Shown here in pieces: positions 1 to 64,000 of a stretch of DNA of 64,000 nt. Positions within the stretch are counted from its first letter, which is position 1. Every line of letters starts with the position of its first letter. The translations under genes were made by a program, and so were the position numbers. The notes under the pieces are model-generated. The model saw nothing but the letters and a program-made list of their open reading frames with translations, was not told the DNA's origin and did not search any database. Source of the stretch: Kutzneria buriramensis (GTDB lineage: Bacteria > Actinomycetota > Actinomycetes > Mycobacteriales > Pseudonocardiaceae); NCBI RefSeq assembly GCF_003387475.1, contig NZ_QUNO01000013.1:124001-188000 (forward strand). Direction: 5' to 3'.

Positions 1-1
1 G

Positions 2-232
2 CTGCTGATCCTTCAGACCGTCGTCGACGAGGGCCTTGGCGCCGTCTACTACGGCATCAGCGACGAGGACTTCGACAAGCTGCGCGCCGAGTTCGGCGTG
101 CCCGCCACCCACGTGCCGATCGGCGCGATCGCCATCGGGCACGGCGACGACATCCAGATCTCCGAGGGCGCCTCCCCCAACACCCGCAAGCGCAAGGAGA
201 AGACCGAGACCGTCCACTACGGACAGTGGTGA
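2..232 (+). CDS. Nitroreductase family protein, C-terminal part (5' end outside window)
   Basis: The window opens inside this gene; 76 codons remain before TGA. The residues read like the C-terminus of FMN-dependent nitroreductases: a helix with LLILQTVVDEGLGAVYYGI, then a short segment ending in VPIGAIAIGHG, which corresponds to the closing beta strand that packs near the flavin in this family. A charged tail rich in Lys and Glu follows. Enzymes of this family reduce nitro groups, quinones or related substrates with NAD(P)H; the substrate cannot be told from this fragment. The catalytic N-terminal half is missing, so the call rests on the C-terminal pattern only. Confidence 0.6.
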   Translation: MLILQTVVDEGLGAVYYGISDEDFDKLRAEFGVPATHVPIGAIAIGHGDDIQISEGASPNTRKRKEKTETVHYGQW

Positions 233-236
233 GCCG

Positions 237-638
237 TCAGTCCGAGTTGGCGAACACCAGCACCGCGCGGTCGTCCTCGGCCCGGACCGGTATCCACGCC
301 TCGGTGAGGTCGTCCAGCCGGTCCAGGTCGAGGGTGAACCGCAGGTACCGGTCGAGGTTGCCGTCCGGCACGAAGTAGCCCGTCTCCTCCACCAGCTCCC
401 GTAGGCGCTCGAGGTGGCCGCCCTCTGCCCAGTTCGTCGGCGGCCAGCCGTCGAACTCCGCGAAGAAGTCGAGGTAGTCGGTCGCCGGGCCGACCACCAC
501 CAGGTAGCCCTCGAGCTCCTTCTGCAAGCAGGCAAGCCCGCCGCACTGGTTCTCGTACACGACTCCCGTCGGAGCCGCGACGATCAGCCCCAGCACGTGG
601 GGCATCGCGTCCTGCGGGTTGAAGTCCACCCTGATCAC
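237..638 (-). CDS. DUF6210-like conserved hypothetical protein
   Basis: A 133-residue soluble protein with no signal peptide or membrane segment. The N-terminal half contains VLGLIVAAPTGVVYENQCGG and a Cys-bearing helix leading to EGYLVVV, a pattern I associate with the DUF6210 family of actinobacterial and other bacterial proteins of unknown function. The C-terminal half is acidic with conserved Trp-Pro and Asp-Leu-Asp stretches. It converges on the upstream nitroreductase fragment, its stop lying 4 nt from that gene's stop, and is transcribed divergently from the TOPRIM gene 39 bp away, so the two probably share a promoter region. No function can be assigned. Confidence 0.75.
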   Translation of the reverse strand: MIRVDFNPQDAMPHVLGLIVAAPTGVVYENQCGGLACLQKELEGYLVVVGPATDYLDFFAEFDGWPPTNWAEGGHLERLRELVEETGYFVPDGNLDRYLRFTLDLDRLDDLTEAWIPVRAEDDRAVLVFANSD

Positions 639-677
639 GGCCCGCTCCCCCTCAATTCACGTGCGCCGCCGGCGCAC

Positions 678-1223
678 ATGGTCGACAGTGGCAGTGTGGA
701 CGATCTGCTCGACCGTGACGCGACCCGGGTCGTGGTGCTCGTCGAGGGCATCAGCGACCAGGTCGCCGTCGAGACGCTGGCCGCCCGGCACGGCCGGGAC
801 CTCGCCGCCGAGGGCGTCGTCATCCTGCCCGTCGGCGGCGCCCACGGCGTCCGCCGCCACGTCCAGCGCCTTCTCGACTTCCGACTTCTCGCAATCTGCG
901 ACGCCGGCGAGGCCCACGTCGTACAACGCGCCATGGCCGAGGCCGGTCGCGGGGACGTCTTCGTCTGCGACCGGGACCTGGAAGACGAGCTCATCCGCGC
1001 CGCCGGCACCGACCGCGTGAAGGACGTCTTCGCCGCCCACGGGGATCTGACTGCTTTCCACACCATCCAGCGGCAGCCCGCCTGGCGTGGCAAGGACGAA
1101 GCCGCCCAGATGCGACGCTTCCTCGCCGCCGGCGCCCGGCGCAAGCTCCGCTACGCCCGCCTCCTCACCGCCGAACTCGACCACATCCCGCCGCCGCTGA
1201 CCGCCCTGCTGGCGGCGATCTGA
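678..1223 (+). CDS. Stand-alone TOPRIM-domain protein (OLD-type nucleotidyl transferase/hydrolase)
   Basis: A 181-residue protein that is almost entirely one TOPRIM domain of the OLD-nuclease type. The first catalytic element VVLVEGISDQ (Glu followed by Ser-Asp) is near residue 20; a glycine turn PVGGAHGV and ICDAGE follow, and the acidic element FVCDRDLEDEL is near residue 95. In OLD proteins this domain is the metal-dependent nuclease fused to an ABC ATPase; here the ATPase part is absent and no ATPase gene is adjacent. The ATG at 678 is chosen because an upstream in-frame extension would overlap the divergent gene and has Arg/Pro-rich composition. A DNA- or nucleotide-directed role is inferred; nuclease activity is not shown. 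Confidence 0.8.
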   Translation: MVDSGSVDDLLDRDATRVVVLVEGISDQVAVETLAARHGRDLAAEGVVILPVGGAHGVRRHVQRLLDFRLLAICDAGEAHVVQRAMAEAGRGDVFVCDRDLEDELIRAAGTDRVKDVFAAHGDLTAFHTIQRQPAWRGKDEAAQMRRFLAAGARRKLRYARLLTAELDHIPPPLTALLAAI

Positions 1224-1310
1224 TCTGCTCCGTACGGGCGACCCCAGGTAACCGCTTGGCAGGTGGCGACGACGAGTGGATCGACACTCGACCCGACCAG
1301 GCAGGTCACC

Positions 1311-1544
1311 ATGCGGATCCGATTACTGCTTGCCGGCGCCGCGCTGGCCGGCCTCGGCGCGCTGGCCGCGTGCAACGACCCCGACAAGCCCGCCGAGGTC
1401 CCCGGCGTGGCCCCACATGCTCCTGTCACCAGCGTCGTCGTCGAGACCACCACCTCGAGCCGCCCCGAGGAGATCCCCGGCGTCGGCGTCACGGGCACCA
1501 AGCCGCCGCCTGGTTCGTCCTCGACCACCAGCGGGACGCCGTGA
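1311..1544 (+). CDS. Small secreted lipoprotein
   Basis: A 77-residue protein beginning with MRIRLL, a hydrophobic stretch and a lipobox LAAC (Cys at about residue 19), so it should be lipidated and anchored outside the membrane. The remaining 58 residues are Pro/Thr/Ser-rich and low in complexity (TTTSSRPEE, TKPPPGSSSTTSG), typical of a flexible cell-wall-spanning tether rather than an enzyme. The ATG at 1311 is preferred over an upstream in-frame ATG because it places the signal peptide at the N-terminus. Its stop overlaps the next gene's GTG start in GTGA, so the two are translationally coupled and probably act together at the envelope. Confidence 0.7.
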   Translation: MRIRLLLAGAALAGLGALAACNDPDKPAEVPGVAPHAPVTSVVVETTTSSRPEEIPGVGVTGTKPPPGSSSTTSGTP

Positions 1545-2329
1545 CCGAGGAGCGCGGTCCCGCTCGGACCGCGCTGGAGCTGGTCGGCCTCGTGATCGCG
1601 CCGGCGACGGTGATCACGTCCGTGCTGCTGTACTTCGGCTGGAACCGTGAGAACGCTTTCTTCGGCTACTTCGGGCTCGACCCCGGCGTGCTGAAGCTCT
1701 CCGCCCAGGACTTGTTGCTACGCAGCGTCGGCGTCGTGTTCCTGCCGGCGGTCATCGTCCTTGCCTGCCTGGCCGCGCTCATCCTGCTCGGCCGCCTGGG
1801 CTCCCGCTTCGCCTCACGCCTTCGCGTCGTCCGCTGCGCGCTGCTGGCCATTGCGGTCGCGGGGGCAGTACTTGCTCTCACCGGCGTCATCGACCCCTTG
1901 TGGGGCGCCGCTTCCCTCGCCGCCAGCGCCCTCCTCGGCGCCGACCTCGTCTCCACCACCACCCGCCTCTGGGGTCAGGCCCTGGTCGGCTCGGTCATCG
2001 CCGTCGCCCTCTTCTGGTCCGCCGCCGTCTACTCCGGCCGCACTGGCGTCGCCCTCGCCTCGTACATCAACGCCAACCCCGCCGGCCAACCCGCCGTCAC
2101 CGTCGACAGCACCACCCGCATCGACTTTCCGCCCGCCCTCGTCACCGAGACCCGCATCCCCGCCGAGGACGGCAAGTTCCACTACGAGTACACCGGCCTG
2201 CGCATGCTCATCTACTCCAACGACCGCTGGGTCCTCATCCTCGGCCGCCGCCCCGGCCAGTCCCGCGTCACCATCTCCGTCCTCCGCGACTCCGACTCCA
2301 TCCGCGTCGAGGTCACCGAGGGTCGGTGA
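1541..2329 (+). CDS. Polytopic membrane protein of unknown function
   Basis: A 262-residue integral membrane protein. Hydrophobic segments are visible near residues 10-35, 60-85, 95-140 (probably two helices) and 150-175, so four or five membrane spans are likely. The last 80 residues are soluble and contain a Tyr/Phe-rich strand region (FHYEYTGLRMLIYS) and a basic stretch GRRPGQSR. I do not recognise a family. The GTG start at 1541 overlaps the stop codon of the lipoprotein gene, which fixes the start and suggests that the two products form a unit in the envelope. No catalytic motif is evident. Confidence 0.7.
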   Translation: MTEERGPARTALELVGLVIAPATVITSVLLYFGWNRENAFFGYFGLDPGVLKLSAQDLLLRSVGVVFLPAVIVLACLAALILLGRLGSRFASRLRVVRCALLAIAVAGAVLALTGVIDPLWGAASLAASALLGADLVSTTTRLWGQALVGSVIAVALFWSAAVYSGRTGVALASYINANPAGQPAVTVDSTTRIDFPPALVTETRIPAEDGKFHYEYTGLRMLIYSNDRWVLILGRRPGQSRVTISVLRDSDSIRVEVTEGR

Positions 2330-2483
2330 ACGTCGTCCAGGTGTCGCCGCAAACGGAACCGCGTGTCCGCCGGCGCCTCCCACCAGGACGGATCCGTAAA
2401 ACCCGACAAACGGACGAAGCCGACACTCCGTATTTGGACCCGTTGTGCATACTGACGGCAACGACGACAACGGGGGGACAACC

Positions 2484-2984
2484 GTGGTGCTGGGCTGGAT
2501 GCGCCGGTTCTGGTGGCTGATCGCCGGTGGGGCGCTCATCGTGGCCATCGTGCTGGCCGTGGTGCTGTGGCCGCGCGGACGTGAGCTGCCGCCGGCGCGT
2601 GCGACCGTTTACCTGGATTTCTCCGCCTGTTTGCTGGCCGGGCCGCACGGCCTCGCCGATCCCGCCGCCGCGCCGGTGTGGGCCGGCATGCAGGACGCCT
2701 CGGCCGCCACCAAGGCGAAGGTGTCCTATGTGGCCGCCGCCGGTCCCGAGACCGTCGGCAACACCGCCCCGTACGCCACGTCGTTGCTGCAACGGCAATG
2801 CGGTGTCGTCGTCGCCGTCGGCCAGACGCGCGCCGACGCCGTTCTCCAGTACGCTCCGCAATACCCGAACGTCCGCTTTGTACTGGTCGACGCCAAGGGC
2901 AGCGGCGCCAACGTCACCACCGTGGCCGCCGCCGACGCCCACACCGGCGTGGCCGAGGCGATCGAGCAGGCCGTCAAGAAGTAG
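2484..2984 (+). CDS. Membrane-anchored BMP/PnrA-like protein
   Basis: A 166-residue protein with one N-terminal transmembrane anchor (WWLIAGGALIVAIVLAVVLW, about residues 8-27) and an outside domain. That domain has the order of the first half of a BMP/PnrA-type periplasmic binding fold: a starting strand ATVYLDFSACLLAG, a helix, VSYVAAAGPE, a Cys-containing helix leading to GVVVAVG, then PNVRFVLVDA. Full BMP proteins are about 330 residues, so this is a half-length version and may not bind nucleosides. The GTG at 2484 is chosen because GGGGGGA lies 5 nt upstream. The aldo/keto reductase gene follows after 14 nt, suggesting cotranscription. Confidence 0.6.
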   Translation: MVLGWMRRFWWLIAGGALIVAIVLAVVLWPRGRELPPARATVYLDFSACLLAGPHGLADPAAAPVWAGMQDASAATKAKVSYVAAAGPETVGNTAPYATSLLQRQCGVVVAVGQTRADAVLQYAPQYPNVRFVLVDAKGSGANVTTVAAADAHTGVAEAIEQAVKK

Positions 2985-2998
2985 CCGAGGAGTTGTTC

Positions 2999-3919
2999 GT
3001 GGCCACTCTCCCCCAGCGTCAGATCGGTCGCGACGGTCCGTTCACCGGCATCCTGGCGATGGGCTCGTGGCACACCTACGACCGCATGCACTTCCCCGAC
3101 GCCGTGCGGATGCTGCGCCGGGCCGTGGACGCCGGCATCACCCTGTTCGATGTCGGCGTCTACGGCACTCCGGACCGTCCGCCCGTGTTCACCGATGTCC
3201 TGTTCTCCGCCATGGTTCGCGCCGCCGGCCTTCGCCGTGACGAGTACCTGTTCTCCGCCAAGCTGTGGCTGGAGGAGTATCCGCGGGAGAGCCTGCGCGC
3301 CCAGTTGGAGACCGCCCTGTTCCGCGCCGGCGTCGAGCACGCGGATCTGGCCGTCCTCGGCGAGATCCGCCACGAGATCGACCTGCACGCCGTCGTGTCC
3401 GAGTTGGACGATCTCCACCGAGCCGGCCTGATCCGCCACTGGGGCGTGAACAACTGGTCCGCCGCCACCCTTCGTACCGTCCACGACATCGCCGCCACCT
3501 CTGCCGTACCCGGCCCCGTCATGGCACAGCTGGCGTACAGCCTCGCCCGTAGGTCCACTGTGGATGGTATGCCGTTCGGCGAGCTGGGTGTGTCCCTACA
3601 GTCCTCGGACGTCTTCGAGGGCGGCCGCCTCCTCGGCAAGGACCGTGGCACCAGCCCCGGCCCCGTCGACGAGGTGCAGCGCCGCATCGCCGGCCACGTG
3701 TCGGACATCCGCGAGGCGGCGTCGAGCCTCGGCGCGACGCCGGCCCAGCTGTGCCTCGCCTTCACGCTCCTCCACCCGTCCAACGCCACCACCCTGTTCG
3801 GGGTGACCAGCGTCGAACAGTTGGAGGAGAACCTCGGCGCGGTCGCCCTGCTCGAACGGGTCGACCCGGCGGAGTTGTACGCACTCGTGGACCCGTTCCG
3901 GTCCGACAGCGACGACTAG
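2999..3919 (+). CDS. Aldo/keto reductase family protein with altered active site
   Basis: A 306-residue protein with the TIM-barrel pattern of aldo/keto reductases: GILAMGSWHT near the N-terminus, the Asp/Tyr pair in LFDVGVYG (around residue 48), the catalytic Lys in FSAKLW, and a C-terminal LFGVTSVEQLEENL typical of the NADPH-binding end. The strand that normally ends in the catalytic His (DLYLLH) reads DLAVLGEIRH, so Gly appears at the usual His position. Family members reduce carbonyls with NADPH; with this change the activity may differ or be lost. The GTG start follows CCGAGGAG at a 6-nt spacing. It lies 14 nt behind the membrane-anchored BMP-like gene. Confidence 0.8.
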   Translation: MATLPQRQIGRDGPFTGILAMGSWHTYDRMHFPDAVRMLRRAVDAGITLFDVGVYGTPDRPPVFTDVLFSAMVRAAGLRRDEYLFSAKLWLEEYPRESLRAQLETALFRAGVEHADLAVLGEIRHEIDLHAVVSELDDLHRAGLIRHWGVNNWSAATLRTVHDIAATSAVPGPVMAQLAYSLARRSTVDGMPFGELGVSLQSSDVFEGGRLLGKDRGTSPGPVDEVQRRIAGHVSDIREAASSLGATPAQLCLAFTLLHPSNATTLFGVTSVEQLEENLGAVALLERVDPAELYALVDPFRSDSDD

Positions 3920-3931
3920 AACTCCGTAACG

Positions 3932-5128
3932 CTATCCACCAACCCGCACCGGAAGCTCATACAGACCCCGGATGATCGGACTGGGCCACCACCGCAACTC
4001 CCCCACCCCGCAAGCCAACTCCAGCCCGGGAAGCCGCCGCACCACAGCCCCCAGCGCGATCTCCCCCTGCAACCGGGCCAACGCCGCGCCGATGCACACA
4101 TGCGGCCCGGCTCCGAAGGCGATGTGCCGCTCCTCCCGCCCTGGCCGGAACTCGTCCGCCCCCTGGAACCGGGCGGGATCGCGATTGGCCGCCAGCACGG
4201 ACACCAGAACGGGATCGCCGGCACGGAAAACCTGCCCGCCGATCTCCACCGCCTCCCGGGCGAAACGCCAAGTGGCGTTCTGCACGGGACTGTGCAGCCG
4301 CAGCGTCTCCTCGACAACCGCGCTCACCGCGGCGGGATCGTCACGGGCGCGGTCGGCCTCGACGGGATGGGTGAGCAGCCCCAGGGCGGCGCTGCCGAGC
4401 ATTCCGGCGGTGGTTTCCTGACCACTGATCAAGATGAGGAAAGCCGTCGACGTGACTTCGTCGGGAGTGAGTTCGCCGCGGTCCTGCTGCGCGATCAGGT
4501 CGCTGATCAAATCGGGACCGGGGTACAGGCGTTTGTGTTCGACCAGTGTGGCGACGAGCTTGTCGAGTTCGTCGGTCGCCCGGCGCACGTCTCCATGAAC
4601 GTCATCGATGACCAACGTCCAGTGGTGCAGCTCCGAGCGGCCGGCCTCGGGCACGCCGAGCAGGTCGCAGATGATGGCCATGGGTAGCGGGGAGGCCAGT
4701 TCGCGGACGAGGTCGCCGTGCCCGCGGTCGGCGATCCGGTCGAGGAATTCGTCGCTGAGCCGTTGAGCGCGCTCCCGCAGCGGCCGCAGCCGCCGCGCGG
4801 TGAAAGCGCCGGTCACGGCCCTACGTAATCGTTTGTGGTCGACGCCGTCCCTGTTGATCATGTTGGCGACGAGGCTCGCGCGGTGATCGAGCGGCAGCCC
4901 CATCTCCGAGCGCCGCCATCCGGGGTCGGCGAAGTCGGGATTCTTGGCCAGGGCGGGATGGGTGAGCGCCTCGACGGCGTTGTCGTGCCTGGTGATCAGC
5001 CACGCCCATGTGCCGCCGGGGAAATCCACGCGGTGCACCGGTGAGTTGATCCGCAGCCAGTCGTAGGCGGGTGACGGGTCGGCGTCGAAGGCCGGGCCGA
5101 ACAGCGCCGGCGCAGCGGAGTCTGCCAT
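3932..5128 (-). CDS. Cytochrome P450 (bacterial class I type)
   Basis: A 398-residue soluble P450 with all main landmarks: I-helix oxygen-activation sequence SGQETTAG, K-helix EETLRLHSP (ExxR), PERF-like region FQGADEFRPGR, and the haem-thiolate motif FGAGPHVCIGAALAR. Length and motifs fit bacterial P450s that take electrons from ferredoxin; no ferredoxin or reductase gene lies nearby, so it must use a partner encoded elsewhere. It is monocistronic and converges with the aldo/keto reductase. The ATG at 5128 is preferred over one at 5194, which would add a Cys/His/Trp-rich tail not seen in P450s. The substrate (terpene, polyketide, fatty acid or xenobiotic) cannot be inferred. Confidence 0.93.
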   Translation of the reverse strand: MADSAAPALFGPAFDADPSPAYDWLRINSPVHRVDFPGGTWAWLITRHDNAVEALTHPALAKNPDFADPGWRRSEMGLPLDHRASLVANMINRDGVDHKRLRRAVTGAFTARRLRPLRERAQRLSDEFLDRIADRGHGDLVRELASPLPMAIICDLLGVPEAGRSELHHWTLVIDDVHGDVRRATDELDKLVATLVEHKRLYPGPDLISDLIAQQDRGELTPDEVTSTAFLILISGQETTAGMLGSAALGLLTHPVEADRARDDPAAVSAVVEETLRLHSPVQNATWRFAREAVEIGGQVFRAGDPVLVSVLAANRDPARFQGADEFRPGREERHIAFGAGPHVCIGAALARLQGEIALGAVVRRLPGLELACGVGELRWWPSPIIRGLYELPVRVGG

Positions 5129-5211
5129 GTGATCAGCATGCCATTCGTGCCACCGGCACACGGACACGGATCGGTTGCCGGCAAATGAAAACACGCGCCG
5201 TGCTCATACTC

Positions 5212-5242
5212 CGCTTGACCGGTCGCCACGGACCGGCGTACC
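5212..5242 (+). promoter_or_regulatory. Possible promoter for the secreted NlpC/P60-like gene
   Basis: TTGACC and, about 18 nt later, TACCTT resemble -35 and -10 elements pointing toward the gene at 5381. A short perfect palindrome TTGTTAACAA lies downstream at 5265-5274 in a locally AT-richer stretch and could be an operator. Pattern only; moderately weak. Confidence 0.3.
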
Positions 5243-5380
5243 TTCGTCCACCGAACAGGCAACCTTGTTAACAATAACACGGAGCGATTCGACAACTCCG
5301 CCGCTGTCGATGGCGCGCGCTCGTGGGACACCCGCGACGAAAGGACGTTTCGTGCCGTACGACTGTCAAGGACGAGCCTC

Positions 5381-6235
5381 GTGACGGCGTTCAGCCGGCG
5401 CGCCATGCTGGCGGCGGCCGGCGCGGCGTCGGCGACGATGATGGCGGCCCCCACCGCCCCCGCCGCGGTGGCCGTGCCCCGCGAGTACGTCGGTCCCCCC
5501 TTCGGCCCGTTCCCGCCGCACCTGCTGGAGGCCGAACGCCTGCTGGGCTATCTCGACCAACTGCCCTGGGAATCCGGCTTCAACTCCTACCGCATGCCCG
5601 CCCCGCCCGGCCAACCGGAGCAGCCGGACCAGATGACCTGGGGCCAGCCCGGCGACCCGAGGACCTACCGGAACCTGGCGCAGTGCGCCTCCTTCCAGAC
5701 CGGCGTCCTCAAGCACTCCTACCCGCAGTGGGCGACCGACGAGTTCTTCACCACCTACTTCAAGTCGCCGAGCCCGCAGGCCTGGCAGTACCACCGGGTC
5801 TTCACGGGCCGGCACGGCGAGGTCCCGCACTTCACGCCGGTGCGCAAGGTCGACGAACTCCGGGTCGGCGACCTGATCGCGCTCGACGACCTCGACCGCC
5901 AACCCGGAGACACCGACACCGGGCACATGATGCTCGTGCGCCGGTTGGCCGGCCGGTATACCAAGCAGGGCAACCAGGACGGCAGCACCCAGCACGCCGT
6001 GCAGGTCGTCGACTGCACCAAGGACCCGCACGGCGTCTACAACGTGGGCGACTATCCGTCCTATCCAGACAGTCGGATCACCACCCAGCACAAGTGGCCC
6101 GGCGGCGGCTTCGGGCACCTGATGCTCTACGCCGACGACCGCACCGGCGCGTTCACGGGAATCCGGTGGAGCGTCAACTCCTCGGTGTTCAACCCCACCT
6201 CCCAGCGGGCGATCGCGATCGCGCACATCGACTGA
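5381..6235 (+). CDS. Secreted NlpC/P60- or CHAP-like protein
   Basis: A 284-residue protein with an N-terminal export signal: SRRAMLAAAG at residues 5-14 resembles a Tat motif, followed by an Ala-rich core and a likely cleavage after APAAVA. The mature part carries NLAQCASFQTGVLK (candidate catalytic Cys), then VRKVDELRVGDLIAL and TGHMMLVRRL (candidate His), the Cys/His order and GD-turn of papain-like NlpC/P60 and CHAP amidases that cut cell-wall peptides. It lacks a separate wall-binding domain. The GTG start follows AGGACGAG. The function is inferred from motif order, so it could also be an inactive relative. It converges on the PL6 lyase gene, whose stop is 3 bp away. Confidence 0.6.
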   Translation: MTAFSRRAMLAAAGAASATMMAAPTAPAAVAVPREYVGPPFGPFPPHLLEAERLLGYLDQLPWESGFNSYRMPAPPGQPEQPDQMTWGQPGDPRTYRNLAQCASFQTGVLKHSYPQWATDEFFTTYFKSPSPQAWQYHRVFTGRHGEVPHFTPVRKVDELRVGDLIALDDLDRQPGDTDTGHMMLVRRLAGRYTKQGNQDGSTQHAVQVVDCTKDPHGVYNVGDYPSYPDSRITTQHKWPGGGFGHLMLYADDRTGAFTGIRWSVNSSVFNPTSQRAIAIAHID

Positions 6236-6238
6236 CCG

Positions 6239-7642
6239 TCACGGGGCCTTGGGGCCGACGTCGGCGGTGGTCAGGGGACGCGCCGGAGTGGCGACGTTGT
6301 ACTGATCGGCGCCGACGTCCTTGGCGGCCGGGCGGTTCTGACCATCGATGTCCTGGGTCACCTGTGGGAACGAGCCGGTCGCCGCGCCGATCACCGGGCT
6401 CGTGGCGCCGGGCCGCAGCAGGCCGTGGGCGTCGCGCGCCAGCTTCGGATCGACGGTGCGGTACGCGCCGGCGGGCAGGCTGCCGGCGGCCGCGCCGAAC
6501 AGGATGTTGCCGGTGAAGTGCAGCGACGTGCCGGTGCCCGTGCCGACGGCCGTGCCGTGGCCGAGCAGCACGTTGTCGGCCAGGGTGTCGTCCGAGGGCG
6601 GGAACTTCTTGCTGCTCTCGTACCAGACGATGTTGTCGCTGCCGGACAACGTGTTGAAGGCGACCAGGCAGTGGTCGGCGGCCTCGTGGTCGGTGCCGCT
6701 GGTGGTGTCGTCGCGCACCTCGCCGCCGCCGATCTCCATCGCCGGCCCGGTGGTGTCCTCGACGATGTTGTTGATGACCACGTGGTTGTTGCCGAAGAAC
6801 CGGATTCCGGTGCTGCCGCCGATGAGGATGTTGCCCTCCACCAGCGTGTTCCACCCGTGCCGCAGCGACAGCGTGCCGCGGCTGTTGACGATGGTGTTGT
6901 CCCGCACCACATTGTCGCTGGACTTCACCGACAGCGCCTCGGAGTCGCCGTCGGCCTTGTCGAACAGGTTGTCCTCGATCAGCCCGTTCGCGACGGCGTG
7001 CTGGCGGCCGGACAGCCCGAAGCGGATCGACTCGCCGCCGTTCGCGCCCTTGTACTGGTGGTTGTAGAAGTAGTTGTGGTCCACGTGCACGCGCTTGGCC
7101 ATGTCGCTCGCGCCCGGGCCCACGACCTGCAGGTACACGCCCTGCGCGGTGCGGTTCTGGAACGTGTTGTGGTCGACCTGGGTGTCGTCGGCCTTGACGG
7201 TCAGGTCGGCGCCGCCGGGGTTGCCCTGGAACACGTTGCGGGTGATCCGGGTGGCGGTGGCGTCGCCGGGCACGGTCAGGCCGGCGTCGTTGTCGAAGAC
7301 GAACCCTTGCACCACAACGTGAGACGCCCCGGTCAGGTCGAGTCCGCCGGCGCCGGTGAACTCCACCGGCCCCTTGGCGACGATGGTGATCGGCGCCTGC
7401 GCGGTGCCCGAACGCCGGACGTGGATCTGCGCGGAGTCGTAGACGCCGGCGCCCACCTCGACGCGATCTCCGGGTTGCGCCTGGGAAAGCGCCGCCGACA
7501 GCTCGGCCGGCGACGACGCCTCCCGTGTCCTCGCACCGGCCGGCGTGGCCACGACGACCAGCGCGGCCAGGCCGGCGGCGGCCAGCACGCCCAGTCTGAA
7601 ATACGACAATTCCCCAACGGGCCTCATCGGCACCGCACTCAC
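6239..7642 (-). CDS. Secreted polysaccharide lyase family 6 (chondroitinase B / alginate lyase type)
   Basis: A 467-residue secreted right-handed beta-helix protein. After a signal sequence (about residues 15-38) it begins with the family pattern SSPAELSAALSQAQPGDRV, followed by many helix rungs. The catalytic stretch is clear: SVKSSDNVVRDNT supplies the Lys and SRGTLSLRHG the Arg that act as base and acid in PL6 enzymes. PL6 members cleave alginate or chondroitin/dermatan by beta-elimination outside the cell. The GTG start follows GGGAG with a 6-nt gap. No sugar transporter or unsaturated-uronate pathway lies next to it. Substrate choice cannot be read from the sequence. Confidence 0.85.
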   Translation of the reverse strand: MSAVPMRPVGELSYFRLGVLAAAGLAALVVVATPAGARTREASSPAELSAALSQAQPGDRVEVGAGVYDSAQIHVRRSGTAQAPITIVAKGPVEFTGAGGLDLTGASHVVVQGFVFDNDAGLTVPGDATATRITRNVFQGNPGGADLTVKADDTQVDHNTFQNRTAQGVYLQVVGPGASDMAKRVHVDHNYFYNHQYKGANGGESIRFGLSGRQHAVANGLIEDNLFDKADGDSEALSVKSSDNVVRDNTIVNSRGTLSLRHGWNTLVEGNILIGGSTGIRFFGNNHVVINNIVEDTTGPAMEIGGGEVRDDTTSGTDHEAADHCLVAFNTLSGSDNIVWYESSKKFPPSDDTLADNVLLGHGTAVGTGTGTSLHFTGNILFGAAAGSLPAGAYRTVDPKLARDAHGLLRPGATSPVIGAATGSFPQVTQDIDGQNRPAAKDVGADQYNVATPARPLTTADVGPKAP

Positions 7643-7839
7643 CTCGCACTCCCGTGTCGGTCAACGGTTCGGCGCGGCGGATGCCCAGCCAAACACCAAA
7701 CATCGGATGAGTCAAGGCGGAGTCACGAGGACAACGGGCATATCGGCCAACTCGATCAACCGAGAGCTCCCATGTGTCCATCAGTCCTATCCCCAGCAGG
7801 GACAGGCGGACACGGCGGCCCGGCGCGATACTGACTGCC

Positions 7840-8721
7840 ATGGCGAACGACCTCGACCCCCGCGCCGAGCTCAGCGAGTTCCTGCGCAGCCGCCGGGCCC
7901 GGCTGACCCCGGCCGACGTGGGAATCGCCGAGTACGGGCACCGCCGCCGCGTGCCGGGCCTGCGCCGCGAGGAACTCGCTCAGCTCGCGGGCGTCTCCCC
8001 CGCGTACTACACGCGGCTGGAGCAGGGCAACGGCCGCAACGTGTCCGCCGAGGTGCTGAACGCCATCGCCGCCGCGTTGCGGCTGTCCGACACCGAGCGT
8101 GCCCACCTCGCGCGGCTGGCCAAGCCGACGCAGCAGCGGCGCCGCCCCGCCCCGCAGCGCCAACACGTCCGCCCCGCGCTGCTGGAACTGTTGTCCGCGA
8201 TGGACGTGCCGGCCTATGTCTGGGGCCGCCGCACCGAGATCCTCGCGTGGAACACCACGGCCTCCGCACTGTTCGGCGACTGGGGCAACCGCCCGCCCCA
8301 GGACCGCAACTGGGCCCGGATCACCTTTCTCGACCCCGCGTCGCGTGAGCTCTTCGTCGACTGGCACACCAAGGCCGCCGACGTCGTCGGGCAACTCCGG
8401 TTGGACGCCGGCCAGCACCCCGACGATCCGCGGCTGGCCGCCCTGGTCGGCGAACTCTCGGTGAAGAGCGACGATTTCCGGACCCTGTGGGCCACCCACA
8501 ACGTCAAGGCCAAGGCACACGGCGCCATGCGGCTCGCGCATCCGGTGGCCGGGGAGCTCAGCCTGCGCTTCGAGACGTTCACGCTGCCCGGCGAGCAGGA
8601 GCAGTCCCTGTCCACCTACCACGCCGAGCCCGGCTCCCCGTCGGTCGACGCGCTCCGCCTGATCGCCAGCTGGGGCGCCGACTGGTCGACCGCCATTGTG
8701 GACAGAAATGCCGCGAATTAG
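7840..8721 (+). CDS. XRE-family transcriptional regulator with MmyB-like ligand domain
   Basis: A 293-residue regulator. Residues 8-85 form an XRE helix-turn-helix domain with the pattern RRVPGLRREELAQLAGVS and YYTRLEQG, followed by a linker and a C-terminal MmyB-like domain (about 110-275) containing WGRRTEILAWNTTASALFGDW and WATHNVKAKAHGAMRLAHP. MmyB-type domains are thought to bind fatty acids or other small hydrophobic ligands. Genes of this family often regulate a divergent neighbour; here the divergent gene is the PL6 lyase 197 bp away, making it a candidate target. The ATG at 7840 is chosen because the sequence upstream does not belong to the domain. Confidence 0.9.
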   Translation: MANDLDPRAELSEFLRSRRARLTPADVGIAEYGHRRRVPGLRREELAQLAGVSPAYYTRLEQGNGRNVSAEVLNAIAAALRLSDTERAHLARLAKPTQQRRRPAPQRQHVRPALLELLSAMDVPAYVWGRRTEILAWNTTASALFGDWGNRPPQDRNWARITFLDPASRELFVDWHTKAADVVGQLRLDAGQHPDDPRLAALVGELSVKSDDFRTLWATHNVKAKAHGAMRLAHPVAGELSLRFETFTLPGEQEQSLSTYHAEPGSPSVDALRLIASWGADWSTAIVDRNAAN

Positions 8722-8811
8722 GCCATGCCATTCCGGAAAATCGTTCGTTGACGTTCTGTCGGTTCGCTGACCGAAGAGGCAGACAAACGGGCCGTGGCGA
8801 TAGCGCCGATC

Positions 8812-8839
8812 TTGTGAGACCCGCTCGCGGAAGTATGCT
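8812..8839 (+). promoter_or_regulatory. Possible promoter of the solute-binding lipoprotein gene
   Basis: TTGTGA (8812-8817), a 16-nt spacer and TATGCT (8834-8839) resemble a housekeeping promoter about 100 nt upstream of the start at 8942. Inferred from pattern and spacing only. Confidence 0.4.
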
Positions 8840-8941
8840 CCCGTCGCCCTGGACGCGACATCGTCCAAGTGTGTGAACGGCATGCCCGACCAGAATTCTC
8901 CGCCAGGCATGCTTCCCGTGAGTGCGTGAAAGGTTCTTCTG

Positions 8942-10168
8942 ATGTTCTCTCGCGTTGCGAGGTTCGCCGCGGTGGCGCCGGTCGCCGTGCTGTTACTGGC
9001 CGCCTGCGGCACCAACAAGAATGAAGCCGCCGGCGGCAGCGCCGGCTGCGACACCGGCAAGGGAAACCTGGTCGTCGGCGTGATCGCGCCGCTGTCCGGC
9101 GACCTGGCCGCCGTCGGCCTCGGCATCCGCAACGCGACCCAGCTGGCCGTGGACGAGGCCAACGCCAAGTGCGCGGTCAAGGGCTACAAGCTCGTCGCCG
9201 ACCCGGAGGACGACCAGGCGACGCCGCAGGTCGGCGCGCAGGCGGCGACCAAGCTGTCCTCGGACGACACAGTGCTCGGCGTGGTCGGCACGTACAACTC
9301 CTCGGTCGCCCAGGTCGTGCAGCCGATCCTCAACACCAAGCACATCCCCATGGTCTCGCCGGCCAACACCAACCCGTCGCTGACCGTGGGCCCGGACGCG
9401 GCCCACCCGAAGCGGCAGTTCGAGAACTACTTCCGGGTCTGCACCACGGATGCCTTCCAGGGCCCGTTCGGGGCGGACTACGCGGTGAAGAATGCCAACG
9501 CCAAGAACATCGTCACCATCGACGACGGCAAGACCTACGGCGTGGGCCTGGTGCAGCAGTTCACCCAGCAGGCCGTCAAGGACGGCGCGAAGGTCGTCGA
9601 CCACGAGCAGGTCAGCGAGAAGGACACCGACTTCTCCGGCGTGCTCACCAAGATCAAGCGGTTCACCCCGGACACCATCTACTACGGCGGCGAGTACCCG
9701 GTCGCCGGCCCGCTGTCGCGGCAGGCCGCGACCATGGGCCTCAAGGTGGCCATGATGGGCGGCGACGGCATCTTCGACGCCAAGTACGTCCAGCTCGGCG
9801 GGCGGGAGGGCGACCTGGCCACCTCCGTCGGCGCGCCGACCGACCAGCTCCAGACCGCGCAGGACTTCGTGAAGGCCTACAACGCCAAGGGCTTCAAGGA
9901 CCCGTACGCGGCCTACGGCGCCTTCGCCTACGACGCGGCGAACGCGATCATCGCCAGCACCGCCAAGACCCTCGGCGACGCCGGCACGTGGAGCGCCTCG
10001 CAGCGGAAGGCCGAGATCAAGAACATCGGCTCCTACAGCGCCGACGGCGCGACCGGCTCGATCGGCTTCGACGAGTTCGGCGACAGCAAGAACAAGGTGC
10101 TGTCCGTGTACCAGGTCTCGGGCGACAACTGGAAGCCCGTCCTGACCGGCACGCCGTCCGGCAACTGA
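8942..10168 (+). CDS. Branched-chain amino-acid-type ABC substrate-binding lipoprotein
   Basis: A 408-residue Liv/LIVBP-type type I periplasmic binding protein. It has a signal peptide with lipobox LLLAACGTN (Cys at about residue 22), then the classic opening VVGVIAPLSGDLAAVGLGIRN, the hinge region VLGVVGTYNSS, and MVSPANTNPSLT, which lines the ligand cleft in this family. It should be tethered outside the membrane and deliver an amino acid or similar small ligand to an ABC permease. No livHMGF-like permease or ATPase genes follow, and a strong stem-loop ends the transcript, so it is an orphan binding protein or sensor. The ligand is unknown. Confidence 0.92.
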   Translation: MFSRVARFAAVAPVAVLLLAACGTNKNEAAGGSAGCDTGKGNLVVGVIAPLSGDLAAVGLGIRNATQLAVDEANAKCAVKGYKLVADPEDDQATPQVGAQAATKLSSDDTVLGVVGTYNSSVAQVVQPILNTKHIPMVSPANTNPSLTVGPDAAHPKRQFENYFRVCTTDAFQGPFGADYAVKNANAKNIVTIDDGKTYGVGLVQQFTQQAVKDGAKVVDHEQVSEKDTDFSGVLTKIKRFTPDTIYYGGEYPVAGPLSRQAATMGLKVAMMGGDGIFDAKYVQLGGREGDLATSVGAPTDQLQTAQDFVKAYNAKGFKDPYAAYGAFAYDAANAIIASTAKTLGDAGTWSASQRKAEIKNIGSYSADGATGSIGFDEFGDSKNKVLSVYQVSGDNWKPVLTGTPSGN

Positions 10169-10175
10169 GCCCGCA

Positions 10176-10211
10176 CGCATATCCCGCGGCCGCCACGGCC
10201 GCGGGAATGCG
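10176..10211 (+). terminator. Stem-loop terminator after the binding-protein gene
   Basis: Ten-base arms CCCGCGGCCG and CGGCCGCGGG with a 3-nt loop, extended by an imperfect outer stem (CGCAT / ATGCG), start 8 nt after the stop codon. It lacks a U-run, which is usual for actinomycete intrinsic terminators. Confidence 0.7.
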
Positions 10212-10250
10212 TGGCGGCCGGGACCTGGCGCGCGCCCCGGTCGGCGCAGG

Positions 10251-10465
10251 GAGCCTCTTCGTGCTGGGCCCCGCCAACACCCTTGCCGACACCGCCAGCG
10301 GCGCGCTGGAGCGTCCGGATGCTGTTCGACCTGGACGGGGCCGCCGTCGGCACGACCATCGGCGGCGTGATCGCGCAGGTCGCGGGCCTGACCACGTCCT
10401 TCTGGCTCGCCGACGCGGTGACGCTCGTGGTCGCCGGCGCGAATCGACTGGCCCGGGTCGAGTAG
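10251..10465 (+). pseudogene. Relic of an MFS transporter C-terminus
   Basis: Two reading frames together resemble the end of a major-facilitator permease. One frame gives GSLFVLGPANTLADTASGAL, like the loop before helix 11. About 50 nt later the next frame gives RMLFDLDGAAVGTTIGGV and LTTSFWLADAVTLVV, like helices 11-12, ending at TAG. The frame change and the absence of any upstream MFS sequence (the preceding gene is an intact binding protein with its own terminator) indicate a decayed fragment. Short in-frame reading frames here have no good ribosome binding site. The call rests on resemblance, so it could still be chance coding-like sequence. Confidence 0.5.
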
Positions 10466-10535
10466 TCGGACGTCACGGTCTCATCGCCGCTGGACGGCCG
10501 ATGACACCGTGACCCGGTCCGGCCACACTCGACAG

Positions 10536-11174
10536 GTGGGATTCCTGGACAAGCTGATTCACGCCGTTCGCCGGAATTCCAGCACCGCCGACGTGCTGCG
10601 GGCGATCCATGCCCTGGCCGAGCGGATCGACTCCCCCGAGCTGGCCGGCTGGGCCGATCACGAGCTGTTCGGCTACGCCGAGGAGGACCCGGTGCCGCCC
10701 TACCGCGGCCCGTTCCCGGCGGAGGTCCGCCTCCGGCACCGCGGCCGGTCCGGCGCGATGGCCGAGCTTCCGCGCACCGCGTTCGCCGAGGAGCTCCGGC
10801 AGTCCAAGCTGATGCGCCTGTACGAGCTGACCGTGCTGGAGCCGGTCGAGCACCTCGAGGAGCTGGTCCGCGCCGGCGACAAGCTCGTGCGGCCGTGGGG
10901 CGCGGTGCACGTCGACCTGCTCAACCAGCTCATCGAGATCGGCGGCCTGACCGTCGCCCCGGTGGCCGCCGCGGAGAACCGCCTTGATCACGGGGTCGTC
11001 GGCAAGATCGTCGACGCCGTGCGGAACCGCGTGCTGGGGCTGGCGCTGAGCCTGGAGCAGGTGGCGCCGGACGCGGGCGACAAGGACGGGCCGTCCAGCG
11101 TGACGCCGGCGATGGAGGAGATCATCGCGCGGACCATCGGCTCGTCGGATCCGCGTCGTCCGGCGGATCTTTAA
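10536..11174 (+). CDS. AbiTii-domain protein (possible abortive-infection component)
   Basis: A 212-residue soluble protein whose first 110 residues follow the AbiTii pattern: GFLDKLIHAVRRNSSTADVL, then AHALAERI-like helix and ELAGWADHELFGYAEEDPVP, where a helix with a conserved Trp and ELxGY is followed by Pro-Tyr and a beta region ending in LPRTAFAEEL. AbiTii is named after a subunit of the lactococcal AbiT abortive-infection system; its molecular action is unknown. The rest is helical (VHVDLLNQLIEIGG). GTG at 10536 is used because the domain begins there; GTG at 10509 would add nine residues. No obvious partner gene lies beside it, so a defence role is inferred from the domain only. Confidence 0.7.
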   Translation: MGFLDKLIHAVRRNSSTADVLRAIHALAERIDSPELAGWADHELFGYAEEDPVPPYRGPFPAEVRLRHRGRSGAMAELPRTAFAEELRQSKLMRLYELTVLEPVEHLEELVRAGDKLVRPWGAVHVDLLNQLIEIGGLTVAPVAAAENRLDHGVVGKIVDAVRNRVLGLALSLEQVAPDAGDKDGPSSVTPAMEEIIARTIGSSDPRRPADL

Positions 11175-11240
11175 GTTCACCACGCCGTCACCGGCGATCT
11201 CGATACTCTCGGCCGCGGCATTGCGACGGACAGTGGGGAG

Positions 11241-12542
11241 ATGTCGATGAGCGATGTGACCAGGCGCGAATTCCTTGCCGGGACGGCGGGTGCGGTGGCG
11301 CTCGCCGCGGTGGGATCGAGCGTGGTGGGGTCGGGTGTGGCAGAGGCGGCTCCGCTGCCCGCGCCGGAGCAGTCCGGCATCGACCACATCGTCGTGGTGA
11401 TGATGGAGAACCGGTCCTTCGACCACTACCTGGGCTGGCTGCCCGGCGCCGACGGGCGGCAGGCCGGGCTGACCTACACCGACGCCAACGGCGTCGCCCA
11501 TCAGACGCACCACCTGACCGTGCCGCACGGCTGCGGCTTCAACGACCCGGACCACTCGTACGAGGGCGGCCGGGTGGAGTTCAACAACGGCGCCTGCGAC
11601 GGCTGGTTGCGGGCCGGCGCCAACGACGAGCTGTCCATCGGCTACTTCGAGGCCGACGACCTGGGCTTCTACGGCAGTGCCGCCCGAGACTGGACGGTGT
11701 GCGACCGGTACTTCGCGGCGATGATGGCGCCGACGTTCCCCAACCGGTTCTTCCTGCACGCCGGGCAGACCGACCGTACGACCACGTCGGTGGACAAGAT
11801 CGCCACCATGCCGGCGATCTGGGACCGGCTGAACGCCGCCGGCATCGACGGCCGCTACTTCTTCACCGACGTCCCGTACACGGCGCTGTGGGGCACCCGC
11901 CACCTCGACATCAGCCGCCCGATCCTGGAGTTCTACGCCGCCGCCGCGACCGGCACGCTGCCGGCGGTGTCGTTCGTGGAGCCGGGTTTCCTCGGCGAGG
12001 CGATCCCCGGCATGTCCCAGGACGAGCACCCGCTCGCCGACATCCGCCTCGGCCAGAACTTCCTCGCCACCGTGTACAACGCGGTGGTGTCCAGCCCGAA
12101 CTGGCCGCGCACCGCGCTCGTGATCACGTACGACGAGTGGGGCGGCTTCTTCGACCACGTGCCGCCGCCGGTCGGGCCGGACCCCAACCCCGACCTCGGC
12201 GCCGGCCTGCGCGGCTTCCGCGTGCCCTGCCTGGTGATCTCGCCGCGGTCGCCGCGCTCGACCGTCGCGCACGGCCTGTACGACCACACGTCCGTCCTCA
12301 AGATGATCGAGTGGCGGTTCGGCCTGGAGCCGCTGACGGTGCGCGACGCCGCCGCCAACAACCTGGCCGAGGTGCTGGACTTCAGCAACCCGCCGCAGCT
12401 GGCCGCGCCGCGGTACCACGTGCCGCTGCCGATCACCCTCGGCTGCCTGCTCGCGTCGGACGATCACCTGCACCACGGCGAGGACTGGCCGGAGCTGGCC
12501 ACCCGCGCCGCGGCGCTCGGCTTCGCGGTGCCGAAGCACTGA
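11241..12542 (+). CDS. Tat-exported phosphoesterase / phospholipase C family protein
   Basis: A 433-residue phosphoesterase of the acid-phosphatase/non-haemolytic phospholipase C family. The signal TRREFLAGTAG at residues 7-17 is a twin-arginine motif, so it is exported folded. The family nucleophile region HIVVVMMENRSFDHYLG follows, and later ALVITYDEWGGFFDH and DHTSVLKMIEWRFG carry metal-ligand residues of this fold. Members hydrolyse phosphatidylcholine, other phosphodiesters or phosphomonoesters, often under phosphate limitation; I cannot separate PLC from phosphatase here. The stretch before it is only 66 bp. A bidirectional stem-loop follows the stop. Confidence 0.88.
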   Translation: MSMSDVTRREFLAGTAGAVALAAVGSSVVGSGVAEAAPLPAPEQSGIDHIVVVMMENRSFDHYLGWLPGADGRQAGLTYTDANGVAHQTHHLTVPHGCGFNDPDHSYEGGRVEFNNGACDGWLRAGANDELSIGYFEADDLGFYGSAARDWTVCDRYFAAMMAPTFPNRFFLHAGQTDRTTTSVDKIATMPAIWDRLNAAGIDGRYFFTDVPYTALWGTRHLDISRPILEFYAAAATGTLPAVSFVEPGFLGEAIPGMSQDEHPLADIRLGQNFLATVYNAVVSSPNWPRTALVITYDEWGGFFDHVPPPVGPDPNPDLGAGLRGFRVPCLVISPRSPRSTVAHGLYDHTSVLKMIEWRFGLEPLTVRDAAANNLAEVLDFSNPPQLAAPRYHVPLPITLGCLLASDDHLHHGEDWPELATRAAALGFAVPKH

Positions 12543-12550
12543 CGGCACGT

Positions 12551-12582
12551 GAGTGGCTCACTCGGGTTCAAGTGAGCCACTC
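12551..12582. terminator. Bidirectional stem-loop terminator between convergent genes
   Basis: Perfect 12-base arms GAGTGGCTCACT and AGTGAGCCACTC with an 8-nt loop sit exactly between the stops of the phosphoesterase (12542) and the HAF-like gene (12584). Position and symmetry argue for termination of both transcripts. Confidence 0.8.
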
Positions 12583-12583
12583 A

Positions 12584-13498
12584 TCAGTGACATTTCCACG
12601 TCGTCGGTGCGGCGTGCGCCGAGCCCAGGATGGTGCCGTCGTCGCCGATGGAGTTCACGGTCCCCCAACCGAGTCGACGCACGGAGCCGTCCGGGCTCCA
12701 GAGGGCGGCGAGGCCGTAGATCGTGCCGGCGACCTCGCCGGAGCGGTTGACCGACACCGCGTCGAAGCCGGCCGGCAGCACGTACGGCGTGCCGCTCGGA
12801 TCCCATGCGACGGACCGGTTTCCCGCCGAGCCGATGATCCAGCTGCCGGCGGCGGCCGTCGTCCGGGAGTCGGCGGCGCCGTCCGGCAGCGCCAGCAGGG
12901 TCACGGCGCCGCCGAGGAACGTCGCCGCACGGCTGTGGCCGTCGTCGGCCGCCCAGTCCAGCACGAGCCGCCGGTCGTCGAGAATCCCGTTCATGGTCCG
13001 GAACTGGTCGGCGTGCACCAGGATCTCCACCGAGACGGTGGTGCCGGCCGGGTAGGCGAAGTACCGCTGCTGCTGGCCCTGGCGGGTCGGGTCGAAGCCC
13101 TGCACCATGTAGTCACCGGCCTGGTTGATGCCCTTGCCGGCGCTGGTGGTCACTGTCGACGTCGTGGTCACCGGTGCGATGTGACCGTCCGCGACGGTGA
13201 TCGCCCGGCCGTCGATCGAGCCGATCGCCCGGCCGTTCTTGTCGGCGCCTCGCAGACGCAGGGTGGTGAAGCCGTCCGGCAGCGGGCTCGACGTCAACTC
13301 CCCGTTGTGCCAACGCAACAACGTGCCGCGCCCGGCGCCCAGGATGTCTCCCGGCGCCGTCTGCACCAGCGCCGTCGCGACGCCGTTGTGCGGCAACGTG
13401 GTGGCGGTGCATTCGGTCGCGCCGTGTGCCACCCCCTCCACCAGCGTCGACGTCAGCGCGCCGACCGCCAGCACAGCTGCCCAGGTTCGTACCCCCAT
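12584..13498 (-). CDS. Secreted repeat protein, HAF/extracellular-repeat-like
   Basis: A 304-residue secreted protein with a signal peptide ending near GVAHGA. The mature part is built of degenerate short blocks with the form D-x-NxxGxxxG (for example GADKNGRAIGSI, SVNRSGEVAGTIYG, SIGDDGTILGSA), the pattern of HAF-type extracellular repeats that fold as a beta-propeller-like structure. No catalytic residues stand out. ATG 13498 is preferred over GTG 13504 because GAGGAG lies at ideal spacing to the ATG and overlaps the GTG. It is monocistronic, convergent with the phosphoesterase and separated from it by a shared terminator. Confidence 0.7.
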   Translation of the reverse strand: MGVRTWAAVLAVGALTSTLVEGVAHGATECTATTLPHNGVATALVQTAPGDILGAGRGTLLRWHNGELTSSPLPDGFTTLRLRGADKNGRAIGSIDGRAITVADGHIAPVTTTSTVTTSAGKGINQAGDYMVQGFDPTRQGQQQRYFAYPAGTTVSVEILVHADQFRTMNGILDDRRLVLDWAADDGHSRAATFLGGAVTLLALPDGAADSRTTAAAGSWIIGSAGNRSVAWDPSGTPYVLPAGFDAVSVNRSGEVAGTIYGLAALWSPDGSVRRLGWGTVNSIGDDGTILGSAHAAPTTWKCH

Positions 13499-13571
13499 GT
13501 CCACTCCTCACATAGATTTCTGCCCGGGGACAGGTGAGCAGCACCGTCCACGAGGGACAATCGGTTTCGCC

Positions 13572-14036
13572 CTATTTCGCCCGTTCGGGCAGGTGGACGG
13601 CGATCCTCATGACCGGCAGCACGCGGCCGTACGACACCTCGCGTTCGCCGACGCGCTCGGCGCCGAGGTGCAGGTAGAACGGCTCGGCGTTGGGGTCGGA
13701 CTCCCATTCCAGGCTGTGGAATCCGCGCTGCCCGGCCGCCGCGACGGCATGTTCGATCAGGATGCGGCCCAGGCCGGTGCCGATGGCCGTCGGGTCGACG
13801 AACAGGTCCTCCAGCCGGCCCGCCGGCGGCTCGCCGCCGAGCTGGTAGAAGCCGAGCAGCACGCCGTCGCGCTCGGCGACCACGACCCGGTCGTCGCGGA
13901 TCATGTCCGCCCGTACCGTCAGCGCTTCCCGGGCCCGGTCCATGAACTCCTGGCCGTAGCCCCAATGCGCCTTCGACCGGCGCATCAGCGCCGTGATCGC
14001 CTCGGCCTCGTCGGGTTCGGCGGACCGCAGTCGCAC
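13572..14036 (-). CDS. GNAT-family N-acetyltransferase
   Basis: A 154-residue GNAT enzyme. Motif A, which binds the acetyl-CoA pyrophosphate, reads LEDLFVDPTAIGTGLGRILIEHA (Q/RxxGxG/A form). It is preceded by the strand VVVAERDGVLLGFYQL and followed by the family ending in which SLEWESDPNAEPFYLHLGAE places the aromatic residue near CoA. It should acetylate an amine; the acceptor is unknown. GTG 14036 is chosen because GGAGG lies 5 nt before it, whereas GTG 14048 has no ribosome binding site. The gene starts 16 nt after the upstream Cys-rich hypothetical protein, with which it is probably cotranscribed. Confidence 0.88.
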   Translation of the reverse strand: MRLRSAEPDEAEAITALMRRSKAHWGYGQEFMDRAREALTVRADMIRDDRVVVAERDGVLLGFYQLGGEPPAGRLEDLFVDPTAIGTGLGRILIEHAVAAAGQRGFHSLEWESDPNAEPFYLHLGAERVGEREVSYGRVLPVMRIAVHLPERAK

Positions 14037-14051
14037 TCTTTCCTCCACCAG

Positions 14052-14396
14052 CTAGCCGACGACCCGGACCCGGCTCGGATCCGGCCACTCCGACGGCCGA
14101 TCGCCGAACCACACGTACTCGAGGTAGCTGAGCCTGCCGTCGTCCAGGAACAGGATGATCTGGCCCCGCGGCTCGTCCAGGATGTCGCCTTCCGACGGCA
14201 CGAGCCGGGACGCCAACCGGGCCGCCGGGGCGTCGTCCGACACCTCCAACGCGATCGACGGGCAGCCGCACTTGCAGCGCCCCACCACCACCGCCGACCG
14301 CGCCTGTTCACGCAGCTCGTGGACGCCGTCGAAGTCGGCCGACAGCACCAGGTCGAGCATCTGCCGTTCCCGATCGCTGAGGTGCCGCGGCGTCAC
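14052..14396 (-). CDS. Small hypothetical protein with Cys cluster
   Basis: A 114-residue protein that begins with a short helical segment HLSDRERQMLDLVLSADFDG and has a Cys motif GRCKCGCPSIAL around residue 40 that could hold a metal, followed by a beta-rich half ending in LSYLEYVWFGDRPSEWPD. The pattern recurs in actinobacterial hypothetical proteins, but I know no function. It lies just upstream of the acetyltransferase gene (16 nt between its stop and the chosen GTG) and probably shares its transcript. Confidence 0.65.
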   Translation of the reverse strand: MTPRHLSDRERQMLDLVLSADFDGVHELREQARSAVVVGRCKCGCPSIALEVSDDAPAARLASRLVPSEGDILDEPRGQIILFLDDGRLSYLEYVWFGDRPSEWPDPSRVRVVG

Positions 14397-14415
14397 CCGG
14401 CCAGCTTACGGCGGG

Positions 14416-14976
14416 TCAGCCTCGGCCCGGCCAGCTGTACTCGTAGGTGAGGGAGAACGTGCGGTGGATCCAGTCCTCAGTCGACTCCCCTTCCGCCGGC
14501 TTGGCGATCATGTCCGGTCGTATCTCCGCGATGGCCGCCGAGCAGTCGTCGGCGGCGACCAGTTCGCCGGCGCGGAAAGTCAGCTCGTGCACCTCGGCGA
14601 ACATCCAGGCCGGCCGGAATCCCATGTTCAGGTGCGGGCGGTCGTCGATGCCGCCGCTGCCGATCAGCAGGCGACCGGTGAAGGCCACCGGGACAGCCAG
14701 CCCCTGGTAGTGCCAACTCCCGAACTCCTCGTCCCGCCTCGCTCGCACGCCGTCGATCCGAGCCGGCTCGTTCTCCGAACCCAGTTCGAGCTCTCGCAGC
14801 ACCAATCGCCGATCGACGACGGCGTAGTGGCAGATCCGGCCGCGATAGCAGGCGGTATGGAGCGCCTGCGGCTCCAGGTCGTGCTCGCGCGGGTCGAACA
14901 GGCCGGTGCCGTCGACCGCCGCCACCGCGAACTGTTCTCCCTCGAAGAACACCTCGTCAGGCATCTGCGCCGTCAT
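14416..14976 (-). CDS. Conserved hypothetical protein
   Basis: A 186-residue soluble protein, mostly beta-strand by appearance: FFEGEQFAVAAVDGTGLFDP, ALHTACYRGRICHYAVVDRR, LLIGSGGIDDRPHLNMGFRP and VHELTFRAGELVAADD. It resembles unnamed bacterial proteins found beside other hypotheticals. No catalytic motif, signal peptide or membrane helix is seen. The ATG at 14976 starts MTAQMPDEVFFEG. It follows the Ala-rich lipoprotein gene by 11 bp and may be cotranscribed with it. Function unknown. Confidence 0.65.
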   Translation of the reverse strand: MTAQMPDEVFFEGEQFAVAAVDGTGLFDPREHDLEPQALHTACYRGRICHYAVVDRRLVLRELELGSENEPARIDGVRARRDEEFGSWHYQGLAVPVAFTGRLLIGSGGIDDRPHLNMGFRPAWMFAEVHELTFRAGELVAADDCSAAIAEIRPDMIAKPAEGESTEDWIHRTFSLTYEYSWPGRG

Positions 14977-14987
14977 GGCCGGAAACC

Positions 14988-15437
14988 CTAGCCCTTGCAG
15001 GCGTCCAGCTTCTGCTTGGCGCCGTCGGCGGACTTGGCCGCCTCGGCGGCCTTCTGCTTGGCGTCGGCGTCGGCGCCCTGGGCGGAGGTGACGGCCGAGA
15101 CCTGCTCGGCGGACTTGGCGATGGCCTCGGCCGAGTCGGCGGCGGCCTGCGCGACCTTGGCGGCGGACGTGGCGTCGGTGCCGGCCGAGGCCTGCGCGGC
15201 CTCGTAGTCGGCGTTGGCCTTCGCCTCCGCGTCGGCCAGGACCTTGGCGTCGGCCTGGGCCTTGGCGAGCTTGTCGTCGGCGGTCTTCTGGTCGGCGTCG
15301 GCCTTGGTCTTGGCCGTCACGGCGGTGTTGTAGGCGGCCTGCTCGGTCGTGCACGACTTCGCCTCGGACGTGGCCCCGCCGCACGCCGACATCGCCATCA
15401 CGCCGCCGAGCACGGCGGCAACCAGCACTGCACGCAT
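14988..15437 (-). CDS. Ala/Lys-rich coiled-coil lipoprotein
   Basis: A 149-residue lipoprotein. MRAVLVAAVLGGVMAMSACGG gives a signal peptide with the lipidated Cys near residue 20. Almost the whole mature chain is Ala, Lys, Asp and Glu with heptad-like spacing (TKADADQKTADDKLAKAQAD), so it should form one long helix or coiled coil projecting from the membrane, and two terminal Cys residues could pair. ATG 15437 is preferred because GGGGGG lies 6 nt upstream. Such low-complexity chains act as spacers or structural tethers in other bacteria; nothing here shows enzyme activity. Confidence 0.75.
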   Translation of the reverse strand: MRAVLVAAVLGGVMAMSACGGATSEAKSCTTEQAAYNTAVTAKTKADADQKTADDKLAKAQADAKVLADAEAKANADYEAAQASAGTDATSAAKVAQAAADSAEAIAKSAEQVSAVTSAQGADADAKQKAAEAAKSADGAKQKLDACKG

Positions 15438-15498
15438 CAGGATCCCCCCTGAGACAGACAATTCGGGGAGAGCCTACCGATATCGGACAAGGGGTTTT

Positions 15499-15523
15499 CC
15501 GGCGGCCCCGCCGGGGCCGCCGG
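15499..15523 (-). terminator. Stem-loop terminator after the methyltransferase gene
   Basis: Eleven-base perfect arms CCGGCGGCCCC and GGGGCCGCCGG with a 3-nt loop lie 8 nt beyond the methyltransferase stop codon on the minus strand. Confidence 0.7.
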
Positions 15524-15530
15524 GAACCGG

Positions 15531-16238
15531 TCACCTGTCGATGCGCGTGGCGACGATGTGCCAGATCGGCAGCAGCGAGCGGCCCCGCCCGTCGTCGACG
15601 GCGAGCTCCATCGACGCGTCGGGCACCAGGTCCTGCAACACCTTCGGCGGCAGGTTGGTGGTGTAGCGGCGGACCTCCATCTGGTCGATGTGCCACCACT
15701 GCCCGATGTCCCGCCGCAGGCTGGCCTCGTCGATGTTGCCGGGCATGGGGAACGCGCCGGCGACGAAGTCCGGGAAGCACAGCACGTGCAGCCGCGCGCC
15801 GGGGCTGGCGACGCGGTGCGCGGCGGCCATCCACTTCTGCCGGTCCTCGTCGCTGAGGCAGTGCATCATCGCACTGTCCAGCACGGTGTCGAAGCCGTCG
15901 CCGATGTCGTCCAGCACGGTGGCGTCGCCGACGTGGAAGTCCACCTCGACGCCCTGTTCCGCCGCCTTCGCCCTGCCCTGCTCGATCGCCGACCCGGAGA
16001 TGTCCACGGCCGTCACGCGCACGCCCCGAGAGGCCAGGTACACGGCGTTGTCCCCGACCCAGCAACCGCAATCCAGCACGGAGCCCTGGAACGCCCCCTG
16101 CTCCGCGAGCTCCACGATGATCGGCTGGGGCTCGCCGAGCTGCCACGGCGCGGCCTCCAGCCTCGGCCCGTCCTCGCCGAGGTTCGCGCCCCCGCCCCCG
16201 TGCAGTGCGTCGAAGTCCATCAACCCGTGCTCGGTCAT
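15531..16238 (-). CDS. Class I SAM-dependent methyltransferase
   Basis: A 235-residue methyltransferase with a Rossmann-like core. Motif I, binding SAM, is VLDCGCWVGDNAVYLA (about residues 54-69); motif II is VTAVDISGSAIEQG; the later DSAMMHCLSDEDRQKW helix and RLHVLCFPDFVAGAFP strand match thiopurine/ubiquinone-biosynthesis-type small-molecule methyltransferases. The acceptor substrate is unknown. The gene is monocistronic with its own terminator. It carries no membrane or signal segment and is probably cytosolic. Confidence 0.88.
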   Translation of the reverse strand: MTEHGLMDFDALHGGGGANLGEDGPRLEAAPWQLGEPQPIIVELAEQGAFQGSVLDCGCWVGDNAVYLASRGVRVTAVDISGSAIEQGRAKAAEQGVEVDFHVGDATVLDDIGDGFDTVLDSAMMHCLSDEDRQKWMAAAHRVASPGARLHVLCFPDFVAGAFPMPGNIDEASLRRDIGQWWHIDQMEVRRYTTNLPPKVLQDLVPDASMELAVDDGRGRSLLPIWHIVATRIDR

Positions 16239-16340
16239 CGATCCTCCAGGTTCTCCGGTGGTCGTGCCCGGCAGAGGCTAGCCACCCCGCCCCGGCCGGA
16301 AATCCGGTTCCGCACGGGATTGCCTGTCCCGGCAACGAAA

Positions 16341-16376
16341 GGGGCCCTTCGATCACCCGAGGGATCGAAGGGCCCC
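16341..16376 (-). terminator. Strong stem-loop terminator of the ABC/propeller operon
   Basis: Perfect 14-base arms GGGGCCCTTCGATC and GATCGAAGGGCCCC with an 8-nt loop start 32 nt downstream of the stop codon at 16408. It closes the three-gene operon on the minus strand. Confidence 0.85.
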
Positions 16377-16407
16377 GATCGCGGTCATCGGATCAGCCGA
16401 CGCCCGG

Positions 16408-19149
16408 TCAGCCGTCCGAGTCGGACGACGGGATCAGGCCGCCGGGCACCTGGTCCGGGGCGTAGACCTTGTTCTCACCGGGATAGGGCGTGGTCCACCC
16501 GTGCGTCTGGTACCACGTGAGGTGGTTCATCTGCGCGGGGTTGGCGAAGTCCGGCACGGCGTCCGGGCCGGTCAGGCGCTGCTTGCTCTCCCACTGCGAC
16601 CACTGGTCCGCCAGCTGCTTCTTGTCGGCGGGCACGGTGGTCGACGGCGCGGCCGCGGCGAACTGCGGGGCGACGACGTCGTTGCCGCAGCTGGGCGGCG
16701 TGGGCAGGCCGAGCGTCAGCGAGGTCCGGTTCGGCACGGCGGTGAACGGCGTGAAGTCCGGCTTGTTCGTGAACGCGGTGGCCATCGGCGTGGCGGCGCT
16801 GTCCTTCTGGTTCATCGGGTGGATCCCGAGGATCTGCTCGATGGTGCGGATCATCGTGATCTGCGAGTAGTAGCGGTTGTCCACCACGCCGTGCTGCGCG
16901 TACGGGCTGATGATCTGGATCGGCGCGCGGTGGCCGTCGACGTGGTCCAGGCCGGCCTGCGAGTCGTCCTCGACGACGAAGATCGCCGAGTCCTTCCAGT
17001 ACTGGCTGTGCGAGATGGTGTCGACGATCCGGCCGACGGCCAGGTCGTTGTCGGCGACCTGGGCGGCCGGGTTGGGCGGGCCGCCGGTGTGGTCGCTGGA
17101 CAGCCAGAACATGTTCAGGTTGGCCGGCGGGTTCTTGGCGAAGTCCTGCTGCCAGATCTGCTCCCGGTAGATGTCCGGCACGGAGGTGTCGAACTTCGGG
17201 AAGCCGGGCAGCGACACGTTGTTGAGCGACGGGATCGGCGACGAGGAGACCAGCGGCAGCGCGGTGGGCTCGCCGGTGGCCGCCATGTTCTTGGCGTCGC
17301 AGTACAGGTTCTGCCAGCTGGCCGCGGCCGGCTTGGTCAGGAATTGCTGGAACTCGCCGAAGTCGCGCACCGTCTTGCCGGCCGCCTGCGCGCCGGACCA
17401 GATGAAGCCCGACTTCTGGTGCCCCAGCGCGTCGTCCTCGGTGTCGTAGCTGCGCTGGTACTCGCCGGCCGAGGACTCGGTGTACTCGGGGTCGTCGGCC
17501 TGCATCAGCCAGTTGTGGCCCTCGGCGGAGTTGGTGCCGATGTCGTACGTGTTGTCGTACAACCCGAACTGCTGCTCCAGCGCGTGCTGGTTCGGCGTGA
17601 CGTTCTCACCGAACTGGGTCAGCGCCGGGTCGCCGTTGCCGCGCGGGTCGTCGCCGTACACCTGGTCGTAGGTCCGGTTCTCCTTGACGATCAGGAACAC
17701 GTGCTTGATCGTCGACGGGTCGCCGAGTCGCTGCGGCACCGGCACGGGCTGCGCCTTGCCGTGGTTGTCGGCCACCTGCACGGCGTGGTCGGTCCAGCCG
17801 TTCTGCTGGAAGACCTTGCCGGTGTAGCCGCGGACGGCGAGGTCGCTGGGCAGCTTGAAGCGCTGCACGCTGGCGGTGGTGTCGTGGGTGTTGTGCCCGG
17901 CGGCCGTGGTGGGGCGGCGGGCGTCGATGCCACGGGTGTTGGAGACGACGACGGTGTTGCCGACGGTGGCGATCGCCGTCGGGAAGTAGTCCGTCGGCAG
18001 CAGGCCGACGTAGCTCACCGGCTCCTGCGCGCGGCTGAAGCGGTACACCGCAACGGCATTGGCGCGGCCGAGGGTCACCAGCAGGTGGCCGTCGTTGGTG
18101 ACGGTGATGCCGTCGGGCTCGTAGCCGACGGACGCCTCCGGCCACGGCTGCGTGGACACGGTCTGCACGACCTTGTCCCGGCCGGTGTCGATGACGGAGA
18201 CGGTGTTGCTGGCGGTGTTGGCCACGAACAGCGCGTTGTTCTTGACGTACAACGCGGTCGGGTGCAGGCCGACGTCGATGCCGCCGACGGCGGCGGCCGG
18301 GTGTGCCAGGTCGATGACGCTGACGGTGCCGCTGGTGGTCGCGCCGGTGGCCGGGTTGGCCGGCACCTGCGTGTTGTACGAGTTCAGCGTGGTGTCGCCG
18401 GGCTTGGCCGGGCGGCCGCCCTCGTTGCTGACGTACACCTTGCTGCCGATGCGCACCAGTTCACGCGGGGCGTTGCCGACGGCCCAGCTCTGCGTGATGG
18501 CGCCGGTCGCCGCGTTGATGGCCACGACGCGGTTCTGGCCGTTCACCGCCGAGTACACGGTGGCGCCGTCGGCGGAGAACACCGCCTGCGCGGGCAGGCC
18601 GTGCTTGGCGCCGTCGGCCGGGATGCTGACGAAGGTGGGGGTGGCGAGGCTGCCGTCGGCGTTGACCGTGAACCGGCGGTAGCCGTCGGTCTGCGCCATC
18701 CACAGCGACTTGCCGTCCGGCGAGTACGTCGGGCTCTCCTGGCCGACGTCGTTGCCGGGGATCTTCAGGTCGGCGGTGGCCGAGTTGCCGATCCGCTGCT
18801 GCAGCTTCCAGTTCTTCAGGTCGACGATCTCCAGCGCGACCGGGCCGTCGGCGACCGTGGCCGCGAGGTGCCCGCCGTCCGGGCTGACCGACGACGCCAT
18901 GATCTTGCCGTCGTTGACGACGAGCCGGTCGCCGATCGGGTCGATGTACTGGTCGCTGGAGATCACCTCGCCGTTGCGGGTGATGTCGCCGACCTGCTGG
19001 TCGCCGAACTGCCGGGTCGACGCGGAGCCGACGCCCGCGCCCGACGCGATCAGCGCCAGCGTCGCGGCGCCGGCCGTCCAGACGCGTAACCGGCGGTGGT
19101 CTCTTGCGTCCACACGCCTTCTGCGACGCGTTACCTGCATGGAGTTCAT
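16408..19149 (-). CDS. Secreted bifunctional YVTN beta-propeller / phosphoesterase protein
   Basis: A 913-residue exported protein. A basic N-terminus and hydrophobic core (about residues 1-45) form a long signal. Residues about 60-440 are YVTN/Lvp-type propeller blades: SSVSPDGGHLAATVADG, ARGVVAINAATG-like repeats such as NRVVAINAATGAITQSW, and NTVSVIDTGRDKVV. Residues about 490-880 are a phosphoesterase related to phospholipase C, with HVFLIVKENRTYDQVYGDD carrying the nucleophile region and IFVVEDDSQAGLDHVDGHR metal ligands. The start overlaps the permease stop in ATGA, so synthesis is coupled to an ABC transporter. It probably acts outside the membrane on a phosphate ester; the substrate is unknown. 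Confidence 0.88.
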   Translation of the reverse strand: MNSMQVTRRRRRVDARDHRRLRVWTAGAATLALIASGAGVGSASTRQFGDQQVGDITRNGEVISSDQYIDPIGDRLVVNDGKIMASSVSPDGGHLAATVADGPVALEIVDLKNWKLQQRIGNSATADLKIPGNDVGQESPTYSPDGKSLWMAQTDGYRRFTVNADGSLATPTFVSIPADGAKHGLPAQAVFSADGATVYSAVNGQNRVVAINAATGAITQSWAVGNAPRELVRIGSKVYVSNEGGRPAKPGDTTLNSYNTQVPANPATGATTSGTVSVIDLAHPAAAVGGIDVGLHPTALYVKNNALFVANTASNTVSVIDTGRDKVVQTVSTQPWPEASVGYEPDGITVTNDGHLLVTLGRANAVAVYRFSRAQEPVSYVGLLPTDYFPTAIATVGNTVVVSNTRGIDARRPTTAAGHNTHDTTASVQRFKLPSDLAVRGYTGKVFQQNGWTDHAVQVADNHGKAQPVPVPQRLGDPSTIKHVFLIVKENRTYDQVYGDDPRGNGDPALTQFGENVTPNQHALEQQFGLYDNTYDIGTNSAEGHNWLMQADDPEYTESSAGEYQRSYDTEDDALGHQKSGFIWSGAQAAGKTVRDFGEFQQFLTKPAAASWQNLYCDAKNMAATGEPTALPLVSSSPIPSLNNVSLPGFPKFDTSVPDIYREQIWQQDFAKNPPANLNMFWLSSDHTGGPPNPAAQVADNDLAVGRIVDTISHSQYWKDSAIFVVEDDSQAGLDHVDGHRAPIQIISPYAQHGVVDNRYYSQITMIRTIEQILGIHPMNQKDSAATPMATAFTNKPDFTPFTAVPNRTSLTLGLPTPPSCGNDVVAPQFAAAAPSTTVPADKKQLADQWSQWESKQRLTGPDAVPDFANPAQMNHLTWYQTHGWTTPYPGENKVYAPDQVPGGLIPSSDSDG

Positions 19150-20486
19150 CCCTTCGACAGCAGCTCGATGTGGCCGTCGAACTGCCACAGCGGATTCGGT
19201 TGGTCTCCGTCGGGAGTGCGGACCTGGAAGTAGCCGTTCACTTCCTTGGGTCCGTCGCCGTCGGCCACGTACTGGCCGTCCGAGGCGACGTCGAGCTGGT
19301 AGATCGCCTGGCCGGCGGCGGTAGTGCCGGGCAGGTGCCAGGTGGCGACGCAGCGCCAGTCGTTGCCGGGCCCCTCGGGCTCGACGAGCCCGTCGCCCTT
19401 GGTGCACGCCACCGTGGTCGCCAACTGCTCCTCGGTGACGTCGGGGCGGTGCAGCTGCCGGGTCTGCAGCCGGTAGAGGTGCGCGAACGCCGTCGCGACG
19501 GACTGCTGCACCTTGTCCTGGTCGATGCCCGAACCGGTGGAAGGCGTTGCCACCGCGACGAATCCGATCGTCACGACGAGCAGCCCGGCCAGCGGCAGCG
19601 CGCCGAGGGTGAGCGCGCGGCGGCTCGTTCCGTCGGTGCTGAGGTTGGTGAAGTCCCGGCGCACGAACAGCAGGTACGCCAGAGTGGTCGCGAGAACCGC
19701 CCACAGCAGGCTCACCACGATGCCGATCACCAGCGGGCCGGCCTGCGCGGGGCTGGTGAACAGGCCCTCCCACGCGATGAACCCGTAGCTGGGCAAGGCA
19801 AGCCGGACCGCCACGGGCAGCGGCAGCATCTGCGCGACGCCCATCGCCAGGGCGACGACCGCCGGCAGCAGCAGGCCCATCGGCGACCGTCCTAACGCGA
19901 CGGAGCCGAGCAGGCCGATGCCGGCCAGCGCGAGAGTCGGCGCCAGCACGCAGATCCACGCCAGCAGCACGAGGCCGGCGGCGTCGGCCGGGGCGATCAC
20001 GTGCCCGTCGAGGCCGACCAGCGGTTGGCCGCCGACGGCCAGCACCCCGCCGACCGCGCTCGACACGGCCATGCCGGCCACCAGCACGAGAATCACGGTG
20101 AGGCTGGCCAGCGCCTTCGACACGAAGATCCGCCGGTGCGAGCGGACCGCGACCAGCAGGTGCCGCCAAGTGCCGAGCCGGTCCTCGGCCGCGAAGACGT
20201 CGCCGGCGACGACCGACGTCAGCAGCGGCAGCGCGTAGACGCCGGCGAAGCCGAGCATCACCAGCGGGCCGGCCCAGCCGGTGATGTTCATCCAGCGCCC
20301 GAACAACGTGTCGGTGGGCAGGTCGCTCTGCTGGCTCACGGCGGCCACGAACACCGCCGGCGCGAGCCAGCACGCCAGCACCAGCAGGCGGATCCGCCAC
20401 TGGGACACCAGCTTGACCAGCTCGAAGCGGTAGCCGCGGGTCACCGGCACGGCCGCGACCGGAGCAGCCTCCACCGTGGCGGTCAT
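19146..20486 (-). CDS. ABC transporter permease with C-terminal outside domain
   Basis: A 446-residue ABC-2-like permease. About six membrane helices are seen, the first at IRLLVLACWLAPAVFVAAV and later VILVLVAGMAVSSAVGGVL and WAVLATTLAYLLFV. A cytosolic motif VAGDVFAAEDRLGTWRHLL fits the coupling region of ABC-2 permeases. After the last helix (about residue 330) comes a roughly 110-residue soluble tail with paired Cys residues (VACTKGDG and NDWRCVATW), probably facing outward. Its start overlaps the ATPase stop and its stop overlaps the propeller gene start (ATGA both times), so ATPase, permease and secreted phosphoesterase form one coupled operon. The transported molecule is unknown. Confidence 0.85.
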   Translation of the reverse strand: MTATVEAAPVAAVPVTRGYRFELVKLVSQWRIRLLVLACWLAPAVFVAAVSQQSDLPTDTLFGRWMNITGWAGPLVMLGFAGVYALPLLTSVVAGDVFAAEDRLGTWRHLLVAVRSHRRIFVSKALASLTVILVLVAGMAVSSAVGGVLAVGGQPLVGLDGHVIAPADAAGLVLLAWICVLAPTLALAGIGLLGSVALGRSPMGLLLPAVVALAMGVAQMLPLPVAVRLALPSYGFIAWEGLFTSPAQAGPLVIGIVVSLLWAVLATTLAYLLFVRRDFTNLSTDGTSRRALTLGALPLAGLLVVTIGFVAVATPSTGSGIDQDKVQQSVATAFAHLYRLQTRQLHRPDVTEEQLATTVACTKGDGLVEPEGPGNDWRCVATWHLPGTTAAGQAIYQLDVASDGQYVADGDGPKEVNGYFQVRTPDGDQPNPLWQFDGHIELLSKG

Positions 20487-21385
20487 CGGCCGCTCTCCTG
20501 TTCGGTGAGGTCGAGGAACGCGGCCTCCAGCGGCGACACCACCGGGGCGAGCTCGCGCACCGCGACGCCCGCGCCGATCAGCCGCGACATCAAGGCGTCC
20601 AGGGCTGGCACCATCGCCCGCACGACCAGCAGCTCGGCACCGTCCACCACGACGACGCCGGTGGTCTCCGCCGCCAGTCGGCTCGCCGCCGACGGGTCGG
20701 AGGTGCGCAGCCGGTAGTCGAGTTCCTGGTCGTCGCTGGACAACTTGCCCAGCGGGCCGGTGAAAACGACGCGCCCGGTGGCGAGGATGGTCACCTCGGC
20801 GCACAGGGCCTCGACGTCGTCCATACGGTGGCTGGACACCACCACCGTGGATCCCTCCGCCGCCAGCCGGTGCAGGACGCCGTGCACGTGCTTCTTGCCG
20901 GCCGGGTCGAGGCCGTTGGCGGGCTCGTCGAGCACCAGCAGCCGAGGCTTGGTCAGCAGCGCCGCGGCGAGCCCGAGCCGCTGGCGCATGCCCAGCGAGA
21001 AGCCCCGCACCCGGTCGTCGGCGACGTCGGCGAGCCCGACCTCGGCCAGCACCTCGTCGATGTCGGCGTCGAGGCCGCGGAGCTTCGCCAGCGCGGCCAG
21101 GTTCTTCCTGGCGGTCAGCGAGGGATAGAGCCCGGGACCGTCGACGAAGCCGGCGACGCCACTCGCTTTGGCGACCGGCGCGCCGAGGATCTCCAGGCTG
21201 CCCTCGTCGGCGACGGCGAGGCCCAGCAGCAGCCCGAGCAGCGTGGTCTTGCCGGCGCCGTTCGGGCCGACCAGCCCGTGGATCTGCCCCGGCGCGATGT
21301 CGAGGTCGACGTGGTCGAGGGCGACGACGTCGCCGAAGCACTTGGTGATCCCCCGCGCCCGCACGGCGAGGGTCGCGTCGTCCAT
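20483..21385 (-). CDS. ABC transporter ATP-binding protein
   Basis: A 300-residue ABC ATPase. Walker A GPNGAGKTT is at about residue 41, the signature FSLGMRQRLGLAAAL near 130, Walker B LLVLDEPANGLDP near 150, and the switch His in VVVSSHRMDD. The C-terminal 80 residues are the regulatory extension usual in DrrA/CcmA-like exporters. It powers the ABC-2 permease encoded immediately downstream with an ATGA overlap. It heads the operon; the 125-bp gap upstream must hold the promoter, though I see no clear -35/-10 there. Confidence 0.95.
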   Translation of the reverse strand: MDDATLAVRARGITKCFGDVVALDHVDLDIAPGQIHGLVGPNGAGKTTLLGLLLGLAVADEGSLEILGAPVAKASGVAGFVDGPGLYPSLTARKNLAALAKLRGLDADIDEVLAEVGLADVADDRVRGFSLGMRQRLGLAAALLTKPRLLVLDEPANGLDPAGKKHVHGVLHRLAAEGSTVVVSSHRMDDVEALCAEVTILATGRVVFTGPLGKLSSDDQELDYRLRTSDPSAASRLAAETTGVVVVDGAELLVVRAMVPALDALMSRLIGAGVAVRELAPVVSPLEAAFLDLTEQESGR

Positions 21386-21510
21386 GGATTCCCCGTTTCG
21401 CAGCCTGTGAGGAAGCTAAGTACGACACATGACCGGGGAACAGGACCTCAGCTGAACGTTCGGCGAACTTCAACCGGAAGTAGGGGGCGTGACTCGGACA
21501 ACCGGGAGGA

Positions 21511-22281
21511 TCAAGGCGGCGTCACGAGACTTCCGAAAGCCAAGGCGCGCCAGGGCTTGCGGCCACCGGCGACGATGCGGCCGCGCAGCACGTGCCCGAT
21601 CTGCGGGGATCGCCCGAAACCGACGAGCAGGAACGACACCGGGTCGGCCGAGATCCAGCAGTCGACGGGCTCCCCCGGCGCCGTGACGGCGGCGGCGCCG
21701 TTCTCGATGAACAGCCGGTAGCGGTTCCCGCCCCGGAACCGGAGTTCGAAGCTCCGGGGCCCCGCGGCCCGCCGGTGATCGACGTAGTCGGGCAGGATCT
21801 CCATCAGGCCGGGGATGACGCGCAGCGCCTGCGACCGGGTGATCGTCCACGGCAACCCGGCAGCGCGGGCGATGTCGAGGCCGTGGATGAGCTGCTCCCC
21901 GATCAGGATCGCGGTGATGACCGGCACGGACATCACGACCCCGTTGGTGGCGAGGAAACGCTCGCCCGGGTGTTCGGCCGCCGCTGCGAGGTACTTCTCC
22001 ACCGCCGGCGCGAGGTCGTCGGCGAGCCGGGACAGATCCCGCTCGCGGAACCGGTCGAGCTGCCCGGCGTTGGCGGCGGCGTTGATCCGCGAGGCGCCGA
22101 CCTCCGCCGGGTGCGGCAACTCAGCGCCGTTGAGCAGGGCCGCGTAGTCCTCCAGATCGGCGACCAGGTGGGCGGCGGTCTCGGCGGCGGTCCAGGCCAG
22201 GCCCGGCACCGGCGCCGACGCGTCGGGCACCTCGCGCAGCAATGCCGCCGTGCGGGCGGCGGCCTCCACCAGCTCCTCCAT
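21511..22281 (-). CDS. Maleylpyruvate isomerase family mycothiol-dependent enzyme
   Basis: A 256-residue DinB/MDMPI-fold protein. The N-terminal helix bundle has PGLAWTAAETAAHLVADLEDY with the His that, with Glu and a later His (GEQLIHGLDIARA), binds the metal in mycothiol-dependent isomerases. The C-terminal 90 residues resemble an SCP2-like lipid-binding domain (FRGGNRYRLFIENG, VDCWISADPVSFLLVGFGR). Mycothiol is the actinobacterial thiol, so a mycothiol S-transferase or isomerase role is likely; the substrate is unknown. ATG 22281 is favoured over GTG 22284 because GAGGGGG is 6 nt away. It is divergent from a TetR gene across a perfect palindrome. Confidence 0.85.
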   Translation of the reverse strand: MEELVEAAARTAALLREVPDASAPVPGLAWTAAETAAHLVADLEDYAALLNGAELPHPAEVGASRINAAANAGQLDRFRERDLSRLADDLAPAVEKYLAAAAEHPGERFLATNGVVMSVPVITAILIGEQLIHGLDIARAAGLPWTITRSQALRVIPGLMEILPDYVDHRRAAGPRSFELRFRGGNRYRLFIENGAAAVTAPGEPVDCWISADPVSFLLVGFGRSPQIGHVLRGRIVAGGRKPWRALAFGSLVTPP

Positions 22282-22302
22282 CACGTACCCCCTCGACTCG
22301 GT

Positions 22303-22323
22303 TCACATAGCGTCGCTATGTGA
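22303..22323. promoter_or_regulatory. Perfect 21-bp palindromic operator, likely TetR site
   Basis: Half-sites TCACATAGCG and CGCTATGTGA flank a central T with no mismatch. It lies 22 nt upstream of the isomerase start and about 65 nt upstream of the TetR start, between the two divergent genes. A local TetR dimer that represses both is the simplest reading (inference). Confidence 0.8.
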
Positions 22324-22387
22324 CATGGGAACGCTATCCTGGCGAGCGTCGCTTTACAAGATCCCCGCCGGTGACTACACAGTGCTT

Positions 22388-22984
22388 GTGACCGAGCCCC
22401 TCTCCCTCCGTGACGAGCAGGTCGCGCAGACCCGCGCCGCCCTGGTGGCGGCCGGCCGCCGGCTGTTCGGCGGCCAGGGCTTCGCCAAGACGTCCGTGGA
22501 CGACCTGGCCCGCGAGGCGCGGGTGACCACCGGCGCGCTCTACCACCACTTCCCGCGCAAGGCGGCGCTGTTCGAGGCCGTCTTCGAGCTGGTGCACCGC
22601 GAGCTGCTGATGTCGGCGGCCGAGGCCGCGGCCGGCTCGCCGGACGAGGTCGAGTTCCTGGCCCGCGCCTTCGAGGCGTTCCTCGACTCCTCGCTGGAGC
22701 CGGACATCCAACGGATCCTGATCATCGACGCCCCGTCCGTGCTGGGGCCGGTCCGCTTCGCCGAGCTGGACGAGCAGTACGCCTCCGACATGCTGGTGGA
22801 GGCCCTGAACGAGGCCGCCGCGGCCGGCCTGCTGCACGTGGAGGACCCGGAAACCGTGGCGCGCCTGCTGCTCGGCGCCCTCACCCGGGGCACGATGATG
22901 ATCGCCAACGCCGCCGATCCGCGGGCGGCCCGCGACGCGGTGGCCGCCGGCGTGCGGACTTTGCTGGCCGGCTGGTCGAAGTAG
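22388..22984 (+). CDS. TetR/AcrR family transcriptional regulator
   Basis: A 198-residue TetR regulator. The helix-turn-helix FAKTSVDDLAREARVTTGALYHHFPRK is near residues 30-58 and the rest is the all-helical ligand domain with IQRILIIDAPSVLGPVRFAELD. It should bind as a dimer to the perfect palindrome upstream and respond to an unknown ligand, probably a substrate of the divergent mycothiol-dependent enzyme. GTG 22388 is chosen; GTG 22382 or ATG 22325 would add residues outside the domain, and none has a strong ribosome binding site. Confidence 0.9.
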   Translation: MTEPLSLRDEQVAQTRAALVAAGRRLFGGQGFAKTSVDDLAREARVTTGALYHHFPRKAALFEAVFELVHRELLMSAAEAAAGSPDEVEFLARAFEAFLDSSLEPDIQRILIIDAPSVLGPVRFAELDEQYASDMLVEALNEAAAAGLLHVEDPETVARLLLGALTRGTMMIANAADPRAARDAVAAGVRTLLAGWSK

Positions 22985-23031
22985 CCACCCCCGGCGAGCA
23001 CCGACGCCGGCCACGTCGCAGAATCCACATC

Positions 23032-23751
23032 ATGTGCGGTCGATACGCCAGTGCCCAGACCGACGCCGAGCTCGCGAAGGCGTTCGAGGTCGTCGACGTC
23101 ATCGGCGACGAGCCCGAGCCGTCCTGGAACGTCGCGCCGACCAACCAGGTGCGCACGGTGCTGGAGCGCGTCCCCCGCGACGAGCCCGACGCGCCCGCCG
23201 CCCGCCAGCTGCGCTCGGTGCGCTGGGGTCTGGTGCCGGCGTGGGCCAAGGACGTCAAGATCGGCAGCAAGATGATCAACGCCCGGGTGGAGACGCTGCT
23301 GGCCAAGCCCGCGTACAAGTCGGCGGCCAAGCGCCGTCGCTGCGTCATCCCGGCCGACGGCTACTTCGAGTGGATGAAGGTGGACAACCGCAAGGTGCCG
23401 ATGTTCCTGCACGCCGCCGACGGCCAGCCGCTGGCCATGGCCGGCCTGTACGAGCTGCGGCCCGACCCGGACCTGCCCGAGGACCACCCGGACCGATGGC
23501 TGTGGACGTGCACGGTGATCACCACGACCGCCACCGACACGCTGGGCCACATCCACGACCGCAGCCCCCTGCTCATCCCGACCGGCGACATCCTGGACGC
23601 CTGGCTGGACCCGAAGCTCGACGACCCCGAGGACATCCAGGCGCTGATCAACAGCCTGCCCGAGCCGCACCTGGAGCCGTACGAGGTGTCCTCGGCCGTG
23701 AACAGCGTCCGCAACAACGGGCCGCACCTGATCGCCCCGGTCGATTCCTGA
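23032..23751 (+). CDS. yedK: SOS response-associated peptidase / abasic-site shield (HMCES/YedK)
   Basis: A 239-residue SRAP-domain protein. The N-terminal MCGRYA places the catalytic Cys at residue 2 after Met removal; it forms a thiazolidine crosslink to abasic sites in single-stranded DNA. Other active-site residues are visible: Asn in MINARVET, Glu in GYFEW, and His in HIHDRSPL (HxRxP). It protects replication forks at abasic lesions. The gene is single, with 54 nt between the TetR stop and its ATG. The 3' end abuts an LtrA relic whose reading frame begins within its stop codon. Confidence 0.93.
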   Translation: MCGRYASAQTDAELAKAFEVVDVIGDEPEPSWNVAPTNQVRTVLERVPRDEPDAPAARQLRSVRWGLVPAWAKDVKIGSKMINARVETLLAKPAYKSAAKRRRCVIPADGYFEWMKVDNRKVPMFLHAADGQPLAMAGLYELRPDPDLPEDHPDRWLWTCTVITTTATDTLGHIHDRSPLLIPTGDILDAWLDPKLDDPEDIQALINSLPEPHLEPYEVSSAVNSVRNNGPHLIAPVDS

Positions 23752-24022
23752 CTTCCCGCGCGACCGGGCCGAGGGCGAGACCGAGGTCTCCTTCGTCGAG
23801 CTCTTCCGCGACCTGGTCCACGTCTTCGCCGTCACGCAGATCTCGCACCTGCTGCTCGGCGTCATGATCGCGCTGGGCGAGTCCATCGTGGTCCTCGGCG
23901 CCTTCGCCGGCCGCACCTTCGACGGGATCACCCTGCTGGCGCTGGTGATCGTGGTGTGCGTCGCCGTCAGCGACGTCCGTCAGGCGTCGGGCCTGAGCAA
24001 CACCATCATCGGCACCGACTGA
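23750..24022 (+). pseudogene. LtrA (low temperature requirement protein A) relic with internal deletion
   Basis: An open frame of 90 codons without a proper start. It begins like LtrA proteins with [20 protein letters not shown] and ISHLLL, then jumps directly to a later family segment, [19 protein letters not shown], and ends after one more helix. Intact LtrA proteins have about 380-400 residues and ten or more helices, so most helices between and after these two blocks are missing. The arrangement indicates an in-frame internal deletion plus loss of both ends. Its 3' end overlaps the convergent maltokinase-cap gene by 43 bp. Confidence 0.75.
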
Positions 24023-24579
24023 TCGGCGACGGTCGCAACCACGCCGCCGATGTGCTCCGGCAACGGGTCGGCGAGGCAGCGGCGGATACGCAGCACGAGT
24101 TCGGGGTTCAGCCGCACGTCCGTGGCGGCGGAGGTGGTGCTGACGGCCTCGCAGCCGGCCGACTCGATGCGGCCGTCGAAGCAGGTGGACACCGACGGGT
24201 CCACGGTGTCATTGACACTTTGCATCTGCGGCTGCACCTCGCGGTTGAACAACGCCACCAGGGTGGTGAGCAGCACCGGGTCGTGCACGCCGTCATAGAC
24301 GAACCGGTGGCCCAGCACGCCGTGCTCGGTGGTGCCGATCAGGGGCACACCCTCCACCGGCTCGGACCGGTACGTCATCGGCACGTGGTACAGCACATCG
24401 CCGTCCGCCACCGCCATGAACTCGATGCCGACGACATTGGCCGGATCGTCCAGCCGGAAGCCGCCGGCCTTGGTCAGCGACGGGGCGCCGGTTCCTCGGT
24501 ACCACGGCTGCGACGGCAGCCACTCGGTGAGCAGTTCCAGCTTCGTAGGCGTCAACGTGGTCCGGTGGATCAACGACAT
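23980..24579 (-). CDS. Maltokinase N-terminal cap-like domain protein
   Basis: A 199-residue protein that matches the N-terminal cap of actinobacterial maltokinases: [20 protein letters not shown], a Trp-Tyr segment, [33 protein letters not shown] and [18 protein letters not shown]. The kinase domain that follows in maltokinase is absent, and stand-alone cap proteins are common in actinomycetes without known function. Two Cys residues in the tail are not part of the cap. It is divergent from the mannonate dehydratase gene with 36 bp between starts, so promoters must overlap. Confidence 0.8.
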
Positions 24580-24615
24580 GCGGCCATCCTGCCAGGGCGT
24601 CGCTACGGTGACGAC

Positions 24616-25857
24616 GTGAGCAACACGCAGATCGCCAGCGCGGAAGTCCTTGTCACGTCTCCCGGTCGGAACTTCGTCACGCTGCGCCTGCACACGGCCG
24701 ACGGCGTCATGGGCCTCGGCGACGCGACCGTGAACGGCCGTGAGCTGGCGGTGGTCTCCTACCTGCGCGATCACCTGGCACCGCTGCTGCTCGGCCGTGA
24801 CGCTCACGCCATCGAGGACACGTGGCAGTACCTGTATCGCGGCGCGTACTGGCGGCGCGGGCCGATCACCATGGCGGCCATCGCCGCGGTGGACACGGCG
24901 TTGTGGGACATCAAGGCGAAGCTCGCCGGCATGCCGCTGTACCAGTTGCTGGGCGGGCGTAGTCGCCGCGGCTGCCTCGCGTACGGGCACGCGAGCGGCG
25001 CCGACCTGCCGCAGCTGTTCGACTCCGTGCGGTCGCACCTGGAGCAGGGGTACGCAGCGATCCGCATCCAGACGGGCATTCCCGGCCTCGACTCGGTGTA
25101 CGGCGTCGCCACCAGCCCGAACGCCGGCGCCTCCCGCTACGACTACGAGCCCGCACGGCCGACCGTCGCGCCGGTGGAGGAGCAGTGGGACACCCGCGCC
25201 TACCTCCGGCACATCCCCGGCGTCTTCGAGGCCGTACGCGCGGAGTTCGGGCCGGAACTGCCGCTGCTGCACGACGCGCACCACCGGCTCACGCCCATCC
25301 AGGCCGCGCGCCTGGGCAAAGCCCTCGAACCGTACGACCTGTTCTGGCTGGAGGACGTCACCCCGGCGGAGAACACGGCTGTGCTGCGGCGCGTGCGCGA
25401 GCACACCACCACACCGCTGGCGATCGGCGAGGTGTTCAACACCGTGTGGGACTACCGGGAGCTGTTCGAGGAACAGCTCATCGACTACGTGCGCTCGCCG
25501 GTCACGCACGCCGGCGGCATCACCGCGCTGCGCCGGATCTTCGACTACGCCTCGGTCTACCAGATCAAATCCGGCGTGCACGGCCCCACGGACGTCTCCC
25601 CGGTCGGGCTGGCCGCCGCGCTGCACCTCGGCGTGGCCATCCCCAACTTCGGCATCCAGGAGTACATGAAGCACTCCCCCGCCACCGACGAGGTGTTCCG
25701 CCCGACCTACACCTTCGCCGGCGGCCTGCTCGCCCCCGGCGACGAGCCGGGTCTCGGCGTCGACTACGACGACGAGGTGGCCGACGCGCACCCGTACTCG
25801 GCGGCGTACCTGCCGGTGAACCGCCTGAAGCTGGACGGCTCGATGCACGACTGGTGA
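24616..25857 (+). CDS. manD: D-mannonate dehydratase-type enolase superfamily protein
   Basis: A 413-residue member of the ManD branch of the enolase superfamily. The lid domain covers residues 1-110; in the barrel the metal ligands are in [19 protein letters not shown] (Asp), [12 protein letters not shown] (Glu) and LAIGEVFN (Glu), with THAGGIT and [10 protein letters not shown] giving the His and Asp of the active site. The C-terminal [18 protein letters not shown] and [12 protein letters not shown] fit as well. ManD enzymes dehydrate D-mannonate, or D-gluconate weakly, to 2-keto-3-deoxygluconate. No other hexuronate gene is adjacent, so it may be one of the low-activity ManD forms. Confidence 0.88.
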
Positions 25858-25955
25858 CCCGCTGCCCCAAAGGGCGAACCCGAATTCCCGATGCAACGCG
25901 GGCCGCATCGCGACGTCAATTGCATGTCAGGTGTCGCCGACGTTGGGGGATCGAA

Positions 25956-26543
25956 ATGCGGAAAGCAGCCCTGGCCCTGCTGCCGGTGATCGGATTCGGC
26001 GTGGTGGCCTGCGCCGGCGGACCTGCGGCGGGCAGTAGCAGCACACCGTTGCCGACCACCCACACCCTCCAGGAAACCCACGTCAAGGTCACGCAGCTCA
26101 GCGGCGTCGCCCCGCCTCCGACGGCAGTGCCGCTGTGCATGACGCAGGGCATGGACGCCGGCCCCGGCTCGGGCGGCACCAACAACGGGGCGTTCGTCGT
26201 GACGACCGCCGTGTACAACCGGGGCGATCGCCCGTGCGGGATCGACGGCTTCCCGACGGTGGCGATCACCGGGCTGCCGCCGGCGACCGGGGGCTGGCCG
26301 CGCAAGCAGCTCACCGTGACGAAGGTCGGCACGTCCGCGCCGTTCACCCTCAACCCCGGCGACGGCGCGGTGGTGACGCTGACGTTCGGCGTCTGCCAGC
26401 CCGGTCAGGAACCGTTCCAGGCGCCGGTGGTGCTGCTGGGCGTCGGCGACAAGCAGCTCGAGCTGACCCTGGAGGGCGGCGGCGACTTCACCGGGTGCGG
26501 CGACACAGTGCAGTCGACGCCGTTCGAGCAGCACGCGCCCTGA
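25956..26543 (+). CDS. DUF4232-domain lipoprotein
   Basis: A 195-residue lipoprotein. MRKAALALLPVIGFGVVACAG is a signal peptide with a lipobox Cys near residue 19; a Thr/Ser linker precedes a DUF4232 beta-sandwich (about 70-185) with NGAFVVTTAVYNRGDRPCG, IDGFPTVAITG, PFTLNPGDGAVVTLTFGVC and a final Cys. Cys pairs probably stabilise it. DUF4232 proteins are abundant in actinomycete envelopes and have no known function. It converges on the 39-aa gene directly (stop codons adjacent). Confidence 0.85.
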   Translation: MRKAALALLPVIGFGVVACAGGPAAGSSSTPLPTTHTLQETHVKVTQLSGVAPPPTAVPLCMTQGMDAGPGSGGTNNGAFVVTTAVYNRGDRPCGIDGFPTVAITGLPPATGGWPRKQLTVTKVGTSAPFTLNPGDGAVVTLTFGVCQPGQEPFQAPVVLLGVGDKQLELTLEGGGDFTGCGDTVQSTPFEQHAP

Positions 26544-26663
26544 TCAGGTCTCCTCGCCGTCGAGGATGCCGTCGCGATGGTCCGCCTCGCTCGCCCCGGC
26601 GACGAGACCGCTGTCGGGAAAGCGTGCCAGCAGCTCGTCGTAGATCGGGGTCTCGGAACTCAT
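26544..26663 (-). CDS. 39-residue acidic small protein behind the glycosyltransferase gene
   Basis: A 39-codon reading frame (MSSETPIYDELL..., ending DGILDGEET) with 11 acidic residues, no Cys and no membrane segment. GAGGAG lies 5 nt before the ATG, among the best ribosome binding sites in the window, and it starts 9 nt after the glycosyltransferase stop, so it is probably translated from the same transcript. The sequence is not Arg/Pro-rich as chance frames are here. It may be a small partner or regulator of the glycosyltransferase; I recognise no family. Confidence 0.65.
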   Translation of the reverse strand: MSSETPIYDELLARFPDSGLVAGASEADHRDGILDGEET

Positions 26664-26672
26664 CGGCACTCC

Positions 26673-27713
26673 TCAGTGGGCGGCGCTCAGCACGACCGGC
26701 TCGCGCGGCACCGCCCCGGCCCGGTGGTAGGCGTGGGTGGTGTCGAGCGCGATGCGGTCCCACGAGTAGCGGGCCTCGACGCGGTCACGGCCGGCGGCGC
26801 CGAAGGCCCCGCGGACCATCGGGTTGGCCAGCAGCGGCCTTATGACCTTGGCGAACGCCGCCGGGTCGCGCGGCGGGACGAGACGGCCGGTGACGTTGTC
26901 GACGACCATGTCGACCAGGCCGCCCGTCGGCTCCGCCACCACCGGCATCCCGCACGCCATGGCCTCCAGTGCCACGGTGCCGGCCGGCGCGTGCCGCGGC
27001 GTGCACACGACGACGTCCGCGGATCGCAGCAGCGCCGGCATGTCCTGGTGGGCAACGCCTCCCAGCAGCTTCACGCGGTCGCCGACGTCGAAGTGCTCGG
27101 CGAGCTTCCACAGCGACCGGGCGGCGGCGTCCTCGCTCAGCAGCTCGGCCTCCGGGCCGCCGGCGATGACGAGTTCGGCGTCCGGCATGTGGGGCAGGGC
27201 GGCGATGGCGGTGTCGTAGTCCCGGTGGTCCAGCACCAGGCCGACCGCGAGCAGGCGGTGCCGCTCGCCGCGCGGCGCGATGGGACCACACGGCGAGAAC
27301 ATCGTGATATCCACCCCGTACGGCACGACCGACACCCGCGACCGCCGCGCACCGATGCCGAGCAGCTCGAACACCGACTCGGAGCAGGTGGCGACGCTCC
27401 TCGCCGCGTGCTGGCCGATGAGCCGGTCCAGGCGCTGGTCGGCGGGCGAGCCGAGGCAGTGGAACGTGTGCACGACGGGGATGTCGCCCGCCGCCAGCAG
27501 CGCGGCCACGCCGCTCTCCGGCGAATGGGAGTGCACCACGTCCGGCGGCTGCTGCCGCCACTGTTCAGCGAGGTGGCGGCCGAAGTCGTTCACGGACACA
27601 TCGGGATCTCGCGGGTGGGCGACGACATCGTGGCCGAGCCGGGCCAGCGCCGCGGCCAGCGCGGCCACCTGGCCGGGCCGGACCTGCTCGGTGACCATGG
27701 CGATGGTGAACAT
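26673..27713 (-). CDS. GT4-type glycosyltransferase
   Basis: A 346-residue GT-B glycosyltransferase. The N-terminal half begins FTIAMVTEQVRPGQVAALAA, and DVVHSHSPES carries the acceptor-side His residues. The C-terminal half has the GT4 nucleotide-sugar site: HRLLAVGLVLDHRDYDTAI, VKLLGGVAHQDMPALL and the E-x7-E motif region PAGTVALEAMACGMPVVAEPTGG. It transfers a sugar from an NDP donor to an unknown acceptor in the cytosol. GGAGGAGG precedes ATG 27713. A 39-aa gene follows in the same operon. Confidence 0.9.
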   Translation of the reverse strand: MFTIAMVTEQVRPGQVAALAAALARLGHDVVAHPRDPDVSVNDFGRHLAEQWRQQPPDVVHSHSPESGVAALLAAGDIPVVHTFHCLGSPADQRLDRLIGQHAARSVATCSESVFELLGIGARRSRVSVVPYGVDITMFSPCGPIAPRGERHRLLAVGLVLDHRDYDTAIAALPHMPDAELVIAGGPEAELLSEDAAARSLWKLAEHFDVGDRVKLLGGVAHQDMPALLRSADVVVCTPRHAPAGTVALEAMACGMPVVAEPTGGLVDMVVDNVTGRLVPPRDPAAFAKVIRPLLANPMVRGAFGAAGRDRVEARYSWDRIALDTTHAYHRAGAVPREPVVLSAAH

Positions 27714-27834
27714 TCGAGCCTCCTCCGTGGCTGGTGGAGGCCGGGACTGCGCTGTCACACCGGCCGCCACCCCGCACTGCGCATGCGGAAGGTGGGCAGC
27801 GGCGTCAGGCTGAACCGCGCTGTCTTCGACGCTA

Positions 27835-29919
27835 CTACTGCTCGGCCGGCGCGCAACCGGACGAGCTCGGCGCCGGCCGGAGCTCGCCGTGCCGGGTGGT
27901 CAGCGTGTGCGCCACGTCGACCAGCTTGACGTTGAGATCCTGCGAGGTCCGGCGCAACAAGTCGAACGCCTCGTCGGAGCTGATGCCCTGCCGGCTCATC
28001 AGGATCCCCTTGGCCTGGCCGATCAAGTCCCGGCTGTCCACGGCCCGGCGCAGCTGCGCCCGCTGGAGGTCGGCCAGCTCCGCCGTCCGCACGTGGGCCA
28101 GCGCCAGCGAACCGTGCGTGGCCAGCAGCAACGCCGTGTCGCGGTCGGCCCGGCTCAGGCCGCCGGCGCGGCGCGAGTAGATCGTCAGCGCGCCGGACAC
28201 CTGCCCCGGGCCTGCCGCCGGGAGCATCTCGGTGGCGAGGAGAGCGTGGTAACCGTGCTCGACGGCGGCCGCGGCGAACGCGGGCCAGCGGGTCTCGGCC
28301 CGCAGGTCGTCGCTGGTGACGTAACCGAGGTTGGTGACGTCGATGAAGGGGCCTCGACCCGCCGTGACCTGGGTTGCGTCCAGCTCGGCAGCCACCTCGT
28401 CGGTCCCGACCGCCGTCCGCACCGCGCCGTCGGGTCCGCGCATGGTGATGCCGGCCAGGTCGGCCCCGGGTATCGCGAGCACGGCGGCGTCGGCGATGTG
28501 CTGCAGCGCCTCCGCGACGGTGGTGGCGTCCAGGAGCAGGAGGGTGAGCGCCTCGAACTGGTCCAGGACCGGATCGCCCGCGCCGGCGTCGATAACGAAG
28601 TCCGACCGGTCGTGAGAACGAAGCCGCAGGGTCTGGGACGGGGATTCGCCGTAGGCGGCGCGGTAACGTGCCGCGAACACGCTCGGACGGCCGTAACCCC
28701 AGCGCGCGGCGACAGCGGTCACCGTGGTCTCCCCCGGCTCGGCGGCGCGGAGCTCGGCACGGGCGCAGTCGAGGCGGACCTGGCGCACGTACGCCATCGG
28801 CGTCATGTCGAGATACCGCCGGAACGCCAGCTGCACGGCGCGGGCGGAAACCCGGGCCGCACGGGCTATGTCGGCCGCGCCGATGTCGCGGTCGGCGTTG
28901 GCCTCGATGAACGCGATCGCCCGGCGCAGCGTCGCCGAATGCGCGTCACGCTCGCTTTCCTCGACGGCCGAGGTGGTCGGAAAGGCGTTCAGCACGGACG
29001 CCGCGAGGTAGCGCGACGCCGCCGACACGACCAGCGGGTTCTCGCCGGCTCCCGGCGCACCCAGCACGTCGTCGCGCAGGTGGGCGATCGCGGCCCGTAC
29101 CTGGGCGGCGGCGGCCGCGTCCACCGGATGGTGGTCGAGCAGCCGCACCGGTTCGCCGGCGACCTCGTCGAGCAGCGACGGGTCGAGCATGGTGATGCCG
29201 TACCGGGCGTCGCAGATCCGTCCGGTGTAGGGACGGTCGGGCGGTGCGAAGGAGAACAGGTCGCCCGGTCCGAAGGCCTCCGCCTCGCGCCAGCCGTCGA
29301 CGCGGTGGTCCTCGACCGTGCCGGATTCGATGTCGCACAGGCAGATCCGGCCCAGCGGGCTCACGTCGTAGCTCATCTCGAACCCCAGGTCGAGCAGGTC
29401 CGCGCTGACCGGCCCGGCGGCGACGCGGGTGATGTGCGCGCCCGACCGGCCGGTGGCGCTGCCGATGTGCATCGGGGCGTACGACGAGCTCAGGAACTCT
29501 TCCGTGCGACCGAGATCCACGCTGTCGAAGGCCAGCGTGTTGATCGCGGCGACCGTCGGCACGGGGCCTGTGTGCACTACCCGCTGGTGGCTGGCCAGGG
29601 CCTCGTCCAGGGTGTGGAACCGCGGCACCGCGCCGTCGGGGTCGGCGCTGTCAAGCACCGTCGCCGCCGCGGTGTGGGAGGGGTCGAGCAGCAGCACGCA
29701 TTCGGCGTCCCGCTCGACGCTGGCATCCGCGAATGCGATCAGCGCACGGGCCGTCCGCGCCGTCAGCAGGTCGACGTCGCGCAGGTCCAGCACGATCAAG
29801 CGGGCTTGCACCGCGGCAGCACCCAGCGCCTCGGCCACCTCGGCGGGCTCCGCGCTGCACAGCCCGTCGGGCAACGCCAGCACCACCGCCGGGCCGACAG
29901 GTCTCGACGCGATCCGCAC
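27835..29919 (-). CDS. STAS-like / AraC / GAF / ANTAR fusion regulator
   Basis: A 694-residue chain with four modules. Residues 1-110 look like a STAS-type fold (VLALPDGLCSAEPAEVAEAL, RLIVLDLRDVDLLTARTARAL). Residues 130-300 resemble an AraC ligand-binding half. HTH_18 lies at 330-425 (AARVSARAVQLAFRRYLDMT and VAARWGYGRPSVFAARYRAA). A GAF-like sensor follows at 445-600 and an ANTAR RNA-binding domain at 620-672 (DLIGQAKGILMSRQGISSDEAF). It could therefore act on DNA through AraC and on nascent RNA through ANTAR antitermination. GTG 29919 has GGGAG 7 nt upstream. It follows the MFS gene on the same strand, 28 bp away. Confidence 0.88.
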   Translation of the reverse strand: MRIASRPVGPAVVLALPDGLCSAEPAEVAEALGAAAVQARLIVLDLRDVDLLTARTARALIAFADASVERDAECVLLLDPSHTAAATVLDSADPDGAVPRFHTLDEALASHQRVVHTGPVPTVAAINTLAFDSVDLGRTEEFLSSSYAPMHIGSATGRSGAHITRVAAGPVSADLLDLGFEMSYDVSPLGRICLCDIESGTVEDHRVDGWREAEAFGPGDLFSFAPPDRPYTGRICDARYGITMLDPSLLDEVAGEPVRLLDHHPVDAAAAAQVRAAIAHLRDDVLGAPGAGENPLVVSAASRYLAASVLNAFPTTSAVEESERDAHSATLRRAIAFIEANADRDIGAADIARAARVSARAVQLAFRRYLDMTPMAYVRQVRLDCARAELRAAEPGETTVTAVAARWGYGRPSVFAARYRAAYGESPSQTLRLRSHDRSDFVIDAGAGDPVLDQFEALTLLLLDATTVAEALQHIADAAVLAIPGADLAGITMRGPDGAVRTAVGTDEVAAELDATQVTAGRGPFIDVTNLGYVTSDDLRAETRWPAFAAAAVEHGYHALLATEMLPAAGPGQVSGALTIYSRRAGGLSRADRDTALLLATHGSLALAHVRTAELADLQRAQLRRAVDSRDLIGQAKGILMSRQGISSDEAFDLLRRTSQDLNVKLVDVAHTLTTRHGELRPAPSSSGCAPAEQ

Positions 29920-29947
29920 GTCCCCTCTCCCTACGTTTCGGCAGCAC

Positions 29948-31156
29948 CTACGTCCGCGGAGTACCCGACCGGCCCGAAATCCACACGGCACGTTCGGGCG
30001 GTCTGGCCCGTTCGGCCCACCGGCCGAGCGCCGGCACCGGCGCGACCGCCAGCACGAAGAGCGCGGCGACGAGCAACCAGCCGCCCGCTCCGGCCACGCC
30101 GAGGGCGGTGGTGAACACCGCCGGCGCGAACATCTGGACAGTGGCGGTCGCGGCCTCGTTCGCGCCCTGGTACGCGCCTCGGGCGTCCTCACGCATGAGA
30201 TTCACCGACAGCCCCCAGTTCGCCGCGACGTAACCGAGCTCGCCGCACACGTGCAGCAGGGCCGCGACGATCACCGTTGCCGTGCCGAGAAATCCCGCCG
30301 CGCCCGAGGTGGTCGCGAGCAGCACACAACTCGCTGCCAGCGCCGAACCCGCGCGCACGGCCGTGCGGGAGGCCTGCCGCACAGTGCGGGCCAACCTCGT
30401 CGCCGAGACCTGGAGCGCGGCGATGCCGACGGAGCTGATCACCACCACCACGCCGCTCAGCGCGAGCGGCAGCCGGGTCGAACCGGAGATCCACAGCGGC
30501 AGCCCGGTGGACAACATGGCCCAGCACAAGGACAACAACGCCGTGAACCCGACGATCGCCAGGTACGGCCGGTCCCGCAGCGCGGCGCGCGAGCCGGCGG
30601 CCGGGCGGCCTTCGGGCTTCGGCACGGCAAGCGTCGCCGCCGCCAGCACCACGAACGTGAGCGCGTTGCCGGCGACCGCCATCAGGTAGCCCGTCGGCCG
30701 ATCGGCGGCGAGCACGAGCGCCCCGATCCCTGCCCCGACCGCATAACCGACGTGCTGCGCGACCCGCTGCTGCGCGAACACCCGCAGCCGCACCGCGTTG
30801 TCGGTCACCAGGCCGGTGATCAGCGCCGAGCGCACGGCCGTTCCGCCGCTGGCCAACGCTGTGAACGCGATGGTGACCGCCATGACCACAACCGTGCTGT
30901 GGACCAGCAGATAGGACGCCATCGCGATGGCACGGACCGCCGTGACGGCGACGAGCACGCGTCTGGGGCCGACGCGGTCGGCCAGCGAGCCGATGGGGAC
31001 GGCGGCGGCCATGCCGACGCCGGCGGCCACCGCCATGCCGAGGCCCACGGTGATCGACGACAGGCCGAGCACCCGCGTGAAGAACACCGCCCAGACCGTG
31101 AACCACAGGCCGTCCCCCAGTGCGGAGACACCCCGACCCCACAACAGCATCCGCAC
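29948..31156 (-). CDS. MFS efflux transporter
   Basis: A 402-residue major-facilitator permease with about twelve hydrophobic helices. The loop 2-3 motif GSLADRVGPRRVLVAVTAVR is the classic MFS signature. It is likely a drug or metabolite exporter judging from its divergent ArsR-type regulator. GTG 31156 is used: AAGGGTGG lies 7 nt upstream and both inverted repeats of the intergenic region would then be outside the coding sequence. GTG 31198 would add 14 residues and put one repeat inside the gene. The chain ends with an Arg/Pro-rich tail. Confidence 0.85.
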   Translation of the reverse strand: MRMLLWGRGVSALGDGLWFTVWAVFFTRVLGLSSITVGLGMAVAAGVGMAAAVPIGSLADRVGPRRVLVAVTAVRAIAMASYLLVHSTVVVMAVTIAFTALASGGTAVRSALITGLVTDNAVRLRVFAQQRVAQHVGYAVGAGIGALVLAADRPTGYLMAVAGNALTFVVLAAATLAVPKPEGRPAAGSRAALRDRPYLAIVGFTALLSLCWAMLSTGLPLWISGSTRLPLALSGVVVVISSVGIAALQVSATRLARTVRQASRTAVRAGSALAASCVLLATTSGAAGFLGTATVIVAALLHVCGELGYVAANWGLSVNLMREDARGAYQGANEAATATVQMFAPAVFTTALGVAGAGGWLLVAALFVLAVAPVPALGRWAERARPPERAVWISGRSGTPRT

Positions 31157-31169
31157 CGCGCGACCACCC

Positions 31170-31185
31170 TTCAGACGATCCTGAA
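31170..31185. promoter_or_regulatory. ArsR-type operator candidate, copy 1
   Basis: TTCAGACGATCCTGAA: outer TTCAG / CTGAA arms with degenerate centre, matching the perfect copy at 31233. It lies just upstream of the preferred MFS start. Confidence 0.6.
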
Positions 31186-31232
31186 TGGTGTGTGGCACGG
31201 TAGCGGGCCCGACACGTCGTCGACAAGCACCG

Positions 31233-31248
31233 TTCAGGAAATCCTGAA
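31233..31248. promoter_or_regulatory. ArsR-type operator candidate, copy 2
   Basis: TTCAGGAAATCCTGAA is a perfect 7-base inverted repeat around AA, 18 nt before the ArsR start codon and inside its likely promoter. Two copies in one divergent region suggest cooperative repression of both genes by the ArsR protein (inference). Confidence 0.7.
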
Positions 31249-31266
31249 CTGTGCTAACGTGCGGCC

Positions 31267-31995
31267 ATGGCGGGCTGGGTGGATCCGGACGACGGGCTGC
31301 TGTCCTCGGTGACCGCGCTGGCCAGGGAGCTCGCCGATCCGGTGCGGCTCACCGCCTTGCAGCTGCTGGCCGCCGAAGGCCCGCACACGATGATCCAACT
31401 GGCCGACGCCATCGGCGTCTCCGCGCCGCGGCTGGGCAATCACCTGGCCCAACTGCGGGCGGCCGGGTTGGTCGCGGTCGAACACACCGGCCGGCACGCC
31501 GTCTACCGGCTCGGCCGCGCCGGCCTCGGCGAGGTCCTCACGGCGCTGGCACGCTACGCGAACGACCGGGACCTGACGCTGACCGAGCGTCCCACGTCCC
31601 CGATCGACCTCGCGCACACCTGTTACGACCACGTGGCCGGGCGACTGGGCGTCGCGGTGTTCGCGCTGCTGGTCGAGAGGTCGGCGCTGCGGCCGCCGGA
31701 CGGCAGCGGCGACGAGCTCGCGCTGGGCGAGGACACGTCCGCCTTCGCCGCCCTCGGCGTCGATCCGACGGCGATCGAGCCGGGACGCCGCAAACTCGCC
31801 ACCGCGTGCCTGGACAAGTCGCACCGGCTGCCGCATCTGGGCGGCGTCCTCGGCCGTGCTGTGCTGGACGCGTTGCTCGCCGACGACCTCGTCCGGCGGC
31901 GGGACGACACCCGCGAACTGCTGCTGACCGACGCCGGCCGAAGCCGGCTGCCGGCGCTGCTCCCCGACTTCGGTCAGCTGCTCGGGTCGGCCTGA
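31267..31995 (+). CDS. ArsR-family winged-helix regulator with long C-terminal extension
   Basis: A 242-residue regulator. Residues 18-95 are an ArsR/SmtB winged helix (LADPVRLTALQLLAAEG, IQLADAIGVSAPRLGNHLAQLRAAGLVAVE, HAVYRLG). No CxC metal site is visible, so it is not a classic metal sensor. The extra 145 residues include CYDHVAGRLGVAVFALLVERS and a second small wing-like segment RLPHLGGVLGRAVLDALLADDLVRR; this layout is common in actinobacterial ArsR proteins that sense small molecules. It is divergent from the MFS exporter and likely controls it. The stop overlaps the convergent DUF2188 gene by 22 bp. Confidence 0.88.
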   Translation: MAGWVDPDDGLLSSVTALARELADPVRLTALQLLAAEGPHTMIQLADAIGVSAPRLGNHLAQLRAAGLVAVEHTGRHAVYRLGRAGLGEVLTALARYANDRDLTLTERPTSPIDLAHTCYDHVAGRLGVAVFALLVERSALRPPDGSGDELALGEDTSAFAALGVDPTAIEPGRRKLATACLDKSHRLPHLGGVLGRAVLDALLADDLVRRRDDTRELLLTDAGRSRLPALLPDFGQLLGSA

Positions 31996-32180
31996 TCCAG
32001 CACGACGTGCCGGACTCCGCGCTCCCTCGCCACGCGGCGGCCGAAGGCGATCGCGTCGCCGCGGTCCGGGCTGATCCGGGACGCGCGGACGTTCCCCACG
32101 ACACGCGTCTTCCAGACGCCGTCCTCGCAGTACGTGATCACATCTCCGACAGCCGCTCCCACTCGACGCGGTGTACCCAC
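31974..32180 (-). CDS. DUF2188-domain small protein
   Basis: A 68-residue protein matching DUF2188: GDVITYCEDGVWKTRVVGN followed by RASRISPDRGDAIAFGRRVARERGVRHVV. These proteins are short, basic and of unknown function. The GTG at 32180 is the longest start; an internal GTG would leave the core motif intact, so the N-terminal dozen residues are uncertain. It overlaps the 3' end of the ArsR gene and is divergent from the PP2C gene. Confidence 0.7.
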   Translation of the reverse strand: MGTPRRVGAAVGDVITYCEDGVWKTRVVGNVRASRISPDRGDAIAFGRRVARERGVRHVVLDQADPSS

Positions 32181-32222
32181 CAGCGGCGGCGGCAGTCCTA
32201 TCCGGACTACGGCGACCGGTCC

Positions 32223-32247
32223 GGTTAGTGCCGAGGCATGGGGGTAG
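32223..32247 (+). promoter_or_regulatory. SigB/SigF-type promoter of the PP2C phosphatase gene
   Basis: GGTT (32223-32226), 15-nt spacer, GGGTAG (32242-32247), 11 nt before GTG 32258. Fits the GNNT-N14-16-GGGTA pattern known for actinobacterial SigB/SigF-like stress sigma factors. Confidence 0.55.
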
Positions 32248-32257
32248 CCGGTGGGCC

Positions 32258-33442
32258 GTGACTTCGTCGGACGCCGCGGCGCGCATGCTGGCCGGGCTGT
32301 TGGAGGCGAGCCATCTGGCCACCTTCGACGGCCTCGCCGCCCTGGTCGCGCGGCACGGCGAGACGGCCGGTCTGACCGATGCCGCGCTGTACCTCGCCGA
32401 CCTGCGCGAGGAGAACCTGGTCCGGATGGGCGAGGGCGACGAGCGGCTGGCCGTCGACGGGACCGCCGCCGGCTGGGCGTTCCGCAACGTGGAAGTCGTC
32501 ACCGGCGGTCGGTCCTGGCTGTGGGCGCCGATGCTGGACGGCACGGAGCGCCTCGGCGTGCTCGGCGCGACCGCCGGCGAGGACCCCACCGAGGCGGTCG
32601 CGCGCATGCGCGCGCTGGCCTCCCTGGCGGCGTTGTTGATCGTCAGCAAGCGGCCGCACAGCGACACCTACGCGGCGCTCGCCCGGTCCCGGCCGATGTC
32701 GCTGCCGGCCGAGGTCGTCTGGCCCCTGATGCCGCCGCTCACCTTCGCCACCAAGGACTTCGCGGTGGCCGCGGCGATGGAGCCGGCCTACGACATCGGC
32801 GGCGACGCGGTGGACTACGCCCAGGCGCCCGACCTGCTGCACCTGTCCGTCTTCGACGCGATGGGCCACGACCAGTCCGCCGGGCTGACCGTCGCGGTCG
32901 CCGTCGGCGCCTGCCGCAACACCCGGCGGCGCGGCGCCGACCTGCCGGAGATCGCCGACGCCGTCGACGTGGCCATCGGGCGACAGTTCGGCCGCGAGCG
33001 GTTCGCCACCGGTCTGCTGGCCCGGCTGCGGCCGTCCACCGGCGTGCTGACCTGGGTCAACCGCGGCCATCCGCCGCCGCTGCTGCTCCGGCAGGGCCGG
33101 TGGCTGACCACCCTGCGGTGCCCACCCGCGCCGCCGATGGGCTTCCAGTTCGGCATCCCGGCCAAGGACTGCCGCTACCAGTTGGAACCGGGCGACCGGG
33201 TGCTGTTCTACACCGACGGCATCACCGAGGCCCGCGACGACGAGGGCCGCGAGTTCGGGCTGCGGCGGTTCGCGGACCTCGTCACGCGGGGCGCGGCCGA
33301 CGGCTATCCGGCCCCGGAGACCCTGCGCCGGCTGATGCGAGCGGTACTCGACCACCAGCGCGGCCGGCTCCAGGACGACGCCACCGTGCTGATGCTGGAA
33401 TGGCGCGGCGACCAGCGGCGCACGCTGACGCTGGGCGGCTGA
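32258..33442 (+). CDS. PP2C-family (SpoIIE/RsbU-type) serine phosphatase
   Basis: A 394-residue phosphatase. Residues 1-140 form a GAF-like sensory region (HLATFDGLAALVARHGETA, RLGVLGATAGEDP). Residues 165-390 are the SpoIIE/PP2C domain: AYDIGGDAVDYAQ carries the first metal Asp, SVFDAMGHDQSAGL the second, and RGHPPPLLL, DRVLFYTDGITEARD and LQDDATVLMLEW complete the site. Such enzymes dephosphorylate STAS anti-anti-sigma factors in partner switching and release a stress sigma factor. No sigma gene lies nearby. A GGGTAG promoter just upstream suggests that it belongs to such a regulon itself. Confidence 0.88.
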   Translation: MTSSDAAARMLAGLLEASHLATFDGLAALVARHGETAGLTDAALYLADLREENLVRMGEGDERLAVDGTAAGWAFRNVEVVTGGRSWLWAPMLDGTERLGVLGATAGEDPTEAVARMRALASLAALLIVSKRPHSDTYAALARSRPMSLPAEVVWPLMPPLTFATKDFAVAAAMEPAYDIGGDAVDYAQAPDLLHLSVFDAMGHDQSAGLTVAVAVGACRNTRRRGADLPEIADAVDVAIGRQFGRERFATGLLARLRPSTGVLTWVNRGHPPPLLLRQGRWLTTLRCPPAPPMGFQFGIPAKDCRYQLEPGDRVLFYTDGITEARDDEGREFGLRRFADLVTRGAADGYPAPETLRRLMRAVLDHQRGRLQDDATVLMLEWRGDQRRTLTLGG

Positions 33443-33817
33443 TCAGTCGTCGCGGCCGGACGGCGGCGTGCGCAGGGTGCTCGCGACGGAACCGCCGGCC
33501 TCGTCCGAGCCCTCGCCGCGGCGCACCGCCTCGTTCAGCACCTCGCGGTCCAGGTCGGGATCGCCACCGGTGGGGACCACGCCCACGTCCGGCTCCTCCT
33601 CGTCCAGCCGCTCCGAGAACGGCTTCGGGTGTGCCTCCTCGTACGGAGTCATGCCGTACTTGTCGGCCTCCGCCCACCGCTCCGGCGGATCCATGCCCGC
33701 CTCCAGCGGATCCACCTCGAGGCACTCCTCGTCCAACTCCTCCGCGGCGCTCAGCGCCGCCGGATCGTCCTCGACGGAGTCGTTCTCGGGTGTGTACCCG
33801 ACGCGCTCCTCGCTCAT
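33443..33817 (-). CDS. DUF5709-domain acidic protein
   Basis: A 124-residue, highly acidic soluble protein. The core WAEADKYGMTPYEEAHPKPF followed by SERLDEEEPDVG matches DUF5709, a family of small actinobacterial proteins of unknown function that occur beside stress genes. AGGAGG lies close before ATG 33817. The stop directly abuts the PP2C stop (convergent). Upstream on its strand GGGTAT occurs at 33850-33855, possibly a stress-type -10 element, without a convincing -35. Confidence 0.8.
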   Translation of the reverse strand: MSEERVGYTPENDSVEDDPAALSAAEELDEECLEVDPLEAGMDPPERWAEADKYGMTPYEEAHPKPFSERLDEEEPDVGVVPTGGDPDLDREVLNEAVRRGEGSDEAGGSVASTLRTPPSGRDD

Positions 33818-33926
33818 CGCATCCTCCTCGTTCAGGGTGCGGGCACGGCATACCCGGATCCGTCGGGGATTACCCGCCGAGCGCCTGTCGTACGGTCGGG
33901 AGGACGTCGACCCGAGGGGTGTGACA

Positions 33927-34040
33927 GTGACCTGTGCCGGCCGGCGACGACACCGGTCCCGGGCGCACCTCGTCCACGTCGCGCTGGAGTGCGTGAAAGT
34001 GGCCGGGCTGATCGTGTTCGGCGTCCTCACGGTCGGCTGA
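33927..34040 (+). CDS. Possible 37-residue basic membrane peptide
   Basis: A 37-codon frame: an Arg/His-rich start (MTCAGRRRHRSRAHL) followed by one hydrophobic segment VHVALECVKVAGLIVFGVLT. GAGGGG lies 7 nt before GTG 33927. The basic start and single helix would fit a small membrane peptide. It is divergent from the DUF5709 gene and ends just before the promoter of the DUF3618 gene. Short enough to be chance. Confidence 0.4.
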   Translation: MTCAGRRRHRSRAHLVHVALECVKVAGLIVFGVLTVG

Positions 34041-34046
34041 CGTCCG

Positions 34047-34072
34047 GATTGACCGCTGCGGCGCCGGGGTAT
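34047..34072 (+). promoter_or_regulatory. SigB/SigF-type promoter of the DUF3618 gene
   Basis: GATT (34047-34050), 16-nt spacer, GGGTAT (34067-34072). The surrounding CGGATTGACCGC is shared with the promoter-like site at 35841, which supports both. The -10 is also part of a small dyad CCGGGG-TAT-CCCCGG. Confidence 0.6.
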
Positions 34073-34110
34073 CCCCGGAGCAACGCAAACCCGCAACGGG
34101 AGAGGCAGCC

Positions 34111-34548
34111 ATGGGCGGCAAATCGACCTCGAACAAGCCGGCCGATCAGGTCGCGGAACTTCGTGAGCACGCCGAGCGCACGCGCGAGGCCCTGGGCGAG
34201 ACCATGCAGGAACTGTCCGACAAGCTCGACGTGCAGGGCCGCGCCCAGGAAGGCGTGCGGTTGGGCGTCGAGAAGGTGCACCAGGCCGGGGAACTGGCCG
34301 CCGACAAGGCCCACCAGGCCACCGAGCAGGTCACCAGGATGGCTCACGAGGCCACCGCGCAGGTCAGGGACGCCGCGACCCGGACGTTCGAGCAGGCCGA
34401 GCAGAAGATCGACGACCTGCCCGAGCCGGTGCGGGAACCGGCCCGCCAGACCGTCGCCGTCGTCCGTCAGCGTCCCGCCCTCGTGTTCCTCACGTTGGCC
34501 GGGCTGGTCGTCCTGTGGCGGCTGCTGAGCCGCCGCCAGCGCGACTGA
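34111..34548 (+). CDS. DUF3618-domain membrane-associated protein
   Basis: A 145-residue protein with the DUF3618 core LREHAERTREALGETMQELSDKLDV near the N-terminus, a long amphipathic Ala/Gln/Glu helix (residues 40-115) and a C-terminal membrane helix ALVFLTLAGLVVLWRLL. DUF3618 proteins are part of actinobacterial osmotic and general stress sets; the helix probably lies along the membrane surface. The upstream GGGTAT promoter agrees with a stress regulon. It converges with the PrsW gene, 6 bp between stops. Confidence 0.85.
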   Translation: MGGKSTSNKPADQVAELREHAERTREALGETMQELSDKLDVQGRAQEGVRLGVEKVHQAGELAADKAHQATEQVTRMAHEATAQVRDAATRTFEQAEQKIDDLPEPVREPARQTVAVVRQRPALVFLTLAGLVVLWRLLSRRQRD

Positions 34549-34554
34549 CGGCGG

Positions 34555-35481
34555 TCATCCGGTGGTTGGCATTCGCCAGAACACCGCCGACCGCTCGGCG
34601 CGGGAAGCGATCCGCCGTTCGGCGGCCAGCCACACCACGCCAACCACGGCCAGCACCGCCAGGCCACCCCAGCTCAACGCCGTGAACAGGTTGACCTGCA
34701 ACGGTGTCGGCCGTGGTTGGTAGCCCTGCTCGAGCAACTGGAACTGCCGGGGCGTGCCCGTCAGCAGCAACGTCAGCGCGAGGGCAATGCCGTGCATGGA
34801 GTCCCACAGCGCGTGCAGCAGCGAGACGCCGAGGTACGACAGCAGCAGGCGGCGGGAGAACGCGAAGTGTCGGTGATCGCTGGCCGAGAACAACACCCCG
34901 CCGAGGATCGCCGTCCACAGGCCGTGCCCGACCGGCGCGAGCAGACCGCGGAGGATCTCCGTCTGCACCAGGTCGACCAGCGACAAGCCCTGCTCCGTGA
35001 ACAGCGCCGTGAACGCGTAGCCGGCCGATTCGAACGCCGCGAAGCCGAAACCCACCGCCGCGCCGAGAATCATGCCGTCCAGGGCGCTCTTGCGGGCCAG
35101 GCGGCGGGTCAACACGATGAGCGCGCCGAGCTTGACCGCCTCCTCCACCAGGCCGACGCCGAGGAACAGGCCCGCCGACGGGTGCAGCAGGTACGTCTCC
35201 AGCAGCGAGGCGCCGAGGACCCCGAGCACACCGCCGGTGATGAACGTCGTGAGCAGGAGCTCGGCGGTGACCTCGCCGCTGTGACGGCGCTCGAAAGCCC
35301 AGGCGACGAAGGTGACGGGGACCAGGAAGCTGCCCAGCAGCACCAGCGTCGGCACCAGGTTGGGATTGCCGGTCGCGAACGTGACTACGACCGTCAGCAC
35401 CCACAGCAGCAGACCGGTGCCGAAAATGCGGAGCCAGGCGCGGCGTCGGGGTTGTCGGTGGATCCCGCGTTCATCCGTCAT
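34555..35481 (-). CDS. PrsW-family intramembrane metalloprotease
   Basis: A 308-residue polytopic protein with about eight membrane segments. The PrsW motifs are present: [21 protein letters not shown] (double Glu), [17 protein letters not shown] (Glu near the membrane surface) and [15 protein letters not shown] (His/Asp). PrsW proteases start regulated cleavage of anti-sigma factors in Bacillus; the actinobacterial targets are mostly unknown. Placement among PP2C, ANTAR and STAS regulators is suggestive. ATG 35481 is chosen over an upstream start with an Arg-rich tail. Confidence 0.88.
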
Positions 35482-35563
35482 CGCACGGGTGTACCCGCTG
35501 CGGCGGCATCGATGCGGGCGTGTAGTTCGGCGCAACCGCCGATCCGTGCCAGCGGTCTCACCG

Positions 35564-35800
35564 CTAACCGAGCAGCCATCGCCTCAGCCGACCGGCCCTC
35601 GGTCGGCGACCGAGCGACGGGTGCCGCCGGGCCCGGTGCGCCATGCTGCCCGCGGCGATCAGCAGCAACTCCTGGTCGGGCGTGGGGCAGCCGTCGGCCA
35701 TGGCCTGCTCGGCCCGCGCCAGTTCGGCGATCTCGACCAGCCGCCGTCGGCCGGTGGCGGGACGGCCGGTCGCCGCGGCGGGGACCTCGTGCACGCCCAT
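35564..35800 (-). CDS. 78-residue hypothetical protein with stress-type promoter
   Basis: A 78-residue basic protein. The middle part [20 protein letters not shown] and [20 protein letters not shown] forms helices, followed by an Arg-rich tail. GGGAGG is 7 nt before ATG 35800, and a GATT-N15-GGGTAT promoter-like sequence is about 40 nt upstream. These two signals make it more than a chance frame. No family recognised. Confidence 0.5.
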
Positions 35801-35840
35801 GACCATGCCTCCCGTGGGCGGCGAAGCGGATCCGGCGGCA

Positions 35841-35865
35841 ATACCCGCGGCGGCGGCGGTCAATC
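35841..35865 (-). promoter_or_regulatory. SigB/SigF-type promoter of the 78-aa gene
   Basis: On the minus strand GATT (35865-35862), 15 nt, GGGTAT (35846-35841); the 12 bases around the -35 equal those at 34045-34056. Confidence 0.55.
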
Positions 35866-36335
35866 CGATCGCCACCCGAATGGAGTAGCACCCCGGAGGT
35901 TCGGGCCGGGAGGAGGCAGGTGGCCCAGGCCGGCACTCGACCACAACGGCGCTGCCGATGCGCACGGAGTTGGCGCGCCGCCGCGGCACAACTTCCTTGC
36001 CCTGCCGCGGATCCGCTCCGGGCTGCCGGCGTTCGAGCTGCACTGTCGCCACATGGCCGACCGGATCCGCGACGAGGCCCACACGGGGCACGCGCGGGCG
36101 CCGTCGGAAGTCGGCGCACAGGCGGTCCAGTCCGACACCGCCTCGGACCAGGGCGATCCCCGGAGAAATGACGACAGACTGAAAACGTTTACAGTCAATT
36201 GTCAACGCATGCCGCTGAGCACGCGGAAGGCCGCCGGCAAGCCCTTTCCACATTGACGCCCCTCCGCCGCCGTCACTAGCTTCGCCTCCGATCCCTCGTG
36301 AGCACCATTCAGCCACGTGAAATCGGGAGGCGCCC
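35866..36335. other. Intergenic stretch, no recognisable gene
   Basis: About 470 bases between the promoter of the 78-aa gene and the secreted jelly-roll gene. All frames give Arg/Pro/Ser-rich or patchy sequences without ribosome binding sites. The right-hand part is less GC-rich and holds a LacI-type operator at 36180-36193. A decayed gene cannot be excluded. Confidence 0.5.
36180..36193. promoter_or_regulatory. LacI-family operator-like sequence
   Basis: TGAAAACGTTTACA matches the TGNAANCGNTTNCA consensus of LacI/GalR repressors with one asymmetric base. It lies about 140 nt upstream of the secreted jelly-roll gene. No LacI gene is in the window. Confidence 0.5.
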
Positions 36336-36938
36336 ATGTCCCTGAAACGCCATGCCGCCGCGCTGTGCGGGATCCTGTGCGGCACAACGATGCTGGTCGC
36401 GCCGGCAGCCTCGGCGCAGACGCCGGGGGCGACCTGGATCGAGTACTCGCCGACCTTCAAGGTGCAGGAGGAGGGCTGCGGCAAGGTCAGCGACCTCACC
36501 TTCCAGCTGACGTGTTCCAAGTCCGGCGCCTCGCACGACCGCGCGGAACGCCGCTACGCCGACTACACCGGCGGATCGCACAAGTTCGAGGGCACGTTCA
36601 AGATCACCAGCCAGAGCGGCTCGCGTATCAGTCTCAAGCAGACGTTCCACGGCACGCAGGGGCCGTACTTCCTGCTGGCGGTGGAGAAGGGCGGCCGGCT
36701 GTACTCGGTGGAGAACCAGAAGACCATCGCCACCGGCGCGACCGTGGGCACGCCGGTGACCGTGGACACGGTGCAGACGGTCGGAAAGACGTTGCAGGTC
36801 TACATCAACGGCAGCCTGCAGTACACGGAAGCCAGCCCCGGCGGCACGTTCTACGACAAGATCGGCTCGTACCGCACCGCCAGCGGCAACGGCCCGCTCA
36901 CGGTGCAGTGGAGCAATCTTCACTTCTGGCACCAGTGA
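36336..36938 (+). CDS. Secreted beta-jelly-roll protein, possibly PL7-like lyase
   Basis: A 200-residue protein with a signal peptide cleaved after APAASA. The mature chain is a beta-sandwich. Three segments recall the active-site strands of family 7 alginate lyases: DRAERRYADYTG (cf. RTELR), ISLKQTFHGTQGPYF (cf. QIHG) and FYDKIGSYRTASG (cf. YFKAGxYxQ), but each is degenerate, so it may bind or cleave another polysaccharide. Two Cys (GCGK and LTCSK) could pair. GGGAGG precedes ATG 36336. The upstream LacI-type operator fits a sugar-related gene. The exact family is uncertain. Confidence 0.6.
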   Translation: MSLKRHAAALCGILCGTTMLVAPAASAQTPGATWIEYSPTFKVQEEGCGKVSDLTFQLTCSKSGASHDRAERRYADYTGGSHKFEGTFKITSQSGSRISLKQTFHGTQGPYFLLAVEKGGRLYSVENQKTIATGATVGTPVTVDTVQTVGKTLQVYINGSLQYTEASPGGTFYDKIGSYRTASGNGPLTVQWSNLHFWHQ

Positions 36939-36943
36939 CCCGT

Positions 36944-36967
36944 CGCGCCGGTCCGCCCGCCGGCGCG
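36944..36967. terminator. Stem-loop between convergent genes
   Basis: CGCGCCGG and CCGGCGCG arms with an 8-nt loop lie between the jelly-roll stop (36938) and the ANTAR gene stop (36969). Confidence 0.55.
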
Positions 36968-36968
36968 G

Positions 36969-37727
36969 CTACGCCGTCGGTTCGTCCTCTGTGGACGATT
37001 CGGCGCGGCCGGTGGCCATGGCCACGAACCGACGGGCCAGGGTGCGCAGCTTCACGTTGCTGCGCTGCGACTGCGACACCAACTCCTGGAACGCCTGGTC
37101 CTCGGTCAGCCCGCGCACGGCCATCAGGATGCCCTTGGCCTGCTCGATGACGGCGCGAGAGGCCATCGCCCCGCGCAGCTGCTCCACCTGCTCCTCGGCC
37201 ACCCGGGCCCGCCCGACCGACTGCATGGCCGCCTGCGCGACCACCGTGTACAGCCGCAGGAACTGGGCGTCGACCTCGTGGAAACCGTGGCCGCCGAAGC
37301 TGAACAGGTTCACGGCGCCGACGGCGTGCCGGTCGATCGTCAACGGGGCGGCCAGAAAGCTGCCGACACCGAGGTCGCCGGCCGCACGGGCGAACACCGG
37401 CCACAGCTGCTCGGCGCGGGGCACCTCGATGCGGACCAACTCGCCGCGGCGCGCGGCGCGCAGGCAGGGGCCGTCGCCCTCGGCGTACTGCGCGTCGTCG
37501 ATCTGCCACGCGCGCGGATCGGTGGAGGCGCTGGTGTACGGCCCCGCCTCGGCGAGCAGCGTGATGCTGGCCATGTCCGCCCCCGGCACCACGCTGACCA
37601 CCTGCTCGGCGACCGCCTGCAGGATCGTCTCCTTGTGCGTGGTGGACACCAGCACGGAGGTCAGCGACTCCAGCGCCGCGGCGATCTCCGCGAGCTGGGC
37701 GGCCGGGAGCGGCACACGGTCGGTCAT
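36969..37727 (-). CDS. GAF and ANTAR domain response regulator
   Basis: A 252-residue protein. GAF domain: residues 25-170, with ADMASITLLAEAGPY, YAEGDGPCLRAAR and GSFLAAPLTIDRHAVGAVNLFS. ANTAR domain: about 180-235, AMASRAVIEQAKGILMAVRGL, then FQELVSQSQRSNVKLRTLARRFV. ANTAR domains bind tandem RNA hairpins and prevent transcription termination; the GAF part would sense a ligand or redox state. It lies 81 nt after the STAS gene on the same strand and may share its transcript. The target RNA is unknown. Confidence 0.92.
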   Translation of the reverse strand: MTDRVPLPAAQLAEIAAALESLTSVLVSTTHKETILQAVAEQVVSVVPGADMASITLLAEAGPYTSASTDPRAWQIDDAQYAEGDGPCLRAARRGELVRIEVPRAEQLWPVFARAAGDLGVGSFLAAPLTIDRHAVGAVNLFSFGGHGFHEVDAQFLRLYTVVAQAAMQSVGRARVAEEQVEQLRGAMASRAVIEQAKGILMAVRGLTEDQAFQELVSQSQRSNVKLRTLARRFVAMATGRAESSTEDEPTA

Positions 37728-37808
37728 CGGGCGGTCTCCCCTGCGTCGAGCATGATCGTAAAAGTTCTACGACGGCCGCTGCCTGCTCAACGCACCTGGC
37801 GGGGAATA

Positions 37809-38204
37809 CTACCGGTTCACCTGCCGCGGTATCGCCACCAGGGCCTCGTCCACTGTGGCGTCGAGGGCGAGCACGTCGTCCAGTGCGGTGAGCTGGATCG
37901 GCCGCAGCACCTGGCGGTTGGCGGCCACGACGCGGAAGGCGAAGCCCTGCTCGCCGGCTCTGCCGTGCCACCGGGCCAGCAGCGCCAGGCCGGTGGACGC
38001 GAGGAAGCTGAGCCCCTCCAGGTCGACGACCAGTCCATCGACGCCGTCGGCGACGTCGCCGAGCTCGCGCTCCACGTGGTCCACGGTGGCGAGGTCGAGC
38101 TCGCCGGACAGGTGCACGACCGCGACCGGGCCGAGCCGTTGCATACGGACGGAGATCGGCGGTGTCGCGGGTTTCGGTGACGTGTGCATGGGCACCGTTT
38201 TCAT
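37809..38204 (-). CDS. STAS-domain anti-anti-sigma factor-like protein
   Basis: A 131-residue STAS protein. GPVAVVHLSGELDLATVDHVERE opens the fold, and VVDLEGLSFLASTGLALLARW contains the Ser (AST) normally phosphorylated by an RsbW-type kinase. In partner switching the unphosphorylated form captures the anti-sigma factor. Such a kinase is not encoded next to it. ATG 38204 (MKTVPMHTS) is used; ATG 38189 is possible, and neither has a good ribosome binding site. A GAF-ANTAR gene follows. Confidence 0.85.
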   Translation of the reverse strand: MKTVPMHTSPKPATPPISVRMQRLGPVAVVHLSGELDLATVDHVERELGDVADGVDGLVVDLEGLSFLASTGLALLARWHGRAGEQGFAFRVVAANRQVLRPIQLTALDDVLALDATVDEALVAIPRQVNR

Positions 38205-38380
38205 AGTGGTCGGGGACGCAGCTCGGATCGGACACGAACGTGCCACGCCATCGGCTGCTGTCTCAACCTGTGTTCACCGTATGTCCCGCCGCCCTGCGGG
38301 GCAACGCCGGTACCCCCTCCGCCGCCGAATAAACGCCGTGTCGAAGGACACGCGGTCACAGTCCGACCCGGCGGGCCGGC

Positions 38381-38405
38381 GGTTGCCGCGCGACGGCCTG
38401 GGTAG
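38381..38405 (+). promoter_or_regulatory. SigB/SigF-type promoter of the Ppx/GppA gene
   Basis: GGTT (38381-38384), exactly 15 nt, GGGTAG (38400-38405), then 8 nt to ATG 38414. Spacing and -10 are the same as at 32223-32247. The message would be nearly leaderless. Confidence 0.6.
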
Positions 38406-38413
38406 CCACCCCC

Positions 38414-39430
38414 ATGCGATTGGGTGTGTTGGACATCGGGTCGAATTCGGCGCAGCTGGAAGTGGTGGACGTCGTCGCCGGCGGGCCACCGCTGCCGGCC
38501 TACGCCCTCAAGGAGCCGACGCTGCTGGCGGAATCGTTCACCGCGGACGGGGCCATCGCCCCGGACGGCGTCGACCGGGTCGTGGGCGCCGTGGGACGGG
38601 CGATGCAGACGGCCCGCGGGCTGGAAGTCGAACAGCTCTACGCGTTCGGCACGTCCGCGATCCGCGACGCCGCCAACCGCGACGAGGTCGTGGACCTGCT
38701 CGACGCCGAGACCGGTGTGCGACCGCAGTTCCTGTCCGGCGAGGACGAGGCGCGGCTGACCTACGTCGCCGCCCGCCGCTGGTACGGCTGGTCGGGCGGC
38801 CGCCTGCTCACCCTGGACATCGGCGGCGGCTCGATGGAGATCGTGTTCGGCACCGGGCTGCTGCCCGACCTGGTGGTGACGCTGCCGCTGGGCGCCGGCC
38901 GGCTCACCCGCCAGTTCCTGCCCGACGACCTGCCGCTCGGCAAACAGATGCGGCGGCTGCGGCGGCACGTCCGGCACCAGTTGCGCGAGGTCGCCGACCG
39001 TGTCGCGTGGGAGGGCACGCCGACGCTGACCGTCGCGACGTCGAAGACGTTCAAACAGCTGGCGCGGCTGGCCGGGGCGCCGGCCCAGCGCCAGGGGCCC
39101 TTCGTGCGGCGCCGCCTGGCCGTGGAGGACGTCGCCACGTGGATTCCGCGCCTCGCCCGCACACCGGTCGCCGAGCGTACGCAGTTCCGCGGCGTGTCGC
39201 AGTCCCGGGCCAGACAGGTGCTGGCCGGGGCGATGGTCGCCCACGCCGCGATGAAGGAGCTGGCCGTGCCCTCGGTGGACGTGTGCCCGTGGGCGCTTCG
39301 CGAGGGCGTGATGCTCTGTCACGCCGTGTGGGACGCGCGCACCTTCCTCCCCCTCCAGCCCGTTTCCCTGACGCAGCGCCCGGACGTGTGCGACATCCGG
39401 CAACTGGTGGGTGGTGCGACGCCGGCATGA
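38414..39430 (+). CDS. Ppx/GppA-family exopolyphosphatase
   Basis: A 338-residue actin-fold phosphatase. MRLGVLDIGSNSAQLEVVDV is phosphate loop 1; YAFGTSAIRDAANRDEVVD, FLSGEDEARLTYVAA (catalytic Glu) and LLTLDIGGGSMEIVFG (phosphate loop 2) follow as in Ppx1-type mycobacterial enzymes. It releases phosphate from short polyphosphate or pppGpp and so links to the stringent and stress responses. No ribosome binding site is present, which fits a leaderless transcript from the promoter 8 nt upstream. The stop overlaps the SRPBCC start. Confidence 0.93.
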   Translation: MRLGVLDIGSNSAQLEVVDVVAGGPPLPAYALKEPTLLAESFTADGAIAPDGVDRVVGAVGRAMQTARGLEVEQLYAFGTSAIRDAANRDEVVDLLDAETGVRPQFLSGEDEARLTYVAARRWYGWSGGRLLTLDIGGGSMEIVFGTGLLPDLVVTLPLGAGRLTRQFLPDDLPLGKQMRRLRRHVRHQLREVADRVAWEGTPTLTVATSKTFKQLARLAGAPAQRQGPFVRRRLAVEDVATWIPRLARTPVAERTQFRGVSQSRARQVLAGAMVAHAAMKELAVPSVDVCPWALREGVMLCHAVWDARTFLPLQPVSLTQRPDVCDIRQLVGGATPA

Positions 39431-39867
39431 CGGAGGTGAGCCGGACCGTCGGGGTGCCGCCGGACCGCGTGTTCGCGGTGTTGGCCGACGGCTGGTCCTA
39501 CGCGGCGTGGGTGGTGGGCAACTCCCACATCCGCGGCGTGGACCCGGAATGGCCGAGCGTCGGCGCGCGGATCCACCACAGCGCCGGACTGTGGCCGATC
39601 CAGTTCAAGGACTGGACGGAGGTCACGGCGCTCGTGCCGGGCCGCATGATCGAGCTGCGTGCCCGGTTGTGGCCGCTGGGCGCGGGCACCGTCCGCTTCG
39701 ACCTGACGGCCACGAGCGGGGGCACCCGCATCGTGATGGGGGAACGGGCCACGGACGGCCCGGTGGCGCTGCTGCCGGGCGTGATGCAGGGCCTGCTGCT
39801 GCGGGCCCGCAACCACGAGGTGCTGCGCCGGCTGGCCGACCTCGCCGCCGGGCGGCCTCAGCCGTAG
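39427..39867 (+). CDS. SRPBCC (START/polyketide-cyclase-like) family protein
   Basis: A 146-residue single-domain protein with the helix-grip pattern: VSRTVGVPPDRVFAVLADGW, YAAWVVGNSHIRGVDPEWP, GARIHHSAG, VTALVPGRMIELRARLWP and a long C-terminal helix ALLPGVMQGLLLRARNHEVL. These proteins enclose a hydrophobic ligand. ATG 39427 overlaps the Ppx stop (ATGA), so they are coupled. The 3' end overlaps the convergent FAD oxidoreductase by 10 bp. Confidence 0.85.
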   Translation: MTEVSRTVGVPPDRVFAVLADGWSYAAWVVGNSHIRGVDPEWPSVGARIHHSAGLWPIQFKDWTEVTALVPGRMIELRARLWPLGAGTVRFDLTATSGGTRIVMGERATDGPVALLPGVMQGLLLRARNHEVLRRLADLAAGRPQP

Positions 39868-41450
39868 ACCAGGCGGTGGGCGGCGTTGATCACGGCCTGG
39901 TAGCCGCCGCCGGCCCAGCCGTCACGGGCCAGCGCGGCCCGTGCGGCATTGCTGCCGGGACCTCCGTGCACGGCCCCGCCGGGATGGGCCGAGGCGCTGG
40001 CGAGGAACAGCCGCTGCACGGGCGTGTCGGCGCGGGCCAGGCCGGGCACGGGTCGTAGGAACAGCTCCTGGTGCATCGCCGCGGTGCCGCCGCTGATCGC
40101 GCCGTCGACCAGGCTCGGATCGTGGTCGTGCAGATCGTCCGGGCCCTGGATGGCGCGGCCGACCACGAGTCCGCCGAAGCCCGGGGCATGGCGTTCGACG
40201 ACCCGCTCGATCCGGTCGGCGGCCCGCGCCAGTTTCGCCTTGTCCCAGCGCTGACGGTGCGGCACGTGCGTGTACGCCCACACGGTTTCGGTGCCGCCCG
40301 GTGAGCGCGACGGGTCGGCGGCGGCCATCTGCCCCAGCAGCAGGAACGGGTCGCGTGGCGTGCGCCCACGGGCGAGGTCGAGGGTGAACGCCGACAGCCC
40401 GTCCATGTCGGCGCTGATGTGCACGGTGCCCGCGCCACGGACCTGCTCCGCCGTCCACGGCACCGGACCGGACAGCGCCCAGTCCACCTTGATCGTCGCG
40501 GGATCCCAGTGGAAGCGGCCCAGGTCGTCGACGAGCCGCGCCGGTAGGTGGTCGGCGCCGACCAGGTCCAGGTACAGCGCCGGCGCCGGCACGTCGGCCA
40601 GCACGGCGCGGCGCGCCCGCACCGGTTGTCCCTCGGTGTCGCGTACGCCCACGGCCCGGCCGCCGGCGATGAGGATCCGGTCCACGCGGCGGCCGCACCG
40701 AAGTTCGCCGCCACGGTCCTTCAGCCGGCCGACGAGGGCCGCCGTGATCTGGCCGGCGCCGCCTTCCGGCACCGGAAAGCCCACGTCCTGGGCCAGCATC
40801 GCCAGCAGCCAGCCGAACACGCCGCTACCGGCGTTGTCCACGCCGACGTCGGCGTGCATGGCGTTGCCGGCCACCAGCAGGCGCGCACCCTCCCCCTCGA
40901 ACCACTCGTCGGTGAACGTCCGCGCCGACAACGCCACCATGCGCGCCAGGCGCAGCGCCTCGGCCGTGCCGACCCTGCGCAGCAGGCGTGCACCCGCACG
41001 GACCGGCGGGAACGGCCGGAACAGGGCGTCCAGGAACGGATCCCGCAGCCGCATCCACTGGTCGTACATGCGACGCCAGGCCGCGCCGTCGTGGCGGGCG
41101 AACGCCGACACCGACCGTGCCGTGCGGTCGATGTCACGGGACAGCACCACGCTGCGATCGTCCGGCAGGACGTGCGCGAGGACGTCCGGTGCGTGCCGCC
41201 AGGTCAGGCCGTAGCGGGGAAGGTCCAGGTCGGCGAAGACCGGCGAGGCCGCCGACATCGGGAAGAAGGCGCTGCACAGATCGCTGCGGTAGCCCGGCGC
41301 GGCGATCTCCGCCGTGCGGACCGCGCCGCCGGGCTGCTCGGCCGCCTCCAGCACGAGGACCTGCCACCCCGCGTCGGCCAGCAGGTTCGCCGCCACCAGC
41401 CCGTTGTGACCGGCGCCGACTACCACGGCGTCCGCGCACTCCTCCGTCAT
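39858..41450 (-). CDS. Phytoene-desaturase-like FAD/NAD(P)-dependent oxidoreductase
   Basis: A 530-residue flavoprotein of the CrtI/PYROXD2 type. The dinucleotide motif VVVGAGHNGLVAANLLADAG and EAAEQPGGAVRTAEIAAPGY are at the N-terminus; GGAGQITAALVGRLKDRGGEL and the C-terminal SASAHPGGAVHGGPGSNAARA are family hallmarks. Substrates could be carotenoid-like or other polyenes, but no phytoene synthase or other crt gene is here. ATG 41450 is preceded by only a weak ribosome binding site. Confidence 0.88.
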   Translation of the reverse strand: MTEECADAVVVGAGHNGLVAANLLADAGWQVLVLEAAEQPGGAVRTAEIAAPGYRSDLCSAFFPMSAASPVFADLDLPRYGLTWRHAPDVLAHVLPDDRSVVLSRDIDRTARSVSAFARHDGAAWRRMYDQWMRLRDPFLDALFRPFPPVRAGARLLRRVGTAEALRLARMVALSARTFTDEWFEGEGARLLVAGNAMHADVGVDNAGSGVFGWLLAMLAQDVGFPVPEGGAGQITAALVGRLKDRGGELRCGRRVDRILIAGGRAVGVRDTEGQPVRARRAVLADVPAPALYLDLVGADHLPARLVDDLGRFHWDPATIKVDWALSGPVPWTAEQVRGAGTVHISADMDGLSAFTLDLARGRTPRDPFLLLGQMAAADPSRSPGGTETVWAYTHVPHRQRWDKAKLARAADRIERVVERHAPGFGGLVVGRAIQGPDDLHDHDPSLVDGAISGGTAAMHQELFLRPVPGLARADTPVQRLFLASASAHPGGAVHGGPGSNAARAALARDGWAGGGYQAVINAAHRLVYG

Positions 41451-41643
41451 GGGCGCGGATTCCACCGCTTTCCCCGTTCGAAACAGCGTCAGGAGCGCCG
41501 GTCCGGCGGCCCCCACTCGGCCGACTGCTGCGCCGCGACCTCCTTCTCGCACCACCCACGGCCGCACCCCGGGTCCGCCGCCTTGTGACCAGCGGACGTA
41601 CAGCTCGCCGCCGGCGTCACCGTCCCGGCGGCGCTGAACCCTC

Positions 41644-41668
41644 GTTAGGACGCGGAATCGACGGGTAC
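41644..41668 (+). promoter_or_regulatory. SigB/SigF-like promoter of the epimerase gene
   Basis: GTTA (41644-41647), 15 nt, GGGTAC (41663-41668), 8 nt before GTG 41677. The -35 departs from the GNNT pattern in the last base. Confidence 0.45.
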
Positions 41669-41676
41669 TCGTCGCC

Positions 41677-42741
41677 GTGCGGATCGTGGTGACGGGAGCC
41701 AGCGGAAACGTGGGCACGGCCCTGCTGAGAGCTCTCCGGCGCGACGGGTACTGGCAGGTCACGGGGGTCGCGCGGCACCTGCCGGACCGGTCGCGGCCAC
41801 CGTACGACGTGGCCGAATGGGTGGCCTGCGACGTCGGCGAGCCCGAGGCGACCGACCGCCTGGCCGAGGTGTTCGCCGGGGCGAGCGCCGTGGTGCATCT
41901 GGTGTGGGCGATCCACCCGGCCCGCGACGATCCGCCCATGCAGCGGACGAACCTCGCCGGCAGTCGACACGTGCTCGCGGCGACGGCGTGGGCGGAGGTG
42001 CCGCACCTGGTGGCGGCCTCCTCGGTAGCGGCCTACGCGGCGCCGGATCGGTGGACGCGGGTGGCGGAGGACTGGCCGTGCGAAGGCATCCCGCACAGCG
42101 CCTACAGTCGAGGGAAGGTCACGTTCGAGCGGATGTTGGACGAGTTCGCGGCGGGCCATCACGACCGGACGGTCGCGAGGGTCCGGCCGTGCGCGGTCCT
42201 CCAGCACGACGCCGGCGGCGAGTTCGCCCGCTGGCTGCTGAGCCCCCTGCTGCCGGAACGGGTCATCGGCCAGAGCTGGCTGCCGCTGCCGTGGTGGACG
42301 GACCTGCGCCTCCAGGTGGTGCACGCGCAGGACGTGGCGGCCGCGCTGCGGTCGATCCTCGTCCGCGGTGCGAGCGGGGCGTTCAACCTCGCCGCCGAGC
42401 CCGTGCTGTCCGGTGCGGACCTCGCGCGGCCGTTCGGCGGCGGCCCGCGGATTCCGGTGCCGCGTGCGGCCGGCTGCGCGCTCGCGGGCCTCACCTGGCG
42501 GCTGGGGCTCCAGCCGTTGCATCCGGGCTGGCTGGCCCTGGCCGACAAGGCCGCGCTGGTGCAGACCGACCGGGCCCGCCGCGTGCTGGGTTGGCGTCCC
42601 GAGCGGGACGCGCGCGAGGTGCTGGACGAGATGGCCGCCGGCCTGCGGGCGGGCGCCGGCACGGGCAGCCACCCGCTGCGCCCGCTGGCCCGTGCCGGGC
42701 GGCTGGGCCTGGGCCGGCCCACCCACCAGTCACAGGCGTGA
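41677..42741 (+). CDS. NAD-dependent epimerase/dehydratase
   Basis: A 354-residue extended SDR. MRIVVTGASGNVGTALLRAL binds NAD(P), VVHLVWAIHPARDD and NLAGSRHVLAAT follow the family, and the catalytic Tyr/Lys are in SAYSRGKVTFE, with Ser in AASSVAAYAAP. The last 40 residues are an extra tail not needed for catalysis. Substrate (nucleotide sugar or other) unknown. No ribosome binding site precedes the GTG, consistent with a near-leaderless message from the GGGTAC promoter. Confidence 0.88.
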   Translation: MRIVVTGASGNVGTALLRALRRDGYWQVTGVARHLPDRSRPPYDVAEWVACDVGEPEATDRLAEVFAGASAVVHLVWAIHPARDDPPMQRTNLAGSRHVLAATAWAEVPHLVAASSVAAYAAPDRWTRVAEDWPCEGIPHSAYSRGKVTFERMLDEFAAGHHDRTVARVRPCAVLQHDAGGEFARWLLSPLLPERVIGQSWLPLPWWTDLRLQVVHAQDVAAALRSILVRGASGAFNLAAEPVLSGADLARPFGGGPRIPVPRAAGCALAGLTWRLGLQPLHPGWLALADKAALVQTDRARRVLGWRPERDAREVLDEMAAGLRAGAGTGSHPLRPLARAGRLGLGRPTHQSQA

Positions 42742-42789
42742 TTTCCGTCCTTTTCGGTTTCAACGGCCTTGCCGAGGGCAGCCGTTGCC

Positions 42790-43902
42790 ATGACAAGGAC
42801 CCAGGACCCGCTCGGTGAGCTGTCGGCGCAGGGAGTCTCGGTCTGGCTCGACGACCTCTCCCGCGAGCTGCTCGCCGGCGGGCGGCTGGCCGCGCTGATC
42901 GCCGACCGGCACGTCGTCGGCGTCACCACCAACCCGACGATCTTCGCCTCCGCGCTGTCCCACGGCGAACGCTACGACGAGCAGCTCCGGGGGCTCGCCG
43001 CCCGCGGCGTCGGCGTGGACGAGGCGGTGTTCGCGATCACCACCGAGGACGTGCGGGACGCGTGCGACGTGTTCGCCGATGTCCACCGGCGCACCGACGG
43101 CCGCGACGGCCGGGTGTCGATCGAGGTCGATCCCCGGCTGGCGCGGGACACCGCCGCGACCGTCGAGATGGCCGGCAGCCTGTGGCAGGCGGTCGGTCGG
43201 GAGAACCTGTTCGTCAAGATCCCGGCGACCGTCGAGGGCCTGCCGGCGATCACCGCGGCGACAGCGGCGGGCATCAGCGTCAACGTGACGCTGATCTTCT
43301 CCGTGGACCGCTATCTCGCGGTGGCCGAGGCGTATCTGACGGGCCTGGAGCGAGCCCGCGAGGCCGGCATCGATCTGGCCGGGATCCGTTCCGTGGCCTC
43401 GTTCTTCGTCTCCCGGGTGGACACGGAGGTGGATGCCCGGCTGGACAAGTTGAGTGATCCTCACGTGGCGGAGCTGCGCGGCCGGGCCGCCGTCGCGAAC
43501 GCGCGGGTGGCGTATCAGGCCTACGAGGGGCTGCTCACCTCCGAGCGCTGGCAGCGCCTCGCCGGCTTCGGCGCGAATCCGCAGCGGCCGCTGTGGGCGT
43601 CCACCGGCGTCAAGGATCCCGCTTACCCCGACACCATGTACGTCACCGAGCTCGTCGCCCCGGACACCGTGAACACGATGCCCGGCGCCACGCTGGAGGC
43701 CTTCGCCGACCACGGCTACGTCGTCGGCGACACGATCCGCCCGCGCTACGCGGAGGCTCGGTACGTGTTGAGCCAACTGATGGGCTGCGGCGTAGATCTC
43801 GACGAGGTGGCCGTCCAACTCGAGCGGGAGGGGCTGCACAAATTCGAGCAGAGCTGGCGGCAGCTGGGCGACACGGTGAGCGGCGCGCTCCAACCGGCGT
43901 GA
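42790..43902 (+). CDS. tal: Transaldolase
   Basis: A 370-residue transaldolase of the long actinobacterial type. [16 protein letters not shown] and [14 protein letters not shown] open the barrel; the Schiff-base Lys is in [16 protein letters not shown], and [19 protein letters not shown] and [18 protein letters not shown] are typical. It links glycolysis and the pentose phosphate pathway. It is separated from the tkt-zwf genes with which tal is usually grouped, so it may be a second, stress-linked copy. ATG 42790 gives the usual N-terminus. The hydrolase gene follows without a gap. Confidence 0.93.
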
Positions 43903-43913
43903 GCGAGGGTGAC

Positions 43914-44681
43914 ATGGAAGTCAGCAGACTCGTCGAGACGGCGCGATGCGTTGCGCGCGAACACATCCTCGTGGCCATGCTGGGCGTGCCGACACTGCTG
44001 AGGCACCCCGTCTGGCACACGCCCGACCCCGACCTGGGCGGCGGGCAGGGCGTGGTCCTGGTGCCGGGCTTCGGGGCTGCCGACGTCAGCCTGGCGTTGA
44101 CCGGAAAGTGGCTGGCCGCGCGGGGTTTCCGGCCCGCGCCGGCTCGAATCGGCCTCGACATCGGCTGCACGTCGACGCTGGTCGAGCGAATCGAGCGCCG
44201 GCTGGAGGCGCACGCCGAGGCGACCGGCCGCAAGGTCGTCCTGCTGGGACACAGCCGCGGCGGCGCGTTGGCCCGACTCGCCGCCGCCCGCCGTCCGGAT
44301 CTGGTACAGGGTTTGGTGATGCTGGCCAGCCCCGTCCTGGACCTGCTCGGCGCGCGACTCGGCGTCATCCCGATGGCACGCATGCTCACACGCCTGTCCG
44401 CACTCGGCTTCGCCGGTTTGATCGACGACGACTGCTTCCACGGCGACTGCTACACGGTCAACACCCGCGCGCTCCGCGCCGAGCTGCCGCCGTCGGTGCC
44501 GGCCGTCGCCTTCTACTCGCGCCACGACGCCATCGCGCCGTGGCGGCTGTGCCTCGACCCGTACGCCACCTGCGTCGAGGTCGGCAGCACGCACACCGGC
44601 ATGCCGTTCGACCCGCACGTCTACGCGGCGCTGGCGCCCACGCTCGCCGCCTGGGCCACCCGAGAAGTCATGGCCGCATAA
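43914..44681 (+). CDS. Alpha/beta hydrolase (lipase-like)
   Basis: A 255-residue alpha/beta hydrolase. GQGVVLVPGFGAADVSL gives the oxyanion strand, KVVLLGHSRGGALARLAA the nucleophile elbow (GHSRG), AVAFYSRHDAIAPW the acid region, and VGSTHTGMPFDPHVY the His. This layout fits triacylglycerol lipase/esterase-like proteins. GAGGG lies 4 nt before ATG 43914; GTG 43899, overlapping the transaldolase stop, is an alternative start. Cotranscription with tal is likely. Substrate unknown. Confidence 0.85.
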   Translation: MEVSRLVETARCVAREHILVAMLGVPTLLRHPVWHTPDPDLGGGQGVVLVPGFGAADVSLALTGKWLAARGFRPAPARIGLDIGCTSTLVERIERRLEAHAEATGRKVVLLGHSRGGALARLAAARRPDLVQGLVMLASPVLDLLGARLGVIPMARMLTRLSALGFAGLIDDDCFHGDCYTVNTRALRAELPPSVPAVAFYSRHDAIAPWRLCLDPYATCVEVGSTHTGMPFDPHVYAALAPTLAAWATREVMAA

Positions 44682-44752
44682 GTAGTTCTGCGCTGGTGCC
44701 CCACCCCGCTCCCGCCGAACCTTGTGCTGGGAACGGAGAAGGGGGATCCACC

Positions 44753-45178
44753 ATGCGGCCGTGGCTCATTCTGCTGATCACCGTCGCGGCCGTGGGCGCC
44801 TGGTGGGAACTTCGCAGCATTGCCGGCGGGTGGGCGACGTTCGCCTTCGTCTACAGCGGCGCGGCCCTGATACTGCTGGCTCCGGTGGTGGTGGCGTTGA
44901 TGTTGCTGCATAGGCGTTGGCTCGGCCGTTGGACCTCGACCTGGTTCATCGTGCAGGCCGTCGCGCTGGTGCTCGTCGGCCTGCTGTTCCCCGACGCGGG
45001 CGACACCGATCCGACGGCGCCGGTCGCCGTGCTGTCGGGTTCCCAGTCCATCACGCCGGGCCTGTACGGGATGCTGGCGTTCGTCTCGGCCGGGCTGGGA
45101 CTGCTCTGGTTGCTGCTCATCCCCGTGACTGCCTTGTGCGCGTGGAAGATCGAGCGCGCCCCGGCGCCGGTCGAGTAG
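44753..45178 (+). CDS. Small four-helix membrane protein
   Basis: A 141-residue protein with hydrophobic segments near residues 4-20, 28-52, 62-78 and 104-130. No motif identifies a family. GGGGGA lies 6 nt before the ATG, a strong ribosome binding site. It follows the hydrolase gene by 71 bp and converges with the TIGR03086-like gene. Confidence 0.7.
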   Translation: MRPWLILLITVAAVGAWWELRSIAGGWATFAFVYSGAALILLAPVVVALMLLHRRWLGRWTSTWFIVQAVALVLVGLLFPDAGDTDPTAPVAVLSGSQSITPGLYGMLAFVSAGLGLLWLLLIPVTALCAWKIERAPAPVE

Positions 45179-45182
45179 CGGG

Positions 45183-45770
45183 TCACACGGCGTCGGGCCA
45201 CTCCGGCGAGCGCCCCAACGCGGTGAGGATCCGGCGCAGCGGGTCCGCGTCGCTCGTGGCCAGCGCGGGCGCGAAGGCCGCGCCCGGCGCGAGCCGGTTG
45301 TCCCCGTTCGGCACCGCGAGCGCGATCCGCAGCGCCGGTTCGGCGACTTCCGGGGCCAGTTCGTAGTCGAGTCCGAGCGAGCGGGCCACGTCCCAGCCGT
45401 GCACCACGTAGTCGATCAGGTGGAAGCCGATCGCCTGGGCAGCGGGGAAATGCGGCACGGGTTGGAACTCCGGCAGCTCGAACTCCGGCACTTCCGACTC
45501 GGCGAAGGCGGCGAGGACGTCCTTGGCGGCGACGGCGTAGTCGTCCGGGCCGGCCGGTCGGACCTCCCACGCCGCGTGATCACCGCCATGCCCCCGGCCC
45601 GCCGCGGCGAAGCCGCGGTGCTGGGCGGTCATGTGGGCGAGCAGGTCGGCGAGCGTCCACTCGGCGCAGGGCGTCGGTCGGCCCAGGTCATCGGCCTGGA
45701 CCTGGGAAACGATGGCAACGCTGGCGTCGACGACGACCCGGTGGGCGGCCAGCAGTTCATTAATAAGCAC
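45183..45770 (-). CDS. TIGR03086-like DinB-fold metal-binding protein
   Basis: A 195-residue helical-bundle protein. DDLGRPTPCAEWTLADLLAHMTAQHRGF carries the first metal His and the typical CxxW segment; AIGFHLIDYVVHGWDVARSLG has the second His pair. These proteins are distant relatives of mycothiol-dependent isomerases; functions are mostly unknown. The GTG at 45770 lies inside the MarR-type inverted repeat, so repression would block its transcription directly. Confidence 0.85.
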   Translation of the reverse strand: MLINELLAAHRVVVDASVAIVSQVQADDLGRPTPCAEWTLADLLAHMTAQHRGFAAAGRGHGGDHAAWEVRPAGPDDYAVAAKDVLAAFAESEVPEFELPEFQPVPHFPAAQAIGFHLIDYVVHGWDVARSLGLDYELAPEVAEPALRIALAVPNGDNRLAPGAAFAPALATSDADPLRRILTALGRSPEWPDAV

Positions 45771-45777
45771 ATGCTTA
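45764..45777. promoter_or_regulatory. MarR-type operator candidate
   Basis: TAAGCA-CA-TGCTTA, a perfect inverted repeat across the start of the TIGR03086-like gene and 39 nt before the MarR start. Likely bound by the MarR protein (inference). Confidence 0.6.
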
Positions 45778-45816
45778 CGATACGCAGGTGCACACTATTT
45801 CGTCAAGCTCGGTATC

Positions 45817-46242
45817 ATGCCGATCATGGATGGCGGGCGGCAGGATCTCGCGGCGATGATCGCGCCGCTGCAACGCGCGCTGATCGCCGCCGAGCTGCCG
45901 GTGCTGCGGGCGCACGGGCTGAGCATGTGGGGCTATGTCGTGCTCAACGCCCTGGACGGCGAGCCCGTGCGCACCCAGACCGCGCTCGCCGAGTTCATCG
46001 GCGCCGACAAGAGCCGCATCATCGGCGTGCTGGACGAGCTGGAGGACAACGGCCTGCTCGACCGCACCCGCGACCCCGCGGACCGACGCGCGCGATTCGT
46101 CGCCATCACCGACGAGGGCCGCTCGAAGCGCCGCGCCGTGCAGGCCGACATCCAACGGACCGAGGACGACCTGCTGGCCAAACTCCCTCCCGCCGACCGG
46201 GAGGCGTTCCTGCGGGCACTGGCGACGCTCTCCGGCGGGTGA
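45817..46242 (+). CDS. MarR-family transcriptional regulator
   Basis: A 141-residue winged-helix regulator: WGYVVLNALDGEPVRTQTALAEFIGADKSRIIGVLDELEDNGLL and the wing DRTRDPADRRARFVAITDEG. It forms a dimer and probably represses itself and the divergent metal-binding protein gene through the inverted repeat at 45764. ATG 45817 or 45826 could start it; neither has a clear ribosome binding site. Confidence 0.9.
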   Translation: MPIMDGGRQDLAAMIAPLQRALIAAELPVLRAHGLSMWGYVVLNALDGEPVRTQTALAEFIGADKSRIIGVLDELEDNGLLDRTRDPADRRARFVAITDEGRSKRRAVQADIQRTEDDLLAKLPPADREAFLRALATLSGG

Positions 46243-46288
46243 GAAATCCCGGTTGTGCCCGGGCGACGATCGGGAACAATCCTCCCCC

Positions 46289-49200
46289 ATGGATCTGGAG
46301 GAGTTGTCGGCACGGCTCGACGCGTTGGACTATCCGGCGCGCCAGCGAGTTCTCGCCGACACCGCGCGTTCGCTGGCCGGGTCGCCGGCGCTGACCGCGC
46401 TGCTGGCGGAACTGGACGCCCAGCCCGGCGTCGCCCGCATGTGGGCGATCACGATGGCGATCGTCGCCGGCGACCAGACCTATGTACGCGGCTGCCTGAC
46501 CTCACCGGACATGGCAGTGGCCGGCGTGGCGCTGAACCACTGCGTTCGGCGGGGCCTGCACCTCGACGTGATCGCGGAGGCGTTGCCGACCGCGCCGATG
46601 GCGTGGCGGACGGCGTTCTATCGGGCGCTGCGCGGCAGCAAGAGCCTCGCGTGGGGGGACAGCGTGCTGTCGTCGGTGCGCGAGCGGTTCGGCGATCACG
46701 AGGCAGCGGCCGTGCTCCCGGCCTGCGACACGGAGACGGTCGCGGCGCTGCTGCCCGAGCTGGACTTCGCGGTGCCGAACATGGAGGCGCTCGCCCTCCG
46801 TCACCCGACCGTGGTGCTGGATCACCTGCGGCGCCGGCTGACCGAGGCCGGCGAGACCGAACGCGCCGACGTGTGGACGCGATACGGCGCGGCCGTCCGC
46901 AGTCTGCTCCGGCACGACGTCGGGCAGGTCCTCGAACTGCTGGAGCAGCGGGGCCCGGTGACCGGGCTGCCGCCGGGGGCCGGCCGCTGGCTGGTCATGC
47001 TGGCCAAGGCCGAGCCGGAGCGGGCGGCGGCGATCCTCGGCGACCCCGGTCGGCGCATCCGGTTCGACCCCAGCCGAGGCCTGTGCCAGGCGTTGCGGCA
47101 GGCGTCGGACACGGCCCTGGCGGCGCTGGTGCGGGCGGCGATCGGCGACGTCCGCCTGACGACGCTGCTGCGCCGGTTCCCGCCGTCCCAGCGGGCGGAG
47201 CTGCTGGACGGCGCGTTGGGCGGCCGCGACATCGTCGCCGCCGGACTGCCCGTCTCGGTGCTGGATCTCCTGCCGTGGCCGGCGCGGCACGCCCACGCCC
47301 GCCGGCTGCTGACCACCCGGCGGGTGGCGGACGACCCCCAGCTCCTGCTGGAGGTCACCGCCAGGCTGCCGTGGGCGGAGGCCGAACCGGTGCTGCGAGC
47401 GCGGACGGCTCGCCCGGTCGCCGCCGAACGCGAGCACGCGTACCCGCTGCTGATCGGCGCGGCGGCGGCCACCCGTGATCCGGCCACGGTCGGGCGGGCG
47501 TTGGCGTCGCTGACCCGGCTGCCCAATGAACAGGATCCGGTCCGCCGCACGGCGATGCAGGCGATCGCCGCCATCCCGTTGTGGCTGCTCGCCGCGTCCG
47601 ACCTGCCGCAACTGGAGAAGATCGCCACCGACGCCCTCGATGCCCGTGACACGTCCTGGATCACCCGCCGGGCGGTGGAATCCGTGGCCATGGGCCTGGT
47701 CCGGCACGGCGCGGTGACCACCGACTCCGCGGTGGTCGACTGCGGCCTGCGGATCCTTGAGCTGGCCGGCGGCCACAACCGCACGCTCAACCTGCGCGAC
47801 CTGAACCGGAACCTGCCGCGCGGCGCGGAACACGCCGTGTTCGAGGTGTTGCGGCCGCGGATCGCCGCCGACGCGCGGGTGGACCGCCACGACCTCGCGC
47901 TGGCTCTCGCCCAGGGCCTGCACCGGCGCGCCTGGGCCATGCCGGACCTTCAGGACTACCTCGCCGCGGCCGTCACCGCGGCGGCGGACCACACGGTCCG
48001 ACAGGCGATCGACCTCTGGCTGGCGCCGCCGGCGACCCGGTCCGAACGGGTCGAGGCGGTGTTCGACCGTGACCCGTCGACGATCACCGTGCACTCGGTG
48101 TCGAACGCGATCAGCGGCCGCCGCACCGACCTGCTGGACCGGGTGCTGGGCCGGCCGCTGCACGGCCGATTCGTCAATCGCGGCGTGCAGCTCGTGCCGA
48201 TCTTCCCCGGCTCGTTGCGGAACTGGCTGCCCCGCCAGACAGCGCTGTACGCCACGCTGCTGGCCGACCTGGCCACCGCGCCGGGAAAGTCGGTCTGGGA
48301 GCGGACCGCCGCCGTGCGGCGGCTGGGCAGCCTGCCCGGCGTCGGTGCCGATGCCGTGCGGCCGTTCCTCGCCGACGGCGAGGTGGCGGTGGTCGAGACC
48401 GCCCTGGCCGCGCTGGCCTGGACCGATCGGCCCGACCGGGTGCTGGGCGAGTTGCTCGGCTACGCCGACACCGATCGGGCCCGGGTCGCCGTGTACGCGG
48501 CGACTCGCTGCGCTCGCTCCGTCGCGCCGGCGGCGTTGCTGGCCGCGCTGCGGCCGGTGCTCGCCGGCCGGAAGGTGACTTCCCGCAAGGAAGCCGTGCG
48601 GCTGGTCGCCGAGCACCGGGTGCCGGGCGCGGTGGACGAGTTGACGGCGTTGTGGGCCGACCCCGACCTGCACCGCGACGTCCGGCGCGGCATCGTGTCG
48701 GCGGCCCGTTGGCTGCTGGACGACAGTCGCATGTGGACGGTGCTGGCGGACGCCGCCACGGCGGAACCCGCAGTTGCCGCCGCGCTGACCGACGCCCGGA
48801 CCTTCACTGTCGCGGAGCCGTACCGGGCCCGGTACGGCGTACTGGTCCGGACTGTCGCCGGTCACCCCGATCCCGATACGGCCAGGGCGGGGTTGACCGC
48901 GTGGCCGGCGTGGGCGGCCTGGGATCGCGACGGCGCGGCGTCGCTGGTGACAGTGAGCTGCGACCTGGACAGCACCGCCACCTGGCGGGTGGCGGTCGAC
49001 GGGCTGATCACCATCTCCGCGCTCACCGGTGACGCGGCGCCGCTGCGGGCAGTGGCCACGACGTTGGCCGGCGTGGACGACGTGGCGGGTCCGGATCGGG
49101 ATCTGCCCGCTCACCAGCGTCTGCGCTACGTCGCGGAGAGCCTCGTATCACGCGTCGGCATGTCAGGTGAGGCACTTCGCCTTGTCACACAGGCGTTGTC

Positions 49201-49582
49201 CGAGGTGCTGGTCGGTTTCGCCGATCACCGTGCGGACGGGCTCGCACTCGCCGTGGCCGCGCTGCCCCGGCGGGGCGACTTGTTGCCCGCGCTGCGCGGG
49301 ATCGCCGCCGTCGCGGATCGGCCGGTGTTGGCGTGGCGGGTCACGGATCGGTTGGCGGGCTGGCTGGCCGCACACGGCACGGAACGGCCGTCGTTGCTGG
49401 ACACGGCGCGTGATCTTTCTCCGACCGCCGCCGGCGCGCTGCTGGCCGTCGGCATCGCCGACAAGGCCGGGCCACGCGCGGGTTGGTCGGCGCCGTGGCG
49501 CGATCTCGTGCTGGCCCTGCGGGAGAACGCCGACCCCGATGTCCGCGAGCGCGCCTTGCGGATTGTCATGGCATCCGAATGA
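46289..49582 (+). CDS. Giant HEAT-repeat-like protein (1,097 residues)
   Basis: A 1,097-residue soluble protein with Ala/Leu/Arg-rich helical pairs along its length, such as VAVVETALAALAWTDRPDRVLGELLG and VTSRKEAVRLVAEHRVPGAVDELTAL, which look like HEAT or ARM-type solenoid repeats. No catalytic domain, membrane helix or signal is seen. It probably works as a scaffold. GTTG-N16-GGGAAC lies 11 nt before ATG 46289 and there is no ribosome binding site, so a leaderless transcript is possible. The last 17 bp overlap the convergent MerR gene. Confidence 0.75.
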   Translation: MDLEELSARLDALDYPARQRVLADTARSLAGSPALTALLAELDAQPGVARMWAITMAIVAGDQTYVRGCLTSPDMAVAGVALNHCVRRGLHLDVIAEALPTAPMAWRTAFYRALRGSKSLAWGDSVLSSVRERFGDHEAAAVLPACDTETVAALLPELDFAVPNMEALALRHPTVVLDHLRRRLTEAGETERADVWTRYGAAVRSLLRHDVGQVLELLEQRGPVTGLPPGAGRWLVMLAKAEPERAAAILGDPGRRIRFDPSRGLCQALRQASDTALAALVRAAIGDVRLTTLLRRFPPSQRAELLDGALGGRDIVAAGLPVSVLDLLPWPARHAHARRLLTTRRVADDPQLLLEVTARLPWAEAEPVLRARTARPVAAEREHAYPLLIGAAAATRDPATVGRALASLTRLPNEQDPVRRTAMQAIAAIPLWLLAASDLPQLEKIATDALDARDTSWITRRAVESVAMGLVRHGAVTTDSAVVDCGLRILELAGGHNRTLNLRDLNRNLPRGAEHAVFEVLRPRIAADARVDRHDLALALAQGLHRRAWAMPDLQDYLAAAVTAAADHTVRQAIDLWLAPPATRSERVEAVFDRDPSTITVHSVSNAISGRRTDLLDRVLGRPLHGRFVNRGVQLVPIFPGSLRNWLPRQTALYATLLADLATAPGKSVWERTAAVRRLGSLPGVGADAVRPFLADGEVAVVETALAALAWTDRPDRVLGELLGYADTDRARVAVYAATRCARSVAPAALLAALRPVLAGRKVTSRKEAVRLVAEHRVPGAVDELTALWADPDLHRDVRRGIVSAARWLLDDSRMWTVLADAATAEPAVAAALTDARTFTVAEPYRARYGVLVRTVAGHPDPDTARAGLTAWPAWAAWDRDGAASLVTVSCDLDSTATWRVAVDGLITISALTGDAAPLRAVATTLAGVDDVAGPDRDLPAHQRLRYVAESLVSRVGMSGEALRLVTQALSEVLVGFADHRADGLALAVAALPRRGDLLPALRGIAAVADRPVLAWRVTDRLAGWLAAHGTERPSLLDTARDLSPTAAGALLAVGIADKAGPRAGWSAPWRDLVLALRENADPDVRERALRIVMASE

Positions 49583-50276
49583 GGTCGCCATCCCGGTCGA
49601 GCATCGTGAGGTAGCCATCCAGCCGGGCGGAGCCGGCGATGAGGTTGCGGCTGCGGGCGGTGAGGCGGTCCCGCCAGGAGTGGAGAAAGGCGGTGAGGGC
49701 GTCCGCGCCGCCGGCTTCGCGTAGCGACTGGAGGAACTGGGCGACCTGGGACAGCCGGTAGCCGCCCCGGCGAAGCTGGCGGGCGATCTCGGCGTCGCGT
49801 ACGGCGTCGGGGCCGTACCGACGGTAGCCGGTGGCACGGTCGCGTTCGGGGCGGAGGATGCCCTCGACCTCCCAGGTCCGCAGGGTTGCCGGGTGCAATC
49901 CGAGCCGGCGCGCGAGTTCACCGACGCTGAGCCGGCCGGTGAAGCGGGCGGGCGCGGTGGACAGGGTGTCCAGGGCCGCCGCGACCTCGGTGCTGGTGTC
50001 GCGTTCGGCGAGCAGCGCGACGTGAGCGGCGTCGATGAGGCGGTAGGCGGAATCGACGTCGCCACGGTTGACCGCACGCATGATCTCCAGCGCCGGCTGG
50101 TGTCCGTGGCCGCCGCGCAGGGCGAGGAACGTGCGGAGCGCCTGGGCATGGAGGGGCGTGTAGCGCCGGTAGCCGGTCGGGCTGCGCTCGGCCGGCGGGA
50201 GGATGCCGGCGTCGTCGTAGTTGCGGATCGCCTGGGCGGACAATCCGTGCTCTCGCGCGAGGTCGACGGGCCGCAA
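49566..50276 (-). CDS. MerR-type regulator with two MerR DNA-binding motifs
   Basis: A 236-residue protein with two MerR-like winged-helix motifs. The first starts at residue 1: MRPVDLAREHGLSAQAIRNY with PPAERSPTGYRRYT. The second starts near residue 115: LSVGELARRLGLHPATLRTW with RPERDRATGYRRYG. Normal MerR proteins have one and dimerise. The tail ends in a helical segment and GSARLDGYLTMLDRDGD. TTG 50276 is the start: GGGAGG lies 6 nt upstream. It is divergent from the erythromycin-esterase-like gene, its probable target. Confidence 0.85.
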   Translation of the reverse strand: MRPVDLAREHGLSAQAIRNYDDAGILPPAERSPTGYRRYTPLHAQALRTFLALRGGHGHQPALEIMRAVNRGDVDSAYRLIDAAHVALLAERDTSTEVAAALDTLSTAPARFTGRLSVGELARRLGLHPATLRTWEVEGILRPERDRATGYRRYGPDAVRDAEIARQLRRGGYRLSQVAQFLQSLREAGGADALTAFLHSWRDRLTARSRNLIAGSARLDGYLTMLDRDGDLIRMP

Positions 50277-50292
50277 GCTACACCTCCCTTTG

Positions 50293-50305
50293 AGGCTTGG
50301 AGCCT
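50293..50305. promoter_or_regulatory. MerR-type dyad between divergent genes
   Basis: AGGCT-TGG-AGCCT is a perfect 5-base dyad in the gap between the double-MerR gene and the erythromycin esterase gene. Size fits a MerR spacer dyad, but clear -35/-10 boxes with 19-bp spacing are not evident. Confidence 0.5.
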
Positions 50306-50366
50306 ATCGAACGCAGGTCGACGTCGTGGAAGTCTCATTCGAACCTTCAACGATACCGTCGAGGGC

Positions 50367-51512
50367 ATGTCCACCCCGCTGCGCGCCATCGCCCGCGAAC
50401 TCGACGACACCGTCCTGGACGACCTGCTCACCGCCCGGCCGACGGTGCTCGCCCTCGGCGAGCCGACCCACGGCATCGCCGCGTTTCCCTTGCTGCGCAA
50501 CGACATCCTCGCTCACCTGGTCGAACGGGGCTTCCGCTCGGTCGTCCTGGAGACCGACTACTTCGCAGCCTCGATCGTCGACGACTACGTGACCGGGGCG
50601 GCCCTTGACCTCGACACCGTGCTCGCGACCGGCTTCAGCCACGGTTTCGGGGCCGTGCCGGGCAACCGTGAACTCGTCGAATGGCTGCGCGAACACAACT
50701 CTGGCAGCGCACCGCGCGACCAGGTCCGCTTTCGTGGCTTCGACGCGCCGACGGAGTACGCCTTCGCCCCTAGTCCGCGGCGCGCGCTGTCCTTCGTCAT
50801 CGACTACCTGTCGGCCTCGGTGCCGGACCTCGACGCGTTGCTCGGCGACGACGGCGACTGGACGAACGAGGCCGCCATGTACGACCCGGCCGCGTCGATC
50901 GGCGGCTCCGACCGCGCTCGCGCCCTGCGCATCATCGCCGACGACGTCGCCAGCGAGCTGCGCCGCGCGGCGCCCGCCCTACGCGCCGCCGACCCGTCCC
51001 GCCACGACCTCGCCCTGGCACACGCCCGCACTGCCCTCGGCCTGCTGCGCTATCACGCCGCGATGGCCAGCCCCTCGCCCGATCGTATGGGCACCCTGTT
51101 CAGCCTGCGTGCGGAGATGATGGCCGACAACCTGCTCGCCATCGTGGCTCAGGAGAGCAGCCCGAGCCTGGTCTTCGCGCACAACCAGATCCTGCAACGG
51201 ACCCACGGCGAGGCGACCTGGGCCAGCGCCGGCGCGCTCATCGCGCTCGGCCTCGGCGAGCGGTACGTGGTCGTGACGACCGACGCCGATCCGTCCAGTG
51301 AGGCCGGCACTTTCCAGCACGCGCTGGCCACAGCCACCACCCGCCGCGCCCTGTTCCCGACGCCGGCCCTGCGCGCCGCGCTCCCCCGGTCGATCCGCGC
51401 CGGCAGGCCGATCCTGCCCGGCCACCTCCCGCTCGACCCGGCCGACCTGGAGGCTTCCGACGCGGTCGTCTTCGTCGCCGGCACCGACGGAAAACGGCAC
51501 CAGTACTGGTGA
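50367..51512 (+). CDS. Erythromycin esterase family protein
   Basis: A 381-residue member of the EreA/EreB family. VLALGEPTHGIAAFPLLRND holds the family Glu and His used to activate water, and VVLETDYFAASIVDDYV, FRGFDAPTEYAF and SLVFAHNQILQRTHG follow the family order. EreA/B open the macrolide lactone; most chromosomal relatives have unknown substrates. Divergent double-MerR control suggests induction by a small molecule. GAGGGC directly precedes the ATG with a short gap. Confidence 0.85.
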   Translation: MSTPLRAIARELDDTVLDDLLTARPTVLALGEPTHGIAAFPLLRNDILAHLVERGFRSVVLETDYFAASIVDDYVTGAALDLDTVLATGFSHGFGAVPGNRELVEWLREHNSGSAPRDQVRFRGFDAPTEYAFAPSPRRALSFVIDYLSASVPDLDALLGDDGDWTNEAAMYDPAASIGGSDRARALRIIADDVASELRRAAPALRAADPSRHDLALAHARTALGLLRYHAAMASPSPDRMGTLFSLRAEMMADNLLAIVAQESSPSLVFAHNQILQRTHGEATWASAGALIALGLGERYVVVTTDADPSSEAGTFQHALATATTRRALFPTPALRAALPRSIRAGRPILPGHLPLDPADLEASDAVVFVAGTDGKRHQYW

Positions 51513-52100
51513 TCAGGCCTGGAAGGTGAGGACTCCTCGGATCAGGCCCTCCAGTTGGTCGAGTGACGCGTTCGGATCGATCAGCCGGCGGACCGCGAAG
51601 CCGATGAGCAGGTCGACGATGGCGTCGGCGATCGCGTCCACCGGCAGCGCCTCGACGAGCTCGGCGGGGAACCGGTCGCGGATGACCGTCGAGACGAGGC
51701 CGGCGCCGTAGCGCTGCCGCTCGACGAACGCGGCAACCATCCGCGGGTCGTCACGGGTGTCGAGCGCGAACTCCAGCTCGAATCGGGGCCAGCCGGAGGC
51801 GAGCGCGACCTCGGCCCACGCGCGCAGGCCGGCGGCCAGTTCCCCCGGCGGCCTGCCCGGATCGAGCACCGGCCCGAGCGCCTCGGTGTGCTCGGCCTGG
51901 ATCCCTTGCAGCACCAGCAGCGCCAGCTCGGGCTTGCCGGTGAAGTTCGAGTACACGACCCCGGTGGAGAAGCCGGCGGCGTCGGCGACCGCCGCGAGCG
52001 AGGTGGCCCGGTAGCCCTCGCGCAGGAACAGGTCCCGCGCGGCCTGGAGCACCTGCTCGCGGTTGCGGGTCTGGGACTCGGCCCGGGTCAGTCGCGGCAC
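51513..52100 (-). CDS. TetR-family regulator
   Basis: A 195-residue TetR protein. The DNA-binding domain NREQVLQAARDLFLREGYRATSLAAVADAAGFSTGVVYSNF is at residues 13-53, and the rest is helical with WPRFELEFALDTRDDPRM. GTG 52100 is chosen as AGGA lies 8 nt upstream and the domain starts there. It is divergent from the monooxygenase gene and likely represses it. Its stop abuts that of the erythromycin esterase gene (convergent). Confidence 0.9.
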   Translation of the reverse strand: MPRLTRAESQTRNREQVLQAARDLFLREGYRATSLAAVADAAGFSTGVVYSNFTGKPELALLVLQGIQAEHTEALGPVLDPGRPPGELAAGLRAWAEVALASGWPRFELEFALDTRDDPRMVAAFVERQRYGAGLVSTVIRDRFPAELVEALPVDAIADAIVDLLIGFAVRRLIDPNASLDQLEGLIRGVLTFQA

Positions 52101-52122
52101 GGCGGTGATCCTACCTGTTGAC

Positions 52123-52165
52123 ACTATCAAGATACCGTGCTTACTTGGATAGCGTCGTTATCTCA
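52123..52165. promoter_or_regulatory. Candidate TetR operators before the monooxygenase gene
   Basis: Two related sites: CTATC-AA-GATAC near 52124-52135 and GATAGCG-T-CGTTATC at 52148-52162 (one mismatch). Both share TATC/GATA half-sites and lie between the divergent genes. Confidence 0.5.
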
Positions 52166-52191
52166 AATCCGGCAGGACTAGGAGCACGGCG

Positions 52192-53670
52192 ATGACCGAC
52201 TACGAGGTGGCGGTGATCGGAGCCGGCGTGTCCGGCATCGGCGCGGCGGCGCGGCTGATCCAGCAGGGCGTGCGAAACTTCGTGGTGCTGGAGAAAGGCG
52301 ACGCGCTCGGCGGCACATGGCGGGACAACATCTACCCAGGCTGCGGGTGCGACGTGCCGTCCCGGCTGTACTCCTACACGTTCGCGCCGAATCCGGAGTG
52401 GACCCGGGTGTTCGCCAAGCAGGCCGAGATCCTGGACTACCTGCGGGACACCGCCACCCGGCACGGCGTCACCGACCACGTGCGATTCGGCGTCGAAGTC
52501 CTGCGTGCCCAATGGGACCCGGCGACGGCGCGCTGGCGACTGTCCACAAGCGACGGCGACGTCACGGCGCGGGCGGTGATCGCGGCCGCCGGCCCGTGGC
52601 ACACGCCCAACCTGCCGGACATCCCCGGCCTGGCCGGATTCGACGGCCCGGTGTTCCACTCCTCGCGGTGGGACCACGACGTCGACCTCACCGGCAAACG
52701 CGTCGCGGTGGTCGGCAGCGGCGCGTCGGCCGTGCAGTTCGTGCCGGCGATCGCGCCCGCCGTGCGACGGCTGCACCTGTTCCAGCGGACGCCGCAATGG
52801 GTTCTGCCCAAGCCCGACCACCACGTCCCGCAGGCGGAACGCCGGCTGCTCCGCTGGTCCCGCGCGCTGACATCGTTACGCGGCTTGGAGTACCGGTCGC
52901 TGGAGGCGCTCGGATACGCCTTCCGGCGTCCGCGCACGCAGCCGCTACTTCGGGCCATCGCCACCATGAACATCCGGCGCGCCATCCGCGACCCGCGGCT
53001 GCGGCGCAAGGTCACCCCGGACTATCCCGTCGGCTGCACCCGGCCGCTGGTGTCCAACGACTACTACCCCGCGCTGGCCCGTCCCAACGTCGATGTGCAC
53101 GCCACCGGCGTGACGGAGGTCCGCGGCAACACCGTCATCGGCGACGACGGGACCGCCGCCGAGGTCGACGCGATCATCCTCGGCACCGGGTTCCGCATCC
53201 TCGATCTCCCCGTCGCCGGGCGGGTTTTCGACGCTGCGGGCGCGAGCCTCGCCGACCACTGGCAGGGCAGTCCGCAGGCGTATCTCGGCACCACCGTGGC
53301 CGGCTTTCCCAACCTGTTCCTGGTTCTCGGGCCGAGCCTGGGCACCATCAACTCGGCGTTCGTCGTCGTCGAGGCGCAGCTGGCGCACATCATGCGTGCG
53401 CTGCGGCTGCTGCGGACCGCCGACAGCATCGAGGTGCGCCAAGACGTTCAGGACGCTTTCAACGCCCGCGTCCAGGCCGCGCTGCCGTCAACCGCCTACC
53501 ACGCCGGCAACTGCCGCAGCTATTACATCGATGCCAACGGGCGTAACAGTTTCTCCTGGCCGTGGGCCACCGACCGAATGGTCTCGCAGCTGAGCCGGTT
53601 CGATCCCGCCGACTATCGCGTGGTCGAGTCGGCCGTGACGTGCTCGTCGGCGGCGAAGGAAGTCAGGTAG
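52192..53670 (+). CDS. Baeyer-Villiger-type FAD monooxygenase
   Basis: A 492-residue class B flavoprotein monooxygenase. YEVAVIGAGVSGIGAAARL binds FAD; GGTWRDNIYPGCGCDVPS is the ATG-like BVMO signature region; FDGPVFHSSRWDHDVDL corresponds to the FxGxxxHxxxW fingerprint; and KRVAVVGSGASAVQFVPAI binds NADPH. It inserts oxygen into a ketone or oxidises a heteroatom. AGGA precedes the ATG at about 10 nt. Its 3' end overlaps the convergent EthD gene by 58 bp. Confidence 0.9.
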   Translation: MTDYEVAVIGAGVSGIGAAARLIQQGVRNFVVLEKGDALGGTWRDNIYPGCGCDVPSRLYSYTFAPNPEWTRVFAKQAEILDYLRDTATRHGVTDHVRFGVEVLRAQWDPATARWRLSTSDGDVTARAVIAAAGPWHTPNLPDIPGLAGFDGPVFHSSRWDHDVDLTGKRVAVVGSGASAVQFVPAIAPAVRRLHLFQRTPQWVLPKPDHHVPQAERRLLRWSRALTSLRGLEYRSLEALGYAFRRPRTQPLLRAIATMNIRRAIRDPRLRRKVTPDYPVGCTRPLVSNDYYPALARPNVDVHATGVTEVRGNTVIGDDGTAAEVDAIILGTGFRILDLPVAGRVFDAAGASLADHWQGSPQAYLGTTVAGFPNLFLVLGPSLGTINSAFVVVEAQLAHIMRALRLLRTADSIEVRQDVQDAFNARVQAALPSTAYHAGNCRSYYIDANGRNSFSWPWATDRMVSQLSRFDPADYRVVESAVTCSSAAKEVR

Positions 53671-53969
53671 GAGCGGTCGAGGAACCTGGCCTCGTCGTCG
53701 GGGACGCGGGCGCCGGCGGCGGCGAGGGCGGCCAGCCAGCGGTCGAAGGCGGCACGGTCCCGGAAGGCGATCTCGGTCATGACGTCGAAGTCGACGTGGT
53801 CCTCGCGGATGTTGAGGGGGTCGCCGCGCTCGACGTAGTGCCGCTTGTAGACGTCCGGCGTCGGGGCCAGGGCGAGAATCAGGGGCACGTGGTGGTGCTC
53901 ATAGTAGTCGACGAACTCGGCGGTGGTCATCCCGGACCGCTTCCGCAGGAGCGAGAGCTTCTTGTACAT
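53613..53969 (-). CDS. EthD-domain protein
   Basis: A 118-residue dimeric alpha/beta-barrel-type protein of the EthD family: KLSLLRKRSGMTTAEFVDYYEHHHVPL carries the His cluster, and FDVMTEIAFRDRAAFDRWLA follows. EthD was found with an ether-degrading P450; most members have unknown roles in ring cleavage or detoxification. GGGAGG precedes ATG 53969 at 5 nt. It is divergent from a TetR gene with a pair of operators between. Confidence 0.85.
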   Translation of the reverse strand: MYKKLSLLRKRSGMTTAEFVDYYEHHHVPLILALAPTPDVYKRHYVERGDPLNIREDHVDFDVMTEIAFRDRAAFDRWLAALAAAGARVPDDEARFLDRSYLTSFAADEHVTADSTTR

Positions 53970-53986
53970 CCGACCTCCCGAAACGT

Positions 53987-54006
53987 AACCGGGGAGTTCC
54001 CCGGTT
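53987..54006. promoter_or_regulatory. TetR operator candidate, copy 1
   Basis: Perfect 9-base inverted repeat AACCGGGGA / TCCCCGGTT around GT. Lies 17 nt upstream of the EthD start. Confidence 0.75.
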
Positions 54007-54022
54007 CACTCGATTGTAGGCT

Positions 54023-54042
54023 AAGCGGGGAGGTCCCCGATT
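54023..54042. promoter_or_regulatory. TetR operator candidate, copy 2
   Basis: AAGCGGGGA / TCCCCGATT around GG, the same architecture with one mismatch between arms; centre is 36 bp from copy 1. It ends 15 nt before the TetR start. Confidence 0.7.
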
Positions 54043-54057
54043 GGCAAGGGAGGGCGC

Positions 54058-54630
54058 GTGCTCGCGAGTTCGACACGGGAGGAGCTGGCCCGCCTGACCC
54101 ACCCGCCGCTGCGCGCGGACGCACGACGCAACTACGAGGCGGTGTTGGCGGCGGCCGCGAGGGTGTTCGAGGCGGACGGGCCGGAGGCGTCACTGGACGA
54201 GATCGCCCGCCGCGCGGGGGTGGGCAATGCGACGCTGTACCGGCACTTCCCCACACGCCGCGACCTGCTCGTGGCGGTGTGCGTCGACGACGTCGAAAAG
54301 CTGTGCGCGATCGGCGGCGAACTGCGGCCACGGGAAGGTGCGCTGGAGGCGTGGCTGCGCGCCTACGTCGAGCACATCCGCACCAGACGCGGCCTCGGGG
54401 CGGCATTCGCGGACAGCCGGGACTCCACCTTCGTGGCGACGTGTCGAGCGGCGGTCGGTGAGGTGGCGAATGCGCTGCTCGACGACGCGAAGCGGTCCAA
54501 CCGAGTCCGCGCGGACCTCGAGCTCGATGACGTGCTCACGCTGGCCAACGCGATCGCCATCGTGACGGAGTCGAGCGACCGGAACCGCGCGGAGAGCCTG
54601 TTGACGCTGGTCGTCGAGGGATTCCGCTAG
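54058..54630 (+). CDS. TetR-family regulator
   Basis: A 190-residue TetR protein. The DNA-binding part YEAVLAAAARVFEADGPEASLDEIARRAGVGNATLYRHFPTR is at residues 26-68 after an N-terminal arm of about 20 residues. It should bind the two operators before it and control itself and EthD. The start GTG follows GGGAGGG. The 3' end overlaps the convergent PP2C gene by 4 bp. Confidence 0.9.
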   Translation: MLASSTREELARLTHPPLRADARRNYEAVLAAAARVFEADGPEASLDEIARRAGVGNATLYRHFPTRRDLLVAVCVDDVEKLCAIGGELRPREGALEAWLRAYVEHIRTRRGLGAAFADSRDSTFVATCRAAVGEVANALLDDAKRSNRVRADLELDDVLTLANAIAIVTESSDRNRAESLLTLVVEGFR

Positions 54631-56219
54631 GCCGACTCGGTCCGGTGCACCACCAGCAGCGCGACGTCGTCGGCGGTGGACTGGCCCTCGACGAACTCGG
54701 CCATGAGCTCGGTGCACACGGTCTCGGACGGCACGGCGGCGACGGCCCGCAGCAGCTCGTCCAGACCGGCGTCGATGGGCCGCCCGCGCCGCTCGACGAG
54801 ACCGTCGGTGTAGAAGCACACGGTGGCGCCGGGCGCGACCTCGATGACGGTGCTGCGGCGCTGCCGGCCACGGAGCGCGAAACCGATGGGCGGGTCGACG
54901 ACGGCGTCGACGAACTGGCTCGGACGGCCGGGGACGGCCAGCACGGGCCGCAGGTGGCCGGCGAGGCAGAGGGTGAGCCGACCGGCGGTGGGCTCGACCA
55001 CGGCGTACGCGACGGTGGCCATGACGCCGGCCTCGAAGTGACTCGCCTTGCGGTCGAGCTTGTCCAACACGATCTCGGGGGCGTCGTTGTCGAGGGCGTA
55101 GGCGCGCAGGGCGCTGCGCAGGCGTCCCATGACGACGGCGGCGGGGAAGCCGTGCCCGGCGACGTCGCCGATGACGATGCCGATACGGCCGCCGGACAGC
55201 TCGAACACGTCGTACCAGTCGCCGCCGACGCCGAGATCGGCGCCGGGGGCGTAGCGGCCGGCGAAGTCGAGGCCGGCGACGGCGGGCAGGCGGCTGGGCA
55301 GCAGGCTGCGCTGCAACGCGGTGGTCGCGCTGCTCTCGGCGTTGGTGGTGTGGGCCTGCACGGCGAGCGCCAGCCGGTCGGCGGCGACCTGGAGCAGGTG
55401 GAGGTCCTCGTCGTCGAACGTGCGGTCGCCACCGGCGCCCACCCGCAGCACGCCGACGAACGTGCCGGCGGCGACCATGGGCACCGCGACCAGCGCGGTG
55501 ATGCCGTTCTCCCACAACGGGGTCTCGACGGACGCCGCGTCAACCCGGTCGGCGACAGTCGTCTTCTGGTTCAGGGCCACCCGCCCGGCCAGCCCGGCGC
55601 CGACCTCGATCCGCACCGGCCGGCTGACGTGCTGCTCGACGCCGACCGCGGGCCCGGCGACGAGGTGCTCGCCGGACCGGTCATAGAGCAGGACCGTGAC
55701 GGTGTCGACCCTCAACAGGTCGTGGATGCGCGTGAGCAGGTCCCGCTGCACGGCCTCGGCCCCCATCCGGGACAGGGCGGCATCCGTGACGGCGTCCAGG
55801 AACCGCAGCCGGGTGTCCGGCGGCGCGCTCGCGGGCCAGCGCATGCGGACGCGTGTGCCCGTGGGCGACGGCAGCACGGTCACCTGCGCGGCGAGGCGCT
55901 CGATCAGCGCCAGCCCACGCCCGCGGTGCTGCTGCTCCTCGGGCGTGCTCACGTGCCAGTGCCCCTCATCGGCCACGACCGCCACCACGGCCTCGCCGTC
56001 GTGGTACAGCTCGACGTCGAGATTGCCGATGCCGTCGTCGCGGTACGCGTGCTCGACGACGTTCGCCATGGCCTCGTAGACGGCCAGCCCCACCATCTGC
56101 GACAGGTCCGTGGACAGCCCGGCGCGCTCGGTCCAGGCCTCGATCGACTTGCGGATGCCGCTGAGCTGCTCGGCCTTGGCCAGCCCGTGCCACCGCAGCG
56201 GCGGTTCGAGCCCGCTCAT
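54627..56219 (-). CDS. RsbW-like ATPase / GAF / PP2C phosphatase fusion
   Basis: A 530-residue protein with three modules. Residues 1-130 resemble an RsbW-type anti-sigma kinase (HATPase): VGLAVYEAMANVVEHAYRDD (N box), VVADEGHWH and RGRGLALIERLA. Residues 150-290 are a GAF domain. Residues 310-525 form the SpoIIE/PP2C phosphatase (GVGGDWYDVFEL, IGDVAGHGFPAAVVMG, VCFYTDGLVERRG, DDVALLVVHR). Kinase and phosphatase for one STAS partner may thus sit in one chain. It overlaps the upstream STAS gene in ATGA, its likely substrate. Confidence 0.88.
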   Translation of the reverse strand: MSGLEPPLRWHGLAKAEQLSGIRKSIEAWTERAGLSTDLSQMVGLAVYEAMANVVEHAYRDDGIGNLDVELYHDGEAVVAVVADEGHWHVSTPEEQQHRGRGLALIERLAAQVTVLPSPTGTRVRMRWPASAPPDTRLRFLDAVTDAALSRMGAEAVQRDLLTRIHDLLRVDTVTVLLYDRSGEHLVAGPAVGVEQHVSRPVRIEVGAGLAGRVALNQKTTVADRVDAASVETPLWENGITALVAVPMVAAGTFVGVLRVGAGGDRTFDDEDLHLLQVAADRLALAVQAHTTNAESSATTALQRSLLPSRLPAVAGLDFAGRYAPGADLGVGGDWYDVFELSGGRIGIVIGDVAGHGFPAAVVMGRLRSALRAYALDNDAPEIVLDKLDRKASHFEAGVMATVAYAVVEPTAGRLTLCLAGHLRPVLAVPGRPSQFVDAVVDPPIGFALRGRQRRSTVIEVAPGATVCFYTDGLVERRGRPIDAGLDELLRAVAAVPSETVCTELMAEFVEGQSTADDVALLVVHRTESA

Positions 56220-56593
56220 CCCTCGATCGCGGCTTTCAGCGTGGGCCTGATCAGCAGGTCCTCGGTCAGGCCGGTGAGCTCCATGGGCCGCAGCACGGCC
56301 GGGTCGCTGGCGACCACCCGTAGCTCGGTGCTCTCGTCGGAGGCCCGGTGGGCCAGCGCCAGCACCGCGAGCCCGGCCGAGGAGAAGAACCGGACGTCGG
56401 TCAGGTCGATGACCAGAACGCGGGGCCGCTCGCCCAGCAGGGTCACCACCTGGCTCTCCAGCGCCGGCGCGGTGACCATGTCCACCTCGCCGTCCACGTG
56501 CACCACAGCGATGTCGTCAGCCGGACGCTCAACGGCGACGGTCGCCACCCCCACCTCCGCATTGCTCGGTTCATCCCCGCTCAAACCGGTCAC
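56216..56593 (-). CDS. STAS-domain anti-anti-sigma factor-like protein
   Basis: A 125-residue STAS protein: IAVVHVDGEVDMVTAPALES and VLVIDLTDVRFFSSAGLAVLALAH with the phosphorylatable Ser in SSAG. The next gene, an HATPase/PP2C fusion, starts inside its stop codon, so the pair is coupled. The GTG start at 56593 lies 12 nt from GGGAGG, and that GGGAGG is inside a perfect hairpin (56605-56626), which could reduce translation. Confidence 0.85.
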   Translation of the reverse strand: MTGLSGDEPSNAEVGVATVAVERPADDIAVVHVDGEVDMVTAPALESQVVTLLGERPRVLVIDLTDVRFFSSAGLAVLALAHRASDESTELRVVASDPAVLRPMELTGLTEDLLIRPTLKAAIEG

Positions 56594-56604
56594 ACGGACA
56601 TCAT

Positions 56605-56626
56605 GCCTCCCGCCGTGGCGGGAGGC
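56605..56626 (-). terminator. Hairpin between the alcohol dehydrogenase and STAS genes
   Basis: Perfect 10-base arms GCCTCCCGCC / GGCGGGAGGC with a 2-nt loop, 57 nt after the alcohol dehydrogenase stop. It may terminate that transcript, and it also covers the ribosome binding site of the STAS gene. Confidence 0.6.
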
Positions 56627-56682
56627 AGCGCAGATGCGACCGAACGACGGGATAACCGGTCGGAGCGGGGCCGAAACCTCGA

Positions 56683-57861
56683 CTACGGCTGCAGCAGGAC
56701 CTTCACCGCGCCGTCGCGTTTCTGCTGGAACATCTGGTACGCGGCCGGGGCCCGGTCCAGTTGGACCCGGTGGGTGGCGAAGCTCTCCAGGCCGAGCGGG
56801 TCGCCGTCGACGACCAGCGGCAACAGGTCGTCGACCCAGCGGTGCACGTTGGCCTGCCCCATCCGCAGCTGGATCTGCTTGTCGAACATGCGGAGCATCG
56901 GCATCGGGTCGGCCATGCCGCCGTACACGCCGGACAGCGAGACGGTGCCGCCGCGACGGACGATCTCGATCGCCAGGTACAGCGCGTGCAGGCGGTCCAC
57001 GCCGACGCGTTTCATGAGCCAGCTCTGCATGGCGTCCGGCAGCATCGCGGTCATCTGCTGGGTGAGCTGCGCCGCCGGCGAGCCGTGCGCCTCCATGCCG
57101 ACGGCGTCGATCACCGAGTCCGGACCGCGGCCGCCGGTCTTGTCCCGGATCACCCGCACCAGATCGGGATCGCGCAGGTCCACCACGTCCACCCCGTTGG
57201 CCCGCGCCCGCTCCAGCCGCTCCGGCACGAGGTCGACGCCGATCACCTGGCCGGCCCCGCGGTGCTGGGCGACCCGGCACGACATGTCGCCGATCGGCCC
57301 GAGGCCCAGCACCACCAGGCTGCCGCCGTCGGGCACCGCGGCGTAGTCGACGGCCTGCCACGCGGTCGGCAGCACGTCGGACAGGTAGACGAACCGGTCG
57401 TCCGGCGGGCCGTCCGGCACCTTGATCGGCAACGTGTTGCCGAACGGCACCCGCAGGAACTCCGCCTGGCCGCCGGGCACCTGGCCGTACAGCTTGGTGT
57501 AGCCGAACAGCGCGGCGCCGTTGCCCTGCGCGTGCACCTGGGTCGTCTCGCACTGCGAGTGCAGGCCCTGGCCGCACATGAAGCACGTCCCGCAGGACAC
57601 GTTGAACGGGATCACCACGCGGTCGCCGGGGCGGACGGCCGTCACCTCGGGCCCGACCTCCTCCACCACGCCCATCGGCTCGTGGCCCAGGATGTCGCCC
57701 TCGTCCAGGAACGGCCCCAGCACCTCGTACAGGTGCAGGTCGGAGCCGCAGATGCCGCTGGACGTGATGCCGACGACGATGTCGGTCGGGTCCTCGATCC
57801 GCGGGTCCGGCACGGTGTCCACGCGGACGTCCCGCCGGCCGTGCCAGGTCACTGCCTTCAT
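56683..57861 (-). CDS. Zinc-dependent alcohol dehydrogenase (formaldehyde-dehydrogenase-like)
   Basis: A 392-residue MDR enzyme. Catalytic zinc ligands: Cys in GICGSDLHLYE and His in GHEPMGVVEEVG. Structural zinc: four Cys in SCGTCFMCGQGLHSQC. NAD-binding: VVLGLGPIGDMSCRVAQHRG. It belongs to the glutathione-independent formaldehyde-dehydrogenase-like branch of about 390 residues common in actinomycetes. Substrate unknown. A GGAT-N15-GGGTAG promoter overlaps the end of the DivIVA-like gene upstream; GGGAGG precedes the ATG. Confidence 0.9.
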   Translation of the reverse strand: MKAVTWHGRRDVRVDTVPDPRIEDPTDIVVGITSSGICGSDLHLYEVLGPFLDEGDILGHEPMGVVEEVGPEVTAVRPGDRVVIPFNVSCGTCFMCGQGLHSQCETTQVHAQGNGAALFGYTKLYGQVPGGQAEFLRVPFGNTLPIKVPDGPPDDRFVYLSDVLPTAWQAVDYAAVPDGGSLVVLGLGPIGDMSCRVAQHRGAGQVIGVDLVPERLERARANGVDVVDLRDPDLVRVIRDKTGGRGPDSVIDAVGMEAHGSPAAQLTQQMTAMLPDAMQSWLMKRVGVDRLHALYLAIEIVRRGGTVSLSGVYGGMADPMPMLRMFDKQIQLRMGQANVHRWVDDLLPLVVDGDPLGLESFATHRVQLDRAPAAYQMFQQKRDGAVKVLLQP

Positions 57862-57891
57862 CGTTTCCTCCCGGATGTCGTCCTGCGACGG

Positions 57892-57916
57892 CTACCCGGT
57901 GTGCGGTGAGCTATCC
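57892..57916 (-). promoter_or_regulatory. SigB/SigF-type promoter of the alcohol dehydrogenase gene
   Basis: On the minus strand GGAT (57916-57913), 15 nt, GGGTAG (57897-57892), overlapping the 3' end of the DivIVA-like gene and 31 nt before the ATG at 57861. Confidence 0.55.
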
Positions 57917-58695
57917 GCCTCCTCGCACGGCGCCTCGAGGATCTCCCGCGACCGGTCCAGCAGCTCCAGCGCCGCCCGCAGCCGCTCGGCGGTCCGCCTG
58001 CGCACCGTCTCCAGGGCATCCACCCGCCGCCGGGCGTCGGCGACCAGCGCGTCCGCCTCGGCACGGGTGGACGCCCTCAGCGCGTCCAGTTCCGCCATGG
58101 TCTCCCGGCGGCGCGCGGCCATCGCGGCCTGAAAGTCCTCTTCGGCGAGCCGGCGCTGCGCCGCCGCCCGCTCGTCGAGCTCCGCGCGGCGCGCGGCGGC
58201 CTGCTCGGTGAGGGCCTTGACGTCGGCCTGGGCCTTGCGCATCAGCTCGCCGTGTTCGTTCTCCATCTGCTGCCGCCGGGTGTCGAGATCGGCGGCGAGC
58301 CGGTCGCAGCGCTCCCGCAGGCGGTCCGTGGCGAGTCGGGTGTTGCGCCAGCTCTGCTCGGCCGCGGCCCGAGCCGAGGAGGTGATCTCCGCGGCCTCGT
58401 CACGGGCCAGCTCCACCATCCGCCGCAGTCGCTCGGTCAGCCCCTCGGGGCTCACCGGCGTGCGGCAGACGCGGTCCAGGCGCGACTTCAGCACGGCGAT
58501 CTCGCGGCGCAACGTCTCCACCTGCCGGGCGAGGTCGTCGGCGCGCTGCACCGCCGCGTCCCGATCGGTCGTCAGCAGTCGCAGGTCGGCGTCCACGGCG
58601 TGCAGGTGGCGCTGCACCTGGTATCGGTCGTAGCCCCGCATCACGACGTCGAAGTCGACTGCCAGCGGCACGATCTCCTCGGCCACCACCGTCAT
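57892..58695 (-). CDS. DivIVA-domain coiled-coil protein
   Basis: A 267-residue protein. Its start VDFDVVMRGYDRYQVQRHLHAVDADL is the DivIVA/GpsB membrane-binding turn and helix. Nearly all the rest is coiled coil (about residues 35-250), rich in Arg, Glu and Ala. DivIVA relatives mark curved membrane in cell poles or septa of actinomycetes; this one is shorter than Wag31/DivIVA and monocistronic or paired with DUF6292, which starts upstream with a 24-bp gap. Its role in growth is not proven. Confidence 0.85.
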   Translation of the reverse strand: MTVVAEEIVPLAVDFDVVMRGYDRYQVQRHLHAVDADLRLLTTDRDAAVQRADDLARQVETLRREIAVLKSRLDRVCRTPVSPEGLTERLRRMVELARDEAAEITSSARAAAEQSWRNTRLATDRLRERCDRLAADLDTRRQQMENEHGELMRKAQADVKALTEQAAARRAELDERAAAQRRLAEEDFQAAMAARRRETMAELDALRASTRAEADALVADARRRVDALETVRRRTAERLRAALELLDRSREILEAPCEEADSSPHTG

Positions 58696-58719
58696 GGCGG
58701 TGCGTTCCTCCTTCCCTCG

Positions 58720-59181
58720 CTAGCGGTCCAGGTACAACTCGGCGAGCCGTTCGCCGACGTGGCGGCGGTCGAGGCCGGACAGGTCCGGCGGGTCGGTGCG
58801 GCCGACGGGGCGGCCCATGCGCAGCGCCTCGACGAAGCGGGCCAGCACGCGCGGCGCGGGCACGGCGCCGTGGGCCGGGTCGAGGTGCCGAATGACGACG
58901 AGGTCCTCGCCGGACGCCGTCTCGACGGCGGCGGACCAGCCGTGGCCCTCGTCCCACAGCAGCGCCAACTCGCGGCCGGGGTAGACCGGCAGCGTTCCGT
59001 CCAGCGCCAGATACGCCGAGGCCGGGGCGGTGGTGTCCACTGTGGTCGACTCCGCGCCGACGCCCAGCGCGCGGGCCACCGCGGTGATGTAGGCCCGCAG
59101 CCCCCGGTCGAAGGTGTCGTCGTCGTACCAGGTGATCTCGGACCGGGCGGCGGCGCCGGTCAGCAACGGTGCGCCTCGCAC
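58720..59181 (-). CDS. DUF6292-family protein
   Basis: A 153-residue protein that matches the DUF6292 family frequent in Pseudonocardiaceae: LRAYITAVARALGVGAESTTVD, PASAYLALDGTLPVYPGRELALLWDEGHGW, SGEDLVVIRHL and a short C-terminal tail. Function unknown. GTG 59181 is used because AAGGA lies 8 nt before it; longer starts would run through the upstream terminator. The DivIVA-like gene follows on the same strand. Confidence 0.8.
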   Translation of the reverse strand: MRGAPLLTGAAARSEITWYDDDTFDRGLRAYITAVARALGVGAESTTVDTTAPASAYLALDGTLPVYPGRELALLWDEGHGWSAAVETASGEDLVVIRHLDPAHGAVPAPRVLARFVEALRMGRPVGRTDPPDLSGLDRRHVGERLAELYLDR

Positions 59182-59233
59182 CCTGCGTTTCCTTCCATGG
59201 CCGGGCCCGGCGCCACGCACAAAGCGATGTGAA

Positions 59234-59270
59234 AGCGGCGTTCCTCGCATCCGAGTCGAGGAACGCCGCT
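59234..59270 (-). terminator. Strong stem-loop terminator of hsp20
   Basis: Perfect 14-base arms AGCGGCGTTCCTCG / CGAGGAACGCCGCT with a 9-nt loop, 42 nt after the hsp20 stop on the minus strand. Confidence 0.85.
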
Positions 59271-59311
59271 CTCCCACCTCCTCTCGGAAGTGCGGCGCCG
59301 GGGTGGAGGGG

Positions 59312-59749
59312 TCAGGCGTCGATCTGCTTGGGCTCGGCGCTGCCGGCGTCGATGGCGATCTTGCGCGGCTTGGCCTTCTCGGCGACCGGGATCCGCAGCG
59401 TCAGCACGCCCTGCTCGTACTGGGCGGAGATGCGGTCGGCGTCGAGCGCGTCGCCCAGGAACAACTGGCGGGAGAACACCCCCAGCGGACGCTCGGCGAC
59501 CTGCATCTCGACGCTCTCGCCGCGCTCGACCGGGCGGCGCTCCGCCTTCACGGTCAGCACGTTGCGCTCGACGTCCAGGTCGATCGCGCCGGGGTCGATG
59601 CCCGGCAGGTCGAAGTGCACGACGAACTCGTCGCCGGTGCGGTAGGCGTCCATCGGCATCGCCGTCGGGCGGGACCACGTCCCCGGCGCGCCGAACACCT
59701 GCTGGGTCAGCCGGTCGAACTCCCGGAACGGGTCGGTGCGCATCAACAT
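59312..59749 (-). CDS. Hsp20/alpha-crystallin small heat-shock protein
   Basis: A 145-residue small heat-shock protein. The N-terminal arm [14 protein letters not shown] is followed by the alpha-crystallin domain (residues 33-130) with [51 protein letters not shown] and [18 protein letters not shown]. It is an ATP-independent holdase related to Hsp18. GGAGG lies 7 nt before ATG 59749. Its TTGTCA/TTAGAA promoter overlaps an inverted repeat, part of an array shared with the divergent regulator gene. Confidence 0.95.
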
Positions 59750-59795
59750 CGTTCCACCTCCATGTCCCTCGTCTTGGTGTCAACGCGCACCACAG

Positions 59796-59823
59796 TTCTA
59801 ACACGTCATCCAAACGATGACAA
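59796..59823 (-). promoter_or_regulatory. hsp20 promoter
   Basis: On the minus strand TTGTCA (59823-59818), 16 nt, TTAGAA (59801-59796). The inverted repeat at 59805-59821 lies between and over these boxes, ideal for repression. Confidence 0.65.
59805..59821. promoter_or_regulatory. Heat-shock operator candidate, copy 1
   Basis: GTCATC-CAAAC-GATGAC, a perfect 6-base inverted repeat with 5-nt spacer in the hsp20 promoter. Confidence 0.75.
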
Positions 59824-59829
59824 GTGCTC

Positions 59830-59848
59830 TGTCATCCATAGGACGACA
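59830..59848. promoter_or_regulatory. Heat-shock operator candidate, copy 2
   Basis: TGTCATCC-ATA-GGACGACA, one mismatch between arms; shares TGTC(A/G)TC with copies 1 and 3. Confidence 0.65.
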
Positions 59849-59889
59849 TTGCCTCCACCTGGCGAAATTGCCGGCATCGGAGCTACCAT

Positions 59890-59906
59890 GTCGTCTTTAC
59901 GACGAC
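59890..59906. promoter_or_regulatory. Heat-shock operator candidate, copy 3
   Basis: GTCGTC-TTTAC-GACGAC, perfect, with the same 6-5-6 architecture as copy 1. A weaker fourth site with TGTC/GACA ends lies at 59915-59933, over the ribosome binding site of the regulator gene. Confidence 0.75.
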
Positions 59907-59935
59907 TGGACACATGTCATCGGAAGGGCGACACG

Positions 59936-60610
59936 ATGGAGGGCAGCGAACGCGACCTGGCCCGGCAGTGGCTGCGGGACCGGCAGGCCGGCGCCGACGA
60001 CACCCGCGCCGGCGACCGGGCACTGACCGATCTCGCCCTGATCGACGAGATCGCGCACCACCGGCTCGGCCAGCCTGCCGGGAACGAGAACGGCGTCACC
60101 GACGCGCTCGCCGCGCTGACCCTGCTCCGGCACCTCCGCGAGGAGCTGGCCGAGTGGGAGCCGCGGCTCATCGCCGCCGCTCGCGCCCACGGCGCCAGCT
60201 GGATCCAGCTGGCGCCGGCGCTGGGCGTGGCCAGCCGGCAGGCGGCCGAGCGCCGCTACCTGCGGCTGCGGCCCGACGACACCGGCGCCACCACCGGCGA
60301 GCAGCGGGTCCGGGCCGCGCGCGACCGGCGCGCCGGCGACCGGGCGGCCGCCAAGTGGGCGCGTGACCACGCGATCGGCCTGCGCCAGCTGGCCGCACAG
60401 GTCAGCGCCCTCGACGGCGACGCGACGCTGGTCGGCGACGCTCAGCACCACGTCGACACCGTGACGGCGGCATTGGGCGAGTCCGACAGCGCCGCACTGC
60501 TCGGCCCGCTCACCGAGGCCCACCCGCACCTGCACGCGAGCCATCCGGCGCTGGCCGACAAGATCGCCACCGCCACCGACGAGGGCAACCAGGCGCGGCA
60601 GATCAGCTGA
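59936..60610 (+). CDS. HSP18-type transcriptional regulator
   Basis: A 224-residue protein. A helix-turn-helix at residues 80-110 (HGASWIQLAPALGVASRQAAERRYLRL) lies in the middle, flanked by acidic and Ala-rich helices. Its sequence resembles proteins annotated in Pseudonocardiales as HSP18 transcriptional regulators; it is not HspR (MerR-type) or HrcA. It is divergent from hsp20, and three or four similar inverted repeats lie in the 186-bp gap. GAAGGG precedes ATG 59936. Repression of hsp20 and itself is inferred. Confidence 0.75.
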   Translation: MEGSERDLARQWLRDRQAGADDTRAGDRALTDLALIDEIAHHRLGQPAGNENGVTDALAALTLLRHLREELAEWEPRLIAAARAHGASWIQLAPALGVASRQAAERRYLRLRPDDTGATTGEQRVRAARDRRAGDRAAAKWARDHAIGLRQLAAQVSALDGDATLVGDAQHHVDTVTAALGESDSAALLGPLTEAHPHLHASHPALADKIATATDEGNQARQIS

Positions 60611-60616
60611 GGCCCG

Positions 60617-62131
60617 TCACGGCGTGTCGACGCTGGCCTGGCGGAGGTCCAGCTCCCGCAGCACCCGCCGCAGCACCTCGTCGTCGATCTCGCCGGCGTC
60701 GCGCGCCGCGACGAAGACCTTGCGCTCCACGTCCAGCATCGTGGCGAGCAGCCGCTGGTACGCCTCGGCCCGGCCGCCCTCCTGGTCCTCCATCCACTCC
60801 CTGGCCGCGCCCTGGTGGTGCTCGGCCAGCGACCGCAGCAGCTCCACGACGTGCTCCGGCGTGGTCTCGCCCCGGTCGGCGACCTTCCGGTCGAGCTCCT
60901 CGCTGGCGGCCGCCACGGCGTCGTGGCGCACGCGGGCCTCGTCGTCGGCGTTCTCCCGCTCCTCGTCGGCGGGCACCCGCAGCAGGCGGATCAGCAGCGC
61001 GAGGGTCGACCCGTGCAGCAGCAGGGTGCCGACGGTGATCGCGAAGGTGGCGAACAGCACCAGCTCCCGGCCGGGCATCGACGGCGGCGTGGCGTAGGCG
61101 ACGGCCAGCGAGATCACACCGCGCATCCCGGCCCAGCCGACGATCGTGGTCCCCTTCAGGTCCAGATCTCGGTTCCTGACCAGGAAAACCCACAGCACCC
61201 GCACCACCACGGTCACGGCCAGCAGCGCGGCGGCCGCGCCGACCAGGCCCCAGCTCACGCCCACCGCGGCGGCGATCGTTCGCAGCTGGAGCCCGATCAC
61301 GGCGAACACCACCGACTCGAGCAGGACGTCCACCGACCGCCAGACGGCGTTCTCGCGCAGCCGGGTGGTGTGTCGGCCGTACGGCGCCTGGTGTCCCATG
61401 AGGACGCCGGCGACCGCGACGGCCAGCACGCCGGAGGCCTGCGCCTGCTCGGCGAGCAGGTAGCAGGCGAACGGCGTCACGACGCCCATCGCGCTCTCCA
61501 GCACGCCGTCGCCGATGCGCACCCGGACCGCGTGCACGACGAAACCGGCGACCGCGCCGATCAGGCCGCCGACCACCGCGGCGTACAGGAAGGCCAGGAT
61601 CCCTTGCCACCACGTCAAAGTGGCGCCGGTGGCGACCACGATCGCCAGCTTCCACAGCGTCAGGGCGGCCGCGTCGTTGCCGAGGCTCTCGCCGGCCAGC
61701 AGCACCATCGCCCGGCGCGGCACGTGCAGGCGGCGGCAGATCGACACCGCCGCCACCGCGTCCGTCGGCGCGATCACCGCGCCCAGCACCAGCGCCGACG
61801 CCAGCGGGAACTGCGGCAGCAGGACATGAGCCGCGACGCCGACCGCCGCCATCGTGGCGACGACCGGCCCGACCGAGAACAACCCGATCGGGCGCAGCAT
61901 CGCCCTGATGTTGACGTACGAGCTGTCCAGGGCGGCCGAGTACACCAGCGGCGGCAGCACGAAGGCCAGCACGAACTCCGGTTCCAGGCCGAAATCCGGC
62001 AGACCCGGCAGCAGCGACACGCACAGGCCGACCGCCAGCAGCGTCAACTGCGGCGGCAGCCTCAGCTTCGAGGCGACGGTCCGCACCGCGAGGGCGCCGA
62101 CCACCAGCGCCACCAGAACCGGGGGTGTCAC
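60617..62131 (-). CDS. CPA1-type Na+/H+ antiporter
   Basis: A 504-residue membrane transporter with about twelve helices. The ion-binding Asp/Asn region is AGESLGNDAAALTLWKL (ND motif) and an earlier APTDAVAAVSICRRL; GWAGMRGVISLAVAYATP is the CPA1 signature. The last 110 residues form a cytosolic helical regulatory tail. It exchanges Na+ or K+ for H+ and helps in alkaline or salt stress. Its GTG overlaps the P450 stop (GTGA), so it is in an operon with the SDR and P450 genes. Confidence 0.92.
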   Translation of the reverse strand: MTPPVLVALVVGALAVRTVASKLRLPPQLTLLAVGLCVSLLPGLPDFGLEPEFVLAFVLPPLVYSAALDSSYVNIRAMLRPIGLFSVGPVVATMAAVGVAAHVLLPQFPLASALVLGAVIAPTDAVAAVSICRRLHVPRRAMVLLAGESLGNDAAALTLWKLAIVVATGATLTWWQGILAFLYAAVVGGLIGAVAGFVVHAVRVRIGDGVLESAMGVVTPFACYLLAEQAQASGVLAVAVAGVLMGHQAPYGRHTTRLRENAVWRSVDVLLESVVFAVIGLQLRTIAAAVGVSWGLVGAAAALLAVTVVVRVLWVFLVRNRDLDLKGTTIVGWAGMRGVISLAVAYATPPSMPGRELVLFATFAITVGTLLLHGSTLALLIRLLRVPADEERENADDEARVRHDAVAAASEELDRKVADRGETTPEHVVELLRSLAEHHQGAAREWMEDQEGGRAEAYQRLLATMLDVERKVFVAARDAGEIDDEVLRRVLRELDLRQASVDTP

Positions 62132-63282
62132 ACCGGCTTCTCCGGCACGACGAGCACGAATCCGCTCCGCGGCCGGGCCGGCACGCGGCGCAGCGAGATC
62201 GTCAGATCCTGGTGCGGCACCTCGTAGTCCAGCCGCGCCAACCGTTCCGACAGGGCAGCCAGCACGGAGACGGCGATGCCCTCGCCCGGGCAGCGGTGCC
62301 CGTCGTCGGCCCAGCCCGCGCCCTGCGGCACGAGTTCGAACGGGCCGATCGCGCGGTCGAGGAACCGCCCCGGCGAGAACGCGTACGGGTCGGGCCACAG
62401 CTCGGGGTCATGGTTGTGCCCGTGGATGTCCAGCAGCACCAGGCTGCCCTCGGGGATCTCCTCCCCCAGCCAGTCCAGGTCCCGGGCGGCCAGGCCCGCG
62501 AGGAACGGCACGAACGGGTAGAACCGCCGCACCTCGTGCGCGAACGCCACGGCGTAGTCCCCGCCGGCGGCAAGGCTCTCGCGGTGTTCGGGCCAGCGGT
62601 GCAGGGCGTGCGCCGCGAAGGTGACGAACCAGCTCAGCGCCGCCGTCGGCCGGATCACGTTGAGCAGCTCGACCGCCCGCACGTGCGGGTCCTCGATGTG
62701 CTTTGCCACCACGTCAACCACCGCCCCATCGGCGACGCGGGCGAGCCACTTCTCCCGCCGCCGCCGGGCGATGCGGGCCTTGAGGTGCCGCGGGCCGGCG
62801 GTGGCGAAGCCGTCGACCATTGCGATCAGGTCCGCGGCCAGCGCCGGCAGGTCGGCGGGCGCGACCCGGATGCCGGCCCAGTCGCACACCGCTTCGGTCA
62901 GCACCCGGCCGGCCTCGTCGAACAGGACCATCCGACCGGGTCGCAGCGTCTGGTCCCAGACGTCGACCACCCGCTCGGTCAGGTCGGCGACGCCGGCCGG
63001 GTCCATGATGGACAGGAACATCTCCTTGCGGGAGCGGTGTTCCTCGCCGTCCAGAGTGTGCACGGCGCCGCGGCCGAACAGCGTGCTCAGCACCGGCTCC
63101 GGCAGCGCGCCGTGCCGACGGACGTTCTCCTCGTCGTAGAAGTACCGCGCGGCGCCCACTCCCCCGATGCACCAGGCGCGGCGCCCCAGCAGCCGGGTGC
63201 GGACGGTGGGCGTGCGGCGACGGCGGTCCGGGAGCCAGGCGTAGCCCTCGGTCAGCAGCGACACCGTCTCGTCGACGGGCAT
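62128..63282 (-). CDS. CYP152-type fatty acid peroxygenase P450
   Basis: A 384-residue peroxygenase-type P450. The fatty-acid carboxylate is bound by Arg211-Pro212 in NVIRPTAALSWF, as in CYP152 enzymes, which lack the I-helix Thr. Haem ligand Cys331 is in GWADDGHRCPGEGI with the unusual insertion of this family. Residue 75 in RGAVHTLDG is His, as in the decarboxylating OleT-type enzyme at the position that is Gln in BSbeta. It would use H2O2 on fatty acids, giving hydroxy acids or terminal alkenes. Start and stop overlap the SDR and antiporter genes. Confidence 0.88.
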   Translation of the reverse strand: MPVDETVSLLTEGYAWLPDRRRRTPTVRTRLLGRRAWCIGGVGAARYFYDEENVRRHGALPEPVLSTLFGRGAVHTLDGEEHRSRKEMFLSIMDPAGVADLTERVVDVWDQTLRPGRMVLFDEAGRVLTEAVCDWAGIRVAPADLPALAADLIAMVDGFATAGPRHLKARIARRRREKWLARVADGAVVDVVAKHIEDPHVRAVELLNVIRPTAALSWFVTFAAHALHRWPEHRESLAAGGDYAVAFAHEVRRFYPFVPFLAGLAARDLDWLGEEIPEGSLVLLDIHGHNHDPELWPDPYAFSPGRFLDRAIGPFELVPQGAGWADDGHRCPGEGIAVSVLAALSERLARLDYEVPHQDLTISLRRVPARPRSGFVLVVPEKPV

Positions 63283-63911
63283 CACTCGACGGAACCCGCG
63301 ACCTTCTCGTCGGCCATCATCGCCTCGTAGCCCTGTTTGGCCACCGCCTCCGGGTCGTCCGTTTCGGGTATCAGGGCGGTGACGGTGACGCCGCTGTCCC
63401 ACAGCTCCTCGCGCAGCGACTCCGCGAACGCCCGCAGGAACGCTGTGGCGGCATTGCCGACCGTCCGGAACGGGCCGGCGGCGATCGAGGACGTGAACAG
63501 GACCCGGCCGCTGCCACGGGCGGTCATGGTGGGCACCAGGCGCTTGGTCAGGTGCACCGCGGAGCGCACGTTCAGGTCGACCGCGGTGAGCTGCTCGTCC
63601 AGCGTCGACTCGGCGACGAACGGCCCGGGCACTGCGCCGCCGGTGTTGACCACCAGCGCCTCGACCGGCCGTCCGGTCATGGTCACGCGGCCGACGAGCT
63701 GCTCCACGCGTTCCGGCCGGGAGAGATCGCCGCGCACGGCCTCCACGGCGACGTTGCTGGCGCGCAGCGCGTCGGCGGCCAGCGGGAGCCCGTCGTCCTC
63801 CGCGCTGACGACCAGGTCGAAGCCGTTCTCGGCGAGCTGGTGAGCGAGCTCCAGCCCGATGCCGCCGGACGCTCCGGTCACCACGGCGAGCGGGTTGAGG
63901 GGTGTGCTCAC
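63282..63911 (-). CDS. SDR-family protein lacking the catalytic Tyr/Lys pair
   Basis: A 209-residue short-chain dehydrogenase-like protein. The cofactor motif VTGASGGIGLELAHQLAENG and the catalytic-Ser strand VLFTSSIAAGP are intact. The YxxxK site is not: the equivalent region reads TVGNAATAFLRAFAESL, with Gly and Thr at positions 152 and 156. The NNAG motif reads NTGG. It may bind NADP without normal oxidoreduction, or be a degenerate enzyme. It heads an operon with CYP152 and the antiporter (TGATG overlap), and a GGGTAA promoter lies upstream. Confidence 0.8.
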   Translation of the reverse strand: MSTPLNPLAVVTGASGGIGLELAHQLAENGFDLVVSAEDDGLPLAADALRASNVAVEAVRGDLSRPERVEQLVGRVTMTGRPVEALVVNTGGAVPGPFVAESTLDEQLTAVDLNVRSAVHLTKRLVPTMTARGSGRVLFTSSIAAGPFRTVGNAATAFLRAFAESLREELWDSGVTVTALIPETDDPEAVAKQGYEAMMADEKVAGSVE

Positions 63912-63950
63912 GTCTCCTCCTTCGGTCCGGACGCGGGTCCACCTTCGGCA

Positions 63951-63975
63951 TTACCCAGCCTCGCGACGGTTATGC
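63951..63975 (-). promoter_or_regulatory. SigB/SigF-type promoter of the SDR/CYP152/antiporter operon
   Basis: On the minus strand GCAT (63975-63972), 15 nt, GGGTAA (63956-63951), 40 nt before the SDR start. Matches GNNT-N15-GGGTA. Confidence 0.5.
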
Positions 63976-64000
63976 CGGAATCGATCCCGCGGAACGGGGT

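What the first reader, a model, noticed from the sequence alone, without database searches (positions are those of the whole stretch)
59749..59936. Operator array shared by hsp20 and a non-HspR, non-HrcA heat-shock regulator
Three similar inverted repeats (two with an exact 6-5-6 layout, GTCRTC-N5-GAYGAC, and one 8-3-8) plus a weaker fourth fill the 186-bp gap between hsp20 and the divergent HSP18-type regulator. One lies between the -35 and -10 of hsp20 and another over the regulator's ribosome binding site. This predicts autoregulated repression by a poorly studied protein family. The regulator's HTH and the repeats are seen; the binding is inferred.
Basis: partly seen in the sequence, partly recalled or inferred. 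Interest (0 to 1): 0.78.

Follow-up and report, generated by a model that had tools for sequence, protein, structure and literature searches.

The report
RheA heat-shock operators beside hsp20
A small heat-shock gene and its neighbouring repressor share a set of repressor-binding sites of the type already known from Streptomyces, and the gene's message may carry a second, RNA-based lock over its start codon that has not been tested.

Summary
Four GTCRTC-N5-GAYGAC sites (three perfect, one with 1 mismatch) fill the 186-bp gap, in two pairs whose sites start 26 bp apart. No shuffle of 5,000 had more than one site. The system is not unknown: the regulator is homologous to proteins annotated 'HSP18 transcriptional regulator', that is RheA, and RheA, hsp18 and the operator rheO are described in Streptomyces (PMC11754652, passages). 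Of 80 related loci, 68 have a divergent hsp20, and 68 of 68 carry a site pair 26-28 bp apart (0 of 6,800 shuffles). Site 1 overlaps the hsp20 -35.

Computed only: an 11-nt element at the predicted hsp20 mRNA 5' end (59778-59788) is complementary to the start codon and codons 2-4. RNAalifold on 74 leaders predicts just this helix. The element scores under 10 of 11 in 27 of 27 hsp20 genes without rheO. Against it: tree-aware covariation is not significant (p=0.10), the paralogue contrast rests on about two events, and the window helix is predicted to melt only near 70 C. The RheA reading is near certain; the RNA lock is somewhat under even odds.

The parts
59312..59749 (-). hsp20/hsp18 small heat-shock protein, 145 aa
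   Evidence: Pfam HSP20 1.1e-20
59936..60610 (+). RheA-type repressor, 224 aa; all-helical model, putative helix-turn-helix at residues 89-111 (my reading of the helices)
   Evidence: 49% identity over 199 aa to a Streptomyces protein annotated HSP18 transcriptional regulator; AlphaFold2 mean pLDDT 87.9, pTM 0.63
59804..59822 (.). operator O1 (CGTCATC-CAAAC-GATGACA), overlaps hsp20 -35 and spacer
59830..59848 (.). operator O2, starts 26 bp from O1
   Evidence: pair 26-28 bp apart in 68 of 68 linked loci
59889..59907 (.). operator O3, first site of the regulator-side pair
   Evidence: a second pair also in one congener, L006
59915..59933 (.). operator O4 (1 mismatch), over the regulator's likely ribosome-binding region
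59818..59823 (-). hsp20 -35 TTGTCA, embedded in O1
   Evidence: found in 76 of 76 leaders by pattern TTGTC[AGT]
59795..59800 (-). hsp20 -10 TAGAAC, 17-bp spacer
59778..59788 (-). 5'-leader element GCGCGTTGACA; predicted +1 is 59788 (inferred from the -10, not mapped)
59738..59748 (-). start-codon region (last two bases of ATG to codon 4), partner of the leader element; pairing may extend to 59735-59737 with 59789-59791
   Evidence: (pair I3)

Best explanation
This is a RheA/rheO/hsp18-type heat-shock switch. At normal temperature the 224-aa repressor, probably as dimers, binds the palindromes. Binding at O1 covers the hsp20 -35 and spacer and so excludes RNA polymerase. The pair O3/O4 lies just before the regulator gene and throttles the repressor's own synthesis. 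Heat inactivates the repressor and both promoters open. In most relatives one pair (O1/O2) is seen; in this Kutzneria genome and one congener a second pair lies on the regulator side. Shown here: the sites, their conservation and spacing, their position on a conserved hsp20 promoter, and their position beside hsp20 or the regulator gene (20 of 20 well-matched pairs in 21 genomes). Inferred: binding, dimer state, repression, autoregulation and heat sensing, by homology with Streptomyces RheA.
For: Four sites against at most one in 5,000 shuffles. Homologues on three annotated Streptomyces plasmid loci lie divergent to Hsp20, two of them named HSP18 transcriptional regulator. 68 of 68 linked loci (of 80 fetched) carry a pair, each site with at most 2 mismatches, 26-28 bp apart, against 0 of 6,800 shuffles. 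In 21 genomes, 20 paired sites with at most 1 mismatch were found and 20 of 20 lie next to hsp20 or the regulator gene; reversed-pattern control 0. In two congeners hsp20 is unlinked from the regulator gene yet keeps the pair. RheA, rheO, autoregulation and reversible thermosensing are described for Streptomyces (PMC11754652, passages).
Against: No binding or expression data for this organism. The sequence of the experimentally studied RheA was not in hand, so identity to it was not measured. No NCBIfam model matches the protein. No sigma-70-type promoter passed the simple scan; the -35/-10 rest on conservation. The fixed 26-bp pattern found nothing in 6 of the 21 genomes, four of which (G003, G015, G026, G032) have a regulator homologue; some of these use 27-bp spacing or weaker sites. 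The pair is not exclusive to hsp20 and regulator genes: L214 has it before another gene.
Confidence: 0.93

Rival explanations
1. A second, post-transcriptional lock also exists: the hsp20 mRNA 5' end (59778-59788) folds back on the start codon and codons 2-4 and hinders translation until heat, or ribosomes, open it. It would add to the RheA switch, not replace it.
For: RNAalifold on 74 leaders (cut by me to begin 3 nt before the element) predicts just this 11-bp helix; 98.2% of 814 cells pair, 18-51% when slid. Duplex energy averages -18.4 kcal/mol at the start codon and -11.0 to -13.5 at seven windows further into the gene. Codon 2 is TTG in 74 of 76, against 12 of 129 Leu at codons 6-20; codon 4 is CGC in 75 of 76, against 47 of 152 Arg. 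Element at >=10/11 in 15 of 17 hsp20 with rheO and 0 of 27 without. Element below 10/11 by eye in 7 of 7 hsp20-less loci, four of which keep TTGTCA and a -10. A paper on hsp18 is titled 'transcriptional and posttranscriptional regulation' (title only).
Against: Double changes are nearly absent (1 pair; 218 of 500 shuffles reach it). On a tree 37 of 65 element-side changes keep pairing, 31.4 expected, p=0.10. rheO changes only twice on the hsp20 tree, so the paralogue contrast is not independent; by pairing alone 3 of 27 genes without rheO also reach 10 of 11. TTG at codon 2 also occurs in 10 of 27 genes without rheO. Predicted melting is near 70 C for the window; 18 of 76 helices are below half already at 20 C and 52 of 76 are still formed at 42 C; shuffling the element raises the mean unpaired start codon only from 0.38 to 0.50 at 30 C. 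Of 30 Streptomyces genes with CTN at codon 2, 12 pair at 9 or fewer of 11.
Confidence: 0.45
2. The conserved leader element is a DNA feature: a third RheA half-site (TGTCAAC, 26 bp from O1) or a promoter-proximal element at +1.
For: It starts 26 bp from O1 in the window, like O2 on the other side, and lies at a fixed 40 nt from the -35 in 55 of 76 loci. It resembles the left half-site.
Against: No right half. The offset differs in Streptomyces (47-48 nt in six of six). Four hsp20-less loci keep rheO and the promoter hexamers but not the element. It does not explain the fixed TTG and CGC codons.
Confidence: 0.3
3. The 5'-terminal helix protects the mRNA from 5'-end-dependent decay instead of blocking translation.
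For: The element lies at the predicted 5' end in most of the 76 leaders, and the window helix is predicted very stable.
Against: The partner is the start codon, which would also hinder translation; no decay data.
Confidence: 0.15
4. The sites bind HspR or HrcA.
For: Both regulate heat-shock genes in Streptomyces (PMC11754652, passages).
Against: The motif differs from CIRCE and HAIR (recalled), and the neighbouring protein has no HrcA or HspR family match.
Confidence: 0.02

Closest known systems
RheA-rheO-hsp18 of Streptomyces albus / S. albidoflavus J1074
   Same: Divergent gene pair, small heat-shock protein, regulator homologous to the group annotated HSP18 transcriptional regulator, operator in the intergenic gap, proposed autoregulation (PMC11754652, passages)
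   Different: Gap of 186 bp with two site pairs, against 127-129 bp and one pair in the three annotated Streptomyces plasmid loci read here. Whether the published rheO comprises one or two palindromes was not seen
HrcA-CIRCE and HspR-HAIR
   Same: Heat-shock repressors acting on inverted repeats (recalled)
   Different: No family match of the regulator to either; motifs differ (recalled)
Bacterial RNA thermometers (ROSE, FourU; names and features recalled)
   Same: Leader RNA hides translation start signals of small heat-shock genes
   Different: Here a long-range helix from the mRNA 5' end to the start codon, with the Shine-Dalgarno in the loop and only partly paired; no Rfam match; opening at heat-shock temperature not shown
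Protein plus RNA thermosensor of Yersinia lcrF
   Same: Combination of a thermolabile regulator protein and an RNA thermosensor on one gene (start of abstract of PMC3280987 in listings)
   Different: Different proteins, RNA and genes; virulence and not heat shock

Membership tests
RheA repressor / rheO / hsp18 | Regulator gene divergent to a small heat-shock gene | tested here: met
RheA repressor / rheO / hsp18 | Homologous to proteins named HSP18 transcriptional regulator | tested here: met
   49% over 199 aa; 38 plasmid records with a match, none covering 80% of the query
RheA repressor / rheO / hsp18 | Homologous to the experimentally studied S. albus or J1074 RheA | not tested
   That sequence was not in hand; the 2000 and 1996 papers are not held
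RheA repressor / rheO / hsp18 | TGTCATC-N5-GATGACA operator (motif recalled) in the gap | tested here: met
   four sites with 1, 1, 3 and 2 mismatches to that exact motif; three perfect and one 1-mismatch to the relaxed core
RheA repressor / rheO / hsp18 | Operator over the rheA -10 and start of transcription | tested here: inconclusive
   O3/O4 lie just before the ATG, but the rheA promoter could not be placed
RheA repressor / rheO / hsp18 | Reversible heat inactivation of binding | not testable with these tools
   needs protein
HrcA or HspR | Family match of the regulator | tested here: not met
   no NCBIfam match; in Pfam only a sub-threshold DUF6362 match
RNA thermometer | Leader structure hides the start codon or Shine-Dalgarno | tested here: inconclusive
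   two bases of the start codon lie in the predicted helix; Shine-Dalgarno unpaired probability about 0.5 on average and 0.78 in the window at 30 C; prediction only
RNA thermometer | Opens between growth and heat-shock temperature | tested here: not met
   predicted midpoint about 70 C in the window, 52 of 76 still formed at 42 C; a prediction only
RNA thermometer | Match to a described thermometer family | tested here: not met
   window 59600-60000: three matches at E 5.5-6.2, none near its gathering score

The most novel reading that the evidence does not exclude
RheA-controlled hsp20 messages of actinomycetes carry a second, built-in lock: the very 5' end of the mRNA pairs with the start codon and codons 2-4, so that leak-through transcripts stay silent until heat. 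One gene would have both a protein and an RNA gate. It could be the post-transcriptional control named in the title of the 1996 hsp18 paper (title only).
Probability: 0.38. Interest if true: 0.72.

Novelty: new variant of a known kind. Interest (0 to 1): 0.5.

Why it matters
It finds the heat switch known from Streptomyces in other actinomycete genera (among the 80 loci: Pseudonocardiales, Kribbella, Catenulispora, one Micromonospora) and shows a fixed paired-site layout that can be searched genome-wide with almost no background. It also yields a precise, cheap hypothesis for post-transcriptional control of hsp18: an mRNA 5' end complementary to its own start codon. If right, thermo-inducible switches built from the intergenic region alone may lack part of the natural control.

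Tried and rejected
HrcA and HspR were rejected: no family match. NCBIfam gave no relevant model for the 40 relatives of alignment A3 (three unrelated families, best E 0.0086). Comparison of the model with PDB gave no match with E <= 0.001. By sequence the A3 profile gave seven PDB hits at E <= 1, the best 9.8e-07 (Tako8, a 31-position stretch with no stretch passing on its own), which I do not interpret. The simple promoter scan found nothing. An Rfam search of window 59600-60000 at E <= 10 gave only chance-level matches. A literature search by operator letters was useless. Searches on hsp18 post-transcriptional control or an RNA thermometer in Streptomyces or actinobacteria listed no paper whose title or abstract start describes one; most subscription papers are not held.

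Tests that went against the RNA reading: letter-dealing covariation (10 of 500 for cells paired in the 11-pair core, 218 of 500 for double changes; no excess for the 14-pair version); tree-aware substitutions (p=0.10); independent pairs too few (trait never in the opposite direction); melting too high; weak pairing in 12 of 30 CTN loci. The compensatory-looking locus L199 (same gene as L220) is not significant against shuffles (z -0.8); L156 and L092 were not shuffle-tested.

Rows dropped: the scan kept the best 80 of 553. 12 of those 80 have no divergent hsp20 within 700 bp and were left out of the 68. Of these, L080, L120 and L137 have a co-directional hsp20 with the element and start pairing; L087 and L111 are cut by contig ends; the other seven are L071, L076, L078, L084, L092, L123 and L141. 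The seven hsp20-less loci cited for element loss are L071, L076, L078, L084, L123, L141 and L057; they were judged by eye, and L076 and L123 keep decayed copies. L092 is left out of that count: it keeps the element next to a short hsp20-like start. L194 and L207 were not used. The paralogue set is 30 loci returned plus 15 that I picked from its list; one had no hsp20 hit. Seven paired-site matches with 3 mismatches were not looked at. In one search some matched places were not fetched. One search used 130 of 138 genes. In one search, 13 of 76 rows were given a 19-bp spacer by my regular expression; by eye they fit 17.

Full report
OBSERVATION. The gap between hsp20 (59312-59749, minus) and the regulator (59936-60610, plus) is 186 bp and holds four palindromes at 59804-59822, 59830-59848, 59889-59907 and 59915-59933, start-to-start 26, 59 and 26 bp. 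Three fit GTCRTC-N5-GAYGAC exactly and one has a single mismatch. Dinucleotide shuffles of the gap give no site in 4,960 of 5,000 and one in 40. In the 12-Mb genome the single exact pattern lies at 15 places, 3 of them here, and its reversed control at 8. The paired pattern (26-bp spacing, up to 3 mismatches) lies only here, twice, with 0 in the control.

WHAT THE REGULATOR IS. The protein matches no NCBIfam model, and in Pfam gives only a sub-threshold DUF6362 hit. By tblastn it matches 38 plasmid records, 36 of them Streptomyces; in the 20 rows listed the feature under the match is 'HSP18 transcriptional regulator', 'type III effector protein', 'hypothetical protein' or none. In the three annotated plasmid loci read, the homologue lies divergent to an Hsp20 gene (a fourth had no annotation). 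Identity to one of them is 49% over 199 aa. The literature names this system RheA-rheO-hsp18 (PMC11754652, passages): RheA binds rheO in the rheA-hsp18 gap, represses hsp18 and itself, and lets go reversibly on heating. The primary papers are not held. From recall only, the published operator is TGTCATC-N5-GATGACA. AlphaFold2 gives an all-helical model (mean pLDDT 87.9) with no PDB fold match at E <= 0.001. A same-genus genome of the genome search has a contig of the same length and position as a Kutzneria viridogrisea record (2,230,384 bases), so the window is most likely from Kutzneria.

CONSERVATION. In 68 of 80 hsp20 lies divergent within 700 bp. In the 130 bp before hsp20, 68 of 68 have a site with at most 1 mismatch (1.0% of shuffles) and 68 of 68 a pair, each site with at most 2 mismatches, 26-28 bp apart (0 of 6,800 shuffles). 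With other spacers from 0 to 12 at most 29 of 68 have a site, at spacer 8. O1 is stricter than O2 (56 and 42 of 68 perfect), and a third site nearer the regulator occurs in five loci, all Actinokineospora. The doubled pair was seen in the window and one congener (L006). In 21 genomes the fixed-spacing pattern found 20 paired sites with at most 1 mismatch, 20 of 20 beside hsp20 or the regulator gene, and the reversed control had none. Two more with 2 mismatches also lie by hsp20; seven with 3 mismatches were not looked at. Six of the 21 genomes had no match, four of them with a regulator homologue, partly because spacing there is 27 bp. In two congeners hsp20 and the regulator gene are unlinked, yet the hsp20 genes keep the pair. 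In a wider sample 22 of 394 genomes of the class have an exact pair, control 0; of the 22 loci returned, 19 hold hsp20 and three do not (L194, L207, L214).

PROMOTER. In 76 leaders (68 named loci, the window and seven others) the sequence reads TTGTCN - 17 bp - TANNNN, mostly TAGAAC or TACAAC (62 rows by script, 13 more by eye, one with 18). O1 overlaps the -35 and the spacer, which explains repression of hsp20 by exclusion of RNA polymerase. O4 ends two bases before the regulator's ATG. The regulator's own promoter was not located.

A SECOND CONSERVED ELEMENT. At the predicted +1 most leaders carry GCGYRYTGRCA, 40 nt from the -35 in 55 of 76; in the window it is 59778-59788. It is complementary, with G-U pairs, to the last two bases of the start codon and codons 2-4 (AUGUUGAUGCGC), which repeat finder had listed as pair I3. 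RNAalifold on 74 distinct leaders, cut to begin 3 nt before the element, predicts just this 11-bp helix. 98.2% of 814 cells pair, against 18-51% when the partner is slid by 1-3 columns. The mean z of the duplex against shuffled leaders is -3.2; in 36 of 76 loci none of 200 shuffles reaches it. For the window leader alone the fold z is -2.7, and 3 of 200 shuffles do as well. Codon 2 is TTG in 74 of 76 and codon 4 is CGC in 75 of 76, though at codons 6-20 of the same genes TTG is 12 of 129 Leu and CGC 47 of 152 Arg. The gapped pattern of element plus start region was found in 5 of 396 Actinomycetota genomes, six places in all, each at a start reading [10 protein letters not shown] or [10 protein letters not shown]; the reversed control had none. 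In the 19 hsp20 loci the element scores 10 or 11 of 11 in 17.

TESTS OF WHAT IT BELONGS TO. Among 44 distinct hsp20 genes of related genomes, the element at 10 or 11 of 11 is in 15 of 17 with rheO and 0 of 27 without; mean duplex energies are -20.3 and -12.2 kcal/mol. By pairing alone, without regard to the letters, 121 of 138 genes with a rheO pair and 3 of 27 without reach 10 of 11. Where the regulator gene stands without hsp20, the element is below 10 of 11, by eye, in seven of seven loci, while four of them (L071, L076, L084, L141) keep TTGTCA, a -10 and rheO; L092 keeps the element beside a short hsp20-like start. This ties the element to the hsp20 message more than to repressor binding. 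Some loci with other codons 2 have leaders that look matched: L156 (CTG GTC; leader GCCAGCA) and L092 (CTG; leader CAGCA), L199 (CTC, CGT; leader ACGCGCGGGC). These are suggestive only: L199 is not significant against shuffles (as L220) and the other two were not shuffle-tested.

RESULTS AGAINST. True double changes are rare (1 pair), as one arm codes for protein. On an hsp20 tree 37 of 65 element-side changes keep pairing, 31.4 expected, p=0.10. rheO changes only twice on that tree, so the paralogue contrast is in effect one or two events. TTG at codon 2 occurs in 10 of 27 genes without rheO. In 30 Streptomyces genes chosen for CTN at codon 2, 18 pair at 10 of 11 and 12 at 9 or fewer, and the mean z is only -1.0. 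Calculated opening is not in the heat-shock range: the window helix falls below half near 70 C; 57 of 76 are formed at 30 C, 52 at 42 C, and 18 are below half already at 20 C. Shuffling the element raises the mean unpaired probability of the start codon at 30 C only from 0.38 to 0.50. A DNA role (half-site 26 bp from O1) or a role in mRNA stability is therefore not excluded.

LITERATURE BEARING ON THE LOCK. A 1996 paper title announces post-transcriptional regulation of hsp18 (reference list of PMC10434288; content not seen). A published reporter driven by the rheA-hsp18 intergenic region was leaky at 28 C, but placing rheA behind a strong promoter removed most of the leak (PMC11754652, passages). 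That is explained by more repressor alone and does not support a missing RNA lock.

VERDICT. The less expected result is the complementarity of leader and start codon, which is worth a direct test.

Noticed in passing
window 59235-59269: Perfect 13-bp hairpin with a 9-nt loop (GCGGCGTTCCTCG arms) between hsp20 and the DUF6292 gene; the RNA around it folds with z -5.1. Perhaps a transcription stop, though no long T run follows.
   Followed up: partly
L214 about 1500-2713; window 57892-58695: In another genome of the family an exact rheO pair precedes a DivIVA-like coiled-coil gene 50% identical to the window gene two genes downstream of hsp20: the RheA regulon may include it.
   Followed up: partly
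L076: No hsp20 match; under the same promoter hexamers and rheO lies a 266-aa reading frame that was not identified.
   Followed up: no
L015, L033, L058 (G027): One genome has two regulator-hsp20 pairs plus two more hsp20 genes with rheO.
   Followed up: no
L080, L120, L137: In three Kribbella loci hsp20 and the regulator gene run in the same direction, with two operator-like sites and the leader element upstream of hsp20.
   Followed up: partly
PLSDB records, e.g. L037: RheA homologues are annotated 'type III effector protein', probably a naming error.
   Followed up: no
G001: The regulator gene (78% identical) has no paired operator nearby at up to 3 mismatches, although two distant hsp20 genes do.
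   Followed up: no
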